DNA from: Pigmentiphaga sp. NML030171
GTDB taxonomy: Bacteria; Pseudomonadota; Gammaproteobacteria; Burkholderiales; Burkholderiaceae_B
DNA length: 64,000 nucleotides
Reading direction: 5' to 3'
Assembly: GCF_002188635.1 (NCBI RefSeq)
Contig: NZ_NINX01000039.1
Span: 1-64,000 of the forward strand
Of the stretch, positions 1 to 64,000 are shown piece after piece. The translations under genes and the position numbers were made by a program. Under the pieces are notes generated by a model. The model was given only the letters and a program-made list of their open reading frames with translations. It was not told the DNA's origin and did no database searches. How positions within the stretch are numbered: position 1 is the first letter of the stretch; the number at the start of each line of letters is the position of its first letter.

Positions 1-66
1 CTGTTCCGCCAGCCTCACCGCCTCGCGCTTGAACTCGTCCGTGAAATGTCTTCTGTTTCGTGCCAT
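1..66 (-). CDS. IS3/IS911-type transposase OrfA, 5' end only
   Basis: The reverse strand reads MARNRRHFTDEFKREAVRLA and then runs off the window edge. The F-T-x-E-F-K-R-E-A-V motif is the usual start of the small HTH subunit (OrfA) of IS3-family transposases, which binds the IS ends. Only 22 codons are visible, so the subgroup and the integrity of the element cannot be judged. It points away from the adjacent defence-type operon and marks an island edge. Confidence 0.7.
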   Translation of the reverse strand, partial: MARNRRHFTDEFKREAVRLAEQ

Positions 67-452
67 CGCTTCGCTCTCCAGGCATGATCATGCCATCTGA
101 TCTGTCCGGAGTAACGGGGCAAGCCCACACCTCACGCTGATTTGCCTAGCCCGTCTCATCCAGATGAGGCCGCAGAGAGCACGGCTGTGAAGAGCCAAGG
201 GTACTACGTTGCGTGTTTTCTCCGGGAAAAGACACGCCGACACCTTCTTCGCGTAAACCATCTACGACCTGCTGGCTTAAAGCACATGACCTTGCCATCG
301 AGCTGGTGCCACGAGCCTGCCGCAACGCATGGCGCCTGCCGAATCTATGGCTTTGCGCACATGAGATTCGAGGTTCATTTGGGTGGCTTGGATGGTAAAC
401 TTGGCCAGACTTTGGAAAACTTCGCCGTGCGACACCAAGCGAGCCACCTGAC
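67..452. other. Intergenic stretch between transposase and defence-type operon
   Basis: No convincing gene is visible in these ~390 bases. Overlapping ORFs exist on both strands but have no recognisable protein pattern. The stretch should contain the IS end and the promoter of the downstream operon. I see a palindrome near the transposase start (81-94) but no clear consensus promoter. Confidence 0.5.
81..94. repeat. Perfect 14-bp palindrome upstream of transposase
   Basis: GGCATGATCATGCC equals its own reverse complement. It lies 15 bases upstream of the OrfA start codon, where it could be a site for autoregulation or part of the IS terminal region. Function is inferred from position only. 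Confidence 0.45.
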
Positions 453-653
453 ATGAACCAACCCGATAGCGAAATTCTCACGCTGGACGAAGTGGCGGTC
501 TATCTCAAGGCAGGGAAGAAGACCGTGTACCGGTTGGCCCAGCAGGGGGAGATACCGGGGTTCAAGCTGGGCGGCACCTGGCGGTTTCGTCGCAGCGAGT
601 TGGATCGCTGGATTGCCGCACAGATAGCCGAGAAAACGCAGGACAAGACATGA
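453..653 (+). CDS. Excisionase-family helix-turn-helix protein
   Basis: This 66-residue protein has the compact MerR/excisionase-like winged HTH (HTH_17 type): T-L-D-E-V-A-x-Y-L at residues 10-18, then K-K-T-V-Y-R-L and G-x-W-R-F-R-R-S-E-L-D-R-W. Such proteins bind DNA as small adaptors or regulators and often precede the methyltransferase gene of restriction and defence operons. Its stop codon overlaps the start of a 21-codon ORF that leads into the methyltransferase gene, so it belongs to that transcript. A controller role is inferred. An excision role for the island is possible, but no integrase gene is visible in the window. Confidence 0.8.
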   Translation: MNQPDSEILTLDEVAVYLKAGKKTVYRLAQQGEIPGFKLGGTWRFRRSELDRWIAAQIAEKTQDKT

Positions 654-715
654 GCACCCCGCAGAACAGCAACAGCCAAGCGGCCTCGCTCAGAGGGAGG
701 GCTACACGCCCATGA
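650..715 (+). CDS. 21-codon coupling ORF between HTH and methyltransferase genes
   Basis: An ATG at 650 overlaps the HTH stop codon (ATGA) and opens a 21-codon frame. Its TGA at 713-715 in turn overlaps the methyltransferase ATG at 712. A strong purine-rich ribosome site (GAGGGAGGG, about 692-700) lies inside it. The double ATGA arrangement suggests that ribosomes are handed from one gene to the next. The peptide has no recognisable domain and may have no function of its own. Confidence 0.35.
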   Translation: MSTPQNSNSQAASLRGRATRP

Positions 716-3483
716 ACGCCGTAGAAATCGAACAAGCCATCACAGACCTGGCGGAGCAGCCGTTCGACAGCGCAGAGTTCCCCTATGCCTTCCTTGAGGC
801 GTTCGGCAACAAGGCGACGACCATCAAGCGCCTGCGCGCGGGGGCGTCGAACAAGTCCGACCTCGGTGGTGTTCTCCAGACCAGCAACATCCACATTCTG
901 ACCTGCGACGCAGGACGGGTTACACAGACGCTGGCCGCCCTCAAGGCCAGCCCGGCGACGGCCAAGGCCAAGGCGAAGTTCATCCTCGCCACGGACGGCA
1001 CGGACTTCGAGGCCGAAGACCTGACCAGCGGCGAGACCGTCGCCTGCGCCTTCAAAGACTTCCCGGATCATTTCGGCTTCTTCCTGCCGCTGGCGGGCAT
1101 CAGCACTGTCCGACAGATCAGTGAGAACGCCTTCGACATCCGGGCCACCAGCCGCCTAAACCGTCTGTATGTCGAACTGCTGAAGGACAACCCAGAATGG
1201 GGCTCGGCGGAGCGTCGGCACGACATGAACAAGCTCATGGCGCGGCTGATCTTCTGCTTCTTCGCCGAGGACACCGACATCTTCGTCGGCAGGGGCCGTT
1301 TCACCGAAACCATCGCTCAGATGAGCGCCAAAGACTCGTCCAACACGCACGACGTCATCGCCACGCTGTTCCGCACGATGAACACCAAGCGCGAGGACCG
1401 GGCCGCAGCCAAGGTTCCCCGATGGGCCGAAGACTTCCCATACGTCAACGGGCAGTTGTTCTCTGGTGGCGACGAGGTGCCGCGATTCAGCAAGATTGCC
1501 CGGTCCTATCTGCTGCATGTCGGCGGATTGGACTGGACCAAGATCAACCCCGACATCTTCGGTTCGATGATCCAGGCCGTCGCCGAAGACGAGGAGCGCG
1601 GCGAGCTGGGGATGCACTACACCAGTGTCCCCAACATCCTCAAGGTCCTCAATCCGCTGTTCCTCGACGACCTGCGGGAGAAGCTGGAGGAAGCGGATGA
1701 TAACGCCCGCATGTTGCTCAACCTGCGCAAACGCATTGCCAAGATCAGGGTCTTCGACCCGGCCTGCGGTTCGGGCAACTTCCTGGTCATCGCTTACAAG
1801 GAAATGCGCGCCATCGAGGCCGAGATCAACCGGCGGCGCGGCGAGCCGGATCGTGCATCAGAAATCCCGGTCACCAACTTTCGTGGGATCGAGCTACGCG
1901 ATTTCCCGGCGGAAATCGCCCGCCTTGCGCTGGTCATTGCTGAGTATCAGTGCGATGTGCTGTATCGGGGCCAGAAGCTGGCCCTGGCCGAGTTTCTGCC
2001 ACTGCGCAATGAGAACTGGATCACCTGCGGCAACGCGCTGCGGCTGGACTGGCTGAGCATTTGCCCGCCAGCTGGTACCGGAGTGAAGGTGCAGGCCGAT
2101 GATCTTTTTCGCACGCCGCTAGATCAAGCCGAGATCGACTTCGAGAACGAGGGGGGCGAGACGTATATCTGTGGCAATCCCCCCTATCTCGGCAGTCGAT
2201 GGAGAGACAAGGAGCAGCAAGACGACTTGGCGGCCTTATTCTCTGGTCGCGCGCCTAGTTTCAAGGACTTGGACTATGTCGCCGCTTGGTACTTGAAGGC
2301 TGCAGATTATCTTCACGCCGTACCCGATTGTTGCTGTGCGTTTGTCGCCACTAAGTCGATTTGTCAAGGCGAGCAAGTCGCCATGCTATGGCCTCTGATC
2401 TTTGGTCAAGGCCTGGAAATATCCTTCGCTTACCGACCCTTTCACTGGAGCAATCTGGCGGCCGCAAACGCGGGCGTGACTGTAGTTATTGTTGGCATCG
2501 CATCCGCGCGTTCGAGCAAGAAAACTCTTTTTGAGGGTGATGAAAAGCGCGTCGTAGACAGCATCGGACCTTACCTGATTCCAGTCGGAAACATCATCGT
2601 TGAAAAGGCTCCTAGACCCTTAAATGGCTTGCCTCGGATGGACTACGGAAACAAGCCTACAGATGGCGGTAACCTGATATTGGACAGGGCCACGAAGGAG
2701 GGCCTTGTTGCGGCACGCCCCGAAGCTGCTCGGTTTATAAGAGCGTATGTCGGCTCCACTGAGTTCATCAATGGCGTGCCACGCTTCTGCCTGTGGGTTG
2801 AAGATGAGGAAGTTAATGACGCACGCTTAGTGCCCGAAATTTGTGAGCGGTTTGAGAACGTACGAAAGCTCAGAGCCGAAAGTAAGGGGCAGCAGGCGAA
2901 CGCGAATGCAGACACGCCCCATCGGTTTGTCTTCGCGCCTCATCGATCTGGGAGCGCGCTGATTGTTCCTCGCGTTTCTTCCGAACGCCGCCCGTACCTG
3001 CCTGTAGGGATTGTCGATGATGCGACAGTAATTTCTGATCGGGCTGCGGTGATCTACAGGCCTGAAACGTGGTTGCTCGGTATCGTGGCTAGCCGTATGC
3101 ATTTGGTCTGGATTGCTACTGTATGCGTCCGCATGAGAATGGACTTTTCTTATTCAAACACTCTCGGCTGGCACACATTCCCAGTGCCGACACTGACCGA
3201 GAAAAACAAGGCCGATCTCACGCGCTGCGCGGAGGACATCCTGCTGGCGCGGGAGCATCACTTCCCCGCGACCATCGCGGACCTGTACGACCCCGAGAAC
3301 ATGCCCGCTGACCTGCGTGCCGCCCATGAGCGCAACGACGAAGTGCTGGAGCGCATCTACATCGGTCGGCGCTTCAAGAACGACACTGAGCGGCTGGAAA
3401 AGCTGTTTGACCTCTATACCAAGATGACCGCTTCGGCTGCACCGGCCAAGGGCAAGAAGCGCAAAGCGGGAGCCAACGCATGA
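712..3483 (+). CDS. MmeI-type class I SAM-dependent DNA methyltransferase (nuclease motif absent)
   Basis: This 923-residue protein has the order of MmeI-like enzymes: an N-terminal region, a helical spacer, the methyltransferase core and a target-recognition region. SAM motif I, F-D-P-A-C-G-S-G-N-F, is near residues 348-357. Catalytic motif IV, G-N-P-P-Y, near 488-492, indicates N6-adenine methylation. In MmeI a D-x9-E-x-K nuclease site sits near residue 70-82. Here the matching stretch reads S-D-L-G-G-V-L-Q-T-S-N-I-H-I, with no E-x-K, so cleavage by this subunit is unlikely. The helicase gene overlaps its end by four bases. Bases ~2190-3190, covering the recognition region, look AT-richer than the flanks, which suggests specificity swapping. 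The likely role is marking self DNA for the downstream helicase and nuclease. Confidence 0.85.
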   Translation: MNAVEIEQAITDLAEQPFDSAEFPYAFLEAFGNKATTIKRLRAGASNKSDLGGVLQTSNIHILTCDAGRVTQTLAALKASPATAKAKAKFILATDGTDFEAEDLTSGETVACAFKDFPDHFGFFLPLAGISTVRQISENAFDIRATSRLNRLYVELLKDNPEWGSAERRHDMNKLMARLIFCFFAEDTDIFVGRGRFTETIAQMSAKDSSNTHDVIATLFRTMNTKREDRAAAKVPRWAEDFPYVNGQLFSGGDEVPRFSKIARSYLLHVGGLDWTKINPDIFGSMIQAVAEDEERGELGMHYTSVPNILKVLNPLFLDDLREKLEEADDNARMLLNLRKRIAKIRVFDPACGSGNFLVIAYKEMRAIEAEINRRRGEPDRASEIPVTNFRGIELRDFPAEIARLALVIAEYQCDVLYRGQKLALAEFLPLRNENWITCGNALRLDWLSICPPAGTGVKVQADDLFRTPLDQAEIDFENEGGETYICGNPPYLGSRWRDKEQQDDLAALFSGRAPSFKDLDYVAAWYLKAADYLHAVPDCCCAFVATKSICQGEQVAMLWPLIFGQGLEISFAYRPFHWSNLAAANAGVTVVIVGIASARSSKKTLFEGDEKRVVDSIGPYLIPVGNIIVEKAPRPLNGLPRMDYGNKPTDGGNLILDRATKEGLVAARPEAARFIRAYVGSTEFINGVPRFCLWVEDEEVNDARLVPEICERFENVRKLRAESKGQQANANADTPHRFVFAPHRSGSALIVPRVSSERRPYLPVGIVDDATVISDRAAVIYRPETWLLGIVASRMHLVWIATVCVRMRMDFSYSNTLGWHTFPVPTLTEKNKADLTRCAEDILLAREHHFPATIADLYDPENMPADLRAAHERNDEVLERIYIGRRFKNDTERLEKLFDLYTKMTASAAPAKGKKRKAGANA

Positions 3484-5534
3484 GCGACAAGATCAAGTCC
3501 GTACCGTCCGTTTCCGTCACCTACGCCCGCAACGGTGCGTCGACCAAAGCCAATGCGCTTGGGATGCGACCCATGCAGGAGCGGGCCTACGAGAAGCGGG
3601 GCGAGCAATACCTGCTCATCAAGTCGCCGCCCGCATCGGGCAAGAGCCGTGCGCTGATGTTCGTGGCACTCGACAAGCTCACGAACCAAGGCTTGAAGCA
3701 GGCCATCATCGTTGTGCCGGAGAGGTCCATCGGTGCCAGCTTCAACGACGAACCGCTGTCGAAGTACGGCTTCTGGGCGGACTGGCAGGTCGAACCCAAG
3801 TGGAACCTGTGCAATGCGCCAGGCAACGACAACGGCGGCAAGGTCAAGTCGCTGGGCGCATTCCTCGAAGGCGAGGACAAGGTGCTGGTCTGCACCCATG
3901 CGACCTTCCGCTTCGCGGTCGATGCCTACGGCGTGGAGGCGTTCGACGACCGATTGATCGCGGTCGATGAGTTCCACCACGTTTCGGCCAACCCGGACAA
4001 CAAGCTCGGCTTGCACCTGGGGCAGTTCTTCGCGCGGGGCAAGACGCACATTGTCGCCATGACCGGCTCCTACTTCCGTGGCGACGCCGAGGCCGTGCTC
4101 GCGCCGCAGGATGAGTCGAAGTTCGATACCGTCACCTACACCTACTACGAGCAGCTCAACGGCTACGAGTACCTCAAGCAACTCGATATCGGCTATTTCT
4201 TCTACAGCGGGCCTTACGTTGATGACATCCTTAATGTCCTCGATCCCGCCGAGAAGACCATCATCCACATCCCCAACGTCAATTCGCGTGAAAGCACGAA
4301 GGACAAGATGCGTGAGGTGGAGCACATCATCGAGGCGCTGGGCGAATGGCAAGGCATCGACCCTGCGACCGGCTTCCAGCGTGTCAAGCGCCCCGATGGC
4401 CGCGTGCTGCGGATCGCTGATCTCGTCGATGACGATCCTGCCAAGCGTGACCGCGTGTCCGCCGCACTCAAAGACCCGGCGCAGAAGAACAACCGGGACC
4501 ATGTGGACATCATCATCGCGCTGGGCATGGCGAAGGAAGGCTTCGACTGGATTTGGTGCGAACACGCCCTGACCGTGGGTTACCGCGCCAGCCTGACCGA
4601 GATTGTGCAGATCATCGGCCGAGCTACCCGCGACGCGCCCGGCAAGACCCGCGCGAGATTCACCAACCTGATCGCCGAGCCGGATGCAGCCGAGGAAGCT
4701 GTCACCGAGGCCGTCAACGATACGTTGAAGGCCATCGCGGCAAGCCTGCTGATGGAGCAGGTTCTTGCTCCGCGCTTCGAGTTCAAGCCCAAGAACCCCG
4801 ACAGTGGCCCGGCGCCGGGCTTTAACTACGGCGAGGGTGGCTATGACCCGGACCGCTGCAATGTCGGTGTCAATGAGCAGACAGGGGCGTACCAAATCGA
4901 GATCAAGGGCCTCGCCGAGCCGAAGAGCAAGGAGGCGGCGCGAATCTGTCAGGAAGACTTGAACGAAGTTATCGCGGCCTTCGTGCAGGACAAGCCCACC
5001 ATCGAGCGCGGCCTGTTCGATGAGGAGCTGGTGCCCGAGGAGCTGACGCAGGTTCGCATGGGCAAGATCATCAAGGACAAGTATCCCGAGCTTGACGCCG
5101 AAGATCAGGAGGCCGTGCGCCAGCACGCCATCGCCGCCCTCAACCTCACGCAGCAGGCCAAGCGGCTTGTCACCGAAGGCGAGAGCGATGGGTTGCCGAA
5201 CACCGCCCTGATCGACGGCGTGCGCCGCTTCGCGATGGACGTGCGCGAGTTGGACATCGACCTGATCGACCGCATCAACCCCTTCGGGGAAGCCTACGCC
5301 ATCCTTGCCAAGACCATGAGCGATGACAGCTTGAAGCAGGTCGCGGCGGCCATCTCGGCCAAGCGCACGAGCCTGACGCCGGACGAGGCGAAGGAGATGG
5401 CCGTGCGCGCCGTCCAGTTCAAGAAGGAGCGCGGACGCATTCCTGCACTTGATTCCCAGGATGCCTGGGAGCGACGCATGGCCGAAGGCGCGGCCGCCTT
5501 TATGCGATTCAAGGCGGAGGGGCGCTATGAGTAA
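3480..5534 (+). CDS. SF2 DEAD/DEAH-type helicase of the defence-type operon
   Basis: This 684-residue protein carries superfamily 2 motifs in order: Walker A S-P-P-A-S-G-K-S near residues 48-56, motif II V-D-E-F-H-H near 162-167, motif III M-T-G-S, and motif VI Q-I-I-G-R-A-T-R near 377-384. These motifs power ATP-dependent movement on nucleic acid. The ~300 residues after the motor match no family I can name and may contact partner proteins. It starts inside the methyltransferase stop codon (ATGA) and ends overlapping the GIY-YIG gene by eight bases, so stoichiometric expression is likely. By analogy with Type I and Type III restriction or DISARM, it may move along unmodified DNA. Confidence 0.85.
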   Translation: MSDKIKSVPSVSVTYARNGASTKANALGMRPMQERAYEKRGEQYLLIKSPPASGKSRALMFVALDKLTNQGLKQAIIVVPERSIGASFNDEPLSKYGFWADWQVEPKWNLCNAPGNDNGGKVKSLGAFLEGEDKVLVCTHATFRFAVDAYGVEAFDDRLIAVDEFHHVSANPDNKLGLHLGQFFARGKTHIVAMTGSYFRGDAEAVLAPQDESKFDTVTYTYYEQLNGYEYLKQLDIGYFFYSGPYVDDILNVLDPAEKTIIHIPNVNSRESTKDKMREVEHIIEALGEWQGIDPATGFQRVKRPDGRVLRIADLVDDDPAKRDRVSAALKDPAQKNNRDHVDIIIALGMAKEGFDWIWCEHALTVGYRASLTEIVQIIGRATRDAPGKTRARFTNLIAEPDAAEEAVTEAVNDTLKAIAASLLMEQVLAPRFEFKPKNPDSGPAPGFNYGEGGYDPDRCNVGVNEQTGAYQIEIKGLAEPKSKEAARICQEDLNEVIAAFVQDKPTIERGLFDEELVPEELTQVRMGKIIKDKYPELDAEDQEAVRQHAIAALNLTQQAKRLVTEGESDGLPNTALIDGVRRFAMDVRELDIDLIDRINPFGEAYAILAKTMSDDSLKQVAAAISAKRTSLTPDEAKEMAVRAVQFKKERGRIPALDSQDAWERRMAEGAAAFMRFKAEGRYE

Positions 5535-6738
5535 CTCCGATCTTGACGAACTCGCTGCGGAGCTTGCCGAGTTCGCACCGCCCGAGGCGAAGGCCGGACG
5601 GCCGGCCAGTGAGGAGCGCGTCATCGCGGGCTTCGAGGAAATCCAACGCTTCACCGAGAAGCACGGGCGTGCGCCGCAGCATGGTGAGGATCGCGACATA
5701 TTCGAGCGCCTCTACGCCGTGCGCCTGGACCGCTTGCGTGCGCTCCCGGACTGCCGCGCCCTGCTGGAGCCGCTGGACCATCAGGGCTTGCTTGCCGGGG
5801 CGCCTACCGTTGCCGCTTCGGCAGATGAAGCCATCGACATCGACGACCTGGCCGCCGAGCTGGCGGGCGTAGCCGAGGCGGACGACATCACGGTCCTACG
5901 CCATGTCCGTACCAGCGCCGAAAAGCGCGCCGCCGAGGAGGTCGCGGATCGCAAGCCCTGCGAGGACTTCGAGACTTTCCGGCCCTTGTTCGAGCGCGTG
6001 CAAGCGGAAGTCAAAACCGGTATGCGCCAGTCCCAGCCCATCGAAGCGGGCCGCCGTGCGATTGAAGCCGGGGACTTTTTCGTACTCGATGGCCTTACTC
6101 TCTACGTCGCTGAGGTCGGCGAGCCGCTGAAGACGACCGCAGGGGAAGTAGATCGCCGCCTACGCCTCATCTTTTCCAACGGCACCGAAAGCAATCTGCT
6201 GCTGCGCTCGCTCCAACGTGCGTTCTACAACGACCCCGCCGCGCGGCGGCTGGCCTCGCCCGAGAGCGGGCAACTCTCCTTCGGCGGGGAGCTTGAAGCC
6301 GATGATGTCGAAAGCGGCACGATCTACGTCCTGCGCTCCCTCTCCGATCATCCCTATGTCGCGCAGCACCGCGAGATCATCCACAAGGTCGGCGTGACCG
6401 GGGGCAGGGTGGAGACGCGCATCGCCAATGCCGAGCACGACTCCACCTACCTGCTGGCGAAGGTCGAAGTGGTGGCGACCTACAAGCTCGCGGGCATCAA
6501 CCGCACCCGGATGGAGAACCTGTTCCACAGGCTGTTCGCCCCCGCGCGGTTGAACATCACCATCAATGACCGCTTCGGTCATCCTGTGCAGCCTGAGGAA
6601 TGGTTCCTAGTGCCACTTCATGTGATCGACGAGGCGGTTCAGCGCATTCGAGATGGATCGATCACCGAGTTTATCTATGACCCGCAGACCGCTCGACTGG
6701 TGGGCTACGCGCGGATTCACTATAAGGATGAGCCATGA
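5527..6738 (+). CDS. GIY-YIG nuclease family protein (T5orf172-like C-terminus)
   Basis: The chosen start is the ATG inside the last codons of the helicase gene, giving 403 residues. An acidic N-terminal region of about 260 residues has no clear domain. From ~264 comes a GIY-YIG-type core: G-T-I-Y-V-L-R, then I-H-K-V-G-V-T-G-G, a following Arg, and a Glu in M-E-N-L-F-H-R-L-F. This is the T5orf172/Mug113 pattern, in which Tyr, Arg and Glu support single-metal DNA cleavage. It is the only recognisable nuclease fold of the operon apart from the PHP domain next door, so it is the leading candidate for the cutting subunit. Its stop overlaps the next start (ATGA). Confidence 0.8.
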   Translation: MSNSDLDELAAELAEFAPPEAKAGRPASEERVIAGFEEIQRFTEKHGRAPQHGEDRDIFERLYAVRLDRLRALPDCRALLEPLDHQGLLAGAPTVAASADEAIDIDDLAAELAGVAEADDITVLRHVRTSAEKRAAEEVADRKPCEDFETFRPLFERVQAEVKTGMRQSQPIEAGRRAIEAGDFFVLDGLTLYVAEVGEPLKTTAGEVDRRLRLIFSNGTESNLLLRSLQRAFYNDPAARRLASPESGQLSFGGELEADDVESGTIYVLRSLSDHPYVAQHREIIHKVGVTGGRVETRIANAEHDSTYLLAKVEVVATYKLAGINRTRMENLFHRLFAPARLNITINDRFGHPVQPEEWFLVPLHVIDEAVQRIRDGSITEFIYDPQTARLVGYARIHYKDEP

Positions 6739-9404
6739 TGGAAAGTCTGCGACCGAAGCAGTCAGAGGCTCGATCCATGGTCTTTGCAGAAGGGGCGCAG
6801 TGGGTCCGTGCTGACTTTCATCTGCATACCCGAGCGGACCGAGAATTCAAGTTCACGGGCGATGACAACTTCTACAACAGCAACTATGTGGATGCGTTGG
6901 AGAAAGCGGACATCCGATTGGGCGTCATCACCAACCACAACAAGTTCGACTTCGAAGAATTCAAAGCACTGCGCAAGATGGCCCAGAAGAAGGGTATTGC
7001 GCTGCTGCCAGGCGTTGAGTTGTCGGTCAATGACGGGGCTAATGGCATCCACACGCTTGTTGTGTTCTCCGACGAATGGATCGATGAACACAATTACATC
7101 AACCCCTTTCTGACCAGCGCATTCGAAGGTAAAACGCCCGCGCAGTACGAGCAGGAGAACGGGCGCACTTCATGGTCGCTTCTGGAGACCATCAAGAAGC
7201 TGGAAGGCTATCACCGGGACTTCTTCCTTGTCTTCGCCCATGTCGAAGCCCCGAGTGGCCTGTGGGCGGAGCTGGATGGCGGCCGGCTTACTGAGTTGGG
7301 GCAAAACGAGTTCTTCCGACGCAGAACGCTGGCTTTTCAGAAGGTACGCACGCACGACGGCGCAGGCAAAGACAAACCCTGCCGCACCAAGATTCAAAGC
7401 TGGCTACAGAGCTGGTACCCCGCCGAACTGGAAGGCAGCGACCCCAAGAGTGTCGATGAAATCGGTCGAGGCAAATCGAGCTACCTGAAGCTGGGCGAAC
7501 TGTCCTTCGAGGCGGTCAAGTTTGCCTTGAGCGATCCCGCTGGGCGGGTAGCCATGGAGCCGCCCAAACATCAAGCGTCGCACATCCGCAGCATCCGCTT
7601 CGACGGCGGCATCCTCGACGGGCAAGTGCTGCATTTCTCTTCCGAACTCAACACGTTGATCGGCATCCGGGGCAGCGGCAAATCATCCATCCTGGAGGCA
7701 GTACGCTACGCCCTCGACATTCCACGCGGCGAGAAGGCGCAGGACACCAAGTACAAGGATGAGTTGATCCGCCATACCCTTGGCAGCGGCGGCAAGGTGA
7801 CGCTGACAGCATGTGACGTGTACGGACAGGAATTCACCATCTCCCGCATCTTCCGCGAAGCCCCGAATGTCTATTTGGGCGGCAAGTTGCAACCCGGCGT
7901 GTCGATTCGGGAGACCGTACTGCGCCGTCCGATCTACTTCGGCCAGAAGGACCTTTCTAGCACCGGCGAAGGCTTCGAGACCGATCTGGTGGAAAAGCTG
8001 GTTGGCGAGAAGCTGCGTGTGCTGCGTGACGAAATAGAGGTTCAACGCCAGCGCGTGCGTGACGCTGCTCAGCGCTGGCTCAAGCTCAACAACACGGCCG
8101 AACTCAAGCGCGACTTCGAGACCCAACTAAATGATGCCAACTTCCGTCTGACCAAGTTCGCGGAGCACGGTGTCGCCGATAAGCTCCAAAAGCGACTTGG
8201 CTTCCAGCAGGACGCCACAGCGCTCGCGCGCATGATGGAGCGGGCAGACAGCTTCATCCTCGCTCTAGGAAGTCTGATTGCCGAGCATGAGGACGAGCTG
8301 CGGAACGCAACGAGCTACGTTTCCAAGCAGAACCCGGATTTCTTCACGGCCTACTACGCCGAGTTCTCCAACCTCGTTGCCAAGGTCGATCAGCTCAAGC
8401 AGATCGAGCGAGAAGCGAACGTCATTGCAGCTCGCCTCAAGACCAAACAGGGCGAATTTGAAGGCGCAAGCAGGAGCCTTCAGGAGGAGTTCGCACAAGT
8501 CGAGCGCCAACTGGCTCAGGAGCTCAAGCAAACCGGCATGACTGCCATCCAGCCGGACGACTTCCTGGCCCAGCAGCAGCGCAAAACCAAGGCGGAGCAA
8601 ATGCTTCAGGCGCTGGCCAAGCAGGAATCACAGCAGACCAGCATCCGCGACGCGCTGTTTGCCGAGATCGACAAACTCAATGAACTATGGCTGAGCGAGT
8701 TCAACACCATCAAGGTAGAGCTGGACCGCGTGAACGCTGGCCACACCGCCCTGCAGATCGAAGCGGACTACAAGGGCGACAAGGAAGCCGCCATCAGCTT
8801 CATGCAACAGCTCTTCAAGGGCAGCAACATCCGCGAAACCACGCTGCGCGCAGTGATGGAGGACTATGCCGATTTCGGCGGCCTCCTGCGTGCCCTGCCG
8901 GCAGCCTTGGCGAAGGCCGGCAGCACCCCCGAGGTCTTCGAAAAGACCTTCATGCAGAACCTGACCGAGTTCGTCACTTGGCAGGTGCCCAACCGCTTCG
9001 TCATCCGCTATCGCGGCAAAGAGTTGAAGCACCACTCTCTCGGGCAGCGCGCTTCGGCGCTGTTGCTGTACGTGCTCAGCCAACGCCAGAACGACGTGAT
9101 CATCATCGACCAACCGGAAGACGATCTGGACAACCAGACCATCTACGACGATGTGATCAAGCTGCTACGGGAAATGAAGCCTCACGCCCAATTCATCTTC
9201 GCCACCCACAACGCCAACTTCCCGGTGCTGGGTGACGCGGAACAGGTGCACGCCTGCCAATACCAGGACGAGAAGGTCGCCACGCGAAGCGGCAGCATCG
9301 ACGCCCGCCCGGTGCAGGACGCCATCATCAACATCATGGAAGGAGGCCAGGAAGCCTTCAACCGTCGCAAAGAGGTCTACAACCTATGGAAACCACAGAG
9401 CTGA
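6735..9404 (+). CDS. TrlF-type protein: PHP phosphoesterase fused to ABC/SMC-like ATPase
   Basis: This 889-residue protein begins with a PHP domain: D-F-H-L-H-T near residue 27, N-H-N, P-G-V-E-L-S and F-A-H-V-E supply the metal-binding His, Asp and Glu residues. An ATPase follows, with Walker A G-I-R-G-S-G-K-S-S near 310-318, a long charged coiled-coil-like stretch at about 420-660, then Walker B I-I-I-D-Q-P-E-D-D near 788-796 and a T-H-N switch region. This is the layout of TrlF-family proteins. PHP-ATPase proteins have been reported as single-gene phage defences under the name Ppl, although I cannot test homology to those here. It overlaps the next gene by 19 bases. Confidence 0.85.
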   Translation: MMESLRPKQSEARSMVFAEGAQWVRADFHLHTRADREFKFTGDDNFYNSNYVDALEKADIRLGVITNHNKFDFEEFKALRKMAQKKGIALLPGVELSVNDGANGIHTLVVFSDEWIDEHNYINPFLTSAFEGKTPAQYEQENGRTSWSLLETIKKLEGYHRDFFLVFAHVEAPSGLWAELDGGRLTELGQNEFFRRRTLAFQKVRTHDGAGKDKPCRTKIQSWLQSWYPAELEGSDPKSVDEIGRGKSSYLKLGELSFEAVKFALSDPAGRVAMEPPKHQASHIRSIRFDGGILDGQVLHFSSELNTLIGIRGSGKSSILEAVRYALDIPRGEKAQDTKYKDELIRHTLGSGGKVTLTACDVYGQEFTISRIFREAPNVYLGGKLQPGVSIRETVLRRPIYFGQKDLSSTGEGFETDLVEKLVGEKLRVLRDEIEVQRQRVRDAAQRWLKLNNTAELKRDFETQLNDANFRLTKFAEHGVADKLQKRLGFQQDATALARMMERADSFILALGSLIAEHEDELRNATSYVSKQNPDFFTAYYAEFSNLVAKVDQLKQIEREANVIAARLKTKQGEFEGASRSLQEEFAQVERQLAQELKQTGMTAIQPDDFLAQQQRKTKAEQMLQALAKQESQQTSIRDALFAEIDKLNELWLSEFNTIKVELDRVNAGHTALQIEADYKGDKEAAISFMQQLFKGSNIRETTLRAVMEDYADFGGLLRALPAALAKAGSTPEVFEKTFMQNLTEFVTWQVPNRFVIRYRGKELKHHSLGQRASALLLYVLSQRQNDVIIIDQPEDDLDNQTIYDDVIKLLREMKPHAQFIFATHNANFPVLGDAEQVHACQYQDEKVATRSGSIDARPVQDAIINIMEGGQEAFNRRKEVYNLWKPQS

Positions 9405-10561
9405 TCGACCTGCTCAGCCGGGGCGAGGACAGTCGGCAGCAGTTCAAGACGGACATGAACAATGCCGACGCCTTGGCAGCAGAGATCGTTGCCTTCAGCA
9501 ACACCGTTGGTGGTCGCATCTTCATTGGGGTGAACGACGACGGTTCGGTGCGCGGCCTATCCGGCGCCGACGTTGCTCGTCTCAATATGCTCATCGCCAA
9601 CGTGGCCTCACAGGTCGTGCGTCCCGCCGTGAACCCGCTCACGGAAAACGTGCCCCACCCGGCAGGCACGGTGCTGGTGCTCTCCATCGCTGAAGGCGTC
9701 AACAAGCCCTACATGGACAAGAACGGCGCGATTTGGGTGAAGAACGGCTCGGACAAGCGCCGTGCTACCTCGCGCGAGGAATTGCAGCGCCTGTTCCAGC
9801 AGGCGGGCTTGGTGCACGCCGACGAAACGCCCGTAGCGGGCTTGAGCGCGGGCGATGTGGACCTGCCCTATTTTGAAACCTTCTTCGAGCAGCAATTCGG
9901 TGAGCCGCTCGCCCAGCATAACCAGCCGCTGCCGCAGTTGCTGACCAACATGAACCTGATGAATCAGGGACAGCTCAACGTGGCGGGCGGTCTGCTGTTT
10001 GCCAAATCACCGCACTACGCGCTACCCGCCTTCATCGTCAAGGCCGTCGCCTTTGTTGGCACCCAGATTGAGGACGAACGCTACATCGACAGCCGCGACA
10101 TCGCCGGCAAGCTGGCCGACGTGTTCCAGCAGACGCTGGGCTTTATCATCGCTAACACCCGCGCCGCGCAGGGCGAGCAGGGCTTCAACTCCCAGGGGCA
10201 GCCTGAGATTCCCCGCATCGTCTGGGAAGAACTGGTCGCCAACGCCCTCATTCACCGCGACTACTTCGTCAGCGCGCCGATTCGCGTACTGGTCTTCGCT
10301 GATCGTGTCGAGATCATCAGCCCTGGCCACCTGCCCAACAACCTGACTATCGAGAACATCAAGGCCGGCAACTCCAATATGCGCAACCCCATCCTGGCGT
10401 CCTTTGCCGCCAAGCTCCTGCCTTATCGCGGATTGGGTAGCGGGCTGCTGCGCTCACTAAGGGCATGGCCGCAGATCGAACTTATCGATGATCGGGCCGG
10501 CAACCTGTTCAAGGCCATCGTGGCGCGTCCCAGTGCGCTGGAGGCGGCCGGAGGATCTTGA
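9386..10561 (+). CDS. AlbA_2 (Schlafen-like) domain plus HATPase protein
   Basis: This 391-residue protein has an N-terminal AlbA_2/Schlafen-type domain: E-D-S-R-Q-Q-F-K near residues 14-21, then A-E-I-V-A-F-S-N-T-V-G-G-R-I-F-I-G-V. Its C-terminal half resembles the HATPase_c_4 module seen in proteins annotated as RecG-like or ATP-binding: E-L-V-A-N-A-L-I-H-R-D-Y and R-G-L-G-S-G-L. The family is common in mobile islands and is thought to bind nucleic acid and ATP, but its biochemistry is poorly defined. Its start lies 19 bases inside the TrlF gene, tying it to the operon. It could be a regulator or a nucleic-acid sensor. Confidence 0.75.
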   Translation: METTELIDLLSRGEDSRQQFKTDMNNADALAAEIVAFSNTVGGRIFIGVNDDGSVRGLSGADVARLNMLIANVASQVVRPAVNPLTENVPHPAGTVLVLSIAEGVNKPYMDKNGAIWVKNGSDKRRATSREELQRLFQQAGLVHADETPVAGLSAGDVDLPYFETFFEQQFGEPLAQHNQPLPQLLTNMNLMNQGQLNVAGGLLFAKSPHYALPAFIVKAVAFVGTQIEDERYIDSRDIAGKLADVFQQTLGFIIANTRAAQGEQGFNSQGQPEIPRIVWEELVANALIHRDYFVSAPIRVLVFADRVEIISPGHLPNNLTIENIKAGNSNMRNPILASFAAKLLPYRGLGSGLLRSLRAWPQIELIDDRAGNLFKAIVARPSALEAAGGS

Positions 10562-10623
10562 TTGATCGGTTGGGTAGTAGGCGGGCGGCTTCTGGCTTTT
10601 TGGAAAGTCACTATGGTGTCAGT

Positions 10624-10821
10624 ATGAAACAGCACGACGAGAACGAACCCTTCTTCATCACGGAGGACATGGCAGCCGAGATGGCTGCTGCCGGCTACGA
10701 GTTCGAGCCTCCCGGCCATGCCAGAACGAAGAGCGTCCGCGACCTGTACGGATGGCAGCCCGGGGAGACCCTGGAGGAGGCCATTGCCCGTCACCAGCGA
10801 AGGCAGTGTTCATCCTCTTGA
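10624..10821 (+). CDS. Small acidic protein of unknown function at operon end
   Basis: This is a 65-residue ORF starting at M-K-Q-H-D-E-N-E-P-F-F, with a motif S-V-R-D-L-Y-G-W-Q-P-G-E-T-L-E-E-A-I and a basic tail. An upstream in-frame start at 10558 overlaps the preceding stop codon, but the extra residues look non-coding. I do not recognise the family. The length and composition fit a small regulator, or an antitoxin-like or DNA-mimic partner. Position after the AlbA_2 gene and before a terminator suggests it is the last gene of the operon. Confidence 0.55.
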   Translation: MKQHDENEPFFITEDMAAEMAAAGYEFEPPGHARTKSVRDLYGWQPGETLEEAIARHQRRQCSSS

Positions 10822-10971
10822 TCTGAGCATGGCATTGTTCATGGCATTAGTTGAAGTTTTGATTGTAAGTTATTGATGTTTAACATGTTTCTATGATTAT
10901 AGATGATCGAGTGGGAGTGAGATCGGGTCCGGCATAAAACCGATACCAGATAGCACGAAACCATCCCTAAG

Positions 10972-10993
10972 CCCGCGTAACTGCGGGTTTTTT
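10972..10993 (+). terminator. Rho-independent terminator closing the island operon
   Basis: A CCCGC stem and GCGGG partner enclose a six-base loop, followed by six T residues. It lies 150 bases after the last small gene in an AT-rich stretch and 33 bases before the HXXEE gene. The change in base composition around 10,830-10,960 suggests this is also near the island boundary. Confidence 0.75.
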
Positions 10994-11026
10994 ATTCTCG
11001 GCGCCGGTTTTACGGAGAAATCAGCC

Positions 11027-11743
11027 TTGAACATGTCTTTTCCCTGGTTAGGGCTGGTAGGCGCAATCTCGCTGCTCCTGCTCCTATTCGGATCCAACCT
11101 TCTTCGCAGTGATAAAGCTGTCTCGCGATGGCGGGACCTGACTTGGCTGTCATGGGCAGGAGTGACGGCCTACCTTATCCATAACGTCGAGGAATACGGG
11201 ATCGACGTGTTCGGCCGGACGTACGCGTTTCCAACGTCGATGTGCCAGCTGTTTGGCTTCCAGGACGCCGCGCATTGTCCCGTACCTCCGGCATTCTTCA
11301 CCGCGGTCAATGTGCCGATGTTCTGGTTTGCCGCGCCGGTCGCCGCCTTGCTGAGCCGGCGTCATCCCTTGGTCGGTCTCGCACTCTACGGCGTGATGTC
11401 GGTGAACGTTGTCGCGCATGTCATCGGCGGCGTCGTCGCCGGGTCGATCTACAACCCTGGCTGGTTGACAGCGATTTTGCTGTTCCTGCCGCTGACGGCA
11501 TGGGTGGTTCGAACCCTCTTCGGAAGGGGCGGTTTTCGCTATGGCGCATGGGCGTTCCTGACAGGGTGGGGGATCGCTCTGCACCTCATCTTGGCGGGCT
11601 CGCTTGTCCCGCTCATGAAAGGCTGGATAAGCACGTCTACTCCCGCGATTGTCATGCAGGTGGTCAACGCCGGACTTCTTATCGCCGTACCTTGGTTGGC
11701 CGAACGCTGGCGTGGGGGCGTCCTGATCCGACCTGCGGGCTGA
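11027..11743 (+). CDS. HXXEE domain membrane protein
   Basis: This 238-residue protein has about six to seven hydrophobic segments. The signature H-N-V-E-E at residues 52-56 matches the H-x-x-E-E motif that names the Pfam family. The function of the family is unknown; the motif suggests a membrane-embedded metal site. The TTG at 11027 lies nine bases after GGAG and gives a better ribosome spacing than the ATG at 11033. It sits just after the island terminator and appears to be a stand-alone chromosomal gene. Confidence 0.75.
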   Translation: MNMSFPWLGLVGAISLLLLLFGSNLLRSDKAVSRWRDLTWLSWAGVTAYLIHNVEEYGIDVFGRTYAFPTSMCQLFGFQDAAHCPVPPAFFTAVNVPMFWFAAPVAALLSRRHPLVGLALYGVMSVNVVAHVIGGVVAGSIYNPGWLTAILLFLPLTAWVVRTLFGRGGFRYGAWAFLTGWGIALHLILAGSLVPLMKGWISTSTPAIVMQVVNAGLLIAVPWLAERWRGGVLIRPAG

Positions 11744-11747
11744 TCGG

Positions 11748-11834
11748 TTAGTTGGGCCAGCGTCTTCTGAGAATGTCTCGGATCAGCTTCTCGAAGTCCG
11801 AATAGCCTTGCTCTTTTCCATCGAAAGACTTGCT
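11748..11834 (-). pseudogene. Possible orphan C-terminal coding remnant
   Basis: Downstream of the MerR stop, the minus strand has a frame that reads like a genuine protein tail (F-D-G-K-E-Q-G-Y-S-D-F-E-K-L-I-R-D-I-L) and ends at a TAA overlapping the region after the HXXEE gene. It is closed upstream by an in-frame TAG, so only 28 codons survive. The family is not recognised. It may be the scar of a deleted gene. Confidence 0.25.
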
Positions 11835-11856
11835 CTATCCCCAGTGCAACAGGTCC

Positions 11857-12288
11857 CTAGCCACCCCAGCCCGTAAGATTGCCTGCCGCTTTGCGCTGTC
11901 TCAATCTTCCCGCCGCCGCAACCTTGAGCAGGCGCTGGAAGGTCGGACATTGCGCATGGTTGGCCGCAGGACATTCCGCAGCATGGCGCAAGCCTTCGCT
12001 CATGGCGCGTAGGCGTTTGATGGTCGCATTGATTTCGTCGGCTTTGGCCGACAAGACTTTCCTATCGACCTTTGGCGCCCCGGCGGGGGAGAGCATGGCG
12101 CCGATTTCGTCCAACGACAGGCCGCCGGCCTGCCCCAGCGCGATCAGCGCCAACTGATCCAGCACGTCGGGCGCGAAGCGCCGGCGTTCGCCGGCGGGGC
12201 TGGTCGCGGTGATCAATCCTTTTTTCTCGTAGAACCGCAATGTCGAGGAAGGTACGCCGGTGCGCCGGGCGACTTCTGAAATGTCCAC
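11857..12288 (-). CDS. MerR-family transcriptional regulator with CueR-like cysteine loop
   Basis: This 143-residue protein begins with the MerR winged helix: D-I-S-E-V-A-R-R-T-G-V, then S-T-L-R-F-Y-E-K-K-G-L-I. A dimerisation helix and a C-terminal loop with Cys106 and Cys114 (C-P-A-A-N-H-A-Q-C) follow. The C-x7-C spacing equals the metal-binding loop of CueR-type Cu/Ag/Au sensors. The position equivalent to CueR Ser77 looks to be Ala, so the inducer is uncertain. It is divergent from the DUF2938 gene, with a 19-bp-spacer promoter between them, and probably twists that promoter open on induction. Confidence 0.85.
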   Translation of the reverse strand: MDISEVARRTGVPSSTLRFYEKKGLITATSPAGERRRFAPDVLDQLALIALGQAGGLSLDEIGAMLSPAGAPKVDRKVLSAKADEINATIKRLRAMSEGLRHAAECPAANHAQCPTFQRLLKVAAAGRLRQRKAAGNLTGWGG

Positions 12289-12298
12289 GCTGCACCCC

Positions 12299-12329
12299 TT
12301 GACTTGAAGTTGACTTCAACTTCTATCAT
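12299..12329 (+). promoter_or_regulatory. MerR-type promoter/operator with 19-bp spacer
   Basis: The -35 box TTGACT (12299-12304) and -10 box TATCAT (12324-12329) are separated by exactly 19 bases, the over-long spacer typical of MerR-activated promoters. A perfect inverted repeat TTGAAGT-TG-ACTTCAA (12304-12319) lies in the spacer, where MerR dimers bind. It drives the DUF2938 gene and sits next to the divergent MerR gene start (12288). Confidence 0.85.
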
Positions 12330-12368
12330 GCCTTGGAACGACGGTTTCATCAATCGAAAAGGATGGCC

Positions 12369-12863
12369 ATGGTATCGACGGGCGAAGCAGCAAGGGTGGT
12401 TCTGGTCGGGATCGGCGCGACAGTCGTGCTGGATGTCTGGTCCATGATCCTGAAGGGCTTGGGTATTCCCACGCTGGACTACGCGTTGGTTGGCAGGTGG
12501 GCGGGACATCTGTGCCGGGGCAGGTTCGCACATGCCAGCATAGCCAAGACCGAGTCCATACCCGGCGAATCGCCGCTGGGATGGGCGATTCATTACGCCG
12601 TGGGCATCGTGTTCGCGGCATTGCTGGTGGGCATTTGCGGTACGGCGTGGCTGCACGATCCCGCATGGCTGCCCGCCCTGGCTGTGGGGGTAGCAACGGT
12701 CATGGTTCCCTGGTTCGTCATGCAGCCGGCCATGGGCGCGGGCGTTGCTTCATCCCACACGCCCACGCCGATGAAGAACCGCATGCGCAACCTGGCAACG
12801 CATGCGGTATTCGGCTGCGGTCTTTACGTGTCGGCGGTCTTGCTCAAGCTGGTGTGGGCATGA
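12369..12863 (+). CDS. DUF2938 family membrane protein
   Basis: This ~164-residue protein has four hydrophobic segments. The motifs L-D-Y-A-L-V-G-R-W-A-G-H, the conserved W-A-I-H-Y-A-V-G-I-V-F-A-A, and P-W-F-V-M-Q-P-A-M-G-A-G fit DUF2938. The function of this inner-membrane family is unknown. I chose the second ATG, six bases after AAAAGG; the ATG at 12363 abuts that site. Transcription from the MerR-type promoter makes it the sole obvious target of that regulator, so it may act in tolerance to whatever the regulator senses. Confidence 0.75.
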   Translation: MVSTGEAARVVLVGIGATVVLDVWSMILKGLGIPTLDYALVGRWAGHLCRGRFAHASIAKTESIPGESPLGWAIHYAVGIVFAALLVGICGTAWLHDPAWLPALAVGVATVMVPWFVMQPAMGAGVASSHTPTPMKNRMRNLATHAVFGCGLYVSAVLLKLVWA

Positions 12864-12875
12864 GCAGGGGTTCCG

Positions 12876-13853
12876 CTATTTCATCCCGAACCAGGCGGGA
12901 TCCGCCGCCAAGGCCACCGCCCCGATCAACGACACAACCGTGGCCAGCAGCACCGGCCCGTCAAAAGATTCCAGCTCCGGATTGAGCACTCGCGCAAGCC
13001 ACACTCGCATGACGAGCGACGTCCGCTGTATCGGTATGACGACCGACGCGGGCGCGATGGCAAGCGCCATGTAGACAAAGATCTGCGAGGCCGCGGCGGT
13101 CACGCCCGCGACCGAATACCAACCGAGCGTAGGGCGCGACATGGTCAGCGACCGGCCCAGGCCGCCCTGGCAGATGACGATGGCCACCACGCCCACGGTC
13201 GCGGCGGTATAGGCCACGGCGGCGCCGGCCAGCCCGCCAGCCATCCCGTTCCCCTCCACCATGGCGTGCCGGACCAGGATGGGACTGGAGCCATACGCCA
13301 GCGCCGAGAAGGTGGCGAACAGATAGCCTTCGCCCAGCTTGGGTTGGAAACCCGCGGCGGATCTGGCCTCCACCTGGATCGATTCTGCTTCGGACGCGCG
13401 CCTGAACGGACGGAAGGATGCCGGCGCATGGGCTCGCGCAGCCAGCATCGGCGCCGCAATGATGAGCGCAATGCCGACGATATGCAGCGTGGTCAGGCGC
13501 TCGCCCAGCAGGACTATGGCCAGCACCAGCGTGATCAGCACGCTGGTCTGCTGCACGGGCCCGACCAGCACGGTGCCCATGGCGCGCGTCGCGCGGTAGT
13601 TGCAATAGCGGCCGAAGCCGAAGTGCAGCAGGCCGGCAGCGGAGAAGAGCAGTGTGGAGCGCAGCGGAAACGCTTGCAGATGGCCGGTCCCGCCGACGGC
13701 CAGCACGGCGATCCAGACCATTGCCGTACCAAGCAGCAGCGTGACGACCATGGCCTGGGACAGCGTTCCGCCGACCACGCCGCGGCGCAGCGTGGCGTTG
13801 TTCGCGGCGAAGGTAAACGCCGCGAGGAGGGCGAGCACGGTCGGCAGGATCAT
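12876..13853 (-). CDS. DMT-superfamily (EamA-like) transporter
   Basis: This 325-residue protein has about ten membrane segments arranged as two repeats, as in EamA/DMT exporters and importers of small metabolites. Conserved features include the N-terminal L-L-A-A-F-T-F-A-A-N-N-A and a V-G-P-V-Q-Q-T-S-V-L-I segment. The substrate cannot be predicted. Its ATG overlaps the stop of the upstream diguanylate cyclase by four bases, so the two are co-translated. It meets the DUF2938 gene tail to tail. Confidence 0.8.
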   Translation of the reverse strand: MILPTVLALLAAFTFAANNATLRRGVVGGTLSQAMVVTLLLGTAMVWIAVLAVGGTGHLQAFPLRSTLLFSAAGLLHFGFGRYCNYRATRAMGTVLVGPVQQTSVLITLVLAIVLLGERLTTLHIVGIALIIAAPMLAARAHAPASFRPFRRASEAESIQVEARSAAGFQPKLGEGYLFATFSALAYGSSPILVRHAMVEGNGMAGGLAGAAVAYTAATVGVVAIVICQGGLGRSLTMSRPTLGWYSVAGVTAAASQIFVYMALAIAPASVVIPIQRTSLVMRVWLARVLNPELESFDGPVLLATVVSLIGAVALAADPAWFGMK

Positions 13854-15394
13854 GTCGTCCGCTGGGTCCGCCGTGCCTGTTTGTCGGCGTACATGAGCTG
13901 GTCGGCCACCTTGAGCACGGCTTGCAGCGAGCTGACCGAGGGGTCGACGCTGGCGATGCCGAAGCTGGCGCCGGGGTAGTCGAAGCTGCACTCGGTAAAG
14001 CTGTAGGTGCCGATCAGCAGTGGCGCGAGCCGGCCGCGCATGGCCTCGGCCGGGCCGTTCGGATCGTCGGGCGGGGGCGGGTCGACCAGGCCGATCACGA
14101 CGAATTCGTCGCCGCCCAGGCGACCCAGCATGTCGCTTTTGCGCAGGCCGGCGGACATGCGTTGGCCGACCTCGATCAGGAATTTGTCGCCGACGACGTG
14201 GCCGTAGGTGTCGTTGATGGTCTTGAAGCCATCCAGGTCGATGAAGGCGACCATCACCCACATCCGGGTTTCCTTCGCCAGGGTGAACAGGCGGTCCAGC
14301 TCGGCCAGGACGGAGCGGCGGTTGGGCAGGCCGGTCAGGGCATCGTAGTTGGCCGCGTATTGTTCTTCCTGGCGGCGCATCACCATTTGTCCGGCGGCCT
14401 GGCCGGACAGCAGGATCAGGACCAGGCCGAATGCCGCCACGAGTCCGGCCGTGTAAAGGTGGCGCTTGCGCATGGGAGCCACGTAGTCCAGCGTGGCCAG
14501 GGTGATCAGCTGGTATTGCGGATTGGTCAGCGGTTGGCGCCGCATCAGGTAGGGCTTGCCGTCGATCAGCCACTGGCCCGCATCGGGGCCGGCGTTCGCG
14601 ATCGGGCGCGCGTCCATGGGGTCGCCGGGCGCTTCGCCGCCGTCCGGCGGCAGTACGGTGCCAGGCGGCAGGAGCGCCGCCAGGTTGCGTAGCATGAAGG
14701 GCTCGGACGAGGCGGTGATCACGCGGCCCTGGCGGTTCACGATCAGGGCGATGTGTCGTCCGGTCAGGTAGGCCGCCATCTCGGGCGCGTCGAATTTCAC
14801 GGTGACCGAACCTTGCGGCACGTCGTTGGCGTCTTCGATGCGGCTGCTGACGAAATAGGAGGGGCTGTTGTTGAGACGCGCGATGCCGAACTGCTGGCCC
14901 GTGCCGTGGCGCAGGGCGTCGATCAGGTAGGTGCGGCCGGAGTAGATCATGCCCACGATGCTGTCGGACTCGGCCCAGTTGCTGGCCGTGACGGTATCGT
15001 CCGACATGTTGTTCATGTAGATGCGGGCATAGCGCAGGTCGCTGGCCAGCGCGTTCATGTAGTCGCCGACCCGGCGCACCAGCGGGTCTTGTGTGAATTG
15101 CGCGGCGCGCTGCTGGCGCGTCAGTTCGGCGGCGCCGGGCGGGTCGGTGCGGTAGCGGGCGGCGAGCTGGATGACCTGGCCCTGGCGCGCCACCATGTTG
15201 GCCACGCTGACCATTTCGGTGAACAGGCGGTCGACGACGCGCGCGGTGGTCCTGGCTTCGTATTCGGCGCTGGCGGCTATGTTGTCCAGCCGCGCGGCCA
15301 CGATCCGCTGCGAGGTCCACCAGCCCAGGGCGGCCACCAGCGCCATCCAGGCCAGGGCCAGGCCCAGGGTGACCCGCAGCACGATGGGGGGCAT
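13850..15394 (-). CDS. Membrane diguanylate cyclase with periplasmic sensor region
   Basis: From M-P-P-I-V-L-R the protein has 514 residues. A first membrane helix at ~4-25 is followed by a ~290-residue periplasmic sensor-like region, a second helix near 315-335 and a GGDEF domain. The active site reads G-G-D-E-F near residue 427, and an R-K-S-D inhibitory site precedes it at the canonical five-residue distance. It should therefore make cyclic di-GMP with product inhibition. An in-frame start at 15484 would add 30 residues that do not look like protein, so the inner start is preferred. It is co-transcribed with the DMT transporter. Confidence 0.85.
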   Translation of the reverse strand: MPPIVLRVTLGLALAWMALVAALGWWTSQRIVAARLDNIAASAEYEARTTARVVDRLFTEMVSVANMVARQGQVIQLAARYRTDPPGAAELTRQQRAAQFTQDPLVRRVGDYMNALASDLRYARIYMNNMSDDTVTASNWAESDSIVGMIYSGRTYLIDALRHGTGQQFGIARLNNSPSYFVSSRIEDANDVPQGSVTVKFDAPEMAAYLTGRHIALIVNRQGRVITASSEPFMLRNLAALLPPGTVLPPDGGEAPGDPMDARPIANAGPDAGQWLIDGKPYLMRRQPLTNPQYQLITLATLDYVAPMRKRHLYTAGLVAAFGLVLILLSGQAAGQMVMRRQEEQYAANYDALTGLPNRRSVLAELDRLFTLAKETRMWVMVAFIDLDGFKTINDTYGHVVGDKFLIEVGQRMSAGLRKSDMLGRLGGDEFVVIGLVDPPPPDDPNGPAEAMRGRLAPLLIGTYSFTECSFDYPGASFGIASVDPSVSSLQAVLKVADQLMYADKQARRTQRTT

Positions 15395-15765
15395 CCTGGG
15401 GCCGCGACGGCCTTGCTGCGGCAACGCGCCACCTGCGCCATGGCCGCCCAAAAGACGATGATCCAAAACAGCTTCATTCTGCATTCGTGATCTTCTCGCG
15501 CGGCAAGGGGTGGGCGACGTGTCAATCCGATTTCATCAAGGTATCGATTCTAGAAGAGTTGAGGTTTCAAGCAATCACGAAAAAGGGGGGTAAATGACGG
15601 CCCGAAGCCGGCTTTTTCCTTTGTTTACCCATGGGCCAGAAAGAAATCCCTGGTTTGGGCGTCGGCGGGAAAAAAACTTTCGGGGGACGGCAAACCGGAC
15701 GGGCATAGGCCTTTCGTCCGGTTCAGCTGGATCTTGCGCTTTCCGGCCACGCGGTCTGGGGGAGT
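15395..15765. other. Intergenic region between dbpA and diguanylate cyclase
   Basis: These ~370 bases contain the hairpin that follows dbpA (15693-15723), an AT-rich stretch at about 15540-15600 that may hold the cyclase promoter, and a 66-codon minus-strand ORF starting at 15477 with a hydrophobic N-terminus that overlaps the cyclase gene. I do not call that ORF a gene. Confidence 0.5.
15693..15723 (-). terminator. Hairpin terminator after dbpA
   Basis: Perfect nine-base arms AACCGGACG and CGTCCGGTT enclose a 13-base loop. On the minus strand the stem starts 43 bases after the dbpA stop codon and is followed by a short T run, with a longer T tract about 20 bases further on. This fits a terminator of the dbpA transcript. 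Confidence 0.6.
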
Positions 15766-17154
15766 TCAGAACTCCTCCAGAAACCGCATCCGGAACCGCC
15801 GCCCCTTGATATTGCCATTGGAAATCCGCGCAAATGCCTGTTTGGCAATTTGCCGGTCCAGCGCCACATAAGAACTGAATTCGGTGATATTGATTTTCCC
15901 GACCTGCTCGAAAGCCAGGCCGCCATCGCCGGTCAGTGCGCCCAGCAGGTCCCCGGGCCGCAGTTTGTCCTTTTTTCCCCCCTGGATGCACAAGGTGATC
16001 ATGCGCGCCCGCAGCGGGCGATCGGCCTTGGCGCGCAGCGATTTGAGATCGCCCCATTTCAACGGCGAGCCCTGGTATTGCTCGATCAGATTGGCCCAGC
16101 GCATTTCCTCGGGCGAGCACAGGCTCAGCGCCAGCCCCTTCTGGTCGCCGCGGCCGCTGCGGCCGATGCGGTGGATGTGGACCTCGGTGTCCTTGGTCAC
16201 GTCCACGTTGATCACGGCGCCCAGGTTCTGGATGTCCAGGCCGCGGGCGGCGACGTCGGTGGCGACCAGCACGGCGCAGCTCTGGTTGGCGAACTGGATC
16301 AGGATTTCATCGCGATCGCGCTGTTCCAGGTCGCCGTTCAGCGCCTGGGCGCTGATGCCCTCGGACCGCAGGCGTTCGACCAGTTCGTGGCTGCGGATCT
16401 TGGTATTGCAGAAGGCCAGGGTGGAGACGGGGCGAAAGTGCGCCAGCAGGGTGACGACGGCGTCCAGCCGTTCGCCTTCGTCGATTTCGTAGAAGACCTG
16501 CTCGATGCGGCTGGCGTCGTGCTGGGCCTCGACCTTGACTTCGGCCGGGTTGCGCAGGAAGCGGGCGCTGAGCTTGCGGATGTTGTCGGGGTAGGTGGCC
16601 GAGAACAGCAGGGTCTGGCGCTTGGCCGGGCAGTGCGAGGCGATGGCGACGATGTCGTCGTAGAAGCCCATGTCGACCATGCGGTCGGCCTCGTCCAGCA
16701 CCAGGGTGTTCAGGGCGGACAGGTCCAGGCTGCCGCGCTCCAGGTGGTCCTGGATGCGGCCGGGCGTGCCCACGACCAGGTGGGCGCCGCGGGCCAGCGA
16801 TTCGGCCTGGGGGCGGGCGGCTGCGCCGCCGCACAGGGTCAGGACCTTGACGTTGGGAATCAGGCGGGCCAGCCGGCGCAGTTCCTGGGCGACCTGGTCG
16901 GCCAGTTCGCGGGTGGGGCAGACGACCAGCGCTTGTGGAACCAGGCGGTCGACGTCCAGCTTCTGCAGTACGCCCAGGCCGAAGGCCGCGGTCTTGCCGC
17001 TACCGGTCTTGGCCTGCGCGATCAGGTCGCGGCCTTCCAGGATGAGCGGCAGGCCCTGCGCCTGGATGGGCGTCATCTGTTGGAAGCCCAGGCCTTGCAG
17101 GTTGTCCAGCAAGGCGGGCAAAAGAGGCAGGGAGGTAAAGGACGTGTCGGTCAC
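15766..17154 (-). CDS. dbpA: ATP-dependent RNA helicase DbpA
   Basis: DEAD-box motifs appear in order: A-K-T-G-S-G-K-T (I), P-T-R-E-L-A (Ia), T-P-G-R (Ib), D-E-A-D (II), S-A-T (III) and H-R-I-G-R-S-G-R (VI). The C-terminus ends in a DbpA-type RNA-binding domain (G-D-L-L-G-A-L-T, then G-K-I-N-I, and N-G-N-I-K-G-R-R-F-R-M-R). DbpA is directed by hairpin 92 of 23S rRNA and remodels the large ribosomal subunit. I chose the GTG at 17152-17154, whose product begins like the family (462 residues). Earlier ATG or TTG starts up to 17271 would add a low-complexity tail. Confidence 0.9.
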   Translation of the reverse strand: MTDTSFTSLPLLPALLDNLQGLGFQQMTPIQAQGLPLILEGRDLIAQAKTGSGKTAAFGLGVLQKLDVDRLVPQALVVCPTRELADQVAQELRRLARLIPNVKVLTLCGGAAARPQAESLARGAHLVVGTPGRIQDHLERGSLDLSALNTLVLDEADRMVDMGFYDDIVAIASHCPAKRQTLLFSATYPDNIRKLSARFLRNPAEVKVEAQHDASRIEQVFYEIDEGERLDAVVTLLAHFRPVSTLAFCNTKIRSHELVERLRSEGISAQALNGDLEQRDRDEILIQFANQSCAVLVATDVAARGLDIQNLGAVINVDVTKDTEVHIHRIGRSGRGDQKGLALSLCSPEEMRWANLIEQYQGSPLKWGDLKSLRAKADRPLRARMITLCIQGGKKDKLRPGDLLGALTGDGGLAFEQVGKINITEFSSYVALDRQIAKQAFARISNGNIKGRRFRMRFLEEF

Positions 17155-17289
17155 GGTAGGGCGGGCGCGGAAAGCGCTGGTAGCTTGGTCGACCGACAGT
17201 GTATGCCGCGCGGCTGCCGTTGCGGCCTGCATTCCCGTCGCCGGCCCCGCCGCCATCGGGCGAGCGTTCAACGGCGGTAAGGGTGGGGA

Positions 17290-18438
17290 TCATGGCGAGG
17301 TTCTCCAGGGATACTCGAGCTGCAGGGCGACGGCGCTCGCGGTAGGCGCGCCGTAGCGTCCGGCTATGGCGTGCAGCGTCTGGTCCAGCGCTTGCGCCGG
17401 CCGCCGGTCGGTGAAGGCGGCCATGGGCGCTGCCGAGGGGCGGTCGGCCGGCGATGCGTCAGGAATGACGCGAACCTTGTTGCGGGTTTCGACGGCCTGC
17501 GGTGTCCTGGCGAACGATAACGCCCGCGAGCGGTAGGTCCGGGACCACGCGTCGGCGACCAGGGCCAGCGACACCTCGTCCATGCCCGGCTGGAGTTCCA
17601 CGCCTATCCGCTCCCGGTTCCAGAACGCGAGCACGTTGCCGAGCACCGTCGTCGCGAAGGGCCGGCTCAGCACGAAGGCCTGGCTGGCATGGCGCAGGTC
17701 CCACGAGGGCAGGCCCAGGTCGCGGGCCACGGCTTCGGCTTTCTGCCGTCCGGCCATGGCCTCGATCAGGGTCAGCATCATCGGCATGGATGCGGAAATG
17801 CCCGTGCTGGTCGCGACACCCCGGTCCGCCACCACGCGCCGGTTGGCGACATAGGTGATGGAAGGATGCTTGTCCAGCATGTCCTGCAGATAGTACCAAT
17901 GCGTGGTCGCGCGCTTGCCGTCCAGCAGGCCGGCCGCGGCCACGACCTTGGCGCCGGCGCACACGCCCAGGACGATCGCGCCCTTGCCGGACTGCTCCCG
18001 CAGCCACGCCAGCACCGCCGGATCGTCGTCGCGGCTCATGGCGGGCACGATGACGTAGTCGGCTCCCGCCGGATGCCGGGCGTCGAATTGCGCGATGGTG
18101 GCATCGGCCTGGACGGTCAGCGCCGGAAAAAGCTTGACCGGGCCTTGCCCGGCCGCCAGCGTCACGACTTCGGCCACGTCGGCGCGCCGCAGGATGCCGG
18201 TGGGCATCAGGTAGTCGGTGGTTTCGGTGGCATCGTTCAGGCCGACCACGGCGACCAGCGGGCGTTTATGCCCGGGCGGCTGCAGGGAGGCCAGCATGGC
18301 GTCCACGTCGCCTGCCGCGACCGGCTGGGCTTGGGCGGGCGCGGACGCCGGCGGGAGGCTGGACAGCCACGCGCCGAAGCCCGCCAGGCCCAGCAGAACG
18401 AGCGCCAGTCCACCCCGGACGATATGGCGGTTGAGCAT
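17290..18438 (-). CDS. DJ-1/PfpI family protein with N-terminal membrane anchor
   Basis: This 382-residue protein starts M-L-N-R-H, with a single hydrophobic segment at about residues 9-30, so it is likely inner-membrane anchored or exported. The glutamine-amidotransferase-like fold follows, with the nucleophile elbow G-V-C-A-G-A and the downstream T-T-H-W typical of GlxA/ThiJ proteins. Unlike GlxA regulators it has no AraC-type HTH at the C-terminus. Enzymatic role is unknown; glyoxalase, chaperone or isonitrile-hydratase-like roles occur in the family. The start follows GGAG by about ten bases. Confidence 0.7.
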   Translation of the reverse strand: MLNRHIVRGGLALVLLGLAGFGAWLSSLPPASAPAQAQPVAAGDVDAMLASLQPPGHKRPLVAVVGLNDATETTDYLMPTGILRRADVAEVVTLAAGQGPVKLFPALTVQADATIAQFDARHPAGADYVIVPAMSRDDDPAVLAWLREQSGKGAIVLGVCAGAKVVAAAGLLDGKRATTHWYYLQDMLDKHPSITYVANRRVVADRGVATSTGISASMPMMLTLIEAMAGRQKAEAVARDLGLPSWDLRHASQAFVLSRPFATTVLGNVLAFWNRERIGVELQPGMDEVSLALVADAWSRTYRSRALSFARTPQAVETRNKVRVIPDASPADRPSAAPMAAFTDRRPAQALDQTLHAIAGRYGAPTASAVALQLEYPWRTSP

Positions 18439-18576
18439 GATCGGCATTCTCCAAGCGAAGGCATCGGCCGTTGGTCTTAGCTTAGCTGCTCGATGGTCTG
18501 GCGGAAATGTCAAAAATATACGTGCGCCGCCCGGGACATCAACCCCGGTTCAGTCCGATGCTACAGGCCTTGCGCG

Positions 18577-19380
18577 TCAAGGTCCGCCGCGTATCTGCAG
18601 CATGGCCAGATTCCTTGCCTGCTCGACATACCATGCGTCCGCGCTGGCCTGGCCGTCCGCTTTTGCGCGCTGCAGGTACTCGGGCGCGAGATTCCTGACC
18701 CCGGCGCCCACCGCCTGCCCCATGGCGCGCATCCATGCGATGGTTGCCGCTTGACCGTCGCGCTTGCTGCGGCGGTCGAGCTCCGGCTCGAATACGGCAA
18801 AGGTCGCGTCTTCCGCGCGCTGGCGCGTCGCGGCCGGAATCCCGCCCACCAGGGCGTCTTGGGCGTTGCCGCCGTGGACATATTGCGTGGCGATCCGGGT
18901 TGCGCTGTCGACATACCACTTGTCGGCGCTGGTGCTGCCGTCCGTGTCCACGCGGCGCCGATACTCGGCGTTCAGCGCGGCGACCTGGCGGCCGGTGTCG
19001 CCCGCGGCCTTGTTCAGCCATTGATTGGCGTGCGCGGCTCCCTGAGCCTGCGCCCGGCGCCTGTGCTCGGTCTTGAGCACGGCCAGCACGGCATTTTCCG
19101 CCTGGCTGGCGGCGTTGGGGGCGATGCCCGTCGGCCTGGCCGTCGTCGCCTTGCCGCGGCATCCTTCAAAGCTGCGGTTGGCGTCGTAGCAGGTGCCGTT
19201 CCTGGCGTCGCGGCTGCGGATCTGGTCGATCTGATCCTGGTTGATGTTGTACCAGATGTTGGTCGTCAGGGTGGCCTGGAACATCTGCTGCGCGCATTCC
19301 ACGCATTGTGCCGGGGCGGGGCCGGACAGGCCGGCGGCGGACATGGCCAGCAGGAGGGAAACAAGGCGACGCGTTTTCAT
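18577..19380 (-). CDS. Secreted protein with two long internal repeats, unknown function
   Basis: This 267-residue protein has a signal peptide (basic start, hydrophobic core, A-P-A-Q cleavage region near 25) and a strong ribosome site GAGGAAGG. The mature part has four cysteines (26, 29, 64, 74) at the N-terminus, then two ~70-residue repeats (about 94-164 and 189-259). Each repeat contains a pair of E-(Y/H/L)-x-x-R-x-x-x-x-x-G helices and ends with S-A-D-x-W-Y-V-x-x-A. I do not recognise the family. It is probably periplasmic or secreted. It stands alone between the DJ-1-like and DUF72 genes. Confidence 0.65.
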   Translation of the reverse strand: MKTRRLVSLLLAMSAAGLSGPAPAQCVECAQQMFQATLTTNIWYNINQDQIDQIRSRDARNGTCYDANRSFEGCRGKATTARPTGIAPNAASQAENAVLAVLKTEHRRRAQAQGAAHANQWLNKAAGDTGRQVAALNAEYRRRVDTDGSTSADKWYVDSATRIATQYVHGGNAQDALVGGIPAATRQRAEDATFAVFEPELDRRSKRDGQAATIAWMRAMGQAVGAGVRNLAPEYLQRAKADGQASADAWYVEQARNLAMLQIRGGP

Positions 19381-19423
19381 ATCGGACCTTCCTCGGCAAG
19401 GGCGGGAGCGCAGTGCCAGGGAA

Positions 19424-20179
19424 TTATGCCGCAACCATATCCTGCATCTGCGCCGCATTCTGGATGGCGAAGCCCTGTGCCGTGTTGTCGAATATCACCC
19501 AGGGGGCGTCGCCCTGGCCGCGTTCCCGGACGACGCGCTCGGCCAGGGCCCGCAGCGCGTCGCGATCGTACTCGCTGTAGTAGATCCGGGGCGCACCATG
19601 CCAGCGCCAGTAGCTGTGCGAGCGGTCCGCGCCGGGATGGGCCGCGTCGGGAACGGGGGCGGGATCCACCGCGGCGCGGCCGATGCCGTGGCGCTCGAGC
19701 ATGCCGGTGGCGTCGTCGGTGAACCAGCTGGCGTGCCGTGGCTCGCATACGATGGCGACGTCGGTCCGGCGGCGGAGCATGCGCAGGAAGGTGGAGGCCG
19801 TGCGCGCATCGTAGGCCAGGGAGGGCGGCAGTTGCAGCAGGAGTCTTCCCAGTTTTTCGCCCAGCTCGCGGACTTGGCTGAAAAAGGCGTCGAGCGCGGC
19901 GCCGGTGTCCTGCAGCCGGCGTTCATGCGACACGTTGCGCGGCAGCTTGACGCAGAACCGGAAGCCTTCGGGAACGGTTGCGGCCCAGCGCGCGTAGGTC
20001 TCGGGCTGGTGCGGCCGATAGAACGAAGAGTTGATCTCGACCACGGGGAAGCGCGTCGCATAGCGTGCCAGGGCGCTATCGCCCGGGCCGAACAAATGGG
20101 CATGGCGGCTGGGAATGGACCAGCCGGCGCATCCGACCTTGATCCGGTCGTGGCGCCAGGCTGGCGTCATTGTCGGCAT
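19424..20179 (-). CDS. DUF72 family protein
   Basis: This 251-residue protein opens with I-K-V-G-C-A-G-W-S and continues with E-I-N-S-S-F-Y-R and F-C-V-K-L-P-R, then E-P-R-H-A-S-W and W-R-W-H-G. These are hallmarks of the DUF72 (YecE-like) TIM-barrel family. No activity is established for the family. It is read on its own, 43 bases upstream of the secreted repeat protein gene on the same strand, and may be co-transcribed with it. Confidence 0.85.
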   Translation of the reverse strand: MPTMTPAWRHDRIKVGCAGWSIPSRHAHLFGPGDSALARYATRFPVVEINSSFYRPHQPETYARWAATVPEGFRFCVKLPRNVSHERRLQDTGAALDAFFSQVRELGEKLGRLLLQLPPSLAYDARTASTFLRMLRRRTDVAIVCEPRHASWFTDDATGMLERHGIGRAAVDPAPVPDAAHPGADRSHSYWRWHGAPRIYYSEYDRDALRALAERVVRERGQGDAPWVIFDNTAQGFAIQNAAQMQDMVAA

Positions 20180-20398
20180 GGCTGTCGTTCATGCGTGGAA
20201 GTCACGGCCTTACCTTGGCTCAGACGCCTGGCGAAGTCAAGCCGCTCCGCACATCGGATCGATCGCCGGTTGCTCGTCGATCACACCTTCACGGCAAGCG
20301 GGATGCAATGCAGGAGGAGCACGGTGCCGTCCCGCCGCAGCCGATCCAGTTCCGAGGCCTCCTTGAGCAGGTTCGGGTTCACGGCAATAAACGAACGT

Positions 20399-21295
20399 TC
20401 ACGCCGCCACAGCTTCCTCTTCTTTTTCCCGCGCCGCCTTCCGGTCCATCAGCAGACTATGCAGCATCTCCGTCGACAACCCGTGCAGCACCAGCCGGTA
20501 CCCCGCCCGCAGGGTGGACATCGGCACCAGCGGATGCTTGTTGTTGACCAGGATGAGGTGCTCCGGCGCGCCCATCAGCTTGGCCGCGTAGATGCCTATG
20601 GTCTCGTCCAGCTGCAGCGAGTTGGCGGCGCGCCAGAAGTCGTTGTCGGTCAGCATGAGCTGGTACAGCGGTGTGAACAGCTCGATGGCGCTTTGCAGGT
20701 CCAGGAAGTTCAGCCGCGTGCGGGGCATGTCCTCCAGGCGCAGGCCGGGATCGCGGATCATGGAGAAATCCACGCGGGCCGGCGGGTGCATCTCGATGCC
20801 CGCGTCGCGCAAGGCCTGGTTCAGGCGGATGACGAAGTTGAAGAGATTCAGGTCGTGCTTGACGAACAGATCGTCCTTCAGGTCGTCGATGTTGCGCGGC
20901 TCCAGCGGCGTGGTCGTGATCGGCACCGGCGAGTTGGCCGCGATGAAGGCCAGGATCTGCGCCCCCAGATGGAAGTGCCGCAGGATCAGCCAATTGGCCT
21001 CGGGCGAGACGAAGCGCGTCAGTCCCCACGCCAGCACGCGGTGCAGCAGCCGGGAGTGCGACCAGTTGCGCGGCAGGAAGATCTTCAGCAGCTGGATCAG
21101 GATGATGAAGCCGCGCGCGATGGGGCGCAGCAGGGGCAGCAGGTACTGGCGCGAGTTGCTGCTGGAGTCGGTCAGCCAGCTTTTCTTGACCGCGTCGGGC
21201 AGGGGCGTGCTGCGGTCCAGGTACAGGGCCAGCCAGGGGTTGGGGTCGGCGGGGTCGTGCTCCTGGGCCAGGAAGTCGGGCGGGGATTTTTTCAT
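20399..21295 (-). CDS. Conserved protein of unknown function in lipid-type cluster
   Basis: This 298-residue protein has no clear signal peptide. It has one strongly hydrophobic stretch near residues 60-76 and several amphipathic helices. It has a conserved-looking block P-L-E-P-R-N-I-D-D-L-K-D-D-L-F-V-K-H-D. I cannot assign a family or reaction. Its start overlaps the stop of the ketosynthase fusion gene by four bases, so it should act in the same pathway, perhaps as a membrane-associated partner. Confidence 0.7.
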   Translation of the reverse strand: MKKSPPDFLAQEHDPADPNPWLALYLDRSTPLPDAVKKSWLTDSSSNSRQYLLPLLRPIARGFIILIQLLKIFLPRNWSHSRLLHRVLAWGLTRFVSPEANWLILRHFHLGAQILAFIAANSPVPITTTPLEPRNIDDLKDDLFVKHDLNLFNFVIRLNQALRDAGIEMHPPARVDFSMIRDPGLRLEDMPRTRLNFLDLQSAIELFTPLYQLMLTDNDFWRAANSLQLDETIGIYAAKLMGAPEHLILVNNKHPLVPMSTLRAGYRLVLHGLSTEMLHSLLMDRKAAREKEEEAVAA

Positions 21296-23208
21296 GGGGC
21301 CTCGTTCTCCATGACGTGGTGGAATTGCATCAGGTACAGGGCCGCGGTGTGGCGGGCGGTGTCGATGATGCGTCGGGCGGCGCGGCCCGTCGGGTCGCAG
21401 TCCAGGGCCAGTTCGACGGCGGCCAGCCAGCGGGCCAGGTGGTTCTCGTCGTTGTGGCCGTGGTATTCCAGGAAGCGGTAGGTGTCCGGCGGCAGCGACA
21501 GGCTGGCCTTCAGCAGGGGCAGCAGGGCGGGAATGATGCGCTGGCCGGTACCTTCGATGATGTAGATGGCGCCCAGCAGGCCGATCGGGTCGCGGGTGGC
21601 GGCCAGGCCATGCAGGTAGGCGTTCAGGGCCTCGCCACCAGGGTTGCGGCGCAGGGCATCGAGATCGGCGATGGGCCCGCCGGCGTTCCGGTAGTCCTGG
21701 AACAGGATCCTGAAGTCATTCTGCTCTTCGCCCGCATGGGTCTCGATCAAGGCTGCCAGGGGCTGGTAGTCGGGGCCCAGCGAGGCCACGCCCTCGCGCA
21801 TCCATTTGCTGCCTTCGCGGACCTGGGGGATCCAGTTTTCCATCCAGTTCAGGTAGTCGCCTGTCTGGAAGCGGCGGGTGCGCAGCTTGTGCACGAGGGG
21901 AGTGCGCCAGACGCGCGAGCGGTAGTCGTGCCAGATGGAGGCCAGTTCGGTCAGCAGCGGCCCCAGTTCGGGCGACGCGGTGGCCGGGTCATGGGGCGGG
22001 GCGATGAGATCGTTGCCGGCCGTGTCGGCCACGCGCGCCGCGGGCGGGGCGGCGGCCGCGGCGGGCGCGGCATCCAGGCTTTCGACTTCCCACAGCATGT
22101 AGGCGGTGGTGAAGCGCCCGGACTCGGGGATGTAGCAAAGGATCTGCTGGCCGGGCTTGACGGCGCGCGTCTCCAGGAATTCGGCCAGCATGATCAGGAT
22201 GGACGCGGCGCCGGTATTGCCGCGCCAGGCCAGGTTGCTGTACCAGCGTTCCTGCGGGATCTCCAGGCCGGCCTTCTCCAGCAGGTCCTTGACGACGGGG
22301 ATGAATTTCTCGGACGAGTAGTGGCACAGGAAATGGTCGATCCGGTCGGACCGGACCCAGCCGTCCCGCGCGAGCCCGGCGTATTCGTGGATGCCGATGT
22401 CGAACAGGTGGGGCAGCAGGCGGATGTCCTGGCGCAGCGCCAGCGCGCCGTCGGCTTCCGCGTCGGTCCAGGAAGGATAGTCCAGGTGCACGCGCTCGCG
22501 GTCCGCGGACAGGCCCAGTTGCATGCACACCGGATAGTCGCCCGAGAACGAGCGCTGGTGCACCCATTTCAGTTTCAGGCGCACGCCTTGCGAGGCGCCG
22601 GGCAGCGCCGTTCCCGCATTGCCCAGCAGCAACGCGCCGGCGCCGTCGGACAGCATCCACCGCAGGAAGTGGGAATCGAAGTCGGCATCGTAGCCGCGCG
22701 CGGTGAAGCGCGACCGCTTGAACAGCCGCGAGGGCAGTTCGCTGGCCACGGCCAGGGCGCGGTCGTGGCCGCCCATTTCCACGGCCTGGGCCGCGGCCTG
22801 GATGGCCGAGACGCCGGCGGCGCAGATGCCGTGCACCGACAGGGTCTCCATGGGGTGGGCGGCCAGTTCGCCCTGGATCATGTTGGCGAAGCCGGGCATC
22901 AGGGCGTCGCCGCCCGAACTGCCGCTGGCCAGCAGCGATACATCGTCCAGCCGGGCGGCGGCACGCCGCAGGCAGTCCCGGATGGCATGGGCGGCCATCC
23001 TGGCATTGCTGTACACGGTGCCGCCTTCGGCGTCGATGGCGTAGTAGCGCTGCTTGATGCCGTTCTCGGCCAGGATGCGCTGCTTGATGCGTCCGGAGAT
23101 GCGGTTCAAGGGCGCGATGTAGCGGTCCAGTTCGTCGTTGGACACCGGCTGGCCAGGCATGAAGTAGCCGGCGCTTTGCAGGTAGACGCGGTCGAAGGCG
23201 ATGGGCAT
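21292..23208 (-). CDS. Ketosynthase III fused to haem-oxygenase-like (iron redox) domain
   Basis: Residues 1-377 form a FabH/KASIII-type thiolase fold with the full triad: Cys129 (H-G-I-C-A-A-G), His296 (C-H-Y-S-S-E-K) and Asn331 (R-G-N-T-G-A-A-S). An Ala/Pro-rich linker (378-~410) leads into a second domain resembling TenA/haem-oxygenase-like iron enzymes, with candidate ligands in E-T-H-A-G-E-E-Q and E-Y-H-G-H-N-D-E-N-H. The enzyme likely condenses acyl chains, and the second half could oxidise or cleave the product. The fusion is unusual. Neighbouring desaturase-type genes support a modified fatty-acid or long-chain lipid product. Confidence 0.8.
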   Translation of the reverse strand: MPIAFDRVYLQSAGYFMPGQPVSNDELDRYIAPLNRISGRIKQRILAENGIKQRYYAIDAEGGTVYSNARMAAHAIRDCLRRAAARLDDVSLLASGSSGGDALMPGFANMIQGELAAHPMETLSVHGICAAGVSAIQAAAQAVEMGGHDRALAVASELPSRLFKRSRFTARGYDADFDSHFLRWMLSDGAGALLLGNAGTALPGASQGVRLKLKWVHQRSFSGDYPVCMQLGLSADRERVHLDYPSWTDAEADGALALRQDIRLLPHLFDIGIHEYAGLARDGWVRSDRIDHFLCHYSSEKFIPVVKDLLEKAGLEIPQERWYSNLAWRGNTGAASILIMLAEFLETRAVKPGQQILCYIPESGRFTTAYMLWEVESLDAAPAAAAAPPAARVADTAGNDLIAPPHDPATASPELGPLLTELASIWHDYRSRVWRTPLVHKLRTRRFQTGDYLNWMENWIPQVREGSKWMREGVASLGPDYQPLAALIETHAGEEQNDFRILFQDYRNAGGPIADLDALRRNPGGEALNAYLHGLAATRDPIGLLGAIYIIEGTGQRIIPALLPLLKASLSLPPDTYRFLEYHGHNDENHLARWLAAVELALDCDPTGRAARRIIDTARHTAALYLMQFHHVMENEAP

Positions 23209-23235
23209 GGGGTTCTCTCGAGGGAGCGCGGCGGC

Positions 23236-24135
23236 CTAGCGTGGGGTGGTCCGGGTCGTCAGGGAACGCGTGCGAAAGCGCGCGCTGAAGCTTCCCAGGA
23301 CGAAGACGCGGAACATGTAGGACACGAGGCCGGGTTCGTTCAGCGCGGCCGGCACGCGATGCCGGTAGCGCCGGTAGTGCAGGCGGGTCAGTTCGGACCA
23401 GTGGGCGCGCGAGTGCTCGTGGTGGGCGGTGTGCAGGCCGATGTTGAACAGCAGCGGGTTGACCAGCCCTTCGAAATTGCGGGCATAGCCCAATGTATGG
23501 CTGCGCGTGGGGCCGCCGTCGGCGTGGGCATGTTGCAGGTAGTTGGTGGCCAGCAGCCAGTGCAGGCCGTGCAACTGCGGCACGATCACGAACAACAATG
23601 CCTTGGCCGGGTTCAGCGCCAGCAGCCCGGCCCACAAGCCCAGCCACGCGGCGTACTGGGCCATGCAGTAGCGCCAGGCGCCGGGCCAGTGCCGGTACAG
23701 GCGGCGCAGCCAGCGGACGAAGGCGGGGTAGAGGACCCATGCCGCCTGCACCGGATGGATCAGGTAGCCCCACAGGTGGTTGGTATCGCCCCCGAAGCGG
23801 TAGGTGCGAGCGATGTCCCGCAGACCGTGCCGGTGGCGATGATGGTTGGCGACGTGCGCGGGATAGAACACGAACGTGGGGTGCCCCTGCAGCAGGGTGA
23901 TCCAGAAATCGGTGGCGCGGTTGGCCCAGCGGTCGCGCCACATCCGCACGTGGGTGTGGTTGTGGTGGATGACGCCTATGCCCAGGGTCAGGAACAGCAT
24001 CAGCGCGTAGAGGGGCAGCGAAAAGCCGTGGTGCCACTGCCACGCGGCAAGTGCCGGCAAGGCGGCCAGATACAGCAGGCTCTGTCAGTCGCGGCGGTTG
24101 CGCAGCGTGGGCAGGAAAGCGCGCCCGCTATTCAT
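23236..24135 (-). pseudogene. Fatty acid desaturase, interrupted by in-frame TGA
   Basis: The open part (23236-24060) has the three histidine boxes of membrane desaturases: H-H-N-H-T-H, H-V-A-N-H-H-R-H-R-H and H-T-A-H-H-E-H. Reading upstream in the same frame reaches a TGA at 24085-24087 and then an ATG at 24135 that overlaps the previous stop. The sixteen codons before the TGA look like a genuine N-terminus, so codon 17, probably once TGG, has become a stop. The catalytic part might still be made from an internal start, but no good ribosome site is visible. Confidence 0.75.
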
Positions 24136-24901
24136 GGCCCGCCGCGGTCCTGCGGTCGTGGGCCTGCAACAGGAGCGCCGCAGCGTCCGCCTGCAGGCGC
24201 GTGCGGAACAGCCGGTCCATGAAGGTGAACTGGAACCCGTAGTTTCCGTTGAAACAGGCATGGTGCAGGTGATGCCGGCGGCTGGCGGCGAACCAGTGGG
24301 CGTAGGACACGCGCGGAAAGAAGTCGTAGTTGGCGTGGCCGATGCAGTTGAAGAACAGGCTGAACAGCGGCACCGAGGCCAGCGACCAGAAGCTGAAGTC
24401 GTGCACCACCATGGGCAGCAGGATCACGTTGCCCAGCATCAGGGCCTCGACCGGGTGGAAGCTGTAGGTCGAGAACGGCGTGGTGACGATGGAGCGGTGG
24501 TGGGGCAGGTGGAAGCGGCGCAGCGGCTTCGTGTGCAGCAGGCGGTGATTGATCCAGAAGTGCACGTCGTTCCAGGCCACCAGGGCCAGGATTTCCAGCG
24601 CGATCTTCCAGCCGCCTGCGGCCGGATCCAGCCTGGCCCATCCGAGCTGCAGCAGGCCCCACGGAAAGATCATGCCGGTGCCGAACAGCAGGATGGACAT
24701 GCCCGACTGGAGGAGTTCGCGGCGCAACTGGCCCGGCGCGAGCGGACGGGGGTCCAGCGGGCGCCCCACGCCCAGTGCGGGCAGGACGTGGCGGGTAAGC
24801 AGCTAGGTCGCGGCGCCGAACAGCAGGTAGATACCACCGAAAAACAGCAGGCCTGCCAGCGTGACCTGCGATGCCGAAAGCTCCTGGAATGCTTGGCCCA
24901 T
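24128..24901 (-). pseudogene. Sterol desaturase-family hydroxylase, interrupted by in-frame TAG
   Basis: From the ATG at 24901 the frame gives a 32-residue start with a membrane helix (L-A-G-L-L-F-F-G-G-I-Y-L-L-F). It then meets TAG at 24803-24805 and continues in frame to 24128. The body carries the fatty-acid-hydroxylase histidine motifs H-F-W-I-N-H-R-L-L-H and F-H-L-P-H-H-R-S, and R-H-H-L-H-H. The stop replaces codon 33, plausibly TGG. A restart at the GTG at 24769 would lose the first helix. It heads the minus-strand cluster, so loss here may affect downstream expression. Confidence 0.75.
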
Positions 24902-25052
24902 GAGTTGTTGTCGTTGTGATGCCGGGAACGGCCTCTATGATAAGCAATTGGCCGGAATGGACGCGGTGCCTGGACGGGATGTCGATTGCACAACGCGGAC
25001 GAATTCATTACAAAATGTTCGCTCCGGTGGCAGGCGTCGCGGTGCGCCATGC

Positions 25053-25180
25053 CTAGGTCACGATTCCGAGCAGCTTCTTGCCGATGCCCCGGCCCTCGTA
25101 GCCGGGCAGCAAGGCCAGGACGACGATAGGGGCGTCGTCCGGCGTGGCGGGCGCAAGTTCAGGTGAGGCATGGATGTGCG
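25053..25180 (-). pseudogene. GNAT acetyltransferase C-terminal remnant
   Basis: The minus-strand frame ending at TAG 25053-25055 reads P-G-Y-E-G-R-G-I-G-K-K-L-L-G, the acetyl-CoA binding R-G-x-G-K signature of GNAT enzymes (motif A), preceded by V-V-L-A-L-L. No start codon or N-terminal half is present, so it is a fragment. It lies in the 447-base gap between the sterol-desaturase pseudogene and the AraC gene, which otherwise holds only their promoters. Confidence 0.5.
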
Positions 25181-25348
25181 TTCCGGGCGACCGGCGGCGC
25201 GGGCAGGGATTTCAACGGGATATATTAAAATCCCAAGACTCGCCGCACGTCTTCGCGCCGTGAATATTCCATTGCGCGGCACCTTCCGGGCAACACAAGG
25301 AGCGCCCCGGGGCTCTTGTCGTATACGGGTACGTGGAGCATTCCCACC

Positions 25349-26215
25349 ATGTCAGCTGCAATCAGGATCCTGCAAGGCAAGTTCGGGCGTGTCGCGCTGC
25401 TCGACATGAACATGCTCCTGGTGTCGCATGCGCATCACCATTGCCACGTGCTGATCAAGGCCTTCGGCGCCGATACGTATTTTTCGGTGCGCGGCCAGCC
25501 GCAGCCGCTGACGGACGACAGCGCGGTCCTGGTCAATGCCTGGGAGCCCCATTCCTACAGCCATAACGGCGCGGAAGTGCAGCGCACGGTGATCCTGGCC
25601 CTGTACATCGAGCCCGGCTGGCTGGCCGGCATCCAGCAGGCCCTGACGGTCAGCGCGCACCCCCATTTCTTCCAGCAGCCCTGCGTCGCGTTGTCGCCGG
25701 CGGCGCGCAAGCTGGCCGATGCGCTGGCGCGGGACATGCTGCTGACGGCGGAACTGCCCGCCGGCCAATTGGAAGAGCGTCTTTTCCAGCTGATGATCGC
25801 CACGATCGAGCACCATTCCGAGTGGCGCAGCTACCAGTCGCTGCTGGGCAGTCTGCGGCAGCACCATGGCGACGTGCGCATCCGCAGGGCCATCGGCCGC
25901 ATGCGCGAGAACATCGGGCAGTCGCTGGACATGGATGCGCTGGCGGCCGAATGCGGGCTGTCGCGCGCGCATTTCTTCGAGCTTTTCCGCAAGACCACCA
26001 AGCTGACGCCGCGCGTGTACGCCAACGTGCTGCGCATGGAAGCGGCCATCACCGCGTTGACCGCGGGCCAGACGCCGGTCGCCGACCTGGCCTACGACAT
26101 GGGTTTTTCCGCCCCGGGCCATTTCACCCGTTTCTTCCGCGAGCACCTGGGCACCACGCCCACCGAGTACCGCCGCGTGGTGGACGTGTTCGACGCCGGC
26201 CACGGCGGGCGCTGA
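25349..26215 (+). CDS. AraC-family transcriptional regulator
   Basis: This 288-residue protein starts at M-S-A-A-I-R-I-L. An earlier in-frame start adds residues with no ribosome site. The N-terminal half is a cupin-like sensing region (H-A-H-H-H-C-H, then N-A-W-E-P-H-S-Y). The C-terminal ~100 residues carry the double HTH: M-D-A-L-A-A-E-C-G-L-S-R-A-H-F and V-A-D-L-A-Y-D-M-G-F-S, ending in G-T-T-P-T-E-Y-R-R. It lies between the minus-strand lipid cluster and the plus-strand molybdenum hydroxylase operon and could control either. The effector is unknown. Confidence 0.85.
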   Translation: MSAAIRILQGKFGRVALLDMNMLLVSHAHHHCHVLIKAFGADTYFSVRGQPQPLTDDSAVLVNAWEPHSYSHNGAEVQRTVILALYIEPGWLAGIQQALTVSAHPHFFQQPCVALSPAARKLADALARDMLLTAELPAGQLEERLFQLMIATIEHHSEWRSYQSLLGSLRQHHGDVRIRRAIGRMRENIGQSLDMDALAAECGLSRAHFFELFRKTTKLTPRVYANVLRMEAAITALTAGQTPVADLAYDMGFSAPGHFTRFFREHLGTTPTEYRRVVDVFDAGHGGR

Positions 26216-26387
26216 CCTCCGGCCCGTGGACCGATTTCCCGCCGGAAAACAGAAAAATCAGACTCTATGGTAAGTGAGCCGATGCGGCGGTAACGGCCGC
26301 GGGCAGGGCGCCGCTTATCTTTCTCCTCGCGCAGACCGCCTGAAGGCGGCATGCAGGGAACAGGAGGAAGAGACATGGGGTGCTTGC

Positions 26388-29300
26388 ATGAGTGACGCGA
26401 GCGTTCTGGCCACGGCCGATGCGCCGTTCGTCGGGCGCCGGCAGGAACGGGTCGAGGACGCGGCGCTGCTGTCGGGGCGCGGCGCCTATGGCGACGATCT
26501 CCCGGTCAAGCCGGGCACGCTGCACGCGGCCATTCTGAGATCCCCCCACGCCCATGCCCGGGTGCTTGGCATGGACACGGGGGCCGCCGAAGCCCATCCG
26601 GGCGTCAGGGCGGTACTGACGGGCGCCGACGTGAAGCGCTGGTCGCAGCCCTTCGTCGTGGGCGTGAAATCGCCCATGGAGCATTGGTCGCTGGCCCAGG
26701 ACCGCGTGCGCTATGTTGGCGAGCCGGTCGCCGTCGTGGTGGCCGAGGACCGCTATGTCGCCGAGGATGCGCTGGAACTGATCCGCGTCGACTACGAGGT
26801 GCTGCCGGTGGCCGTGGAGATCGAGGCGGCCATCGCCGGGGATGCGCCGGTGCTGCATCCGGCGGTGGGCAGCAACATCGTCAGCGACCGCAGTTTCAGC
26901 TATGGCGAGCCGGACGCCGCCTTCGCCTCGGCCGAGCACCGCGTCCAGCTGACCGTCCACTACCCTCGCAATTCGTGTACGCCCATCGAAGGGGCGGTGG
27001 TGATCGCCGAGCACCTGGCGGGCGACGATGGCTACGAGGTCAGCTCCAACTTCATGGGGCCGTATTCGCTGCATTCGGTCATGGCGCTGGCGCTGAAGAT
27101 CCCGGGCACGCGCCTGCGCCACAAGCTGCCTCGTGATTCGGGCGGCAGCTTCGGCGTCAAGCAAAGCGTGTTTCCCTACGTGGTGCTGATGTGCCTGGCG
27201 TCGCGCAAGGCGGGCGCGCCGGTGAAGTGGGTGGAGGACCGCCTGGAGCACCTGGTGGCCGCGACGTCCGCGACCTCCCGCCTGTGCACGATCGAGGCCG
27301 CCGTGGATGGCGAGGGGCGGATCAGCGCGCTGTCCTACGACCAGTTCGACGACGTGGGCGGTTATCTGCGCGCCCCCGAGCCAGCCACGTTCTATCGCAT
27401 GCACGGTTGCCTGACGGGTGCCTATGCCATCCCCAACCTGAAGGTGCGCAACCGCGTGGTGCTGACCAACCGCACGCCCGCCGGGCTGGTGCGCGGCTTC
27501 GGCGGCCCCCAGGTGTATTTCGCGCTGGAGCGGCTGGTGCAGCGCATCGCGCAGCAACTGGGAATCGATCCGCTGACGGTGTACCGGCGCAACTTCGTGC
27601 CGCCCGAGGCGTTTCCGTACCGCGCCGCGGCCGGCGCCTTGCTGGATTCCGGCAACTATCCGCTGGCCCTGGAGATGGCCGAACGGCAAGGCGGGCTGGA
27701 GGAACTCCTGCGGCGGCGCGACGTGGCCAGGGCCGAGGGGCGGCTGTATGGCATCGGCTATGCCGCGATCGTGGAGCCGTCCATTTCCAACATGGGCTAC
27801 ATCAGCACGGTCATGACGGCGGAGCAGCGCGCCAAGGCCGGACCCAAGAACGGCGCCATCGCCAGCGCCACCGTCGGCATCGATCCGCTGGGCGGGGTGA
27901 CGGTAGTCGTGGCTTCGTCGCCTGCCGGGCAAGGGCACATGACCGTATGCGCCCAGGTCGTCGCGGACGTGTTCGGCCTCTTGCCGCAGCAGGTGGCCGT
28001 GAATGTGGATGTCGATACGCAGAAGGATGCCTGGTCGGTCGCCGCGGGCAATTACTCCAGCCGCTTTGCCGGCGCGGTGGCGGGCACCGTGCACCTGGCG
28101 GCCAGCCGGCTGCGCGACAAGGTGGCGCGCATCGTGGCGCATCAGCTCCGATGCGATCCGGCCGACGTGGTGTTCGCGGGAGGCAAGGTGGGGCTGCCGG
28201 ACGCGCCGGGCAAGATGCTGCCATTCGCACGCGCGGCCAGCACCGCGCATTGGGCGCCGGGACAGTTGCCGGAAGGGGAGTCGCCCAGCCTGCGGGTGAC
28301 CGAATTCTGGACCCCGCCCGAGTTGACCGCCCCGGACGAGCAGGACCGCGTCAATACGTCGGCGGCCTACGGGTTCGCCTTCGACATCTGCGCGGTCGAG
28401 ATCGACCGCGATACCGGACGCGTACGCATCGACCGCTACGTCACCACGCACGATGCGGGCAAGCTGCTCAACCCGGCGCTGGCGGACGGCCAGATCCGCG
28501 GAGCCTTCGCCCAGGGGCTGGGCGCTGCGCTGATGGAGGAGTTCCGCTATGCGGGCGACGGCAGCTTCCAGTCCGGCACCTTCGCCGACTATCTGGTGCC
28601 GACGACCTGCGAGGTGCCCGACCCGGTCATCGTCCACCTGGAGACGCCGTCGCCGTTCACGCCGCTGGGGGCCAAGGGCCTGGGCGAGGGCAACAACATG
28701 AGTACGCCGGTATGCGTGGCCAATGCCGTCGCCGATGCCCTGGCGCCCATCCGGGGCGCCTGCGACGTCAGGCTGCCGCTGACACCGCTCAAGATCATGG
28801 AACTGATCGGGTTCGACGATCCGCCGCCCAGCGCCGGCGCGCAAGCGGCTTCGGCGCCGCCCGCGAGCGCCGCGGCGCCGGGCGGCGGATCGGGCAAGGC
28901 CTTGTCCGCCACGGGCAGCGTGCAGATCGCCGCGGCGCCCGAGGTCGTCTTCAACGTGCTGCTTGATCCGCAGGCATTGGCCAAGGTGGTACCCGGCTGC
29001 CATTCGCTGGAAGCGGTGGGCGAGAACCGCTATCGCGCCGACGTGACGGTGGGCGTGGGCATGATCAAGGCCCGCTACGCGGCACACATCGAGCTGTCGG
29101 AGCTGGATCCGCCGCATTCCCTGCGCCTGGCCGGTTCGGGCAGTTCGTCGCTGGGCGCCGCGCGTGGCAGCGGCAAGGTTCGGCTCGAGCCCAGCGAAGG
29201 CGGCACGCGCCTGGTCTACGACTACAGCGCCGAGGTCAGCGGCAAGGTGGCCGCGGTCGGCAGCCGCATGCTGGAAGGGGCGGCCAAGATCGTCCTGGCG

Positions 29301-29411
29301 CAATTGTTTGAACAACTCGGCCGGCAGGCCAGCGGGCAGCCTACGCCCGCCGCGCCGCGCCGCTGGTGGCGCAAGCTGCTGGCGCTGTTTGGATGGAAGG
29401 GGGCGGCATGA
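26388..29411 (+). CDS. Xanthine dehydrogenase-family molybdopterin subunit fused to CoxG domain
   Basis: This 1007-residue protein begins with the a/b hammerhead and molybdopterin domains of the xanthine oxidase/CO dehydrogenase family (V-G-R-R-Q-E-R-V-E-D, G-G-S-F-G-V-K, R-G-F-G-G-P-Q). It keeps the catalytic Glu motif G-L-G-E-G-N-N. After a proline/alanine-rich linker near 800-845, the last ~150 residues form a CoxG/SRPBCC domain (I-A-A-A-P-E-V-V-F-N-V-L-L-D). CoxG is normally a separate membrane-recruitment protein, so this is a fusion. It should hydroxylate a carbon of an aromatic or heteroaromatic acid or thioester. The next gene overlaps by four bases. Confidence 0.9.
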   Translation: MSDASVLATADAPFVGRRQERVEDAALLSGRGAYGDDLPVKPGTLHAAILRSPHAHARVLGMDTGAAEAHPGVRAVLTGADVKRWSQPFVVGVKSPMEHWSLAQDRVRYVGEPVAVVVAEDRYVAEDALELIRVDYEVLPVAVEIEAAIAGDAPVLHPAVGSNIVSDRSFSYGEPDAAFASAEHRVQLTVHYPRNSCTPIEGAVVIAEHLAGDDGYEVSSNFMGPYSLHSVMALALKIPGTRLRHKLPRDSGGSFGVKQSVFPYVVLMCLASRKAGAPVKWVEDRLEHLVAATSATSRLCTIEAAVDGEGRISALSYDQFDDVGGYLRAPEPATFYRMHGCLTGAYAIPNLKVRNRVVLTNRTPAGLVRGFGGPQVYFALERLVQRIAQQLGIDPLTVYRRNFVPPEAFPYRAAAGALLDSGNYPLALEMAERQGGLEELLRRRDVARAEGRLYGIGYAAIVEPSISNMGYISTVMTAEQRAKAGPKNGAIASATVGIDPLGGVTVVVASSPAGQGHMTVCAQVVADVFGLLPQQVAVNVDVDTQKDAWSVAAGNYSSRFAGAVAGTVHLAASRLRDKVARIVAHQLRCDPADVVFAGGKVGLPDAPGKMLPFARAASTAHWAPGQLPEGESPSLRVTEFWTPPELTAPDEQDRVNTSAAYGFAFDICAVEIDRDTGRVRIDRYVTTHDAGKLLNPALADGQIRGAFAQGLGAALMEEFRYAGDGSFQSGTFADYLVPTTCEVPDPVIVHLETPSPFTPLGAKGLGEGNNMSTPVCVANAVADALAPIRGACDVRLPLTPLKIMELIGFDDPPPSAGAQAASAPPASAAAPGGGSGKALSATGSVQIAAAPEVVFNVLLDPQALAKVVPGCHSLEAVGENRYRADVTVGVGMIKARYAAHIELSELDPPHSLRLAGSGSSSLGAARGSGKVRLEPSEGGTRLVYDYSAEVSGKVAAVGSRMLEGAAKIVLAQLFEQLGRQASGQPTPAAPRRWWRKLLALFGWKGAA

Positions 29412-30247
29412 AGCCCGCGGCTTTCGATTACGTGCGCCTGGAGGACGAGGCGCAGGCCTGCGAGCTGCTCGCTCGCCATGGCGAGGAGGCCCGCATCCTG
29501 GCGGGAGGGCAGTCGCTGATCACGGTGCTGAACATGCGCCTGGCGCAGCCGTCGGTGCTATTGGATGTCTCGCGCTGCGAGGCGCTGGACTACGTGAAGG
29601 TGGCGGGCGGAATGCTGGAAGTGGGGGCCGCGGCCACCCAGGCCAGCGTGGAGTGGCGGCCGGGCCTGGCCGGCGAAGTGCCTCTGCTGACCTGTGCGTT
29701 TCCCTATATCTCGCATTTCCAGGTGCGCAACCGGGGCACCGTGTGCGGCTCGGTGGCGCACGCCGACCCCAGTGCGGAGCTGCCGCTGTGCCTGGCGCTG
29801 CTGGGTGGCGAAGTGGTGCTGTCATCCAGGCGCGGCCGCCGCACCTTGCCGGCGCGGGATTTCTTCCAGGGCATGTTGACGACGGCCCGCGCCAGCGACG
29901 AATTGATCGCCTGCGTGCGCTATCCGCTGCGTGCGGCGGGCACGGGCTACGCGTTCGAGGAGTTTTCGCTGCGCCATGGGGATTTCGCCATCGCCGCCTG
30001 CGCGGCCGCCGTCGGCAAGGATGCGATACGGCTGGGCGTGGGCGGCGTGGCGGACCGGCCGACCGTCGTGCAATGGCCGCGCCTGCCGCAGCGGGAACTG
30101 GAAACCGCCATCAATGACTTTGCCTGGACGCTGGGCGCGCAGGACGACGCGCACGCCAGTGCCGCGTACCGCCGGCGGCTGGTGCGGCAACTGGCGGCCC
30201 GGGCCATCGCCACGGCCGCTGCCCGGGCGCAAGGAGACACCGCATGA
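29408..30247 (+). CDS. FAD-binding middle subunit of the molybdenum hydroxylase
   Basis: This 279-residue protein has the FAD-binding pattern of CoxM/XdhB subunits: L-A-G-G-Q-S-L-I-T-V-L-N-M-R-L near residues 30-45, then R-N-R-G-T-V-C-G-S-V-A-H-A-D-P-S-A-E-L-P. It takes electrons from the iron-sulfur subunit. It has no extra Fe4S4 loop of the kind found in 4-hydroxybenzoyl-CoA reductase, which argues against a low-potential dearomatising or dehydroxylating reductase. It overlaps both neighbours by four bases. Confidence 0.9.
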   Translation: MKPAAFDYVRLEDEAQACELLARHGEEARILAGGQSLITVLNMRLAQPSVLLDVSRCEALDYVKVAGGMLEVGAAATQASVEWRPGLAGEVPLLTCAFPYISHFQVRNRGTVCGSVAHADPSAELPLCLALLGGEVVLSSRRGRRTLPARDFFQGMLTTARASDELIACVRYPLRAAGTGYAFEEFSLRHGDFAIAACAAAVGKDAIRLGVGGVADRPTVVQWPRLPQRELETAINDFAWTLGAQDDAHASAAYRRRLVRQLAARAIATAAARAQGDTA

Positions 30248-30732
30248 GCACGGAAAAGACCCAGCGCATCCGCTGCACCTTGAACGGCCGGCGGCGCGAG
30301 GGCACGGCCGAGAGCCGCATGCTGCTGTCGGACTTCCTGCGGCACGAGCTGGGCGCCACCGGCACCCACGTGGGATGCGAGCACGGGGTGTGCGGCGCCT
30401 GCACCGTGCGCATCGACGGGGTGGCCAGCCGCTCCTGCCTGACGCTGGCGGTCCAGGTGGACGGCCGCGGAGTGGATACGGTCGAAGGCCTGGCGCGGGA
30501 CGGCGAACTGGGCGATCTGCAACAGGCCTTCCGGCGGCACCACGCGCTGCAATGCGGTTTCTGTACGGCGGGAATCCTGATGTCGTGCGCCGATTTCCTG
30601 GAGCGCGTGCCCGATCCGACCGAGCAGCAGGTGCGGGACATGCTTTCGGGGCACCTGTGCCGGTGCACGGGCTACACCCCCATCGTGCAGGCCGTCCTGG
30701 ACGTGGCCGCCTCGCGCAACAAGAACACATAG
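30244..30732 (+). CDS. [2Fe-2S] small subunit of the molybdenum hydroxylase
   Basis: This 162-residue protein has two iron-sulfur domains. The plant-ferredoxin-type ligands are C-E-H-G-V-C-G-A-C followed by a later Cys (S-R-S-C-L). The C-terminal four-helix cluster ligands are C-G-F-C and C-R-C. It relays electrons from the molybdopterin to FAD. Its start overlaps the FAD subunit gene, and the order L-M-S matches many CoxLMS-type operons with a changed order. The length is typical. Confidence 0.93.
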   Translation: MSTEKTQRIRCTLNGRRREGTAESRMLLSDFLRHELGATGTHVGCEHGVCGACTVRIDGVASRSCLTLAVQVDGRGVDTVEGLARDGELGDLQQAFRRHHALQCGFCTAGILMSCADFLERVPDPTEQQVRDMLSGHLCRCTGYTPIVQAVLDVAASRNKNT

Positions 30733-30745
30733 AAGGAGGCATCTG

Positions 30746-32272
30746 ATGCTGGATTTGGGACGTACATTCTTGCAGAGCGTGGAGCGCAACCCGGAGGCGA
30801 TCGCGGCCGTGGAAGGCGAGATCCGCCTGACCTACGCCGAGTGGCTGGGGCAGATCCTGCGCGTGGCGCAAGGGCTGGATGACCTGGGGCTCGGGCATGG
30901 CGACCATCTGCTCGTGGTCCTGCAGAACCGCCTGGAAATGGCGACGCTGCACTGGGCCTGCCAGTTCCTCGGGGTGATCGTCACGCCCCTGAACTGGCGC
31001 GCCAAGCCCGAGGAAATCGACTACTGCCTGGTCGACGCCTCGGCCAGGGCCATCGTCTACGAAGAGGCCAGCGCGCAAGCCGTGGCGCAGGCCGCCGAGG
31101 CCGCCGGCGTGCCGCGCATCGTGGTCGGCGCGGACGCCCACGCGACCCATGTATACGACGGCCTGCTTGCCGCCCGGCCCTGGACGGCTGGCCCGCGCGC
31201 CACGGCGGACGACATCTCGCTGATGCTCTACACGTCGGGGACGACCGGCAAGCCCAAGGGCGTGCCGCGCCGGCATCGCCAGGAGCGCGCGGCCGCGCTG
31301 GGCCACGTGGCGCAGAACCAGTACGGGATAGGCGAGCGCACGCTGGGCGTGATGCCGCTCTATCACACCATGGGAGTGCGGTCGTTGCTGGCCATGGCGC
31401 TGGTGGACGGGTGTTTCGTGTGCCTGCCGCGCTTCTCGCCGGCAACCGCGCTGGCGCTGATCCAGCGTGAGCGGGTCAGCAACCTGTACCTGGTGCCGAC
31501 GCTCTACCACGACCTGCTGGCGCACGCCGATTTCGCAAGCACCGACATCTCCAGCGTCCGCAAGCTCGGCTTCGCCGGCGCGCCCATGCACGACGCGCTG
31601 CTGCTGCGCCTGGACGAGGCGTTCCGGCCCGAGCTGTTCGTCAATCACTACGGCAGCTCCGAGGTCTACACCATGGCGGTCAACCCCGATGCGCGCAGCA
31701 AGCCCGGCAGCGCCGGACGCGCGGGCATCAACACGCGCCTGCGCCTGGTGCGGCTGGAGACGACCGATCCCGACGATCTCGCGCCGCGTGGAACGGAGGG
31801 GCAGATCATCGCCGACCTGGCCGGGGACGAGGCGTTCGAAGGCTATTGGAACCGGCCCGACGCCAACGCCAAGTCGCTGCACGGCGGCTGGTATTTCACC
31901 GGCGACACGGGCTATCTGGACGAGGACGGCGAACTGCACGTGACCGGGCGGGTGGACGACATGATCATCAGCGGCGGCGAGAACATCTCGCCGGTCGACA
32001 TCGAGTCGGTGTTGTCCCTGCATCCCGGCGTGGACGAGGTCGCCGTCGCGGGTCTGCGCGACGAGCGCTGGGGCCAACGCGTCGTCGCCTTCGTCAAGCG
32101 CAAGGAGGCCGTCGACGGCGAGACGCTGGATGCCTATTGCCGCGGCACCGATCTCGCCAATTTCAAGCGTCCGCGGGAATACGTCTTCGTCAGCGAGATT
32201 CCCAAGTCCCCCGTGGGGAAGATCCTGCGCCGCAAGCTGACGGCCGGCGAATTCGAGCCGGACCGTTCCTGA
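30746..32272 (+). CDS. Acyl/aryl-CoA ligase (AMP-forming)
   Basis: This 508-residue member of the ANL superfamily has the AMP-binding motif Y-T-S-G-T-T-G-K-P-K-G near residue 163, H-Y-G-S-S-E-V-Y, the hinge region G-R-V-D-D-M-I-I-S-G-G-E-N, and the catalytic lysine motif P-K-S-P-V-G-K-I-L-R-R-K. The middle section resembles 4-chlorobenzoate-type CoA ligases, suggesting an aromatic or cyclic acid. It follows the molybdenum hydroxylase by 13 bases with GAAGGAGG just upstream, so activation to a CoA ester and hydroxylation belong to one pathway. Confidence 0.87.
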   Translation: MLDLGRTFLQSVERNPEAIAAVEGEIRLTYAEWLGQILRVAQGLDDLGLGHGDHLLVVLQNRLEMATLHWACQFLGVIVTPLNWRAKPEEIDYCLVDASARAIVYEEASAQAVAQAAEAAGVPRIVVGADAHATHVYDGLLAARPWTAGPRATADDISLMLYTSGTTGKPKGVPRRHRQERAAALGHVAQNQYGIGERTLGVMPLYHTMGVRSLLAMALVDGCFVCLPRFSPATALALIQRERVSNLYLVPTLYHDLLAHADFASTDISSVRKLGFAGAPMHDALLLRLDEAFRPELFVNHYGSSEVYTMAVNPDARSKPGSAGRAGINTRLRLVRLETTDPDDLAPRGTEGQIIADLAGDEAFEGYWNRPDANAKSLHGGWYFTGDTGYLDEDGELHVTGRVDDMIISGGENISPVDIESVLSLHPGVDEVAVAGLRDERWGQRVVAFVKRKEAVDGETLDAYCRGTDLANFKRPREYVFVSEIPKSPVGKILRRKLTAGEFEPDRS

Positions 32273-32311
32273 TTCCGAAATCCCGTGCATGACCCAATGA
32301 AGGATATCTCC

Positions 32312-33118
32312 ATGCCCAAGCTCAATCATCCGGCCCACGGCCTGCTCGAACAACTCGATGGCTTCGACGTCATCGTCGACGCGGAGCGCGAGCGCGCCGA
32401 CATTGTCCTGAAGCGTCCTCCGTTCAACATCATCACCATGCACGAGCGCGAACAACTGCGCCTGGTGTTCGAGGCGCTGGACGAGGACCCGCGCGTGCGC
32501 GTGATCGTGCTGCGCGCCGAAGGCGAGCACTTCTCCAGCGGCGGCGACATCCGCGGCTTCCTGGAGGCCAGCCCCGAACACGTTTCCAAGCTGGCCTGGA
32601 ACATCGCCGCGCCGGCCCGCTGCTCCAAGCCGGTGATCGCCGCCAACCGGGGCTACTGCTTCGGCGTGGGATTCGAGATCTCGCTTGCCTGCGATTTCCG
32701 TATCGCCAGCGTCACGGCGCAATACGCGCTGCCCGAGCAGAAGCTGGGGCAGATTCCCGGATCGGGGGGATCGGCGCGCCTGCAAAGCATGATCGGCATC
32801 GCCCGCACCAAGGACGTCGTGATGCGCTCGCGCCGCATTCCGGGCCAGCAGGCCTACGACTGGGGCTTCGTGGTCGAGTGCGTGGCCGATGACCAGCTCG
32901 AGGCCGCCACCGACAGACTGGTGGACGAACTGCGTGGTTTCTCGCCGCTGGCCCAGCGCACGGTCAAGAAGCTGCTGAACGATTCGGAGGACTCGCCGGT
33001 GTCCATCGCCATCGAGCTCGAGGGGCACTGCTACAGCCGCCTGCGCACATCCGAGGATTTCCGCGAAGGCGTCGAGGCATTCCACGCCAAGCGTAAACCG
33101 CAGTGGACGGGCCGCTAA
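32312..33118 (+). CDS. Crotonase-family enoyl-CoA hydratase/isomerase
   Basis: The start is the ATG seven bases after AAGGA; the in-frame ATG at 32297 lacks a site. The 268-residue protein has the oxyanion-hole motif H-F-S-S-G-G-D-I-R-G, G-F-E-I-S-L-A-C-D, and L-P-E-Q-K-L-G-Q-I-P-G-S-G-G, so both hydratase glutamates are present. The H-F-S-S-G-G pattern also recalls ring-cleaving hydrolases of cyclohexane/benzoate-CoA pathways. It probably hydrates or hydrolyses the CoA intermediate made by the preceding genes. Confidence 0.85.
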   Translation: MPKLNHPAHGLLEQLDGFDVIVDAERERADIVLKRPPFNIITMHEREQLRLVFEALDEDPRVRVIVLRAEGEHFSSGGDIRGFLEASPEHVSKLAWNIAAPARCSKPVIAANRGYCFGVGFEISLACDFRIASVTAQYALPEQKLGQIPGSGGSARLQSMIGIARTKDVVMRSRRIPGQQAYDWGFVVECVADDQLEAATDRLVDELRGFSPLAQRTVKKLLNDSEDSPVSIAIELEGHCYSRLRTSEDFREGVEAFHAKRKPQWTGR

Positions 33119-33154
33119 GCCGGAACGCTGCACGATTCCAATAACGGAGACATC

Positions 33155-34510
33155 ATGAATACGACCACGGATACCGTTCCGGGCGCGGGACCGCGCGACT
33201 CGGCCGCCGACCCCGCGCAGTCGCGCAAGGCCTTCATGGCGGGCCTGGCGTCCACCTTCGGATGGGCGCTGGACCTGTTCGACCTGTTCATCCTGCTGTA
33301 TGTGGCGCCCATCATCGGGCGGCTGTTCTTTCCTTCGGACAAGCCCACCCTGTCGCTGGCCGCGGTCTATGCCTCGTTCGCGGTGGCGCTGCTGGTGCGG
33401 CCCCTGGGGTCGGCCGTGTTCGGCGCCTATGCCGACAAGCACGGCCGCAAGCGTGCGCTGATGATCTCGATGGTGGGCGTGGGGCTGAGCACGGCGGCAT
33501 TCGGCCTGCTGCCGACCATCCACCAGGCCGGGGTGATCGCTCCCATCGTCTTCCTGGTATTGCGCATCGTGCAGGGTTTGTTCGTGGGCGGTATCGTGGC
33601 CTCGACGCATACGATAGGCACGGAGTCGATCGCGCCGCGCCACCGTGGCCTGATGTCGGGACTGGTCGGCAGCGGCGGCGCAGGCATGGGCGCCCTGATG
33701 GCCTCCATCGTGTACTTCGCGCTGTCCTACGTCTTCCCCGGCGACCGTTTCGACCAGATCGGCTGGCGCGTCATGTTCTTCTCGGGCCTGATCAGCACCG
33801 TCTTCGGCCTGGTGATGTACAGGCTGCTGGACGAGACGCCTTCCTTCAAGAAGATCCAGGCCGAGCGGGCCAGGCAGAAGGACGGGGCGGCCAGGCAGGC
33901 TTCGCCGCTCAAGACGCTGTTCGCGGGCGAGTATCGCAACGTGCTGCTGGTCAACCTGCTGATCACCTTCGGCGGCGGCGCGACCTACTACATCACCGCG
34001 GGCTATCTGCCGACGCTGCTGAAGCTGGTGGCGAACGTGCCGCACGAGAGCTCGGCGCTGATCCTGATGATCAGCTCGGTGGGAACGATCGTCGGCGCGC
34101 TGGCTTTCGGCGCCCTGAGCGACGTCATCGGCCGCAAGAAGACGTTCTATGCGCTGGGCGTCTTCTGCCTGGTACTGCTGCCGTACCTGTTCCTGCTCAT
34201 CGCCAAGCCCGCGTCCCTGCTACAGATCACGATGATCGCCTCGGCCATCGCCCTGCTTGGCGGGGCCATCATCGCGCCGGTCATGATCTTCCTGAACGAA
34301 CGCTTCCCGGCCAAGATGCGCGCCAGCGGCACGGGGTTGTCCTGGAACATCGGCTTCGCCGTCGGCGGCATGATGCCCACGGTGGTCTCGCTGCTGAGCG
34401 GCTCGCCGCAGGACATTCCCCACGTCCTGGCCATCACCTCGGCCTTGCTGGCGGTGGTCTACCTGGTGGGCGCCAAGGTCTCGCCCGAGACCCAGGGCCA
34501 GTTCGACTAG
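33155..34510 (+). CDS. MFS transporter, metabolite/H+ symporter type
   Basis: This 451-residue protein has twelve predicted helices, a long hydrophilic N-terminus and the MFS loop motif A-D-K-H-G-R-K-R-A, repeated as S-D-V-I-G-R-K-K. The opening F-G-W-A-L-D-L-F-D-L-F-I resembles aromatic-acid and sialate importers. Last gene of the operon, it probably imports the aromatic or cyclic acid degraded by the molybdenum hydroxylase and CoA ligase. Confidence 0.87.
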   Translation: MNTTTDTVPGAGPRDSAADPAQSRKAFMAGLASTFGWALDLFDLFILLYVAPIIGRLFFPSDKPTLSLAAVYASFAVALLVRPLGSAVFGAYADKHGRKRALMISMVGVGLSTAAFGLLPTIHQAGVIAPIVFLVLRIVQGLFVGGIVASTHTIGTESIAPRHRGLMSGLVGSGGAGMGALMASIVYFALSYVFPGDRFDQIGWRVMFFSGLISTVFGLVMYRLLDETPSFKKIQAERARQKDGAARQASPLKTLFAGEYRNVLLVNLLITFGGGATYYITAGYLPTLLKLVANVPHESSALILMISSVGTIVGALAFGALSDVIGRKKTFYALGVFCLVLLPYLFLLIAKPASLLQITMIASAIALLGGAIIAPVMIFLNERFPAKMRASGTGLSWNIGFAVGGMMPTVVSLLSGSPQDIPHVLAITSALLAVVYLVGAKVSPETQGQFD

Positions 34511-34654
34511 GCCCGAAGGGTGACGGGCTGCTGCGGGGCGGTGGTCATGGCGGAGATTCCTTCGGGTTGGAACCGGCATGGCTGTGTCCGGTACTCCCAA
34601 GACGAATCGGACAGGGGAAACGGATCGGTGGCGGAAAAAAATCCCGGCCCGGGT

Positions 34655-35464
34655 TCAGCGGGGTGTTTCCGTCATGAGCCTGGCCGCCGCATCTACCGCC
34701 GCCCGCAGGTCCAGCAGGTGACAGGACGCGGAGCCGACCTGCCCAGTCCTGGCCACGCCCAGCCGGACGAGCGTCTCGCCCAGGGCCGGGAAACGGTCCG
34801 CATCGCCGGCGGGCAGGTCGAAGGCCACCCAGCGCCGCTGGCCGTCCACCCATAGCGGGGCGCCTTCGGCGATCCTGGGCGGCGGGGGCGAGGCCAGGGT
34901 CTCGGCCATGTGGAAGGCCGTGCATGCGCCGAAGCCGGCGCCCAGCAGCAGGATGCCGGCGCGTTCCCGGTACAGGCGCCCCAGCGGCCCGCCGTGGCCG
35001 AAAGGATCTTCCAGGGCGTGGGTGGCGGTGATCGATCCGGCCAGCGGGCCCAGCGCGGCGAAGGAGCACAGGGGGTGGGGGCTGCGGCGGGCTCCGGGCC
35101 AGGTCCGGAACAGTTCCGCCACCGCGCCCATGCCGCGCGTCGGGGTGGTGCGCGGGTCGAACGGCGGCAGCGTGGCCCGGATCGTGGCTATCCAGGCGGG
35201 CGGGACGGCGGGCGCCCGCCAGTTGGCGGGATCGCTCAACTGCGATGACTGCGCGGGCATCACCAGCGTGCCGGCGGGGCCCACGGCATCGAGCAGGGCA
35301 CGCACGACGGTCTCGGCTCCCCCCGAGACCCAGCCGAGCCGGCTCATGGCGCAATGTACGAGCAGGGTCATGCCGGGGGCGACACCCAGCCGTGACAGGT
35401 CGGCGGCCAGGGTTTCCCGGGTGCGTGGCTGGGGCGTGGCGATGATGGCGGCGTGCTCGGTCAT
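34655..35464 (-). CDS. AAC(3)-like aminoglycoside N-acetyltransferase family protein
   Basis: This 269-residue protein has the Antibiotic_NAT fold pattern: T-L-L-V-H-C-A-M-S-R-L-G-W-V-S-G-G, then G-T-L-V-M-P, and R-S-P-H-P-L-C-S-F-A-A-L-G. Family members acetylate the 3-amino group of aminoglycosides, but many chromosomal homologues act on unrelated amines. Resistance cannot be claimed from sequence. It is divergent from hipB and starts 17 bases from the left hipBA operator arm, so HipB may also affect it. Confidence 0.75.
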   Translation of the reverse strand: MTEHAAIIATPQPRTRETLAADLSRLGVAPGMTLLVHCAMSRLGWVSGGAETVVRALLDAVGPAGTLVMPAQSSQLSDPANWRAPAVPPAWIATIRATLPPFDPRTTPTRGMGAVAELFRTWPGARRSPHPLCSFAALGPLAGSITATHALEDPFGHGGPLGRLYRERAGILLLGAGFGACTAFHMAETLASPPPPRIAEGAPLWVDGQRRWVAFDLPAGDADRFPALGETLVRLGVARTGQVGSASCHLLDLRAAVDAAARLMTETPR

Positions 35465-35480
35465 GGGAAGAACAATCGGG

Positions 35481-35555
35481 AAATATTTGAAATCCGGATA
35501 ATTGACATATACCTGTGCCGCAAATATTATGAATTTATTCGGATTTCAGGTATTT
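35481..35555 (+). promoter_or_regulatory. hipBA promoter flanked by inverted operator arms
   Basis: Consensus -35 TTGACA (35502-35507), a 17-base spacer and -10 TATTAT (35525-35530) form a strong sigma-70 promoter. It lies between two inverted copies of a ~21-base element. The left arm core is GAAATCCGGATAA (35489-35501) and the right arm core TTATTCGGATTTC (35535-35547), matching at 12 of 13 positions; similarity extends outward. These are probable HipB operators that bracket the promoter and cover the likely start site. Confidence 0.8.
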
Positions 35556-35558
35556 GCC

Positions 35559-35822
35559 ATGTCCATGTCATCTCAAGTCCTAGCGACCGCCACGCAACTG
35601 GGCACGGTGCTGCAGGCCGCGCGCAAATCCCAGGGGATGACCCAGTCTGCCCTGGCCGGCCGCATCGGCCTGAGCCAGTCGCGGGTGTCCCACCTGGAAC
35701 TGCACGCCCATGAGCTGAGCCTGGAGCAGCTGTTGGCCTGGTGTGCCGCGCTCGGGCTGGAATTGACCCTGGGGCCGCGCGGCGGCCAGGCGCCACCGTC
35801 CACTGTACACGCGGACTGGTGA
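35559..35822 (+). CDS. hipB: HipB-type antitoxin / transcriptional repressor
   Basis: This 87-residue Cro/C1-type HTH protein (residues ~14-65) has A-R-K-S-Q-G-M-T-Q-S-A-L-A and S-Q-S-R-V-S-H-L-E. It sits one base before hipA and behind a promoter flanked by an inverted operator, as expected for an autorepressing type II antitoxin. The N-terminal M-S-M-S-S start follows an AGG by eight bases; an upstream in-frame start at 35502 lies inside the promoter and is rejected. Confidence 0.87.
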   Translation: MSMSSQVLATATQLGTVLQAARKSQGMTQSALAGRIGLSQSRVSHLELHAHELSLEQLLAWCAALGLELTLGPRGGQAPPSTVHADW

Positions 35823-35823
35823 C

Positions 35824-37164
35824 ATGGGTCGTCGATCGCATGGCCGCAGCCTGTTCATCTGGGCCAACGGCATCCGCGTCGGCCGCTGGACGATCCCCGC
35901 GAGGGGAGAAATGGAACTGCATTACGACCCGGATTGGACGGGGGCCGACATCGGCCGGCCGCTTTCGCTGTCGCTGCCGTTCAACCTGCACGGCCTGCCT
36001 CTGAAGGGCGAGAGGGTCGCCAACTATTTCGACAACCTCCTGCCCGACAGCGACGTGATCCGCAGGCGCGTGGCCGAGCGCTTCCGGACCGGTTCGACGG
36101 ATCCCTTCGATCTCCTGAAGGCAGTCGGCAGCGACTGCGTGGGAGCGGTGCAGATACTGGACGAGCACGAGACGCCGGACGGCCACGGCCGCATTGAAGG
36201 CGTGCCCTTGTCCGACGAGGACATCGAGCGGCATCTGATCGAGACGGTGTCGCCGCGCGCCTTCGGCGCCCAGGGGGATCCGGATGCCGACTTCCGCATT
36301 TCACTGGCGGGCGCGCAGGAGAAGACCGCTTTCCTGTGGTGGGACGGCCGATGGCACGCGCCGCGCGGCGCCACTCCCACCACCCACATCTTCAAGCTGC
36401 CGCTGGGACTGATGGGCGGCCGGCGGGCGGATTTCACCACCTCGGTCGACAACGAATGGCTGTGCCTGCGGCTGCTCAAGGCCTATGGGCTGGATGCCGC
36501 CCATGCCGACATCGCGACCTTCGGCAGGCAGCGCGTGCTCGTCGTCGAGCGTTTCGACCGGCGCGTCGCGCCGGACGGCCGGTGGATCATGCGGCTGCCG
36601 CAGGAGGATTTCTGCCAGGTGGCCGGATGCCCGCCGCTGCGCAAGTACGAAAACGAGGGCGGGCCGGGGCTCAAGACCCTGTTCGCCACGCTGCGGCAGT
36701 CGGTGAGCCCCGATGCCGACATGAAGACATTGATGGCCGCGCAAGTGCTGTTCTGGCTGTTGCGCGCGCCCGACGGCCACGCCAAGAATTTCAGCATTCA
36801 TCTCCTGCCGCGCGGTCGCTTCCGGCTGACCAGGCTGTACGACGTGATGTCGGCCTACCCGGTGCTGGGCGAGGGGGCCAATCAATGGTCCAGCCGCGAA
36901 ATCAAGCTGGCGATGGCGTTGCTGGGCAAGAACCGGCACTATGAGATGCACGGCATCCAGCGCCGGCATTTCGACAGTACGGCACGGAAGGTTGGCTATG
37001 CGCCGACGGCCGGGCCGATCATCGAAGAAATCCTGTCGCGTACCCCCGCGGCCATCGCCGAGGCCCACGCGGCGCTACCCCGGGATTTTTCGCCGCGTGT
37101 CGCGGACACCATCCTGGGCGGGCTGCAACGGGCCGCCGATGCGCTGGCGGCAATGGTGTCTTGA
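35824..37164 (+). CDS. hipA: HipA-type serine/threonine kinase toxin
   Basis: This 446-residue protein is close to the usual HipA length. The N-terminal subdomain has V-A-N-Y-F-D-N-L-L-P-D. The kinase core includes I-S-L-A-G-A-Q-E-K-T, H-I-F-K-L-P, and the catalytic loop P-D-G-H-A-K-N-F-S-I near residue 317, equivalent to the active Asp of E. coli HipA, followed by Y-D-V-M-S-A-Y. In E. coli HipA phosphorylates glutamyl-tRNA synthetase and causes persistence; that target is assumed. All key residues seem intact. Confidence 0.88.
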   Translation: MGRRSHGRSLFIWANGIRVGRWTIPARGEMELHYDPDWTGADIGRPLSLSLPFNLHGLPLKGERVANYFDNLLPDSDVIRRRVAERFRTGSTDPFDLLKAVGSDCVGAVQILDEHETPDGHGRIEGVPLSDEDIERHLIETVSPRAFGAQGDPDADFRISLAGAQEKTAFLWWDGRWHAPRGATPTTHIFKLPLGLMGGRRADFTTSVDNEWLCLRLLKAYGLDAAHADIATFGRQRVLVVERFDRRVAPDGRWIMRLPQEDFCQVAGCPPLRKYENEGGPGLKTLFATLRQSVSPDADMKTLMAAQVLFWLLRAPDGHAKNFSIHLLPRGRFRLTRLYDVMSAYPVLGEGANQWSSREIKLAMALLGKNRHYEMHGIQRRHFDSTARKVGYAPTAGPIIEEILSRTPAAIAEAHAALPRDFSPRVADTILGGLQRAADALAAMVS

Positions 37165-37182
37165 TTCCCATAGGAGCTGGCA

Positions 37183-37920
37183 ATGTCTCGAATCTTCATC
37201 ACGGGCTCGGCCGACGGGCTGGGCAAGGCCGCGGCCGGCACGCTGCTCGCGGACGGCCACGAGGTCGTGCTTCACGTGCGCGGCCGGCAGCGGCTCGATG
37301 CGGTGCAGGACCTGGTGAGCCGGGGCGCCCGGGTGGTGGCCGGCGATCTGTCGGACCCGGGGCAGGCCGAGGACGTCGCCGGCCAGGTCAACCGCCTGGG
37401 GCGGATGGATGCGGTCATCCACAACGCCGGGGTCTATACCGGGCGGCACATACTGCCGGTCAATGTGGTCGCGCCCTATGTGTTGACGGCGCTCATTGCC
37501 CGGCCGGATCGCCTGGTGTACCTGAGCAGCGGCATGCATTTCGACGGCCGTCCCCAACTGGACGGCCTGGATTGGCGCGGGCATGGCGAGTCGGCGTCCT
37601 ACTCGGACAGCAAGCTGTTCGTGACGGCGCTGGCGATGGCGGTGGCCCGGCTGTGGCCGGGCATCGTCAGCAGCGCGGTCGATCCGGGGTGGGTGCCGAC
37701 CAAGATGGGAGGCCCCAACGCGCCCGGCGACCTGCGCCTGGGCCACCTGACCCAGGAGTGGCTGGCTGCCGGCACGGACCCGCGCGCCGGCGCGAGCGGC
37801 GGATACTGGCACCACCAGCAGCGACTCGATCCGCATCCCGCCGCGCTCGACGCGGCTTTCCAGGACGAATTGCTGCGCGAGCTGGAACGGGCGACGGGCA
37901 TCGCGCTGCCCGAGGCCTGA
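37183..37920 (+). CDS. Short-chain dehydrogenase/reductase
   Basis: This 245-residue protein has the SDR cofactor motif T-G-S-A-D-G-L-G near residues 7-14, the structural N-A-G, a catalytic Ser region Y-L-S-S-G, and Y-S-D-S-K. The Rossmann fold binds NAD(P)H. Substrate is unknown. It begins 18 bases after hipA and may share its transcript, or simply follow it. Two bases separate it from the next gene. Confidence 0.87.
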   Translation: MSRIFITGSADGLGKAAAGTLLADGHEVVLHVRGRQRLDAVQDLVSRGARVVAGDLSDPGQAEDVAGQVNRLGRMDAVIHNAGVYTGRHILPVNVVAPYVLTALIARPDRLVYLSSGMHFDGRPQLDGLDWRGHGESASYSDSKLFVTALAMAVARLWPGIVSSAVDPGWVPTKMGGPNAPGDLRLGHLTQEWLAAGTDPRAGASGGYWHHQQRLDPHPAALDAAFQDELLRELERATGIALPEA

Positions 37921-37922
37921 CG

Positions 37923-38693
37923 ATGGCGGAAAGCACGATGCGGCAACAATTGATCGATGCGAAGAAGCGCCTGTATCGATGGATGAAGTACCGCCTGACC
38001 CGGCCCGCGCCGCCGCCTTTGCCTTTCGACATCACGGGTCCGGTGGTCGTGGTCGGCTCCGCGCCGCAGGCCAACCGGCCGGAGGGCCTGGATGGGCGCT
38101 ATACCGTCATCACCGTGAACGGATCCCAGTCCGTGGCCGCGCGCTGGGGCATCGAGGTGCCCGACATCACGATGATGATGTTCAACCAGATCGAGGGCAC
38201 GACGCACAATGCGCGGGAGGTCCGGCGGGTCCTGAGCGGGCGGCGGACGCGCGCGCTCTACGTGCTGCTATGGCGCAAGAACGAACGCGAGCGGCTGGAG
38301 CGCGGGCTGGCGTCGTTCGATTACCGCTACGACCACCTCTACATCGTCGACCGCTATGAGCGCATGGCGCTGCTCGACAGGGTCGCGGGCCTGCATTCCC
38401 TGGAGATCGACGCCGAGTCGAAGTGCTCGAACGGCATCAACGCCGTGCTGTATGCGCTGCATCACGGCGCTCCTGCCGTCATCATCGCCGGCATCGATCC
38501 GGGTTCGGCCGGACACGCCTACAACGATGCGGGCCTGGCGCGGCTGCACGTGCGCATGGACCGGATCATCCTGCAACGCCTGCTCGATGCGGGGCGGCCG
38601 GTATTCACCGCCGATCCGCAGGTGTCGCGCGCCACGGGAATTCCCTTGTGGAACGCGGAGCGCGCGGCGTGCGTCACCGGCCGCGCTGCCTGA
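37923..38693 (+). CDS. Glycosyltransferase-like protein (GT42/DUF115-like), surface glycan locus
   Basis: This 256-residue protein starts M-A-E-S-T-M-R-Q-Q and has a basic N-terminal helix. The core begins V-V-V-V-G-S-A-P-Q-A-N and later T-V-N-G-S-Q-S-V-A, then N-G-I-N-A-V-L-Y-A-L-H-H-G-A-P-A-V-I-I-A-G-I-D. This nucleotide-binding layout recalls CST-I-type sialyltransferases (GT42) and DUF115 proteins. It resembles the product at 39493 in overall pattern. Its 3' end overlaps the convergent glycosyltransferase gene by 20 bases. A role in LPS or capsule side-chain addition is inferred. Confidence 0.6.
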   Translation: MAESTMRQQLIDAKKRLYRWMKYRLTRPAPPPLPFDITGPVVVVGSAPQANRPEGLDGRYTVITVNGSQSVAARWGIEVPDITMMMFNQIEGTTHNAREVRRVLSGRRTRALYVLLWRKNERERLERGLASFDYRYDHLYIVDRYERMALLDRVAGLHSLEIDAESKCSNGINAVLYALHHGAPAVIIAGIDPGSAGHAYNDAGLARLHVRMDRIILQRLLDAGRPVFTADPQVSRATGIPLWNAERAACVTGRAA

Positions 38694-39363
38694 CGTGCAG
38701 GAGACGCTCGCGGGTGGAGAACCACTCGTCCGCGTAGTCGTCGTTCCTGTGTTCGTCGAAGTAAGGGCCGCCGGTGGTGAAATGCACCAGTTTGGCGTCG
38801 GAACGGTAGTCGTATTCGGCGACCAGCCAGTTCCATGCGGCGGGGAGGTCGCCGATGAGGTCTTCCGATTCGAGCCACTTGAACTGGTGCAGGTCCAGCC
38901 CGGTCGCCGTGTTCACATAGTAGGGATCGAGCCTGCGGCATTTCGCATTGTTGAAGAGCAGGACGCTGGACCAGTTCTTCTTCTCGTACCTGGACTGGAC
39001 CTGTCCCAGGAACTTGGTTTCGCTTCTGGGACGGTAGTCGTGCTTGACGCACATCGCGGCAAAGCGCTCGTCCCGCAAGGCCCAGAGTTCCGCGATGTCC
39101 GTGCGCACCAGCGTGTCGCAATCGATGAACAGGGACCAGCCCTGGAAACCGCTCAGGTAAGGCACCAGGAAGCGAGAGAACGAGAACTCGGTCGACTGGA
39201 GCGGATTGCGTTCCCGGGCGAAGACGCCTTCCAGGTGATCCAGGGCGACCGGGGTGACGGAAACGGGGATGGAGCTCTTTTCCAGGATGCTCTGACACAG
39301 CACGTGATAGGCGGCGACTTCCTTGCTGTCGAAACCTATGTAGATGCGGGCAGTTTCTATCAT
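38674..39363 (-). CDS. Glycosyltransferase with DxD motif (GT-A type)
   Basis: This 229-residue protein starts M-I-E-T-A-R-I-Y-I-G-F-D-S-K-E, with the metal- and nucleotide-sugar-binding F-I-D-C-D-T-L-V near residue 82, and conserved K-H-D-Y and F-N-N-A-K-C. The pattern fits family 8-like or related retaining transferases. It is the only minus-strand member of this glycan group, so it may be separately expressed. Longer in-frame starts exist, but this one matches the expected beginning of the fold. Confidence 0.75.
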   Translation of the reverse strand: MIETARIYIGFDSKEVAAYHVLCQSILEKSSIPVSVTPVALDHLEGVFARERNPLQSTEFSFSRFLVPYLSGFQGWSLFIDCDTLVRTDIAELWALRDERFAAMCVKHDYRPRSETKFLGQVQSRYEKKNWSSVLLFNNAKCRRLDPYYVNTATGLDLHQFKWLESEDLIGDLPAAWNWLVAEYDYRSDAKLVHFTTGGPYFDEHRNDDYADEWFSTRERLLHVRQRGR

Positions 39364-39492
39364 GGCCGGCCGGGTCGAGTTCTGCGGAACCCATGTTGTA
39401 CCGGGCCGCGGCTCGGCCGGGCGTATCACAACGTTTCATAAGAAACAGACGCCGGCTCGACATTCGTGCGCGATGGGCAAACAATTGGCCGC

Positions 39493-40422
39493 ATGCCCGT
39501 CGCCCGCCGATTCGCCAATACCGCGCTGAAGCTGCTGTACCGCTACACCCACGGTCCCGGCCAGCGCCACAACGAGCGCCTGTGGCCGCACGTGGCGGTG
39601 GAACGCGACGCCGACGGCCATGTGGTCGGCTATTCGTACCGGCGCCGGCCACTGCCATTGGCCAATGCGAGCGTGGCCCGGGCAAGCGCGTCCGGAACGG
39701 GGCACATCATCGCCAGCGGCCCGTCGATCAATGACATCGACTACGGCCGCCTGTCCTTGTCCGGCGTGATGGGGGTGAACGGCGCCATCGCGCTGCTCGA
39801 CCGTCATGCCGTACGCTTCGATTACTACTGCTTCAACGACACGGGCTTCGTGCGGGCCCGTCCCGAACTGGTCCGCCGGGTCGTGGAGCAGGAGCTGCTG
39901 CTGTTCACCACGCCTTTGTGCCTGTGGCATGTCCTGCAACGGATGCCTCCCGAGGCGTTGCGCTGCCGGCTGTTCCTGGTCGAGAATCCCCAGCGGCGCG
40001 CGCTGTTGCCGGCGCGGACCATGGCGCAGGTACGGCGCGAACATCCGGAGCACGAACTGGCTATTTTCGATCTCGACCGCGCGCTGGGATTCAGCCGCGA
40101 CATCCGCAAGGGCGTGTTCGACGTCGGCACCGTGGCCTACACCGCTCTCCAGATCATGGCCTGGCTGGGGTACGCCGAAATCGTGCTGCATGGCGTGGAC
40201 CTGCGCAACGCGGCCGCCGCGGGCCGCTTCTACGAATCGCTCGCCGACCGCCTTCCCACCACGCTCGACCAGTACCTGTCCGGCCACATCCTGCCGTCGT
40301 TCAACAGGGCGGCGTCGCTGCTGCGCGAATCGGGCGTGCGTATCGTCAACCTGTCTCCGGATGGCGCGCTGTCGGGTGACCCGTTCCAGCAACGGGACTG
40401 GCGCGCGCTGGCCGGGAGTTGA
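39493..40422 (+). CDS. GT42-like (sialyltransferase-type fold) glycosyltransferase
   Basis: This 309-residue protein has I-I-A-S-G-P-S-I-N-D-I-D-Y near residue 77 and V-N-G-A-I near 98. It ends with A-L-Q-I-M-A-W-L-G-Y-A-E-I-V-L-H-G-V-D. This order closely recalls CST-I/Lic3-type enzymes, in which G-x-G/S-P-S binds the nucleotide sugar and the G-(I/V)-D closes the site. The donor could be CMP-sialic acid or another nucleotide sugar; no sialate synthesis genes are visible here. Thirteen bases separate it from the next transferase gene. Confidence 0.6.
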   Translation: MPVARRFANTALKLLYRYTHGPGQRHNERLWPHVAVERDADGHVVGYSYRRRPLPLANASVARASASGTGHIIASGPSINDIDYGRLSLSGVMGVNGAIALLDRHAVRFDYYCFNDTGFVRARPELVRRVVEQELLLFTTPLCLWHVLQRMPPEALRCRLFLVENPQRRALLPARTMAQVRREHPEHELAIFDLDRALGFSRDIRKGVFDVGTVAYTALQIMAWLGYAEIVLHGVDLRNAAAAGRFYESLADRLPTTLDQYLSGHILPSFNRAASLLRESGVRIVNLSPDGALSGDPFQQRDWRALAGS

Positions 40423-40435
40423 TGCCGAGGACCAT

Positions 40436-41302
40436 ATGGAAGACAGGATCAGGCTTTTCGTCGGATGCGATCCGAACGACTGCGATCTCGAGCAGATGAT
40501 GGTGCTGGAATACAGCGCGCGCAAGCACTGCTCGCTGCCCATCGACATCGAGTGGATGCGGCTGTCGAGGGATCCGGCCAGTTTCTGGCATGCCGATCCC
40601 GGGCAGGGGCGGGGCTGGCGCACGCAGGCGTGGGCCACGCCGTTCTCGGGTTTCCGCTGGGGCGTGCCGGCGTTCTGCGGCTACGAGGGCCGGGCCATCT
40701 ACCTGGACACCGACATGGTGGTGCTGTGCGACCTGGCCGAACTCTGGCGGATGCCGCTGGACGCCGGCAAGGTGCTTACCGGCAAGGGGCGCAAGACATC
40801 GTGGCGTTTTTGCGTGACGGTGTGGGATTGCGCCGCCGCGCGGCCCCACCTGCCATCCATCGAGCGCCTGCGCGCCGAGCCCGATTCGCACCAGCGCATG
40901 ATGCGCTATTTCTCCGGACATCCCGAGTTGATCGAGTCGATGCACTCGGACTACAACAATATCGATGGCGAGGGAAAGCCGCTTCATGCGATTCGCATCC
41001 TGCACTATTCGGACATGGGGACGCAGTTCAGCCACAAATACGCATTCCCCAGGCTGGAGCGGGAAGGCCGCCGGCACTGGTTCGACGGCCGGGTGCTGCC
41101 GCACCCCAGGGCCGACCTGGCCGAGCTTTTCGATGCCTGCTATCGCGAAGCGCTGTCCGCGGGCTACGCGCTCGACGACTATCGGTCGCCGTCGCCATTC
41201 GGCGACATGATGAAAGCCACCCAACGCGACTATGCCGGCAACCACCGCACCCGCAAACGCTCGCTCTGGTCGCGCCTGGGACTGGGCGGCATGGCGGATT
41301 GA
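40436..41302 (+). CDS. Glycosyltransferase with DxD motif, surface glycan locus
   Basis: This 288-residue protein has I-Y-L-D-T-D-M-V-V near residue 86 as the D-x-D metal site. The N-terminus R-L-F-V-G-C-D-P-N-D and Y-S-A-R-K-H precede it, with W-A-T-P-F-S-G-F-R typical of a group of LPS-associated transferases. It lies directly downstream of the GT42-like gene and upstream of a heptosyltransferase-type gene, all on the plus strand, implying a short LPS core or capsule assembly operon. The sugar is unknown. Confidence 0.75.
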   Translation: MEDRIRLFVGCDPNDCDLEQMMVLEYSARKHCSLPIDIEWMRLSRDPASFWHADPGQGRGWRTQAWATPFSGFRWGVPAFCGYEGRAIYLDTDMVVLCDLAELWRMPLDAGKVLTGKGRKTSWRFCVTVWDCAAARPHLPSIERLRAEPDSHQRMMRYFSGHPELIESMHSDYNNIDGEGKPLHAIRILHYSDMGTQFSHKYAFPRLEREGRRHWFDGRVLPHPRADLAELFDACYREALSAGYALDDYRSPSPFGDMMKATQRDYAGNHRTRKRSLWSRLGLGGMAD

Positions 41303-41379
41303 TCGCTCTCTTGCGAATATCCCGTGACGATTTGGTTACGATAAAAAACAAGTCGTACGGGGCGGCAGAGTAGAGTCGA

Positions 41380-42435
41380 TTGCATCGACCCGTACCACTG
41401 CACAAGGGGGCTGCCATCAACCATCCCCGTCATCCCATTCAGCAAGGCTGGTCTGTCGCCTTCGTGATGTCGCCGCGCATCGGCGACACGCTCATCTCGA
41501 TGGTGGTCGCCAACAATCTCGTCCGCCATGGGATCGATGTCACGGTCTTCAGCCGCCACCTGCACGCCATGCGCAAGTGGTTTCCCGGTTTTCGCATCGA
41601 GCCCGAGCTGCATGCGGCGCAGGCGCGGAACCGGCTCGAGCATTTCGACGTCATGCTGCACGCCTACGAATCCGACGTGCTGGACGATGCGCGCGATTGG
41701 CATCCGCGAGTGTGGGTCATGGACAGGTGGGCCACGTATCGACAGGTCAAGCCCATGGTGGACATACAGCTGGACCTGTGCCGCCATTGCTTCGGGCTCG
41801 ATGGCCTGACGCGCGACAACGGCCTGGTCGTGCCGGTCGACGTGGGCGTGACCGCCGTCGGCAATCGAGTGATCATCCATCCCACGGCCAGCGACATCCA
41901 GAAGCAATGGCTGCCCGGACGTTTCCTGAAACTGGCCCGCCGGCTGCGGGCCCGGGGCTACGATCCGAGTTTCGTGGTGGCTCCCCGCGAGCACGCGCAA
42001 TGGGAATGGGTCGAGGCGCAGGGCTTTCGCCTGGTCTCGCACGAATCCCTGGACGATCTGGCTCGCTGGCTTGCAACGGCACGCATTTTCGTCGGGAATG
42101 ACTCGGGCCTGGCGCACCTGGCCTCCAACGTGGGCGTGCCCGCCGTGTCGCTCGCGATGCGGCCGCGCATCGCGGTGCGCTGGGCGCCCGGCTGGGCGCT
42201 GAGCCTGGCTGTCACCGCGCCGCCGCTGATGCCCGGCCGATGGCTGCGGGAACATTCGTGGAAGTATCTGCTGTCGGTTCGCAAGGTCGACGCCGCGGTC
42301 GAGCGGCTGCGCCGGCGGGTGTCGGAAGCCGTACTGGCATTCGATCAGGGGCCTGCGGGCGAGCGGATGACGAACAAGTCGATGATCAATGCCAACCCCA
42401 TCGCGCAGGCCCCGATGACGAAAAGCCGGGCATAG
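41380..42435 (+). CDS. GT9 family heptosyltransferase-like glycosyltransferase
   Basis: This protein (up to 351 residues) has the GT9 features: an N-terminal M-S-P-R-I-G-D-T-L loop near residue 30, V-I-I-H-P-T-A-S-D-I-Q-K-Q-W, and the C-terminal F-V-G-N-D-S-G-L-A-H-L-A-S. GT9 enzymes add heptose or related sugars to LPS core. The start is uncertain: the frame opens at a TTG (41380), and a strong AAGGGGG lies before an ATC codon. The last ~30 codons overlap the convergent MFS gene by 91 bases, suggesting a lost original stop. Confidence 0.8.
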   Translation: MHRPVPLHKGAAINHPRHPIQQGWSVAFVMSPRIGDTLISMVVANNLVRHGIDVTVFSRHLHAMRKWFPGFRIEPELHAAQARNRLEHFDVMLHAYESDVLDDARDWHPRVWVMDRWATYRQVKPMVDIQLDLCRHCFGLDGLTRDNGLVVPVDVGVTAVGNRVIIHPTASDIQKQWLPGRFLKLARRLRARGYDPSFVVAPREHAQWEWVEAQGFRLVSHESLDDLARWLATARIFVGNDSGLAHLASNVGVPAVSLAMRPRIAVRWAPGWALSLAVTAPPLMPGRWLREHSWKYLLSVRKVDAAVERLRRRVSEAVLAFDQGPAGERMTNKSMINANPIAQAPMTKSRA

Positions 42436-43553
42436 TCGCCGCCGTCGTGGGCGAACAGGAAGGACAGCCCGTAGGCGGCCAGTGCCTGGAACAGGGCGAA
42501 GCCCACCGTGGCGGTCTGCCAGGCCGGGCCCTGCAGAGTAGGGTGGTGGGCCAGCAACTCGTGCACGCGACCCAGCACCAGCGGCACGGTGCCGGTCACG
42601 AAGGCGCCCACGATCACGCTGGAAGCCGCCAGCCAGGCTGCCCCCAGGCCCAGTGCCGGGATGAGCACGGCCACTGCTTCCAGCGCAAACGAGGCCCGCA
42701 GCGCCGGGCCGAAGCCGATCCGGTCGGCCAGCATGCCGGCCAGGACCGGGCCCGCACTCGCGCCGATGCCGAACAGCACCCAGTAGTGCGCTCCCGCCTG
42801 CAGGCCGAGACCGAGACCTCGCGCCACGAAATCGACCAGGAAGATCATGTGCGGCACCCATCCCGCGGCGTTGAGCGCATACTCGACGTACAACGCACGT
42901 AGCGGGCGGGACGGTGCGGCGGGGCGGCGATGCGAGGGCTCGGCCGCGGCCGGTCTCGTCTGCGCGGGCCAGCCTTTCCACGCCAGGGCGGACAGCAACA
43001 GGGACAGGGCGGCCAGGCCCAGCCAGGTCTCGCGTATGCCTTGTCGCAGCCAGAGGGGGACCAGTGTTCCGGACAGCACGATGCCGACGCCGACCCCCAT
43101 GAAGATGACGCCGCCGGCGAGTCCCCGGCGCGAAGGCGGCACCAGGGGCAGCACCGCGGGCGCGGCAAGCACCATGAGCGCGCCGCCGGCAAGTCCGGAC
43201 AGAAAGCGCCAGGCGAAGAACCAGACGAAAGAGACCGGCACCGCGCAGGCCAGGCAGACGATCGTCGCGAGCAACATCATGCCGCGCAGGACCGGGGCGG
43301 GCGACCATTTGGCGGCCAGCGGCCGGCCAGCCAGCGCGCCCGCCAGATAGCCGGCCAGGTTGGCCGCGCCCAGGTAGGCGGCCAGGGACGGCGCGAACCA
43401 ACGGGCGCCGATGATGGCAGGCAGGAGAGGGGTGTAGGCGAAGCGGGCCAGGCCGATGCCGACCAGGCTGGCGCAGAAGCCGGCAAGCACGCCCCATGCC
43501 GCGCGATTGCCGCCAGCGACCTTCATCGTCAGGGTGGTGGCTTCCTCGTCCAT
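42345..43553 (-). CDS. YbfB/YjiJ-type MFS transporter
   Basis: This 402-residue protein has twelve helices. The signature G-I-G-L-A-R-F-A-Y-T-P-L-L-P near residues 32-45 is typical of the YbfB/YjiJ family. AAAGGA directly precedes the ATG. Substrates are not known for most members. It is divergent from the LysR-type gene with 157 bases between, the usual arrangement for a regulator and its target, and overlaps the GT9 gene at its 3' end. Confidence 0.87.
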   Translation of the reverse strand: MDEEATTLTMKVAGGNRAAWGVLAGFCASLVGIGLARFAYTPLLPAIIGARWFAPSLAAYLGAANLAGYLAGALAGRPLAAKWSPAPVLRGMMLLATIVCLACAVPVSFVWFFAWRFLSGLAGGALMVLAAPAVLPLVPPSRRGLAGGVIFMGVGVGIVLSGTLVPLWLRQGIRETWLGLAALSLLLSALAWKGWPAQTRPAAAEPSHRRPAAPSRPLRALYVEYALNAAGWVPHMIFLVDFVARGLGLGLQAGAHYWVLFGIGASAGPVLAGMLADRIGFGPALRASFALEAVAVLIPALGLGAAWLAASSVIVGAFVTGTVPLVLGRVHELLAHHPTLQGPAWQTATVGFALFQALAAYGLSFLFAHDGGDYARLFVIGACAMGLALIIDLFVIRSPAGP

Positions 43554-43710
43554 GTCCTTTCCCGTAATGCAGACCGGAAAAGGCTACGCGCTATCATTTA
43601 TCTGAAGAAGCGAATTTATAAGATCGTGGCTATCTGGAATAAAGATATGTCTCGACGGCCCCGGCGCGCTGGCATGACGCTGCATGCCGCCCTTCGGAAT
43701 GGAAGCAAGC

Positions 43711-44598
43711 ATGGACCTGGCTGATCTGAAAACCTTCGAGGCCGTGGCTCGGCATGGCAGCATGAACAAGGCCGCAGCCGAGCTGCATACCGTCCAGTCC
43801 AACGTCACGGCCAGGATCCGGGCGCTGGAGGAAGAACTGGGCGTACCCTTGTTCGAACGCCATGCCCGCGGCGTGGTGATCACGCCCGCCGGAGACCGCA
43901 TCCTGCCCCTGGTCGGCAGGATGTCGCGGTTGACGGCCGAGATACGGGCGGCCGCCGGGGACGACGGCACGCCCGCCGGCAACCTGTCGCTGGGCGGACT
44001 GGAGACGACCACGGCGCTGCGCCTGGCGCCGGTGCTCAGTTCCTATGCGCAGGCCCATCCCGCGGTCCGGCTGTCGCTTCGCACTGGCACGACCGCGCGG
44101 CTGGTGCAGGACGTCGTCGAATACCGGCTGGAGGGCGCGTTCGTTGCCGGTCCGGTCACGCATCCCGACCTGTACCAGGAAGCCGTCTTCACCGAGGAAC
44201 TGGCGCTGGTCGGCGGTCCGGCCCTGCGCACGATCAAGTCCTTGGCAAGCGTGCCCGACCTGAAGACCATCGTTTTCCAGCTGGGGTGTTCCTATCGGCA
44301 GCGACTCGAGTCGCTGCTGGCCGCAATGGGCATCGTCGTCGCCCGTCCGCTGGAGTTCGGTTCGCTCGACGCCATCGTGAGCTGCGTTGCGGCCGGGGTG
44401 GGCGTGACCTTGCTGCCGCGCGGAGTGGCCGCGCCGGCGGCGAAGGCCGGGCGCGTCTCCCTGCACCGCATTCCACGCGAACTCGCGCGGGTGGAGACCT
44501 TGTACATCCGGCGCCGGGACGGCTACGTCTCCAGCGCGTCCACGGTGTTCCTGGAAATGGTCCGGGCGTTCCACGGCCGGGGCAGGGCCGGGCGGTAG
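43711..44598 (+). CDS. LysR-family transcriptional regulator
   Basis: This 295-residue protein starts M-D-L-A-D-L-K-T-F, the standard LysR opening. The winged HTH contains A-A-A-E-L-H-T-V-Q-S-N-V-T-A-R-I-R-A-L-E-E-E-L-G-V-P-L-F. The effector domain follows. It is divergent from the YbfB-type MFS gene, its probable target, and 139 bases upstream of the AtuA operon, which it could also influence. A further in-frame start (43684) lacks support. Confidence 0.88.
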   Translation: MDLADLKTFEAVARHGSMNKAAAELHTVQSNVTARIRALEEELGVPLFERHARGVVITPAGDRILPLVGRMSRLTAEIRAAAGDDGTPAGNLSLGGLETTTALRLAPVLSSYAQAHPAVRLSLRTGTTARLVQDVVEYRLEGAFVAGPVTHPDLYQEAVFTEELALVGGPALRTIKSLASVPDLKTIVFQLGCSYRQRLESLLAAMGIVVARPLEFGSLDAIVSCVAAGVGVTLLPRGVAAPAAKAGRVSLHRIPRELARVETLYIRRRDGYVSSASTVFLEMVRAFHGRGRAGR

Positions 44599-44664
44599 GA
44601 CATCGGGCGGCATCGGCCGCGCGTTCTCCAGGCGATGCGATCCCGAAAGCTCCGCAGCTCGTGC

Positions 44665-44723
44665 TTGACGCCTTCGCCGGATAAAAAATATAATGAAATT
44701 AGAGAAAACAAAATGAAATTAGA
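44665..44723 (+). promoter_or_regulatory. Near-consensus sigma-70 promoter with downstream direct repeat (AtuA operon)
   Basis: TTGACG (44665-44670), an 18-base spacer and a perfect TATAAT (44689-44694) precede the AtuA operon. A 12-base direct repeat AATGAAATTAGA occurs at 44692-44703 and 44712-44723, exactly 20 bases apart and overlapping the -10 box and start region. This placement suggests an operator for a repressor, perhaps one of the IclR proteins at the operon's far end. Confidence 0.75.
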
Positions 44724-44737
44724 AGGCGGAGGCAGAT

Positions 44738-46114
44738 ATGGGCCGCATCGTGCGGATGGGTGCCGGGTCGGGTTTCTGGGGCGATGCCCTGGATCCCGCC
44801 GAAGAATTGCTGGAACGGGCGAACCTGGACTATCTGTGCTTCGACTATCTGGCCGAACTGACCATGGCGCTGTTGCAGCGTCAGAAGCTGAAGCGGCCCG
44901 ACGCCGGCTACGTGCCGGATGCGGTGCAGGCCATGATCGCGTTGTTGCCCAAGGCCCGGGCGGCCGGCACGCGCCTGGTCTCCAACGGCGGCGGCGTCAA
45001 TCCGCGTGCCGCGGCCGGCAGGATTGCCGAGGGCGCGCGCCAGGCGGGCATGGCCGGCGCCCGCGTCGCACTGGTCGAGGGCGACGACATGCTGGGCAAG
45101 CTCGATGCATTGATCGCGCAAGGCGTGCCGCTGCGCAATCTGGATACCGGCGATGAGGATTTCGCGGCCATACGCGATCGCGTGGTCTGCGCCAACGTCT
45201 ATACCGACAGTTCGGGGATAAGCGAGGGACTGGCCGGCGAGGCCGACGTCGTCATCGCCGGACGGGTGTCGGACAACGCGCTGTATGTCGGCCCGTTGGC
45301 GCACGAATTCGGCTGGCGTCGCGACGCGGCGCACGTGCATCGGTATGCCGCGGCGGTGACGCTGGGGCACATCGTCGAGTGCGCGGCGGGCTGCTCGGGC
45401 GGCATGTCGTCCCGGTTCCTGGAAATGCCGCACATGGGGCGGGTCGGATTCCCCATACTGGAAGTGGACGAAACCGGGGATGCCACCGTGACCAAGCTGG
45501 CGGGCAGCGGGGGCCGGGTCGATCAGTGGACGGTCAAGGAACACCTGGTCTACGAAATTGGCGATCCGCGGCGCTATCTGATGCCCGACGCGGTGGCCGA
45601 CTTCACATCCCTCAGGCTGGATGACCAAGGCCAGGACCGCGTGCGCGTCAGCGGCATGCGGGGAGAGCCCGCGCCCGAGTTGTGGAAGATGGTGGTGGGC
45701 TACCAGGACGGCTGGATAGGAGAGACGATGGCCTTTTTCCCGTGGCCCAACGCCTACGACCGCGCGATGAAGGCCCGCGAGACCCTGCTCGAGCGTTTCG
45801 AGCGGATGGGCCTGGCGGCCGACCAGGTGCATTTCGATCTCGTCGGCCTGAACACCCTGCACGGGCCCGCGGCGGCGTTTCCCGGCCGGGAATGGGCCAA
45901 CGAACTGCCCGAGGTGGGCCTGCGCTGCGCGGTGCGCACGCAGACCCAGGAGGAAGCCGACAAGGTGCGGCGCGCCGGGACGAATCTGTGGATCATGGGG
46001 CCGGGGGGCACTTCGTTCGGCACGCCGATGAAGCCGCGTCCCGTCATCGCGCTGTGGCCGACGCTCATCCCGCGCGACGCCGTCGAACAGAAGACCGAGA
46101 TCCTGGTGGCTTGA
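44738..46114 (+). CDS. AtuA-family protein (DUF1446), acyclic terpene utilisation type
   Basis: This 458-residue protein has the DUF1446 start G-R-I-V-R-M-G-A-G-S-G-F-W-G-D and the later block V-V-I-A-G-R-V-S-D-N-A, then E-C-A-A-G-C-S-G-G. AtuA is needed for citronellol/geraniol catabolism in pseudomonads, but its reaction is not settled. The ribosome site GGCGGAGG is just upstream. First gene of a nine-gene operon with a biotin carboxylase; the companion small gene follows by 11 bases. Confidence 0.87.
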   Translation: MGRIVRMGAGSGFWGDALDPAEELLERANLDYLCFDYLAELTMALLQRQKLKRPDAGYVPDAVQAMIALLPKARAAGTRLVSNGGGVNPRAAAGRIAEGARQAGMAGARVALVEGDDMLGKLDALIAQGVPLRNLDTGDEDFAAIRDRVVCANVYTDSSGISEGLAGEADVVIAGRVSDNALYVGPLAHEFGWRRDAAHVHRYAAAVTLGHIVECAAGCSGGMSSRFLEMPHMGRVGFPILEVDETGDATVTKLAGSGGRVDQWTVKEHLVYEIGDPRRYLMPDAVADFTSLRLDDQGQDRVRVSGMRGEPAPELWKMVVGYQDGWIGETMAFFPWPNAYDRAMKARETLLERFERMGLAADQVHFDLVGLNTLHGPAAAFPGREWANELPEVGLRCAVRTQTQEEADKVRRAGTNLWIMGPGGTSFGTPMKPRPVIALWPTLIPRDAVEQKTEILVA

Positions 46115-46125
46115 GGAGCATGCCG

Positions 46126-46452
46126 ATGACGCTGCAAGTGAAAGATATCGCCTACGTGCGCTCCGGGGACAAGGGAGATGTCTGCTCCGTGGGCCTGGTC
46201 GCGCGCGGCCCGAGGGAATATGCGTGGCTGCGCGCCAGCGTGACGCCGGCCGATGTGAAGCGGCTCTATGGCGACTGGGTGCAGGGCGAGGTGGAGTGCC
46301 ATCCCATGGACAACATCGGCGCGGTGGTGGTGGTCATGCGCCATGCGCTCGGGGGTGGCGCCACGCGCACCCTGCGGCTGGACCAGACCGGCAAGTCGCT
46401 GGGCTATGCCTTGATGCGCCTGCCGGTGCGCGGCGCCGAGAACCTTTCCTGA
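46126..46452 (+). CDS. AtuA-related small protein
   Basis: This 108-residue protein (start chosen seven bases after GAGGAG; ATG at 46120 is too close) begins K-D-I-A-Y-V-R-S-G-D-K-G-D. That motif is found at the C-terminus of long AtuA proteins or as a separate partner. It has the core M-D-N-I-G-A-V-V-V-V-M. The split into two genes here is one of the known arrangements. It probably works with AtuA as a complex. Confidence 0.75.
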   Translation: MTLQVKDIAYVRSGDKGDVCSVGLVARGPREYAWLRASVTPADVKRLYGDWVQGEVECHPMDNIGAVVVVMRHALGGGATRTLRLDQTGKSLGYALMRLPVRGAENLS

Positions 46453-46464
46453 CGATCGTTCGCC

Positions 46465-48069
46465 ATGGCCATCCTGTCTTCCCGTACACGCACAGACGGC
46501 AAGGAGTTCGCCGCCAACGCCGCGGCCTACGCCGAACTTCGCGCGCCGCTGGATGCCGCGCGCCGGCGCGCGATCGAGGGCGGCGGCGAACGCGCGCGCC
46601 AGACGCATCTTGCGCGCGGCAAGTTGCTGCCGCGCGAACGGATCAATACCCTGCTGGATCCCGGGACGCCGTTCCTGGAAATCGGGCAACTGGCGGCCGA
46701 GGGCCTGTACGACGGTCAGTCGCCGGGCGCGGGCATGATCACCGGGGTCGGGATGGTGGCCGGCCGCGCCTGCGTGATCATGGCCAACGATGCCACGGTC
46801 AAGGGCGGCACCTACTATCCGCTCACCATCAAGAAGCAGTTGCGGGCGCAGGCCATCGCCCGCGAGAACGGCCTGCCGTGCGTCTATCTGGTCGATTCCG
46901 GCGGCGCCTACCTGCCGCTGCAGGGGGACATCTTTCCCGACGAGCACCACTTCGGAAAGATCTTCCGCAACATCGCCGAGATGTCCGCCCTGGGCCTGAA
47001 GCAGGTCGCGGCCGTGCTGGGCGCGTGCACGGCGGGGGGCGCCTACATACCGGCGATGTGCGACGAGACCGTCATCGTCGATCAGGCCGGCACCATCTAC
47101 CTGGGCGGGCCGCAACTGGTGCAGGCGGCCACCGGCGAACTGGTCGATGCGCAGGCGCTGGGTGGTGCCGACATCCATACGCGCCTGTCCGGCGTCGCCG
47201 ATCATTTCGCCCATGACGAACTGCACGCGCTGACGCTGGTACGGGACATCATGGCGCGCGGCCAGGCCGCCTCCTTGCCGGCGCCGCCGCGTGTCCCGGT
47301 CCCACCGCGCCATGATCCGGCCGAGCTGCCCGGGCTGATTCCCGCCAACCCCAAGCAGGCCATCCCTGTCCGCGACGTGCTGGCGCGGCTGCTGGACGGC
47401 AGCGAATTCGTCGCCTACCGGGAACGCTACGGCGCCAGCCTGGTGTGCGGCACGGGCGCGATAGGCGGGTATCCGGTCGGCGTCCTGGCCAATGACGGCG
47501 TGCTGTTCGGCCAGAGCGCGCAGAAGGCCGCCAACTTCATCGAACTGTGCTGCCAGGACAACATCCCGCTGGTGTTCCTGCACAACATCAGCGGCTTCAT
47601 GGTTGGCGTGCAGTATGAGCAGGGAGGCATCGCCAAGGACGGCGCCAAGATGGTCAACGCCGTCGCGACCGCCCGCGTGCCCAAGTTCAGCGTGGTCATA
47701 GGCGGAAGCTACGGCGCCGGCGCCTATGCGATGTGCGGGCGTGCCTTCGGCCCGCGCCTGATGGCGATGTGGCCGAACGCGAGGACGTCGGTGATGGGGG
47801 GCGAGCAGGCCGCCACCGTGCTGGCCCTGGTGCGGGCCGAGCAACTGGCGCGCCAGGGCAAGGCGTTTTCCGCCGAGGAGGCCGAGGCGTTCAAGGCGCC
47901 GGTACGGGCCGCCTACGACGCCGAGAGCACGGCCCTGTACGCGGCTTCCCGTCTGTGGGTGGACAGCGTGATCGAACCGGCCGACACCCGCGCGTGGTTG
48001 ACGCTGGGCCTCGCGCTGGCGGCGGGCAGTCCCCGGGAATCGACACGCTTCGGCGTGTTCAGGATGTAG
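46465..48069 (+). CDS. Acyl-CoA carboxylase, carboxyltransferase (beta) subunit
   Basis: This 534-residue protein has the size and motifs of MCC/geranyl-CoA carboxylase beta subunits: [10 protein letters not shown] near residue 50, [24 protein letters not shown], and [11 protein letters not shown]. It moves CO2 from biotin to an acyl-CoA. Sequence alone does not tell methylcrotonyl-CoA from geranyl-CoA preference; the AtuA genes upstream make a terpenoid or other branched substrate more likely. Confidence 0.9.
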
Positions 48070-48072
48070 GCC

Positions 48073-50031
48073 ATGTGGAAAAGAATCCTGATCGCGAACC
48101 GGGGCGAGATCGCCCGGCGCATCGCGCGCACGTGCCGGCGCCTGGGCATCGAGTACGTGGCCGTCCATTCCGAAGCCGATGCCGCCGCGGCCCACCTGGA
48201 CGGCGCGGTGGAAACGGTCTGCCTGGGGCCGGGTCCGGCCGGCGACAGCTATCTGCACGGCGCCAGGCTGGTCGAGGCGGCCGTGCGCACGCAATGCCAG
48301 GCCGTGCATCCCGGCTACGGTTTCCTGTCCGAGAACAGCGAGTTCGCGGCCGCCGTCGAGCGCGCGGGACTGGTGTTCATCGGCCCCGCGCCCGAGACCA
48401 TTGCCATGCTGGGAGACAAGGCGCGGGCCAAGGCGCTGATGCGCGCGGCCGGCGTTCCCGTGGTGCCGGGGACCGACGAGGCCAGCGACGACCCCGGGCA
48501 GATCGAGGCGCTGGTGCGCGCCATCGACCTGCCGGTATTGCTCAAGCCGTCGGCGGGGGGCGGCGGCAAGGGCATGCGGGTCATCGCGCGCCATGAAGGC
48601 TTGGCGCAGGCGATCGAGTCCGCGATCCGGGTGGCGCGCAGCAGCTTCGGCGATGGCCGCATGATCGTCGAGCGCTACATCGACGAGCCGCGCCACATCG
48701 AGGTGCAGATATTCGGCGACGGCCGGGGCGACGTGGTGCATCTTTTCGAGCGCGAGTGTTCGCTCCAGCGCCGCCACCAGAAAGTCGTGGAAGAGGCGCC
48801 CGCGCCGGGCCTGCCCGCCGAGGCGCGCCTGCGCCTGCTGGAGGCGGCGCTGCAGGGCGCGCGCAGCTTGAACTATCGCAATGCCGGGACCTTCGAGTTC
48901 ATCGTCGGCCGCGATCTCCAGTGCTACTTCCTGGAGGTGAACACGCGCCTGCAGGTCGAGCATCCCGTCACGGAGGCCGTCACCGGCCTGGACCTGGTGG
49001 AGTGGCAACTGCGGGTGGCGGCGGGCGAGCCCTTGCCGCTGGCGCAATCCGCCATCGCATGCCGGGGCCATGCCATCGAGGCGCGTGTCTACGCCGAGGA
49101 TCCCGCGCACGACTTCCGCCCGTCGCCGGGCACGGTGGCGCGCGCGCGATGGCCCGCGGGCCTGCGGGTGGACACGGCACTGGATGGCTCGGGAGAAGTG
49201 CCGCCTTTCTACGACCCCATGGTGGCCAAGATCATCGCCCACGCCGGCGACCGCCAGGCCGCGCTGCATGCGCTCAGGGCGGGGCTGGGCGACACCGTGC
49301 TGCTGGGCATCACCACCAACGTGGGTTACCTGGCGCGGGTCCTGGACGATCCGGCGGTCAGGTCCGGACACGTTCACACGCGCTACCTGGACGAGCGCAA
49401 GGACCTGCAGTCGCCGCGCAGCCGCGAGGCCGCGGTGGCGGTGGGCGCCGCGCTGCACTTTCCCGCGGCGGCCAGGCCAGGCTCGCCCTGGCTCCCAGGC
49501 GCCGGACAGGGAACGATGGACCGGCATTGCCTGGATGCCGGGACGCCGCTGGGGAGGATGCATTTCGAGCTGGACCAGGAGCCGGTCGCGGCCGGCTTCG
49601 TGGCGGCCGACGGCCCGGGCGTGGACGTGGAGGCGGCCGGCAAGGCGTCGCGCGTCTTGCGCGACGCGTCGGGGTTGGGGGGGCGGGTAGGCCCGCACGG
49701 CTGGGAGGCCTGCCCGGCCGAATCCGGCTGGCATGTGCTGGTGGACGGCGACCACTACACCGTGCGCCCCCGCAGTACCCGCGAACAGGACGGCGCCAGG
49801 CCGGACCGCCTGGCCATCGCGCCGATGTCCGGCGTCATCGCGGCCCTGCCGCTGCGGCCGGGCGATCGGGTCTTGCCGGGCGACACGCTGGCCATCATCG
49901 AGGCGATGAAGATGGAACACGCCATCGCCGCCCACGGGGCCGGCACCGTTCGGGCCCTGCGCCATGCGCCGGGAGAGAGCGTCCGCGAGGGCGATCTCAT
50001 CGTCGAGGTCGATTACGACGCCGCGCCATGA
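48073..50031 (+). CDS. Acyl-CoA carboxylase, biotin carboxylase/BCCP (alpha) subunit
   Basis: This 652-residue protein opens with R-I-L-I-A-N-R-G-E-I-A-R-R-I. It has the ATP-grasp glycine loop S-A-G-G-G-G-K-G-M-R, the metal site F-E-F-I-V-G then E-V-N-T-R-L-Q-V-E-H, and a C-terminal biotinyl domain with E-A-M-K-M-E-H; the modified lysine is residue 613. It carboxylates biotin with ATP and bicarbonate and pairs with the beta subunit just upstream. The CoA transferase start overlaps its stop (ATGA). Confidence 0.93.
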   Translation: MWKRILIANRGEIARRIARTCRRLGIEYVAVHSEADAAAAHLDGAVETVCLGPGPAGDSYLHGARLVEAAVRTQCQAVHPGYGFLSENSEFAAAVERAGLVFIGPAPETIAMLGDKARAKALMRAAGVPVVPGTDEASDDPGQIEALVRAIDLPVLLKPSAGGGGKGMRVIARHEGLAQAIESAIRVARSSFGDGRMIVERYIDEPRHIEVQIFGDGRGDVVHLFERECSLQRRHQKVVEEAPAPGLPAEARLRLLEAALQGARSLNYRNAGTFEFIVGRDLQCYFLEVNTRLQVEHPVTEAVTGLDLVEWQLRVAAGEPLPLAQSAIACRGHAIEARVYAEDPAHDFRPSPGTVARARWPAGLRVDTALDGSGEVPPFYDPMVAKIIAHAGDRQAALHALRAGLGDTVLLGITTNVGYLARVLDDPAVRSGHVHTRYLDERKDLQSPRSREAAVAVGAALHFPAAARPGSPWLPGAGQGTMDRHCLDAGTPLGRMHFELDQEPVAAGFVAADGPGVDVEAAGKASRVLRDASGLGGRVGPHGWEACPAESGWHVLVDGDHYTVRPRSTREQDGARPDRLAIAPMSGVIAALPLRPGDRVLPGDTLAIIEAMKMEHAIAAHGAGTVRALRHAPGESVREGDLIVEVDYDAAP

Positions 50032-51296
50032 CCTTCCATTCCGAGCCGGCGGGCGCCGGCAGCATCGAGACCACCATGAACAAGCCGTTGAGCCATCTTC
50101 GAGTCGTGGACCTTTCCCGCATCCTGGCAGGCCCCTGGGCCACGCAGAACCTGGCGGACCTGGGGGCGGAAGTCATCAAGATAGAAAAACCCGGCGCCGG
50201 CGACGATACGCGGCAGATGGGGCCGCCGTTCCTGACCGACGAGCATACGGGGGAAGAGGGCGATGCCGCTTATTTCATGAGTTGCAACCGCGGCAAGAAG
50301 TCCGTCGCCATCGATTTCTCCGACCCGCGCGGCCAGCGGATCGTCCGGGAGCTGGCGCGAGGCGCCGACGTGTTCGTGGAGAACTACAAGGTCGGCGCGC
50401 TGAAGAAATACGGGCTGGACTACGACTCGCTGCGCGAGATCAATCCGGGGCTGGTCTATTGCTCGGTGACCGGATTCGGCCAAACCGGGCCATACAAGGA
50501 CCGCGCGGGCTACGACTACCTGATCCAGGGCATGGGCGGCCTCATGAGCGTGACGGGTGAGCGCGATGACCTGCCCGGCGGCGGGCCGCAGCGGGCAGGC
50601 GTGGCGGTGGCCGACCTGCTGGCCGGCATGTACGCCACCACCGCCATCCTGGCCGCGGTGCAGCACAGGGACCGGGGCCACGGCGGCCAGCACATCGACA
50701 TCAGCCTGCTGGACTGCATGGTCGGCTCGCTGGTGAACCAGTCGATGAACTACCTGGTCAGCGGCCGCGTGCCGCAGCGCATGGGCAGCGGCCATCCCAA
50801 CATCGCGCCGTATGCGGTCTATCCGGCGGCGGACGGCCATCTGGTGCTCGCCGTCGGCAACGACACGCAGTTCCGCCGCCTGTGCGAGGCGGTGGGGCAG
50901 GCCGAGGTCGGGACCGATTCCCGCTTCGCGACCATCGCGGACCGGGTGCGCAATCGTGCGGAGCTGGATGCGTGGCTGGTGCCGCTCACGCGTTCGCGCA
51001 CCCTGTCCGACTGGACGTCGCTGCTCGAACGCGCGCAGGTCCCGGGCGGGCCCATCAACGGCATGGACCAGGTGTTCGCCGACGAGCACGTCGTCGCGCG
51101 CGGCATGCGCGCCGAGGTGCGGCATCCGCGCTATGGCAGGGTGCCGACGGTGCGCAATCCCATGCGCTTCTCGGCCACGCCGCTGGAGCCGGGAAGCGCG
51201 CCGCCCATGCTGGGCCAGCATACCGACGAGGTACTGCGGTCGGTGGGCGTGACGCCCGAGCAGCTAGCGGCATTGCGGCAGGCCGGCGTGCTTTGA
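50028..51296 (+). CDS. CaiB/BaiF-type (family III) CoA transferase
   Basis: This 422-residue protein (406 from the alternative ATG at 50076, which matches the usual family start) has V-V-D-L-S-R-I-L-A-G-P-W, E-V-I-K-I-E-K-P-G, and the region G-Y-D-Y-L-I-Q-G-M-G-G-L-M-S that holds the catalytic Asp of formyl-CoA transferase-type enzymes. It activates the carboxylic acid substrate by moving CoA from a donor thioester. In this operon it would supply the CoA ester for the carboxylase. Confidence 0.88.
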   Translation: MTFHSEPAGAGSIETTMNKPLSHLRVVDLSRILAGPWATQNLADLGAEVIKIEKPGAGDDTRQMGPPFLTDEHTGEEGDAAYFMSCNRGKKSVAIDFSDPRGQRIVRELARGADVFVENYKVGALKKYGLDYDSLREINPGLVYCSVTGFGQTGPYKDRAGYDYLIQGMGGLMSVTGERDDLPGGGPQRAGVAVADLLAGMYATTAILAAVQHRDRGHGGQHIDISLLDCMVGSLVNQSMNYLVSGRVPQRMGSGHPNIAPYAVYPAADGHLVLAVGNDTQFRRLCEAVGQAEVGTDSRFATIADRVRNRAELDAWLVPLTRSRTLSDWTSLLERAQVPGGPINGMDQVFADEHVVARGMRAEVRHPRYGRVPTVRNPMRFSATPLEPGSAPPMLGQHTDEVLRSVGVTPEQLAALRQAGVL

Positions 51297-51332
51297 CCAG
51301 GAAAACATTCAGGGAACGAGGAGGAGAAGGAC

Positions 51333-51848
51333 ATGCGCAAAGCCATCACGACCGACGCCAACGGGCTGGAGGTCCTGGGCATGGGGTTCTATTGGGACGA
51401 CGTCGAGGTCGGTTATCGCTTCCGGACCCTGGGAAGGACCATCACCGAGGCGGACATCACCCTGTTCATCGGAACCGTGGGCATGGTGGAGGAAATGTTC
51501 ACCAATCTGGACTACATCGCCTCGCAGTCCATCATCGGGTCGCGCCCGGCGCCCGGTTCGCTGGTCTTCTGCATGGCCGAAGGCCTGCTGATGCAGAGCA
51601 CGATGCAGCGCACGGGCATGGCCTTCATGGAGGCGGACATCAAGGTGCACAAGCCCACCAATGCCGGCGACACCATCCATGTCGAATGCGAAGTGATCGA
51701 GGCCAGGGCGACCAGCAAGGCCGACCGCGGCCTGGTGCGCACCGCCAACCGCGTGGTCAACCAACGGGGCGAGACCGTGCTGACCTACTCGCCGCTGCGC
51801 ATGGTCAAGACCCGGCCCAACGATTCCACCCTTGCGGGAGACAAATGA
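51333..51848 (+). CDS. MaoC-like hot-dog-fold dehydratase
   Basis: This 171-residue protein has F-Y-W-D-D-V-E-V-G-Y-R-F-R-T and T-E-A-D-I-T-L-F, the usual MaoC/(R)-enoyl-CoA hydratase opening, then P-G-S-L-V-F-C-M-A-E-G-L. The A-D-I-K-V-H-K-P-T-N-A-G-D-T-I strand closes the hot-dog fold. It probably hydrates an enoyl-CoA after carboxylation. GGAGGAGAAGG precedes the ATG. Its stop overlaps the Bug gene's start. Confidence 0.85.
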   Translation: MRKAITTDANGLEVLGMGFYWDDVEVGYRFRTLGRTITEADITLFIGTVGMVEEMFTNLDYIASQSIIGSRPAPGSLVFCMAEGLLMQSTMQRTGMAFMEADIKVHKPTNAGDTIHVECEVIEARATSKADRGLVRTANRVVNQRGETVLTYSPLRMVKTRPNDSTLAGDK

Positions 51849-52810
51849 TGAAAACCTTGCCTTCGATCGGCCTGTGCGTCCTGGTCCTTGCCGCGCAGGG
51901 GCTGCCGGCGGCCCGCGCCGCCTATCCCGACAAGCCGGTCACCATCGTGGTGCCGTTCGCCGCGGGCAGCCCGACCGACGCCGTGGCGCGTGTCGTGGCC
52001 GAGGCCCTGGGCAAGCGCCTGGGGCAGTCCATGGTGGTCCAGAACCGGCCGGGCGCCACGGGCATGATAGGCAGCGAGTACGTCGCGCGCGCGCAACCGG
52101 ACGGCTATACCTTGCTGTTCGGCACCAACACGACCCAGGTGGCGAACCAGTATTTCTTCAAGAAGGTGTCCTATGACGGCCTGAAGGATTTCGCGCCGGT
52201 GGCCATCGTGGGCGGCGTGCCGCATGCGCTGGTGGTCAATCCGTCGGTACCGGTCAACTCGGTCGCCGAGTTGATCGAATATGCCAAGGCGCATCCCGGC
52301 AAGCTGTCCTTCCCCTACGCCAACAGCACCACGCGCATCACCGGCAGCACCTTCCGCGTGATGACGAAGACGCAGATCGAGGCCATCCCGTACAAGGCCT
52401 ACGGCCAGGCCATCGCCGAACTGCTGGGCGGGCAGACGCAGATGATGTTCATCGATTTCTCGACCGGTCTTTCCTACATGACCTCGGGCAAGCTCAAGGC
52501 GCTGGCCATCACGCCGGACCGCTCGGCCAAGCTGCCGGGCGTGCCTGCCATGAAGGAGGTGCTGCCGGGTTTCGAGATCGGGAACTGGAACGGCCTGTTC
52601 GCGCCCACGGGGACTTCGCCCGAGGTCATCGACCGGCTCAATCGCGAGATCCGCGCCGTGCTCGAACAACCCGAACTGCGCAAGCAGGTGGACGGCGTGG
52701 GCTATGAACTGCTGCCGCCGATGGCGCCGGCCGAGTTCGGCAAGTACATCGCCGAGGAAAGCCGGCACTACGCCAGGCTAACCAAGGCCGCCGACATCCA
52801 GCCCGAGTGA
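51845..52810 (+). CDS. Bug-type (TctC) tripartite tricarboxylate transporter receptor
   Basis: This 321-residue protein has a signal peptide ending in A-R-A near 25, then the Bug signature Y-P-D-K-P-V-T-I-V-V-P-F-A-A-G-S-P-T-D. N-R-P-G-A-T-G-M-I-G-S follows, and later W-N-G-L-F-A-P-T-G-T. These periplasmic proteins bind carboxylates and are hugely expanded in Bordetella relatives. No TctA/TctB membrane genes are adjacent. It likely captures the acid catabolised by the operon. Confidence 0.92.
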   Translation: MMKTLPSIGLCVLVLAAQGLPAARAAYPDKPVTIVVPFAAGSPTDAVARVVAEALGKRLGQSMVVQNRPGATGMIGSEYVARAQPDGYTLLFGTNTTQVANQYFFKKVSYDGLKDFAPVAIVGGVPHALVVNPSVPVNSVAELIEYAKAHPGKLSFPYANSTTRITGSTFRVMTKTQIEAIPYKAYGQAIAELLGGQTQMMFIDFSTGLSYMTSGKLKALAITPDRSAKLPGVPAMKEVLPGFEIGNWNGLFAPTGTSPEVIDRLNREIRAVLEQPELRKQVDGVGYELLPPMAPAEFGKYIAEESRHYARLTKAADIQPE

Positions 52811-52866
52811 GCGGCGGGTATGGCAGCACTCTTTCGAGCCGTCTTTTCGTGTCCAGGAGGCCTGAC

Positions 52867-53658
52867 ATGACGACATCCACCGAAGCCCCCGTGCAGTACA
52901 CGCTGGCCTCAGGCATCGCCACGATCCGCATCAATCGGCCCGACCAGCGCAATGCGCTGTCGATCGAGGTGTGCGAGCGGCTGCTGGATCTCTGGGACGA
53001 GGTCGACCGCGACGAGTCCGTCCGCGCGGTCGTGCTGACCTCGGCCGACTGCGGGACGTTCTCGGCCGGCATGGACCTGAAAGAAGCGGCGAGGGTGCGC
53101 GCGGAATCGGGCAAGGACATGCTGGAGCTGCTGCGCGATCCCTTCCACCAGCGCATGCGGCGGGTGACCAAGCCCATCATCGCCGCCATGACCGGCCACT
53201 TCACCGCGGGCGGCATGGTGCTGGCGGCCAACAGCGACATCCGGGTCGGCTTGCAGGGAACGCGGGGAGGCATCTCCGAGGCCAAGGTGGGGCGGGGTTC
53301 GCCGTGGGGCGTGCCCATGCTGTGGATGCTGCCTCAGCCCTTCCTGCTGGAGATGATGATGACGGGCGACATGCATCCCATCGAACGTTTCCACCAATTG
53401 GGGTTCGTCAACTATGTAGAGGCGACGCCCGCCGCGGTGCGCGAGCGGGCACAGGCGGTGGCCCGCACCATCGCCGACAACGCGCCGCTGACCGTCTGGG
53501 CCGCCAAGAAAAGCGTGGGAGCGGCGATGGACCTGGGGTGCGACCGGGGCTTCGAGGCGGCCTGCAAATTCCACGAACGGGTCTATGCCAGCGCGGATGC
53601 CATCGAAGGCCCGCGCGCCTTCGCCGAGAAACGCCCGCCGCGCTGGATCGGAGCCTAG
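52867..53658 (+). CDS. Crotonase-family enoyl-CoA hydratase/isomerase (first of two)
   Basis: This 263-residue protein has T-F-S-A-G-M-D-L-K near residue 69, the oxyanion region G-H-F-T-A-G-G-M-V-L-A-A-N-S-D, and S-E-A-K-V-G-R-G-S-P-W-G. One of the two classical hydratase glutamates is kept (in S-E-A-K) while the other position is Met. It may therefore act as an isomerase, hydrolase or hydratase of altered mechanism. The start is the ATG after CAGGAGG; the earlier in-frame start is rejected. It sits two bases before the second crotonase. Confidence 0.85.
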   Translation: MTTSTEAPVQYTLASGIATIRINRPDQRNALSIEVCERLLDLWDEVDRDESVRAVVLTSADCGTFSAGMDLKEAARVRAESGKDMLELLRDPFHQRMRRVTKPIIAAMTGHFTAGGMVLAANSDIRVGLQGTRGGISEAKVGRGSPWGVPMLWMLPQPFLLEMMMTGDMHPIERFHQLGFVNYVEATPAAVRERAQAVARTIADNAPLTVWAAKKSVGAAMDLGCDRGFEAACKFHERVYASADAIEGPRAFAEKRPPRWIGA

Positions 53659-53660
53659 CC

Positions 53661-54473
53661 ATGGCCGCGGGCGAGAGCTTCGTCCAGCGCGAGGAACGGG
53701 ACGGTATCGTCACGCTGACGCTCAATCATCCCGAGACGCTGAACCGTTTTTCCAGCACGGACCAGTTCCTGGAGCTGGCCGGACAGATTCGTCGTGCCCA
53801 GGCCGATCCGGCCGCGCGCGTGCTCGTCATCACGGGGCAGGGCAGGGCATTCTGCGCGGGCGGGGACCTCAGGCAGATGGCGCGGCGCGAAATGTTCTCG
53901 GCCGGCTCCGTGGCCCAGATACAGGCGCGCTACCGGGACACGGTGCATCAGGTGCCGCTGGCCCTGAGCGAGACCGAGATCCCGGTCATCGCCGCGGTCA
54001 ACGGGCCGGCCTATGGCGCGGGCTGCGATCTGGCCTGCTTCTGCGACGTGCGCATCGCGGCGCGAAGCGCGCGCTTCTCGGTCAGCTTCGCGCGGCTGGG
54101 CATCGTCGCGGGGGATGGCGGGGCGTGGATGCTGCCACGCCTGGTCGGCCGGTCCAAGGCCATGGAGCTGGCATTCACGGCCGATCCCATCGATGCCGAT
54201 GAAGCCTTGCGCATCGGCCTGGTGTCCGACGTCGTGCCCGACGACGAATTGCGCGCGCGGGCCGACGGCCTGGCTCGCCGCATCGCCCGGCATCCGCCGC
54301 AGGCCATGCGCATGAACAAGCGCCTGCTGCGCGACGCGGAGCGGCATACGCTGGCGACCCACCTGGACGTCGTGGCCGCGTTCCAGGCCATTGCCCACGT
54401 CTCGGAGGAACACCTCCAGGCGGTACGCGACGCGCTGGGTTCGCTGGACGAGGGGCGCCGGACGGGGCCCTAG
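53661..54473 (+). CDS. Crotonase-family enoyl-CoA hydratase/isomerase (second of two)
   Basis: This 270-residue protein has F-C-A-G-G-D-L-R, G-A-G-C-D-L-A-C-F-C-D and R-L-G-I-V-A-G-D-G-G-A-W. The first catalytic glutamate position holds Asp, and the second is Ser, so the chemistry probably differs from classical hydratases, as in isomerase members. It is the last gene of the AtuA operon, and its TAG shares the palindromic CTAG with the stop codon of the convergent IclR gene. Confidence 0.85.
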   Translation: MAAGESFVQREERDGIVTLTLNHPETLNRFSSTDQFLELAGQIRRAQADPAARVLVITGQGRAFCAGGDLRQMARREMFSAGSVAQIQARYRDTVHQVPLALSETEIPVIAAVNGPAYGAGCDLACFCDVRIAARSARFSVSFARLGIVAGDGGAWMLPRLVGRSKAMELAFTADPIDADEALRIGLVSDVVPDDELRARADGLARRIARHPPQAMRMNKRLLRDAERHTLATHLDVVAAFQAIAHVSEEHLQAVRDALGSLDEGRRTGP

Positions 54474-55267
54474 CGGCCAGCGTCCTTGGTGAGCGCGATG
54501 CGCTGGGCGACGGCGAAGAGTTCGGGCGCCACCTGCTGGCGCAGGTCTTTTTCCGTCAGGCTGGCGCCCACCGCCATGGCCGCCAGGGCGAACTCCACGG
54601 CGGTACCGGCGTGTACCGGCGTGGCGATGGAAGCGGTCTGGTTGGCGACCGGCGAGGCCAGGTAGCACCAGCCGTTCCTGTCCAATTCCTGGAAGGCCGT
54701 GCGAGTGTCGGCGATCTGCCGCTGCGCGGCCGGGCCGGCCTCGTCCTCGATCTGGGCCAGCAGCATGCGGCGTTGCTCCTCGGGCTGGCCCCAGAGGTAG
54801 GCGCGTCCGGACGCGGACGAGATCATGGAGAAACGGGATCCGGTCGTCAGCCCCAGGCGGACCTTGCCCGAGGGGACGCAGTGCTCGACCACCAGCATGT
54901 GCAGCCGGTCGCGCGTGGTCAGGGTCACGTGGACCCCGTACCGCTGGGACAACTCGAGCATGAGCGGTCGCGCCGCCTGGGCGGTGGGCAGGCGGCGCTT
55001 GACCGCGCGTCCCAGCGACAGGCAGGCGATATGCGGCTGGTAGACGTCGTTGCCCAGCGATTGCAGGAAATGATGGTTCAGCAGGGTCTGGACGAGCTTG
55101 TCCGTGGTCGTTCGCGTCAGCCCGAGCCTGCTCGAGATATCGTCCAGCGACAGCCGGCGGTGGCGGACGTCGAACAGCCGGAGGATCTCCAGCCCCCGAC
55201 GGAGCGAATCGACCTGGGTGTCGGCGGTCTGCGGCGATTCGAGGGCCGGCTGGCGGGTCCTGACCAT
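54470..55267 (-). CDS. IclR-family transcriptional regulator (first)
   Basis: This 265-residue protein has the winged HTH L-R-R-G-L-E-I-L-R-L-F-D, then L-S-L-D-D-I-S-S-R-L-G-L-T-R-T-T-T-D-K-L. The C-terminal effector domain carries S-S-A-S-G-R-A-Y-L-W and I-A-T-P-V. IclR proteins often repress nearby catabolic operons and respond to pathway acids. It is convergent with the AtuA operon and two bases after the second IclR gene, so both are one transcript. Confidence 0.87.
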   Translation of the reverse strand: MVRTRQPALESPQTADTQVDSLRRGLEILRLFDVRHRRLSLDDISSRLGLTRTTTDKLVQTLLNHHFLQSLGNDVYQPHIACLSLGRAVKRRLPTAQAARPLMLELSQRYGVHVTLTTRDRLHMLVVEHCVPSGKVRLGLTTGSRFSMISSASGRAYLWGQPEEQRRMLLAQIEDEAGPAAQRQIADTRTAFQELDRNGWCYLASPVANQTASIATPVHAGTAVEFALAAMAVGASLTEKDLRQQVAPELFAVAQRIALTKDAGR

Positions 55268-55269
55268 GC

Positions 55270-56076
55270 CTACTCCGACTGGCCGGCGCTGAGCTCGGCC
55301 TCGAGCCTGGCCTTGAGCGCCAGCAGTCCTGGGGCGACTTCCTGCTTCAGCCGCGGCAGGGCCAGCGCGTTCGAGGGCGCGGCGCAGCCCAGCGCATAGG
55401 TGTGCGGTCCCTCGGGGGTGTCGATCACCAGCGCCACGCCGTTGGTTCCCGCCTCCAGCGTCCCCGCCGCCACGCAATATCCCTGGCTGGCCATCTGGGC
55501 GACGGCATGAGGCACTTCCCGGCTCAGGGATTCCCAGGCCGGGGGATCGGCAAGCCTCAACTTCTCGAGAAAGGCCAGACGCTCGGCGTCGCCCATGGCG
55601 CCTACCAGCGCCCTGCCCAGCGCCGAACGGTCGATGCGCAGGCGCGAGCCCGCGCGCACTCTCAAGGTGAACAGCATTTCCCGGCCATGGGTGACCTCGT
55701 TGCACACCATGCTGCTGGCATTGGCCGAGGCCAGGACCACCGAGACGCGGTGCTCGTCGGCGAACTGCTGCATCAGCGGCCTTGCCAGCACGACGAAATC
55801 GCTGTGAGTGGCCGCGGCGAAGCCCAGCGCGAGCACCGGCATTCCCAGGCGGTAGGCGGCCCGCTGCGCCGAATACTCCAGGTAGCCTGCGTCCAGCAGG
55901 TTGGAGGTCAGCCGCGAGACGGTGGGCTTGGGCAGGCCGGTAAGCGCGGCCAGTTCGGAATTGGTCAACCAGCCGTTCTCCGGCTCGAAGGCGGAGAGTA
56001 TCGTGAGTCCGCGGGCCAGGACGCGGACGTCCCGGGTGCCCGGTTGTCGAGATGACGGGGTGGCGACGTTCTGCAT
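55270..56076 (-). CDS. IclR-family transcriptional regulator (second)
   Basis: This 268-residue protein starts M-Q-N-V-A-T-P-S-S. Its HTH has L-A-R-G-L-T-I-L-S-A-F, then N-S-E-L-A-A-L-T-G-L-P-K-P-T-V-S-R-L-T. The effector domain ends with P-N-S-A-L-A-L-type and A-L-K-A-R-L-E sequences. First of a two-gene regulator unit; the other IclR follows by two bases. The two sequences are clearly different, so this is not a recent duplication. An upstream in-frame start (56172) is unlikely. Confidence 0.87.
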   Translation of the reverse strand: MQNVATPSSRQPGTRDVRVLARGLTILSAFEPENGWLTNSELAALTGLPKPTVSRLTSNLLDAGYLEYSAQRAAYRLGMPVLALGFAAATHSDFVVLARPLMQQFADEHRVSVVLASANASSMVCNEVTHGREMLFTLRVRAGSRLRIDRSALGRALVGAMGDAERLAFLEKLRLADPPAWESLSREVPHAVAQMASQGYCVAAGTLEAGTNGVALVIDTPEGPHTYALGCAAPSNALALPRLKQEVAPGLLALKARLEAELSAGQSE

Positions 56077-56162
56077 GAGGCTGGGAAAGAAAATGGCCTC
56101 AATTGTATATGTGAACGTTCGCGCAATCGCGCCGGCAAGCCCCCCGCATGCGGGCCTTGCGG

Positions 56163-56966
56163 TCAGTCCCACTCGGGCGCGAGGCCCTGCGGATCGACCT
56201 CGCGGCCATTGCGCTCCAACGCGGCGATCTGCGCCATGTCGCCGGCATCGAGCTTCAGGTCGCGGGCAAGCAGATTGCTGGCCAGGTTCTCGCGCTTGGT
56301 GGAAGAGGGGATCACCGCATAGCCGAGCTGCAGCGCCCAGGCCAGCGCGACCTGCGCCACGGTGGCCTGGTGCCTGGCGGCGATCGCGGCCAGCACCGGA
56401 TCCTTCAGCACCTTGCCGTAGGCCAGCGTCATGTACGAGGTCACGGTGATGCCTTGCTCCTTCAGGAACGCGGCCAGCTTGCGGTTCTGCAGGTAGGGGC
56501 TGAGCTCGATCTGGTTGGTGGCGATCTCGCCCTTGCCGAGCAGCTCGATGGCTTGCCTGGTCAGCGCGATGTTGAAGTTGGAGATGCCGATCTGGCGGGT
56601 CAGGCCCAGTGCCTTGGCCTCGGCCAGCGCCGCCAGCGTCTCGCTCAACGCGATGCCGTTGCCCGGCGCCGGCCAGTGGATCAGGGTCAGGTCGACGTAG
56701 TCCGTGCGCAGCTTGTCCAGGCTGGCGCGCAGGCTGGGCACCAGCTTGTCCTTGGCGTAGTTGTCCGTCCAGATCTTGGTGGTCAGGAAGAGATCGCCGC
56801 GCTGGATGCCGCTCTGGGCCACGGCCTGGCCGACCTCGGCTTCGTTGCCGTAGATCTGCGCGGTGTCGATGGCGCGGTAACCCACGTCCAGGGCGTTGCG
56901 GACCGAGTCGATGACGGTCTGGCCGGTCAGGCGGAAGGTGCCGGCGCCGAAAGAAGGAATGCTCAT
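56163..56966 (-). CDS. Aldo/keto reductase (DkgB-like)
   Basis: This 267-residue protein has [21 protein letters not shown] (catalytic Asp and Tyr), the Lys in T-T-K-I-W, and the His in L-I-H-W-P. The C-terminal P-S-S-T-K-R-E-N-L binds the NADPH phosphate. The pattern is nearest to 2,5-diketo-D-gluconate reductase B, which also reduces methylglyoxal and other aldehydes. The start is M-S-I-P-S-F after GGAGA. A ~300-base gap with no gene separates it from the MFS pseudogene and holds the promoters of both. Confidence 0.88.
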
Positions 56967-57264
56967 GGAAGGTCTCCTGGATAGCGAGGGTATGGCTGGC
57001 ATTCTGCCGGCTTTACCTTTGCGGATGAAGCGCGGTATAAGCCAAATACATTTGAATTAAAGTCAATAATGAGCGCGCGTTTCCTCGGGTGCTAGAATTC
57101 TCCCCGCAGTGTTCTCCCGGACGCGGCCGTAAGCGTTTACGTCAACCAACGCATCACCAGCGGCACCCGTGGCCGGCTGGCGGTGTGCGTTGGCGCCGCG
57201 TGGTCCATCGTTCTCCTCCATCCCTCCGCACCGTGCCGCCCTGACTCCCAAGGAGCGGCGGTCG

Positions 57265-58460
57265 ATGTCGAACGTCCTGCAGTATTCCCCCTTGCGCCGC
57301 CTGGTCTGGATGACCGTGGCGCTGTTCCTGAGCTATCTCGCGGTGGCCATGGCGATGCCGGCCGTGGCCGTGCATGTCTCGCGCACGCTGGGCATGGGCA
57401 ATGTCGCCTCCGGCCTGGCCGTGGGCATCGCGTTTCTTTCCACCATCCTGAGCCGCGGCTGGGCCGGCCGGCTGGCCGACGAACGAGGCGGCAAGTCCGG
57501 CATGTTCCGTGGCCTGGCCCTGTACGGGCTGGCCTCGCTGCTGTGCCTGGCCTCGTCGCTGCCGGTGCTGGGACATGGCATCGTGTCCTATGCGGTCCTG
57601 CTGGCGGGCCGGCTGATGCTGGGGCTGGGCGAGAGCCTGGCCCTGGTCGGCATGCTGGCGTGGAGCATGGCAATGATGGGTCCGGCGCGCTCCGGCCTGG
57701 TCATGGCCGTGTTCGGCATGGGCATGTACGGCGCGTTCGCGGCGGGCGGTCCACTGGCCTGTGGCTGTTGCAGGACCTGGGGTTCGCCGGCCTGATGGCG
57801 ATCTGCGTCGCGCTGCCGCTGCTGGGCGCGCTGATGCTGTGGCCGCTCGCGCCCGCCGTGCCGGCGCAGGCGGGCCGGCGTCCACCGTTCGCGCAGGTGC
57901 TGGGGCGCATCTGGGGGCCCGGGGTCGTGGTCGGCCTGCAAGGCATAGGCTTCGCCGCGCTGGGCGCGTTCTTCCCGCTGTATTTCCTGGCCAGGGGCTG
58001 GGACGGCGCAGGTTATGGGCTGACGTGCTTCGGCCTGGGTTTCGTCGCGGTGCGGGTGCTGTTCGGCTCCTTGCCCGATCGCGTCGGCGGCGTGCCGGTG
58101 GCGCTGGTGTCGCTGCTGGTGGAGGCCGTGGGGCAGGCGCTGCTGTGGCTGGCCCCCGGACCGGAGGTGGCCATGGCAGGCGCGCTGCTGACGGGCATGG
58201 GATGCTCGATGGTGTTCCCGGCGATGGGGCTCGAGGCGGTCCGGCGCGTGCCGGCGCACCTGCGCGGGACCGCGATAGGCGGTTTCGCCGCCTTCCAGGA
58301 TCTTGCCTATGGCGTGACCGGCCCGTTGGCTGGTTGGATCGCCGACCATTTCGGCCATGCCCAGGTCTTCCTGGTCGGCGGCTTGGCGGCGGCCCTGGGG
58401 GCGGCGATCACCGCCAGGCTGCGCGATGCCGGATCGTCTGCCAGCCATTGCCGGGGTTGA
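57265..58460 (+). pseudogene. YhhS/YfcJ-type MFS transporter, frameshifted
   Basis: The first frame (57265 on) encodes six helices of an MFS protein and then ends early at 57795. The next frame picks up with G-L-W-L-L-Q-D-L-G-F-A-G-L and continues through the last six helices to 58460. The switch is at about 57756-57757, where the loss of one G in CTGGGCC would explain the break (CCACTGGCCTGTGG is seen). Joined, the product would be a normal ~398-residue YhhS/YfcJ-type exporter. It may be a true inactivation or a sequencing error. AGGAG precedes the ATG. Confidence 0.8.
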
Positions 58461-58502
58461 CGCACCCGGGCGGCTTTCCTAGAATGCTAGCAATCTAGCA
58501 AT
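58457..58502 (+). promoter_or_regulatory. Sigma-70 promoter with tandem 8-bp repeat before RHH gene
   Basis: TTGACG (58457-58462), a 17-base spacer and TAGAAT (58480-58485) make a strong promoter that overlaps the stop of the MFS pseudogene. Directly after lies CTAGCAAT twice in tandem (58487-58494, 58495-58502), 11 bases before the RHH start codon. Tandem repeats at the start site are typical operators of ribbon-helix-helix repressors. Confidence 0.7.
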
Positions 58503-58512
58503 CAGGGTCGCC

Positions 58513-58689
58513 ATGGCCGAGGAAGAGGTCAAGCAGTTCAACGTCTATCTGCCGGTCGGCCTGATCCGGCAGGTCAAGCATCACGCCATCGAATCGGAGT
58601 CCTCGCTCTCGGCCCTGGTGGCCGAGGCGCTGCGCGCCTATCTCGACGCACAGCGGCCCGGGCGCCGATCTACCAAGAAGGAGAAGTGA
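58513..58689 (+). CDS. Ribbon-helix-helix (CopG-like) DNA-binding protein
   Basis: This 58-residue protein reads [15 protein letters not shown] (beta strand plus helix A) and then [15 protein letters not shown] (helix B), the classical RHH fold, with a basic tail K-K-E-K. It is preceded by AGGG and its own promoter, and ends one base before the VOC gene. It is probably an autorepressor of the pair, or an antitoxin-like protein whose partner would be the VOC protein, although that is not a known toxin family. Confidence 0.75.
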
Positions 58690-58690
58690 C

Positions 58691-59041
58691 ATGAAGTCCG
58701 AGCGGATCGAAGCCGTGTTCCTGACTACCCACAACTGGGGCAAGGCGGCCAGGTTCTTCCAGGCACTGGGTTTCACGCTGGAGTTCGAGACCGACCACAA
58801 CTCTGGCCAGTTGCGCAATGGCGACGGTCCTTACCTGTTCATCGCCGAGGTCCCTGAAAGCGAGAAACCCGAGTCGCAGATCGTGCTGAAGCTGCCCGAT
58901 GCGGACGCGTTCCAGCCCGAGCCCATCGTCGAGGTGGTCACGCCGTTCGAGGACACGCACTGGGGCACGCGGGACATGACGGTCCGCGATCCCGATGGCC
59001 GCATCTGGCGGTTGCAGGCGCCGGCCCAGGCTGGAAAGTGA
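58691..59041 (+). CDS. VOC (glyoxalase/bleomycin-resistance) family protein
   Basis: This 116-residue protein has the paired beta-alpha-beta-beta-beta layout of VOC domains: N-W-G-K-A-A-R-F-F-Q-A-L-G-F, then D-G-P-Y-L-F-I-A-E-V, and W-G-T-R-D-M-T-V-R-D-P-D-G-R-I-W-R at the C-terminus. Members bind metals or hydrophobic drugs, or isomerise small substrates. No function can be fixed. It is tightly coupled to the RHH gene (one base apart). Confidence 0.8.
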   Translation: MKSERIEAVFLTTHNWGKAARFFQALGFTLEFETDHNSGQLRNGDGPYLFIAEVPESEKPESQIVLKLPDADAFQPEPIVEVVTPFEDTHWGTRDMTVRDPDGRIWRLQAPAQAGK

Positions 59042-59050
59042 GCGACGGTC

Positions 59051-59911
59051 ATGGTTGATGAACAGGATGTGGCACCCGACAGCACGGCGGCGCGGGTGGC
59101 CTTGTGGCGCGCCTTGCATGTCGAGGTCGATGCGCCGCCGCACGTGCTGGAGGACGAGATCGGCCTGCGCCTGCTGGCGCCGGAGCCGGGCTGGCAGCGC
59201 CGCGGGGACATGGACCAGGGGTTCACCCGGCCGTTTCGCGCGTCCATCGTGGGCCGGGCCCGTTTCATCGAGGACCTGGTCGTGGAGCAGGCCGGCCGTG
59301 GCCTGGAGCAGTACGTCATCCTGGGCGCCGGGCTGGACAGCTTCGCGCAGCGTCGGCCCGATGTGGCGTCGCGGCTGAGGGTGTTCGAAATCGATCGGCC
59401 GGGGCCGCAGGAGTGGAAGCGGCGGCGGCTGCTCGAACTGGGCTTGGGGATGCCCGATTGGCTGCGTTTCGTGCCGGTCGACTTCGAGGCCGGGGAGTCC
59501 TGGTGGGACCGCCTGCTGGCAGCGGGGTTCGATGGCCGCAAGCCGGCGGTCGTGGTGTCCACCGGCGTCAGCATGTACCTGACCAAGGAGGCGAACGCCG
59601 CCACGCTGCGCCAGATGGCGACGCTGGCGCCAGGATCCACGTTCGCGATGTCGTTCCTGCTGCCGCTGGAGATGGCGGATCCCGAGGTGCGTCCCGGCAT
59701 GGAGATGGCCGAGAAGGGCGCCCGCGCCAGCGGGACGCCGTTCGTGAGCTTCTTCCTGCCATCGCAGATCCTTCAGCTGGCGCGCGAGCAGGGATTCAAG
59801 CAAGCGCGGCATGTCTCGGCCGACGAGCTCGCGCGGCGGTATTTCGCGGACCGCGCGGACGGCCTGCGGCCGCCGGCCAATGCGGAGGAACTGCTGGTGG
59901 CGGCTACCTAG
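59051..59911 (+). CDS. LCM/PPM1-type class I SAM methyltransferase
   Basis: This 286-residue protein shows the leucine-carboxyl-methyltransferase-type pattern: F-I-E-D-L-V then Y-V-I-L-G-A-G-L-D-S-F-A, with V-F-E-I-D-R-P as the acidic SAM ribose site and S-T-G-V-S-M-Y-L following. In bacteria these enzymes methylate carboxyl or hydroxyl groups of small molecules, including mycolates and polyketides. The target here is unknown. Ten bases separate it from the VOC gene, so they likely share a transcript. Confidence 0.83.
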   Translation: MVDEQDVAPDSTAARVALWRALHVEVDAPPHVLEDEIGLRLLAPEPGWQRRGDMDQGFTRPFRASIVGRARFIEDLVVEQAGRGLEQYVILGAGLDSFAQRRPDVASRLRVFEIDRPGPQEWKRRRLLELGLGMPDWLRFVPVDFEAGESWWDRLLAAGFDGRKPAVVVSTGVSMYLTKEANAATLRQMATLAPGSTFAMSFLLPLEMADPEVRPGMEMAEKGARASGTPFVSFFLPSQILQLAREQGFKQARHVSADELARRYFADRADGLRPPANAEELLVAAT

Positions 59912-60039
59912 GGCCTGTTCCCGCTAGCCGGCCGCCTTGCAAGATCCGTTCACCATTGTTGTGAAAACCTGTTTCACGGCGGCGCGGAAATCGCCGTGCA
60001 TTGGGTTATCCTCGCGGCAACGCGAAGAACGGATCCCGC

Positions 60040-60771
60040 ATGATCAGGTTGAGGACGGCGGGCGCGGCGGCCCTGGTTTGCTCCATCCTGGCCGGCTGCG
60101 CCCAGTACACCGCGCTGCCGCGCCCAGGCTACGAGTCGCGGGGGACCGAGGACATGTCCTCGGACCAGATGATGCAGACCGATTTCAATCGGACCCTGAC
60201 CATCGCCATGCGCGACAACCTGTCGAGCCTGATGTCGCTGATGACCAAGCTCTACAAGCGCAATCCGCGCGAGTGGCGCAAGTCCGGCAAGCCCTCCATG
60301 GAGGCCGCCGCCGAGACGGTCAGGCTGTCCATCGACGCCCGTACGCCGCCCGCCGGGCTCCAGGGCCTGCACGACGTCGAGATCCTGGCCGTGTCGCTCG
60401 ATCCCGCCTACCAGGGCGACCGCGTCGCAGCCTTCATCTACGGCATGGCCGATACCATCGTCGCGGCGCACGACGGCAAGACGCGTTTCTATGCCTTCGA
60501 TCTGCTGGACGGCGACCGGGTCTACAACGCGGCCCGCAACGTCGAGGCCGCCGCCTGGCTGCTGGGCAGCCGGCGCGATGCCCGCGGCGAGCCGCTGCTG
60601 CTGGCCAACGAATGGACGGACAAGCAGGTGAACCTGAGTTTCGAGCGCGAGTTCGGCGCCATCATCGGGCGCCTGGACCTGATCGCCAATCTGCTGGGCG
60701 AGAACTCCCGCCGGCTGGGGATCAACTACGCGCAGAACCTGATGCTGTTTTCCTTCCTCCCGGTGCGCTAG
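60040..60771 (+). CDS. Lipoprotein of unknown function
   Basis: This 243-residue protein starts M-I-R-L-R-T-A-G-A-A, with a lipobox L-A-G-C at residues ~16-19 that marks signal-peptidase II processing and lipid attachment. The mature part contains M-S-S-D-Q-M-M-Q-T-D-F-N-R, L-A-V-S-L-D-P and V-N-L-S-F-E-R-E-F-G-A-I-I-G-R-L-D. I do not recognise the family. It is probably a cell-envelope protein, as the family contains no catalytic motif I can see. It meets ada tail to tail, five bases apart. Confidence 0.7.
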   Translation: MIRLRTAGAAALVCSILAGCAQYTALPRPGYESRGTEDMSSDQMMQTDFNRTLTIAMRDNLSSLMSLMTKLYKRNPREWRKSGKPSMEAAAETVRLSIDARTPPAGLQGLHDVEILAVSLDPAYQGDRVAAFIYGMADTIVAAHDGKTRFYAFDLLDGDRVYNAARNVEAAAWLLGSRRDARGEPLLLANEWTDKQVNLSFEREFGAIIGRLDLIANLLGENSRRLGINYAQNLMLFSFLPVR

Positions 60772-60776
60772 AGCCG

Positions 60777-61886
60777 TCATTTGCGGTCGCGAGAGCCGCC
60801 TGCCTCGCGCCCGAGCAGCGCGCGCTTGCGCTCGACGCCCCAGCGATAGCCCGACAGATCGCCGTCGCGCCGGATGACCCGATGGCAGGGGATGGCCACG
60901 GCGATGTGATTGGCGCCGCAGGCCTGGGCCACGGCGCGCACGGCCCGGGGCGCGCCTATGCGCTGCGCGATTTCGGCGTAGCTGGCGGTCCGGCCGGGCG
61001 GGATCTCGCGCAGGGCCTGCCAGACGCGCTCCTGGAAGGCCGTGCCGCGCACGTCCAGCGGCAGGTTCAGCCCGACCGAGGGGGCCTCGACGAAGCCCAC
61101 CACCTGGGCCACCAGCCGTTCGAAGCCGGTGTCGCCGCCGATCAGCCTGGCCCTGGGAAACTGGTCCTGCAGGTCGCGCACCAGCGCGTCCGGATCGTCG
61201 CCCAGCAGGATGGCGCAGATGCCGCGCTGGCTTTGCGCGACCAGGATGGCGCCCAGCGAGCACTGGCCCACGGCGAAGCGGATGACCGCGCCGGCGCCCC
61301 CCGCGCGGTAGTCGCGCGCACGCATGCCCAGCAACTGGTCGGAGGCTTCGTAGAACCGGCTGTTGGAGTTGAATCCGGCCTCGTAGATGGCATCGGTGAC
61401 CGAGGCGTCGGGTGTTCCCAATTCCTCGCGCAGCCGGCGGGCGCGCCGGGCCGAGGCATAGGCCTTGGGCGTCAGGCCGGTCTCGGCCTTGAATACCCTA
61501 TGGAAGTGGAAGGGGCTCATGCCTGCCTGCATGGCCAGGTCCGCAAGACTGGGCGGTGTCTCGGCGCTTTCGATCAAGCGGCAGGCGCGGGCGATCAGCG
61601 CGGTGCGTTCCCGGGCGGCATCGGGCCCGTCCTGCTGCCGCCGGCTGGCGCGATAGCCAGCCGCCTCGGCCTCGCGCGGCGAGTCGAAGAATTCGACGTT
61701 GGCGCGCCGGGGCAGCCGTGTCGGCGAACTGGGGCGGCAATACACGCCGGTGGTGCGCACGGCGTAGACGAAATGGCCATCGGCATCGGCGTCGCGCGCC
61801 TGCACCGCCCGCCAGCGGGCGTCATCGGTGGCGTAGTCGGACGGTGGGCGGGTACCCATGGCGGATGTCCGGGAGTTCGTGGTCAT
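60777..61886 (-). CDS. ada: Ada-type regulator/O6-methylguanine-DNA methyltransferase, degenerate zinc site
   Basis: This 369-residue protein has the Ada order: N-terminal Ada zinc domain (~20-90), AraC HTH (S-L-A-D-L-A-M-Q-A-G-M-S-P-F-H-F-H), and C-terminal methyltransferase with I-P-C-H-R-V-I. In E. coli Ada the zinc ligands are Cys38, 42, 69 and 72, and Cys38 accepts methyl groups from phosphotriesters. Here Cys50 matches Cys38, but the others are Ser54, Ser81 and Gln84. The C-terminal repair half looks intact. Phosphotriester sensing, and so methylation-dependent induction, may be lost. AlkB lies 130 bases upstream on the same strand. Confidence 0.87.
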   Translation of the reverse strand: MTTNSRTSAMGTRPPSDYATDDARWRAVQARDADADGHFVYAVRTTGVYCRPSSPTRLPRRANVEFFDSPREAEAAGYRASRRQQDGPDAARERTALIARACRLIESAETPPSLADLAMQAGMSPFHFHRVFKAETGLTPKAYASARRARRLREELGTPDASVTDAIYEAGFNSNSRFYEASDQLLGMRARDYRAGGAGAVIRFAVGQCSLGAILVAQSQRGICAILLGDDPDALVRDLQDQFPRARLIGGDTGFERLVAQVVGFVEAPSVGLNLPLDVRGTAFQERVWQALREIPPGRTASYAEIAQRIGAPRAVRAVAQACGANHIAVAIPCHRVIRRDGDLSGYRWGVERKRALLGREAGGSRDRK

Positions 61887-62016
61887 GGCATCAGGATAGC
61901 GAATGGTCCGGCCGCAAGCGCTCCGTTTCTTGCGCTCGAATCCGTGCCGCGCGCCGCCCCTTGGCCGTGGAACCCGCCACCAGGACGCATCCTTCTCTTG
62001 CGAAGCCAGGCCAGGA

Positions 62017-62667
62017 TCATCCCGCCTTCCTGAACGTGAAGTTGATGCGCTGGCTGCCCAGGACCGGATGCGGGACGTCGGACAGCGGCATCACGCCGTG
62101 GTAGCGCAGGCGATCCGGGCCGCCCCAGACGGCGATGTCGCCGTGGTGGAGTCCGATCCGCGCCGGCTTGTCCGAACGACGGTGGCCGCCGAACAGGAAG
62201 ATCGCCGGCATGCCCAGGGATACCGACACGATGGGGGCGTCGAGGTCGCGTTCGTTCTTGTCCTGGTGCAGCGACATCCGCGCGCCGGGCAGGTAACGGT
62301 TGATCAGGCAGGCATCGGGTTCGAAGCGGGGAAAGCCGGCCGCCTCGGCCGCCTCCCGCGCCAGCGCGGCGAAGGCCTCCGGCATGGCGGGCCAGGGCAG
62401 GCCGGTGGCGGGGTCGGTGCGCGAGTACCGGTAGCCGTGGCGGTCGGTCGTCCAGCCCAGCGTGCCGCAGTTGGTCAGCGCGACCGACATGGTGAAGCCG
62501 CCGGGCGTCACCATGTGGCGAAACGGCGCGGCGTCCGTGACGCGGGCAATGGCGGGCAGCAGCTCGTCCACGCGGGGCAGCGCGAAGCCGCGCAGCAGGA
62601 AGGCGCGCGGTCCCATGGGTTCGGGCTGGCCCGAGGTGGCGTCGGAGAAAAGATCGAATGTCTGCAT
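62017..62667 (-). CDS. alkB: DNA/RNA demethylase AlkB
   Basis: This 216-residue protein, the same length as E. coli AlkB, is a 2-oxoglutarate/Fe(II) dioxygenase that reverses 1-methyladenine and 3-methylcytosine. The H-x-D motif is in L-H-Q-D-K-N-E, the distal His in Y-H-G-V, and the 2OG-binding arginines in R-I-N-F-T-F-R. N-R-Y and D-R-H-G-Y-R-Y match the substrate lid region. It is upstream of ada on the same strand, forming an alkylation-repair pair. Confidence 0.92.
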   Translation of the reverse strand: MQTFDLFSDATSGQPEPMGPRAFLLRGFALPRVDELLPAIARVTDAAPFRHMVTPGGFTMSVALTNCGTLGWTTDRHGYRYSRTDPATGLPWPAMPEAFAALAREAAEAAGFPRFEPDACLINRYLPGARMSLHQDKNERDLDAPIVSVSLGMPAIFLFGGHRRSDKPARIGLHHGDIAVWGGPDRLRYHGVMPLSDVPHPVLGSQRINFTFRKAG

Positions 62668-62676
62668 GGTCCTGCG

Positions 62677-62895
62677 CTAGCGCGCGTCGTGGAAGATCAG
62701 GCCCACGGTGTACCGCCTGCCGCTGTGGACGCGGCTGACGCCGTGGCGCATCGCCACCTTGCGCACGCCGCCGCGCCGGCCCGGTGCGGGGCGCTGGTTG
62801 ACGGCGAACACCACCGCGTCACCCCGTTCGCCGTAGAGATCCTGGTGCAGGCAATTGTAGTCGCCGGCACCGTACGCCACGATTTGTCTGCGGCA
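62677..62895 (-). pseudogene. 2OG-Fe(II) oxygenase remnant with truncated start and internal deletion
   Basis: The frame reads Y-G-A-G-D-Y-N-C-L-H-Q-D-L-Y-G, jumps to G-D-A-V-V-F-A-V-N-Q-R-P, and ends R-H-G-V-S-R-V-H-S-G-R-R-Y-T-V-G-L-I-F-H-D-A. In intact homologues of this oxygenase type a segment of roughly 40-50 residues separates the first two blocks, and a long N-terminal part precedes them. Both are missing, so this is a deleted remnant. It lies ten bases upstream of alkB. Confidence 0.7.
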
Positions 62896-62975
62896 CGCGT
62901 GTGTTTTACCCTGTGGCGTCATGAGCGGGCGCAGGCCCCGCCTTTCACCTTCCTTTTCCTCCAGGAGACCCCCTA

Positions 62976-64000
62976 GTGGTTCGACTCGCGACGACAGCAT
63001 GCACACTTCCCCTGCAATCCCTCCGCGACGTCTCGTTGAGTCGCCGCAGGCTGTCCAAGCCCTGGTTGGCCCACTTCGCGTTCCTGATCCTGCTGCTGTT
63101 GGCGACACTGGGGTCCGCCCGTATCGCGATGGCTGCGCAAGCCGCCGTGGCGCCCACGCCAGCCGCGCTGGCGGACCTGCTCGAGAACCCCGACAGCCGC
63201 CAGGCGCTGATCGACCAGTTGCGGGCGCATGAACCCGGGACCGGCGCGAAGCAAGCCGGGGCGGCTGCCTCGGCTGCTGCGCCCGACCAGGCGTCCCCCA
63301 CGCTGCGTGAGCGGCTGGCAGACGGCACGCAGCGTTTCCTGTCCGGCCTGGTGGCCGACCTGGGGCAGGGCGCCGCGGACCTGCGGGCGATGGCCGAAGG
63401 CGACGGTCCTTCCATGGACAGCGACGAGGCGCGGGCATTGCAACCGCTGGCCATCTCGGTCGCGACGGCCATCGTCGCCTTCGTGCTGTTGCGGCTGGTG
63501 GCGCTGTGGATCTACCGGCGGATCGATGATTGGGTGGCGGGGCTGGGTTGGGACGCCACGGCGTCGTGGCCGGCCGATGCGCCCATCGGCATGCCGGTCC
63601 TGTACCGGCGCGCGGGCGCGATCGTCGGCGCGGTCATCATCGATGCGCTGGTGGTGGTGCTGGCCGCCGCCGCGGCATACGCGGCCGGGGTCCGCGGCGG
63701 ACCGGACGGTGTGGCGGTCGACCCGCTGGTGGCGGTGTTCCTGAAGGCCTTCCTGGCGGTCGAGATCACCAAGGTGCTCGTTCGCACCGTGTTCTCGACG
63801 CGCTATCCGCACCTGCGCCTGCTGCCGATGTCGAATGAGATGGCCCGCTACTGGAACCGGTGGCTGATCGTGCTGGTCATGGCGGCGGGCTACGGCACGA
63901 TGCTGGTCGATCCGGTTCTGGCGGCCGCGCTGTCGCCCGCGCTGGGCCGGCTGGCCACCCTGGTGATCATGCTGGGTGTCTACGTGTACGCGGTGGGCGT
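62976..64000 (+). CDS. MscS-type mechanosensitive channel, N-terminal part
   Basis: The frame starts at GTG 62976, about eight bases after AGGAG, and stays open to the window end (341 codons visible). A basic N-terminus and hydrophobic stretch near 32-50 look like a signal sequence (A-R-I-A-M-A-A-Q). A short helical periplasmic region and several membrane helices follow (T-A-I-V-A-F-V-L-L-R-L-V, V-I-I-D-A-L-V-V-V-L-A-A-A). This is the start of large YbiO/MscM-like channels. The pore helix and C-terminal vestibule would lie beyond the window. Confidence 0.75.
   Translation, partial: MVRLATTACTLPLQSLRDVSLSRRRLSKPWLAHFAFLILLLLATLGSARIAMAAQAAVAPTPAALADLLENPDSRQALIDQLRAHEPGTGAKQAGAAASAAAPDQASPTLRERLADGTQRFLSGLVADLGQGAADLRAMAEGDGPSMDSDEARALQPLAISVATAIVAFVLLRLVALWIYRRIDDWVAGLGWDATASWPADAPIGMPVLYRRAGAIVGAVIIDALVVVLAAAAAYAAGVRGGPDGVAVDPLVAVFLKAFLAVEITKVLVRTVFSTRYPHLRLLPMSNEMARYWNRWLIVLVMAAGYGTMLVDPVLAAALSPALGRLATLVIMLGVYVYAVG

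What the first reader, a model, noticed from the sequence alone, without database searches (positions are those of the whole stretch)
453..10821. Candidate multi-gene anti-phage defence system: HTH, MmeI-like methyltransferase, SF2 helicase, GIY-YIG nuclease, TrlF PHP-ATPase, AlbA_2-HATPase, small protein
Seen: seven genes in one direction, joined by overlaps of 4, 8, 4 and 19 bases and a coupling ORF, beside an IS fragment and ended by a terminator. Known: methyltransferase-helicase-nuclease sets restrict phage (Type I/III, BREX, DISARM), PHP-ATPase proteins (Ppl) have been reported as defences, and a helicase-methyltransferase-ATPase type (Hma) has been proposed. Inference: this particular set, with a nuclease-less MmeI-like methyltransferase and both a GIY-YIG and a PHP protein, may be a distinct system.
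Basis: partly seen in the sequence, partly recalled or inferred. Interest (0 to 1): 0.87.

Follow-up and report, generated by a model that had tools for sequence, protein, structure and literature searches.

The report
Restriction operon carrying TrlF-TrlG backup
A mobile bacterial restriction operon of an already described kind has picked up a portable gene pair, known from another bacterium for stopping growth when it warms up, that probably serves as a second line of defence against viruses.

Summary
The seven genes are real and overlap as described, but they are not one new machine. The core (nuclease-less MmeI-like methyltransferase, SF2 helicase, T5orf172/GIY-YIG protein) is the published DnmA-YeeB-YeeC cluster (PMC9973331). 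TrlF + AlbA_2/HATPase is a separate cassette: it has no counterpart at the same chromosomal spot in Pigmentiphaga kullae, occurs in 2 of 80 core loci, and elsewhere lies inside Type I, Eco57I-type, DUF1156 or N6/N4-methylase operons or without them. It matches trlF-trlG of the Photorhabdus temperature restriction locus, where trlG mutations or operon deletion relieve growth arrest (PMC7554251). A plasmid copy of that locus has an RptR-type regulator and hsdM remnants, so it looks like a stripped Type I operon. The position after the GIY gene is a variable slot: 27 of 76 loci carry a close co-directional gene, several of them known defence types. The island sits at the guaA 3' end. Best reading: restriction core plus growth-arresting backup pair; the coupling is untested. 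New variant of a known kind.

The parts
1..130 (.). end of a repeated IS-like element; marks the assembly break
   Evidence: 99-100% copies at the ends of contigs C39, C36, C33, C24, C2; 73-75% like DNA under transposase annotations
453..653 (+). HTH_17 excisionase-like regulator (MAD1-like)
   Evidence: PF12728 68.6 bits; NF047737 82.4 bits, cut-off 80; 100% identical in P. kullae and G733
712..3483 (+). DnmA-like (MmeI-type) adenine methyltransferase without nuclease motif
   Evidence: five MmeI domains; MmeI 5hr4; no D-x9-E-x-K in residues 1-170, NPPY at 489; target-recognition domain exchanged
3480..5534 (+). YeeB-like SF2 helicase
   Evidence: DEAD/ResIII; DEFH and QIIGRATR motifs
5527..6738 (+). 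YeeC-like T5orf172/GIY-YIG protein
   Evidence: PF10544, PF13455
6735..9404 (+). TrlF: SMC/Rad50-like ATPase with putative PHP N-terminus
   Evidence: NF045780 584 bits; model pLDDT 80.8, fold matches SMC, JetABC, Rad50, RecF
9386..10561 (+). TrlG-like protein: Schlafen AlbA_2 + GHKL ATPase
   Evidence: PF04326, PF13749; model pLDDT 84.6, fold matches 3lmm and Schlafens; 59.6% to the Yersinia ruckeri plasmid protein
10624..10821 (+). small ORF, function unknown
   Evidence: no family; relatives in L039 directly after a GIY gene and in L152
6684..10828 (+). stretch without counterpart in P. kullae (cassette)
10906..10920 (+). repeat of the guaA 3' end; right border of the element
   Evidence: homology to L152 ends at 10920; empty site in G007

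Best explanation
A mobile DnmA-YeeB-YeeC restriction-modification operon carrying a TrlF-TrlG cassette in its variable effector slot. Proposed working: DnmA methylates host DNA at a site set by its exchangeable recognition domain; on unmethylated invading DNA it is the recognition part for the YeeB motor and the YeeC GIY-YIG nuclease, which cut it. TrlF-TrlG is a second layer: TrlF (SMC-like ATPase) senses failure or inhibition of the first layer, or a DNA intermediate of it, and with TrlG (Schlafen fold + GHKL ATPase) arrests growth, as PrrC and PARIS guard other restriction systems. Shown here: anatomy, operon structure, guaA integration, specificity exchange, purifying selection, exchange of the cassette between restriction operons. 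Published for relatives: operon-dependent growth arrest that needs TrlG (PMC7554251). Inferred: restriction by this core, the second-layer role, its trigger and its target.
For: Core: PMC9973331 reports that deletions of dnmA and yeeB homologues in Vibrio crassostreae raise sensitivity to some phages. Recognition domain 38-48% identical while N-terminal, spacer and C-terminal parts are 92-99% in 5 of 6 comparisons. Cassette: methyltransferase/RM genes near 9 of 12 class-sampled TrlF-AlbA_2 pairs, of four unrelated kinds. Growth arrest at 36 C relieved by trlG point mutations or operon deletion and restored by the operon on a plasmid (PMC7554251). A Yersinia ruckeri plasmid copy has an RptR relative (E 2e-34) and hsdM remnants beside the pair, and RptR precedes a Type I operon that holds the pair in L156: the stand-alone locus looks like a restriction operon that lost its core and misfires. 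Same slot filled by GajA-, SduA-, RT-, SIR2-, PDC-S06-like genes in other loci. TrlF tree nests the window group among Type I-linked rows.
Against: In B. subtilis the homologous core gave no phage protection and was called a relic (PMC9973331). No trlF mutation was found in the Photorhabdus screen, so TrlF may not be needed for arrest, and that phenotype was tied to temperature, not phage. The second acidic position of the Schlafen site (residues recalled) is Q in 12 of 18 aligned proteins including this one, so RNA cleavage is doubtful. TrlF occurs without AlbA_2 in 8 of 20 sampled genomes, and three pairs show no RM gene nearby (L131, L136, L178). No background rate for RM genes was computed. 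No experiment on these genes.
Confidence: 0.5

Rival explanations
1. Independent neighbours: TrlF-TrlG is a complete defence of its own that only shares the operon, as TgvAB inside a Type I operon acts without HsdR activity.
For: The pair is found without RM genes in L121, L131, L136 and L178 (no hsd match in these at E <= 0.01). TgvAB precedent in PMC11411939 (passages).
Against: 9 of 12 sampled pairs lie in operons with methyltransferase/RM genes of several kinds; the L127 pair carries hsdM remnants.
Confidence: 0.3
2. One integrated machine: TrlF and TrlG are needed subunits of the DnmA-YeeBC restriction complex.
For: Overlapping genes and a complete second copy of the set in L152.
Against: Core without TrlF in 78 of 80 loci and at the same spot in P. 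kullae; pair without this core elsewhere.
Confidence: 0.08
3. Relic or regulatory locus: the methyltransferase acts as an orphan enzyme in gene regulation and the pair as a temperature or stress response, without a role against phage.
For: B. subtilis findings in PMC9973331 and the temperature phenotype in PMC7554251.
Against: All genes intact under purifying selection; exchange of the recognition domain; known defence families in the same slot.
Confidence: 0.12

Closest known systems
DnmA-YeeB-YeeC cluster (B. subtilis; Vibrio crassostreae homologues)
   Same: MmeI-like methyltransferase without nuclease motif, helicase, T5orf172 protein, same order
   Different: HTH gene in front, TrlF-TrlG and a small ORF behind, guaA island
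Temperature restriction locus trlR-trlF-trlG of Photorhabdus laumondii (PMC7554251, passages and part 1 of the discussion seen)
   Same: TrlF family ATPase followed by an AlbA_2 + HATPase_c_4 protein with the same domain layout
   Different: no TrlR/RptR relative found in the window; joined to a restriction core; temperature effect not known here
[quoted passage not shown]
   Same: very probably the same pair by annotation names and order; L126 and L156 show that order
   Different: host operon is Type I there, DnmA-YeeBC here
PrrC/EcoprrI and PARIS restriction guardians (PMC3874165 and PMC12707154, passages)
   Same: growth-arresting effector encoded with a restriction system
   Different: no sequence kinship tested beyond weak AriA hits of TrlF (37.5 bits); gating not shown
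Backup effectors of BREX-related systems (PMC12839542, passages and section 35 part 1)
   Same: Schlafen proteins with a small kinase-like ATPase as proposed backups
   Different: those passages do not name TrlF or this core

Membership tests
DnmA-YeeB-YeeC | MmeI-like methyltransferase lacking the nuclease motif | tested here: met
   (motif form recalled)
DnmA-YeeB-YeeC | SF2 helicase and T5orf172/GIY-YIG gene next downstream, in this order | tested here: met
DnmA-YeeB-YeeC | adenine methylation at a non-palindromic site | not testable with these tools
   needs a methylome
Temperature restriction locus | trlF-trlG gene pair | tested here: met
   NF045780; AlbA_2 + HATPase_c_4; 51.7% and 59.6% to the Yersinia ruckeri plasmid pair
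Temperature restriction locus | trlR regulator (79 aa) | tested here: not met
   tblastn of the Yersinia TrlR finds only L127 and L156 among all loci and the window
Temperature restriction locus | growth arrest on warming | not testable with these tools
   needs experiment
Type IIL/IIG enzyme (MmeI) | nuclease in the same polypeptide | tested here: not met
   no D-x9-E-x-K in residues 1-170, although PADLOC calls it REase_MTase_IIG at 952.8 bits
Ppl | NF042955 over its cut-off | tested here: not met
   152.3 bits, cut-off 1000
MADS | MAD1-like HTH | tested here: met
   82.4 bits, cut-off 80
MADS | other MAD proteins | tested here: not met
   only partial mad2 (38.3 bits) and mad3 (54.4 bits) hits in the rows shown
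BREX / DISARM | PglZ and BrxC, or DrmA and DrmB (recalled) | tested here: not met
   no such hits in the rows shown; PglX and DrmMI hits are to the methyltransferase
Hma | Hma protein models | tested here: inconclusive
   no Hma row, but only the best 25 rows are shown for two proteins and the library's Hma content was not checked
PrrC-type restriction guardian | effector held silent by the RM complex and released by anti-restriction | not testable with these tools
   needs experiment

The most novel reading that the evidence does not exclude
TrlF-TrlG is a general guardian of methylation-based defence: it plugs into unrelated systems (Type I, Eco57I-type, DUF1156, N6/N4 methylase, DnmA-YeeBC), reads a signal common to them and arrests growth when they fail. 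The Photorhabdus temperature restriction locus would then be such a guardian left behind after its restriction core was lost, misfiring on warming, and the DnmA-YeeBC operon has a standing slot for such effectors.
Probability: 0.38. Interest if true: 0.82.

Novelty: new variant of a known kind. Interest (0 to 1): 0.56.

Why it matters
It would tie together three separate stories: the seemingly inert DnmA-YeeBC methyltransferase cluster, the RptR-controlled Type I operons with an unexplained gene pair, and the temperature-dependent growth arrest of Photorhabdus. One module that responds to the failure of several biochemically different systems would point to a shared signal. The genus offers a natural series at one chromosomal spot: empty (G007), core only (P. 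kullae), core + cassette (this genome), so what the cassette adds can be tested directly.

Tried and rejected
Seven-gene unit as one system: rejected because its parts separate. BREX, DISARM, MADS, Ppl and an MmeI-type enzyme: see the membership table. Viral carriage of TrlF: one scan of viral contigs with close-relative patterns confirmed no relative; 7 phage records match, best 40% identity. Papers: 10 searches, of which I saw listings. In the listings and passages seen I met no paper that names the DnmA-YeeBC effector slot or TrlF-TrlG in that operon; this covers the open library and these terms only. Three papers were followed only through others or not held: the V. crassostreae study (tried), the ABC-ATPase classification, the Payne preprint (seen as a citation).

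Counts and rows dropped: L158-L160 (ATPase part only) were left out. A looser sample of 14 loci (window, L131-L137, L152-L157) gives AlbA_2 adjacent in 13 and RM genes in 11; I rely on the sample by family model instead (20 of 369 genomes), which gives 12 of 20 with AlbA_2. Within it L181 lacks the PHP stretch and L183 is split in two. L183 is called Eco57I-type from 40-76% BLAST matches of three ORF pieces to the L132 enzyme; Pfam on one piece found nothing. Not counted as RM: a 27% partial N6/N4 match about 7 kb from the pair in L131 and N6/N4-like pieces about 6.5 kb from TrlF in L181. Neighbours of L136 and L178 were judged from ORF lists and BLAST with my query set, not by a family search of every ORF. 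One search failed on wrong coordinates and was redone.
Full report
Observation. The seven ORFs, their strand, overlaps and domains are as described. The GIY gene most likely starts at 5527, not at the TTG. The IS fragment is confined to about 1-130, and the terminator at 10969-10990 belongs to the chromosomal flank.

The core is known. The methyltransferase has all five MmeI Pfam domains and aligns to MmeI 5hr4 from its residue 88 on, but residues 1-170 hold no MmeI-type nuclease motif (motif recalled). With the SF2 helicase and the T5orf172 protein it matches DnmA-YeeB-YeeC. PMC9973331 (passages; section 8) describes the cluster, its conservation near defence genes, the lack of phage protection in B. 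subtilis, and a Vibrio crassostreae study (not held) in which deletions of dnmA and yeeB raised sensitivity to some phages.

Specificity exchange. Against L152, L011, L012, L013 and L016 the methyltransferase is 96-98% identical in its N-terminal part, 92-99% in the spacer and 93-98% at the C-terminus, but 69-74% in the methylase domain and 38-48% in the recognition domain; L023, the sixth comparison, is 93% there.

The cassette is separate. Of 80 core loci, 2 match TrlF: L023 with AlbA_2, and L026, whose contig ends inside TrlF. Genome G733 (L152), another family of the order, holds the whole set: HTH 100, methyltransferase 76, helicase 98, GIY 96, TrlF 99, AlbA_2 97, small ORF 83%.

Where the pair lives otherwise. 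On Klebsiella plasmids and an E. coli chromosome it sits between hsdR and hsdS. 38 of 5426 E. coli genomes hold a place covering at least 80% of the pair; the one I read has it in a Tn7-like element beside yhiM. In Vibrio cidicii (L126) and G872 (L156) it sits between hsdS and hsdR. L121 (Pseudomonas plasmid) shows the pair without RM genes. L128-L130 hold TrlF without an AlbA_2 match.

The pair has a published phenotype. PMC7554251 (passages; part 1 of the discussion) describes trlR-trlF-trlG of Photorhabdus laumondii: trlG encodes an AlbA_2 + HATPase_c_4 protein, trlF a protein annotated as histidinol phosphatase, trlR a 79-residue regulator. Point mutations in trlG or deletion of the operon allow growth at 36 C and the operon on a plasmid restores the arrest; no trlF mutations were found. 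The paper notes the same genes on Yersinia ruckeri plasmid pYR3, with small genes annotated as Type I subunit M between them. In the sister plasmid L127 I find that the 79-residue ORF before trlF is a relative of RptR (9r2z, E 2e-34) and that three pieces covering residues 1-24, 44-124 and 125-153 of an HsdM lie between it and trlF. RptR is the repressor of Type I operons described in PMC12255303 (passages; [quoted passage not shown] In L156 an RptR relative (92% to the Yersinia one) precedes hsdM of the operon that contains the pair. So the temperature restriction locus looks like a Type I operon that has lost its restriction core. No RptR relative is in the window. Ser16, one of the mutated trlG positions, is the same residue in 18 of 18 of my TrlG-like sequences; for the other positions the numbering could not be transferred.

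Sample by family model. NF045780 is over its cut-off in 20 of 369 genomes of the class and in 0 of 14 control genomes. AlbA_2 is adjacent in 12 of 20: window, L131-L137, L175, L177, L178, L183. Nine of these 12 have methyltransferase or RM genes in the neighbourhood: window; L132, L175, L183 (Eco57I-type); L133, L135, L177 (DUF1156, two with DUF499); L134 (Type I); L137 (N6/N4). Three do not (L131, L136, L178). Of the 8 without AlbA_2, two have possible RM neighbours: L173 (N6/N4 methylase about 0.9 kb away) and L174 (Type III-like Res and RhuM). Fisher p is 0.0014 if these two are not counted and 0.065 if they are, so an extra link through AlbA_2 is only suggestive. No background rate was computed.

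The slot. Behind the GIY gene, 24 of 76 usable loci have a same-strand ORF of at least 100 residues within 120 bp; three more (L041, L057, L062) have one that overlaps the GIY end, making 27. Representatives: GajA-like (L012, 898 bits), SduA (L042), RT_UG19 (L066), Drt3a (L084), SIR2 (L086), PDC-S06 with Pfam AAA_13 (L032; cluster of 3); HNH_2 (L024); a HATPase match below its cut-off (L067; cluster of 5); but also a HemN-like radical-SAM gene (L074) and a ParB-like match below cut-off (L078). PADLOC found nothing in L067, L024, L065. Between methyltransferase and helicase, 42 of 77 loci with both have a gap over 250 bp, measured between best match ends; representatives are RhuM, YhcG, AlbA_2-HATPase, BrnT, a weak PLD-like match, and five without Pfam match. 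Of 8 plasmid loci read for comparison, the next listed gene is close and co-directional in 4 (L163, L164, L167 with a HEPN protein, L168), opposite in 3 (L161, L165, L166) and a distant transposase in L162 (that gene table is incomplete).

History. In a TrlF tree of 22 rows the window, L152 and L026 form a group (99/97); with L153, L121 and L155 they form a set (100/100) whose neighbours L154 and L122 are Type I-linked (midpoint root). This favours a move from a Type I operon into DnmA-YeeBC, once or twice. dN/dS is 0.04-0.21 where dS could be estimated, 0 for the HTH, no internal stops; pairs with L126 are saturated.

Integration site. ATCGAGTGGGAGTGA at 10906-10920 encodes the guaA end IEWE-stop. 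The guaA end lies left of the core in L016, L013, L014, L020 and L026, and the repeat occurs again beyond the operon in L016, L014 and, with one change, L013. Homology to L152 stops at 10920. G007 shows guaA directly followed by the window's right flank, the empty site. This genome's own guaA is on another contig (C20). No integrase was identified.

Proteins. TrlF: ATPase residues and several His/Asp/Glu of the N-terminal part are invariant in 21 sequences; model pLDDT 80.8, the 50 rows shown are SMC, JetABC, Rad50, RecF and RecN type. The PHP label is weak by sequence; the label also rests on distant similarity to Ppl and a metallohydrolase model below cut-off. TrlG: model pLDDT 84.6, matches to 3lmm, Schlafens and kinase ATPase domains. 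E14 is invariant; the second acidic position of the Schlafen site (recalled) is Q in 12 of 18, including the window and the Yersinia protein, and E in 6 distant ones. Since such a protein stops growth in Photorhabdus, the effect need not be RNA cleavage.

Known or not. Defences embedded in restriction operons are established: PrrC (PMC3874165, passages; PMC12707154, passages), TgvAB (PMC11411939, passages), backup effectors including Schlafens in BREX-related systems (PMC12839542, passages and section 35 part 1). What I did not meet in the listings and passages seen is the spread of TrlF-TrlG over several kinds of methylation systems, its place in DnmA-YeeBC, the effector slot of that operon, or the reading of the temperature locus as a restriction operon without its core.

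Noticed in passing
window 10906-10920; L016:3294-3308, 5972-5986, 13456-13470; L147: The guaA 3' end is an integration site with tandem repeat-bounded elements; P. kullae has a second small element between guaA and the restriction operon; no integrase found.
   Followed up: partly
L002:4929, L003/L016:13386, L023:13136, L064:10969: TTTTCATGGCAT motif exactly 70 bp before the guaA-type repeat at the right end of these islands (L003 and L016 are one genome).
   Followed up: partly
L127:7285-8000: RptR relative and hsdM remnants beside TrlF-TrlG on a Yersinia ruckeri plasmid.
   Followed up: yes
L023:5183-6016 and five relatives; L015:9222-10004 and three; L034:9147-10004 and two: Three recurrent clusters without Pfam match (about 277, 260, 285 aa) between the methyltransferase and the helicase.
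   Followed up: no
G026 (L004, L010 and a further place): One genome with three near full-length helicase copies and a fragment.
   Followed up: no
L174:2976-14351: TrlF without AlbA_2 in a row with two genes that look SbcC/SbcD-like by eye (no family search), a Type III-like Res protein and RhuM.
   Followed up: partly
L128:1-10613: Vibrio tubiashii plasmid: TrlF last in a row with a RecB-like nuclease downstream of brxL.
   Followed up: no
L039:13311-13514: Relative (43%) of the window's small ORF directly after a GIY gene without TrlF, so it may belong to the slot or the island end.
   Followed up: partly
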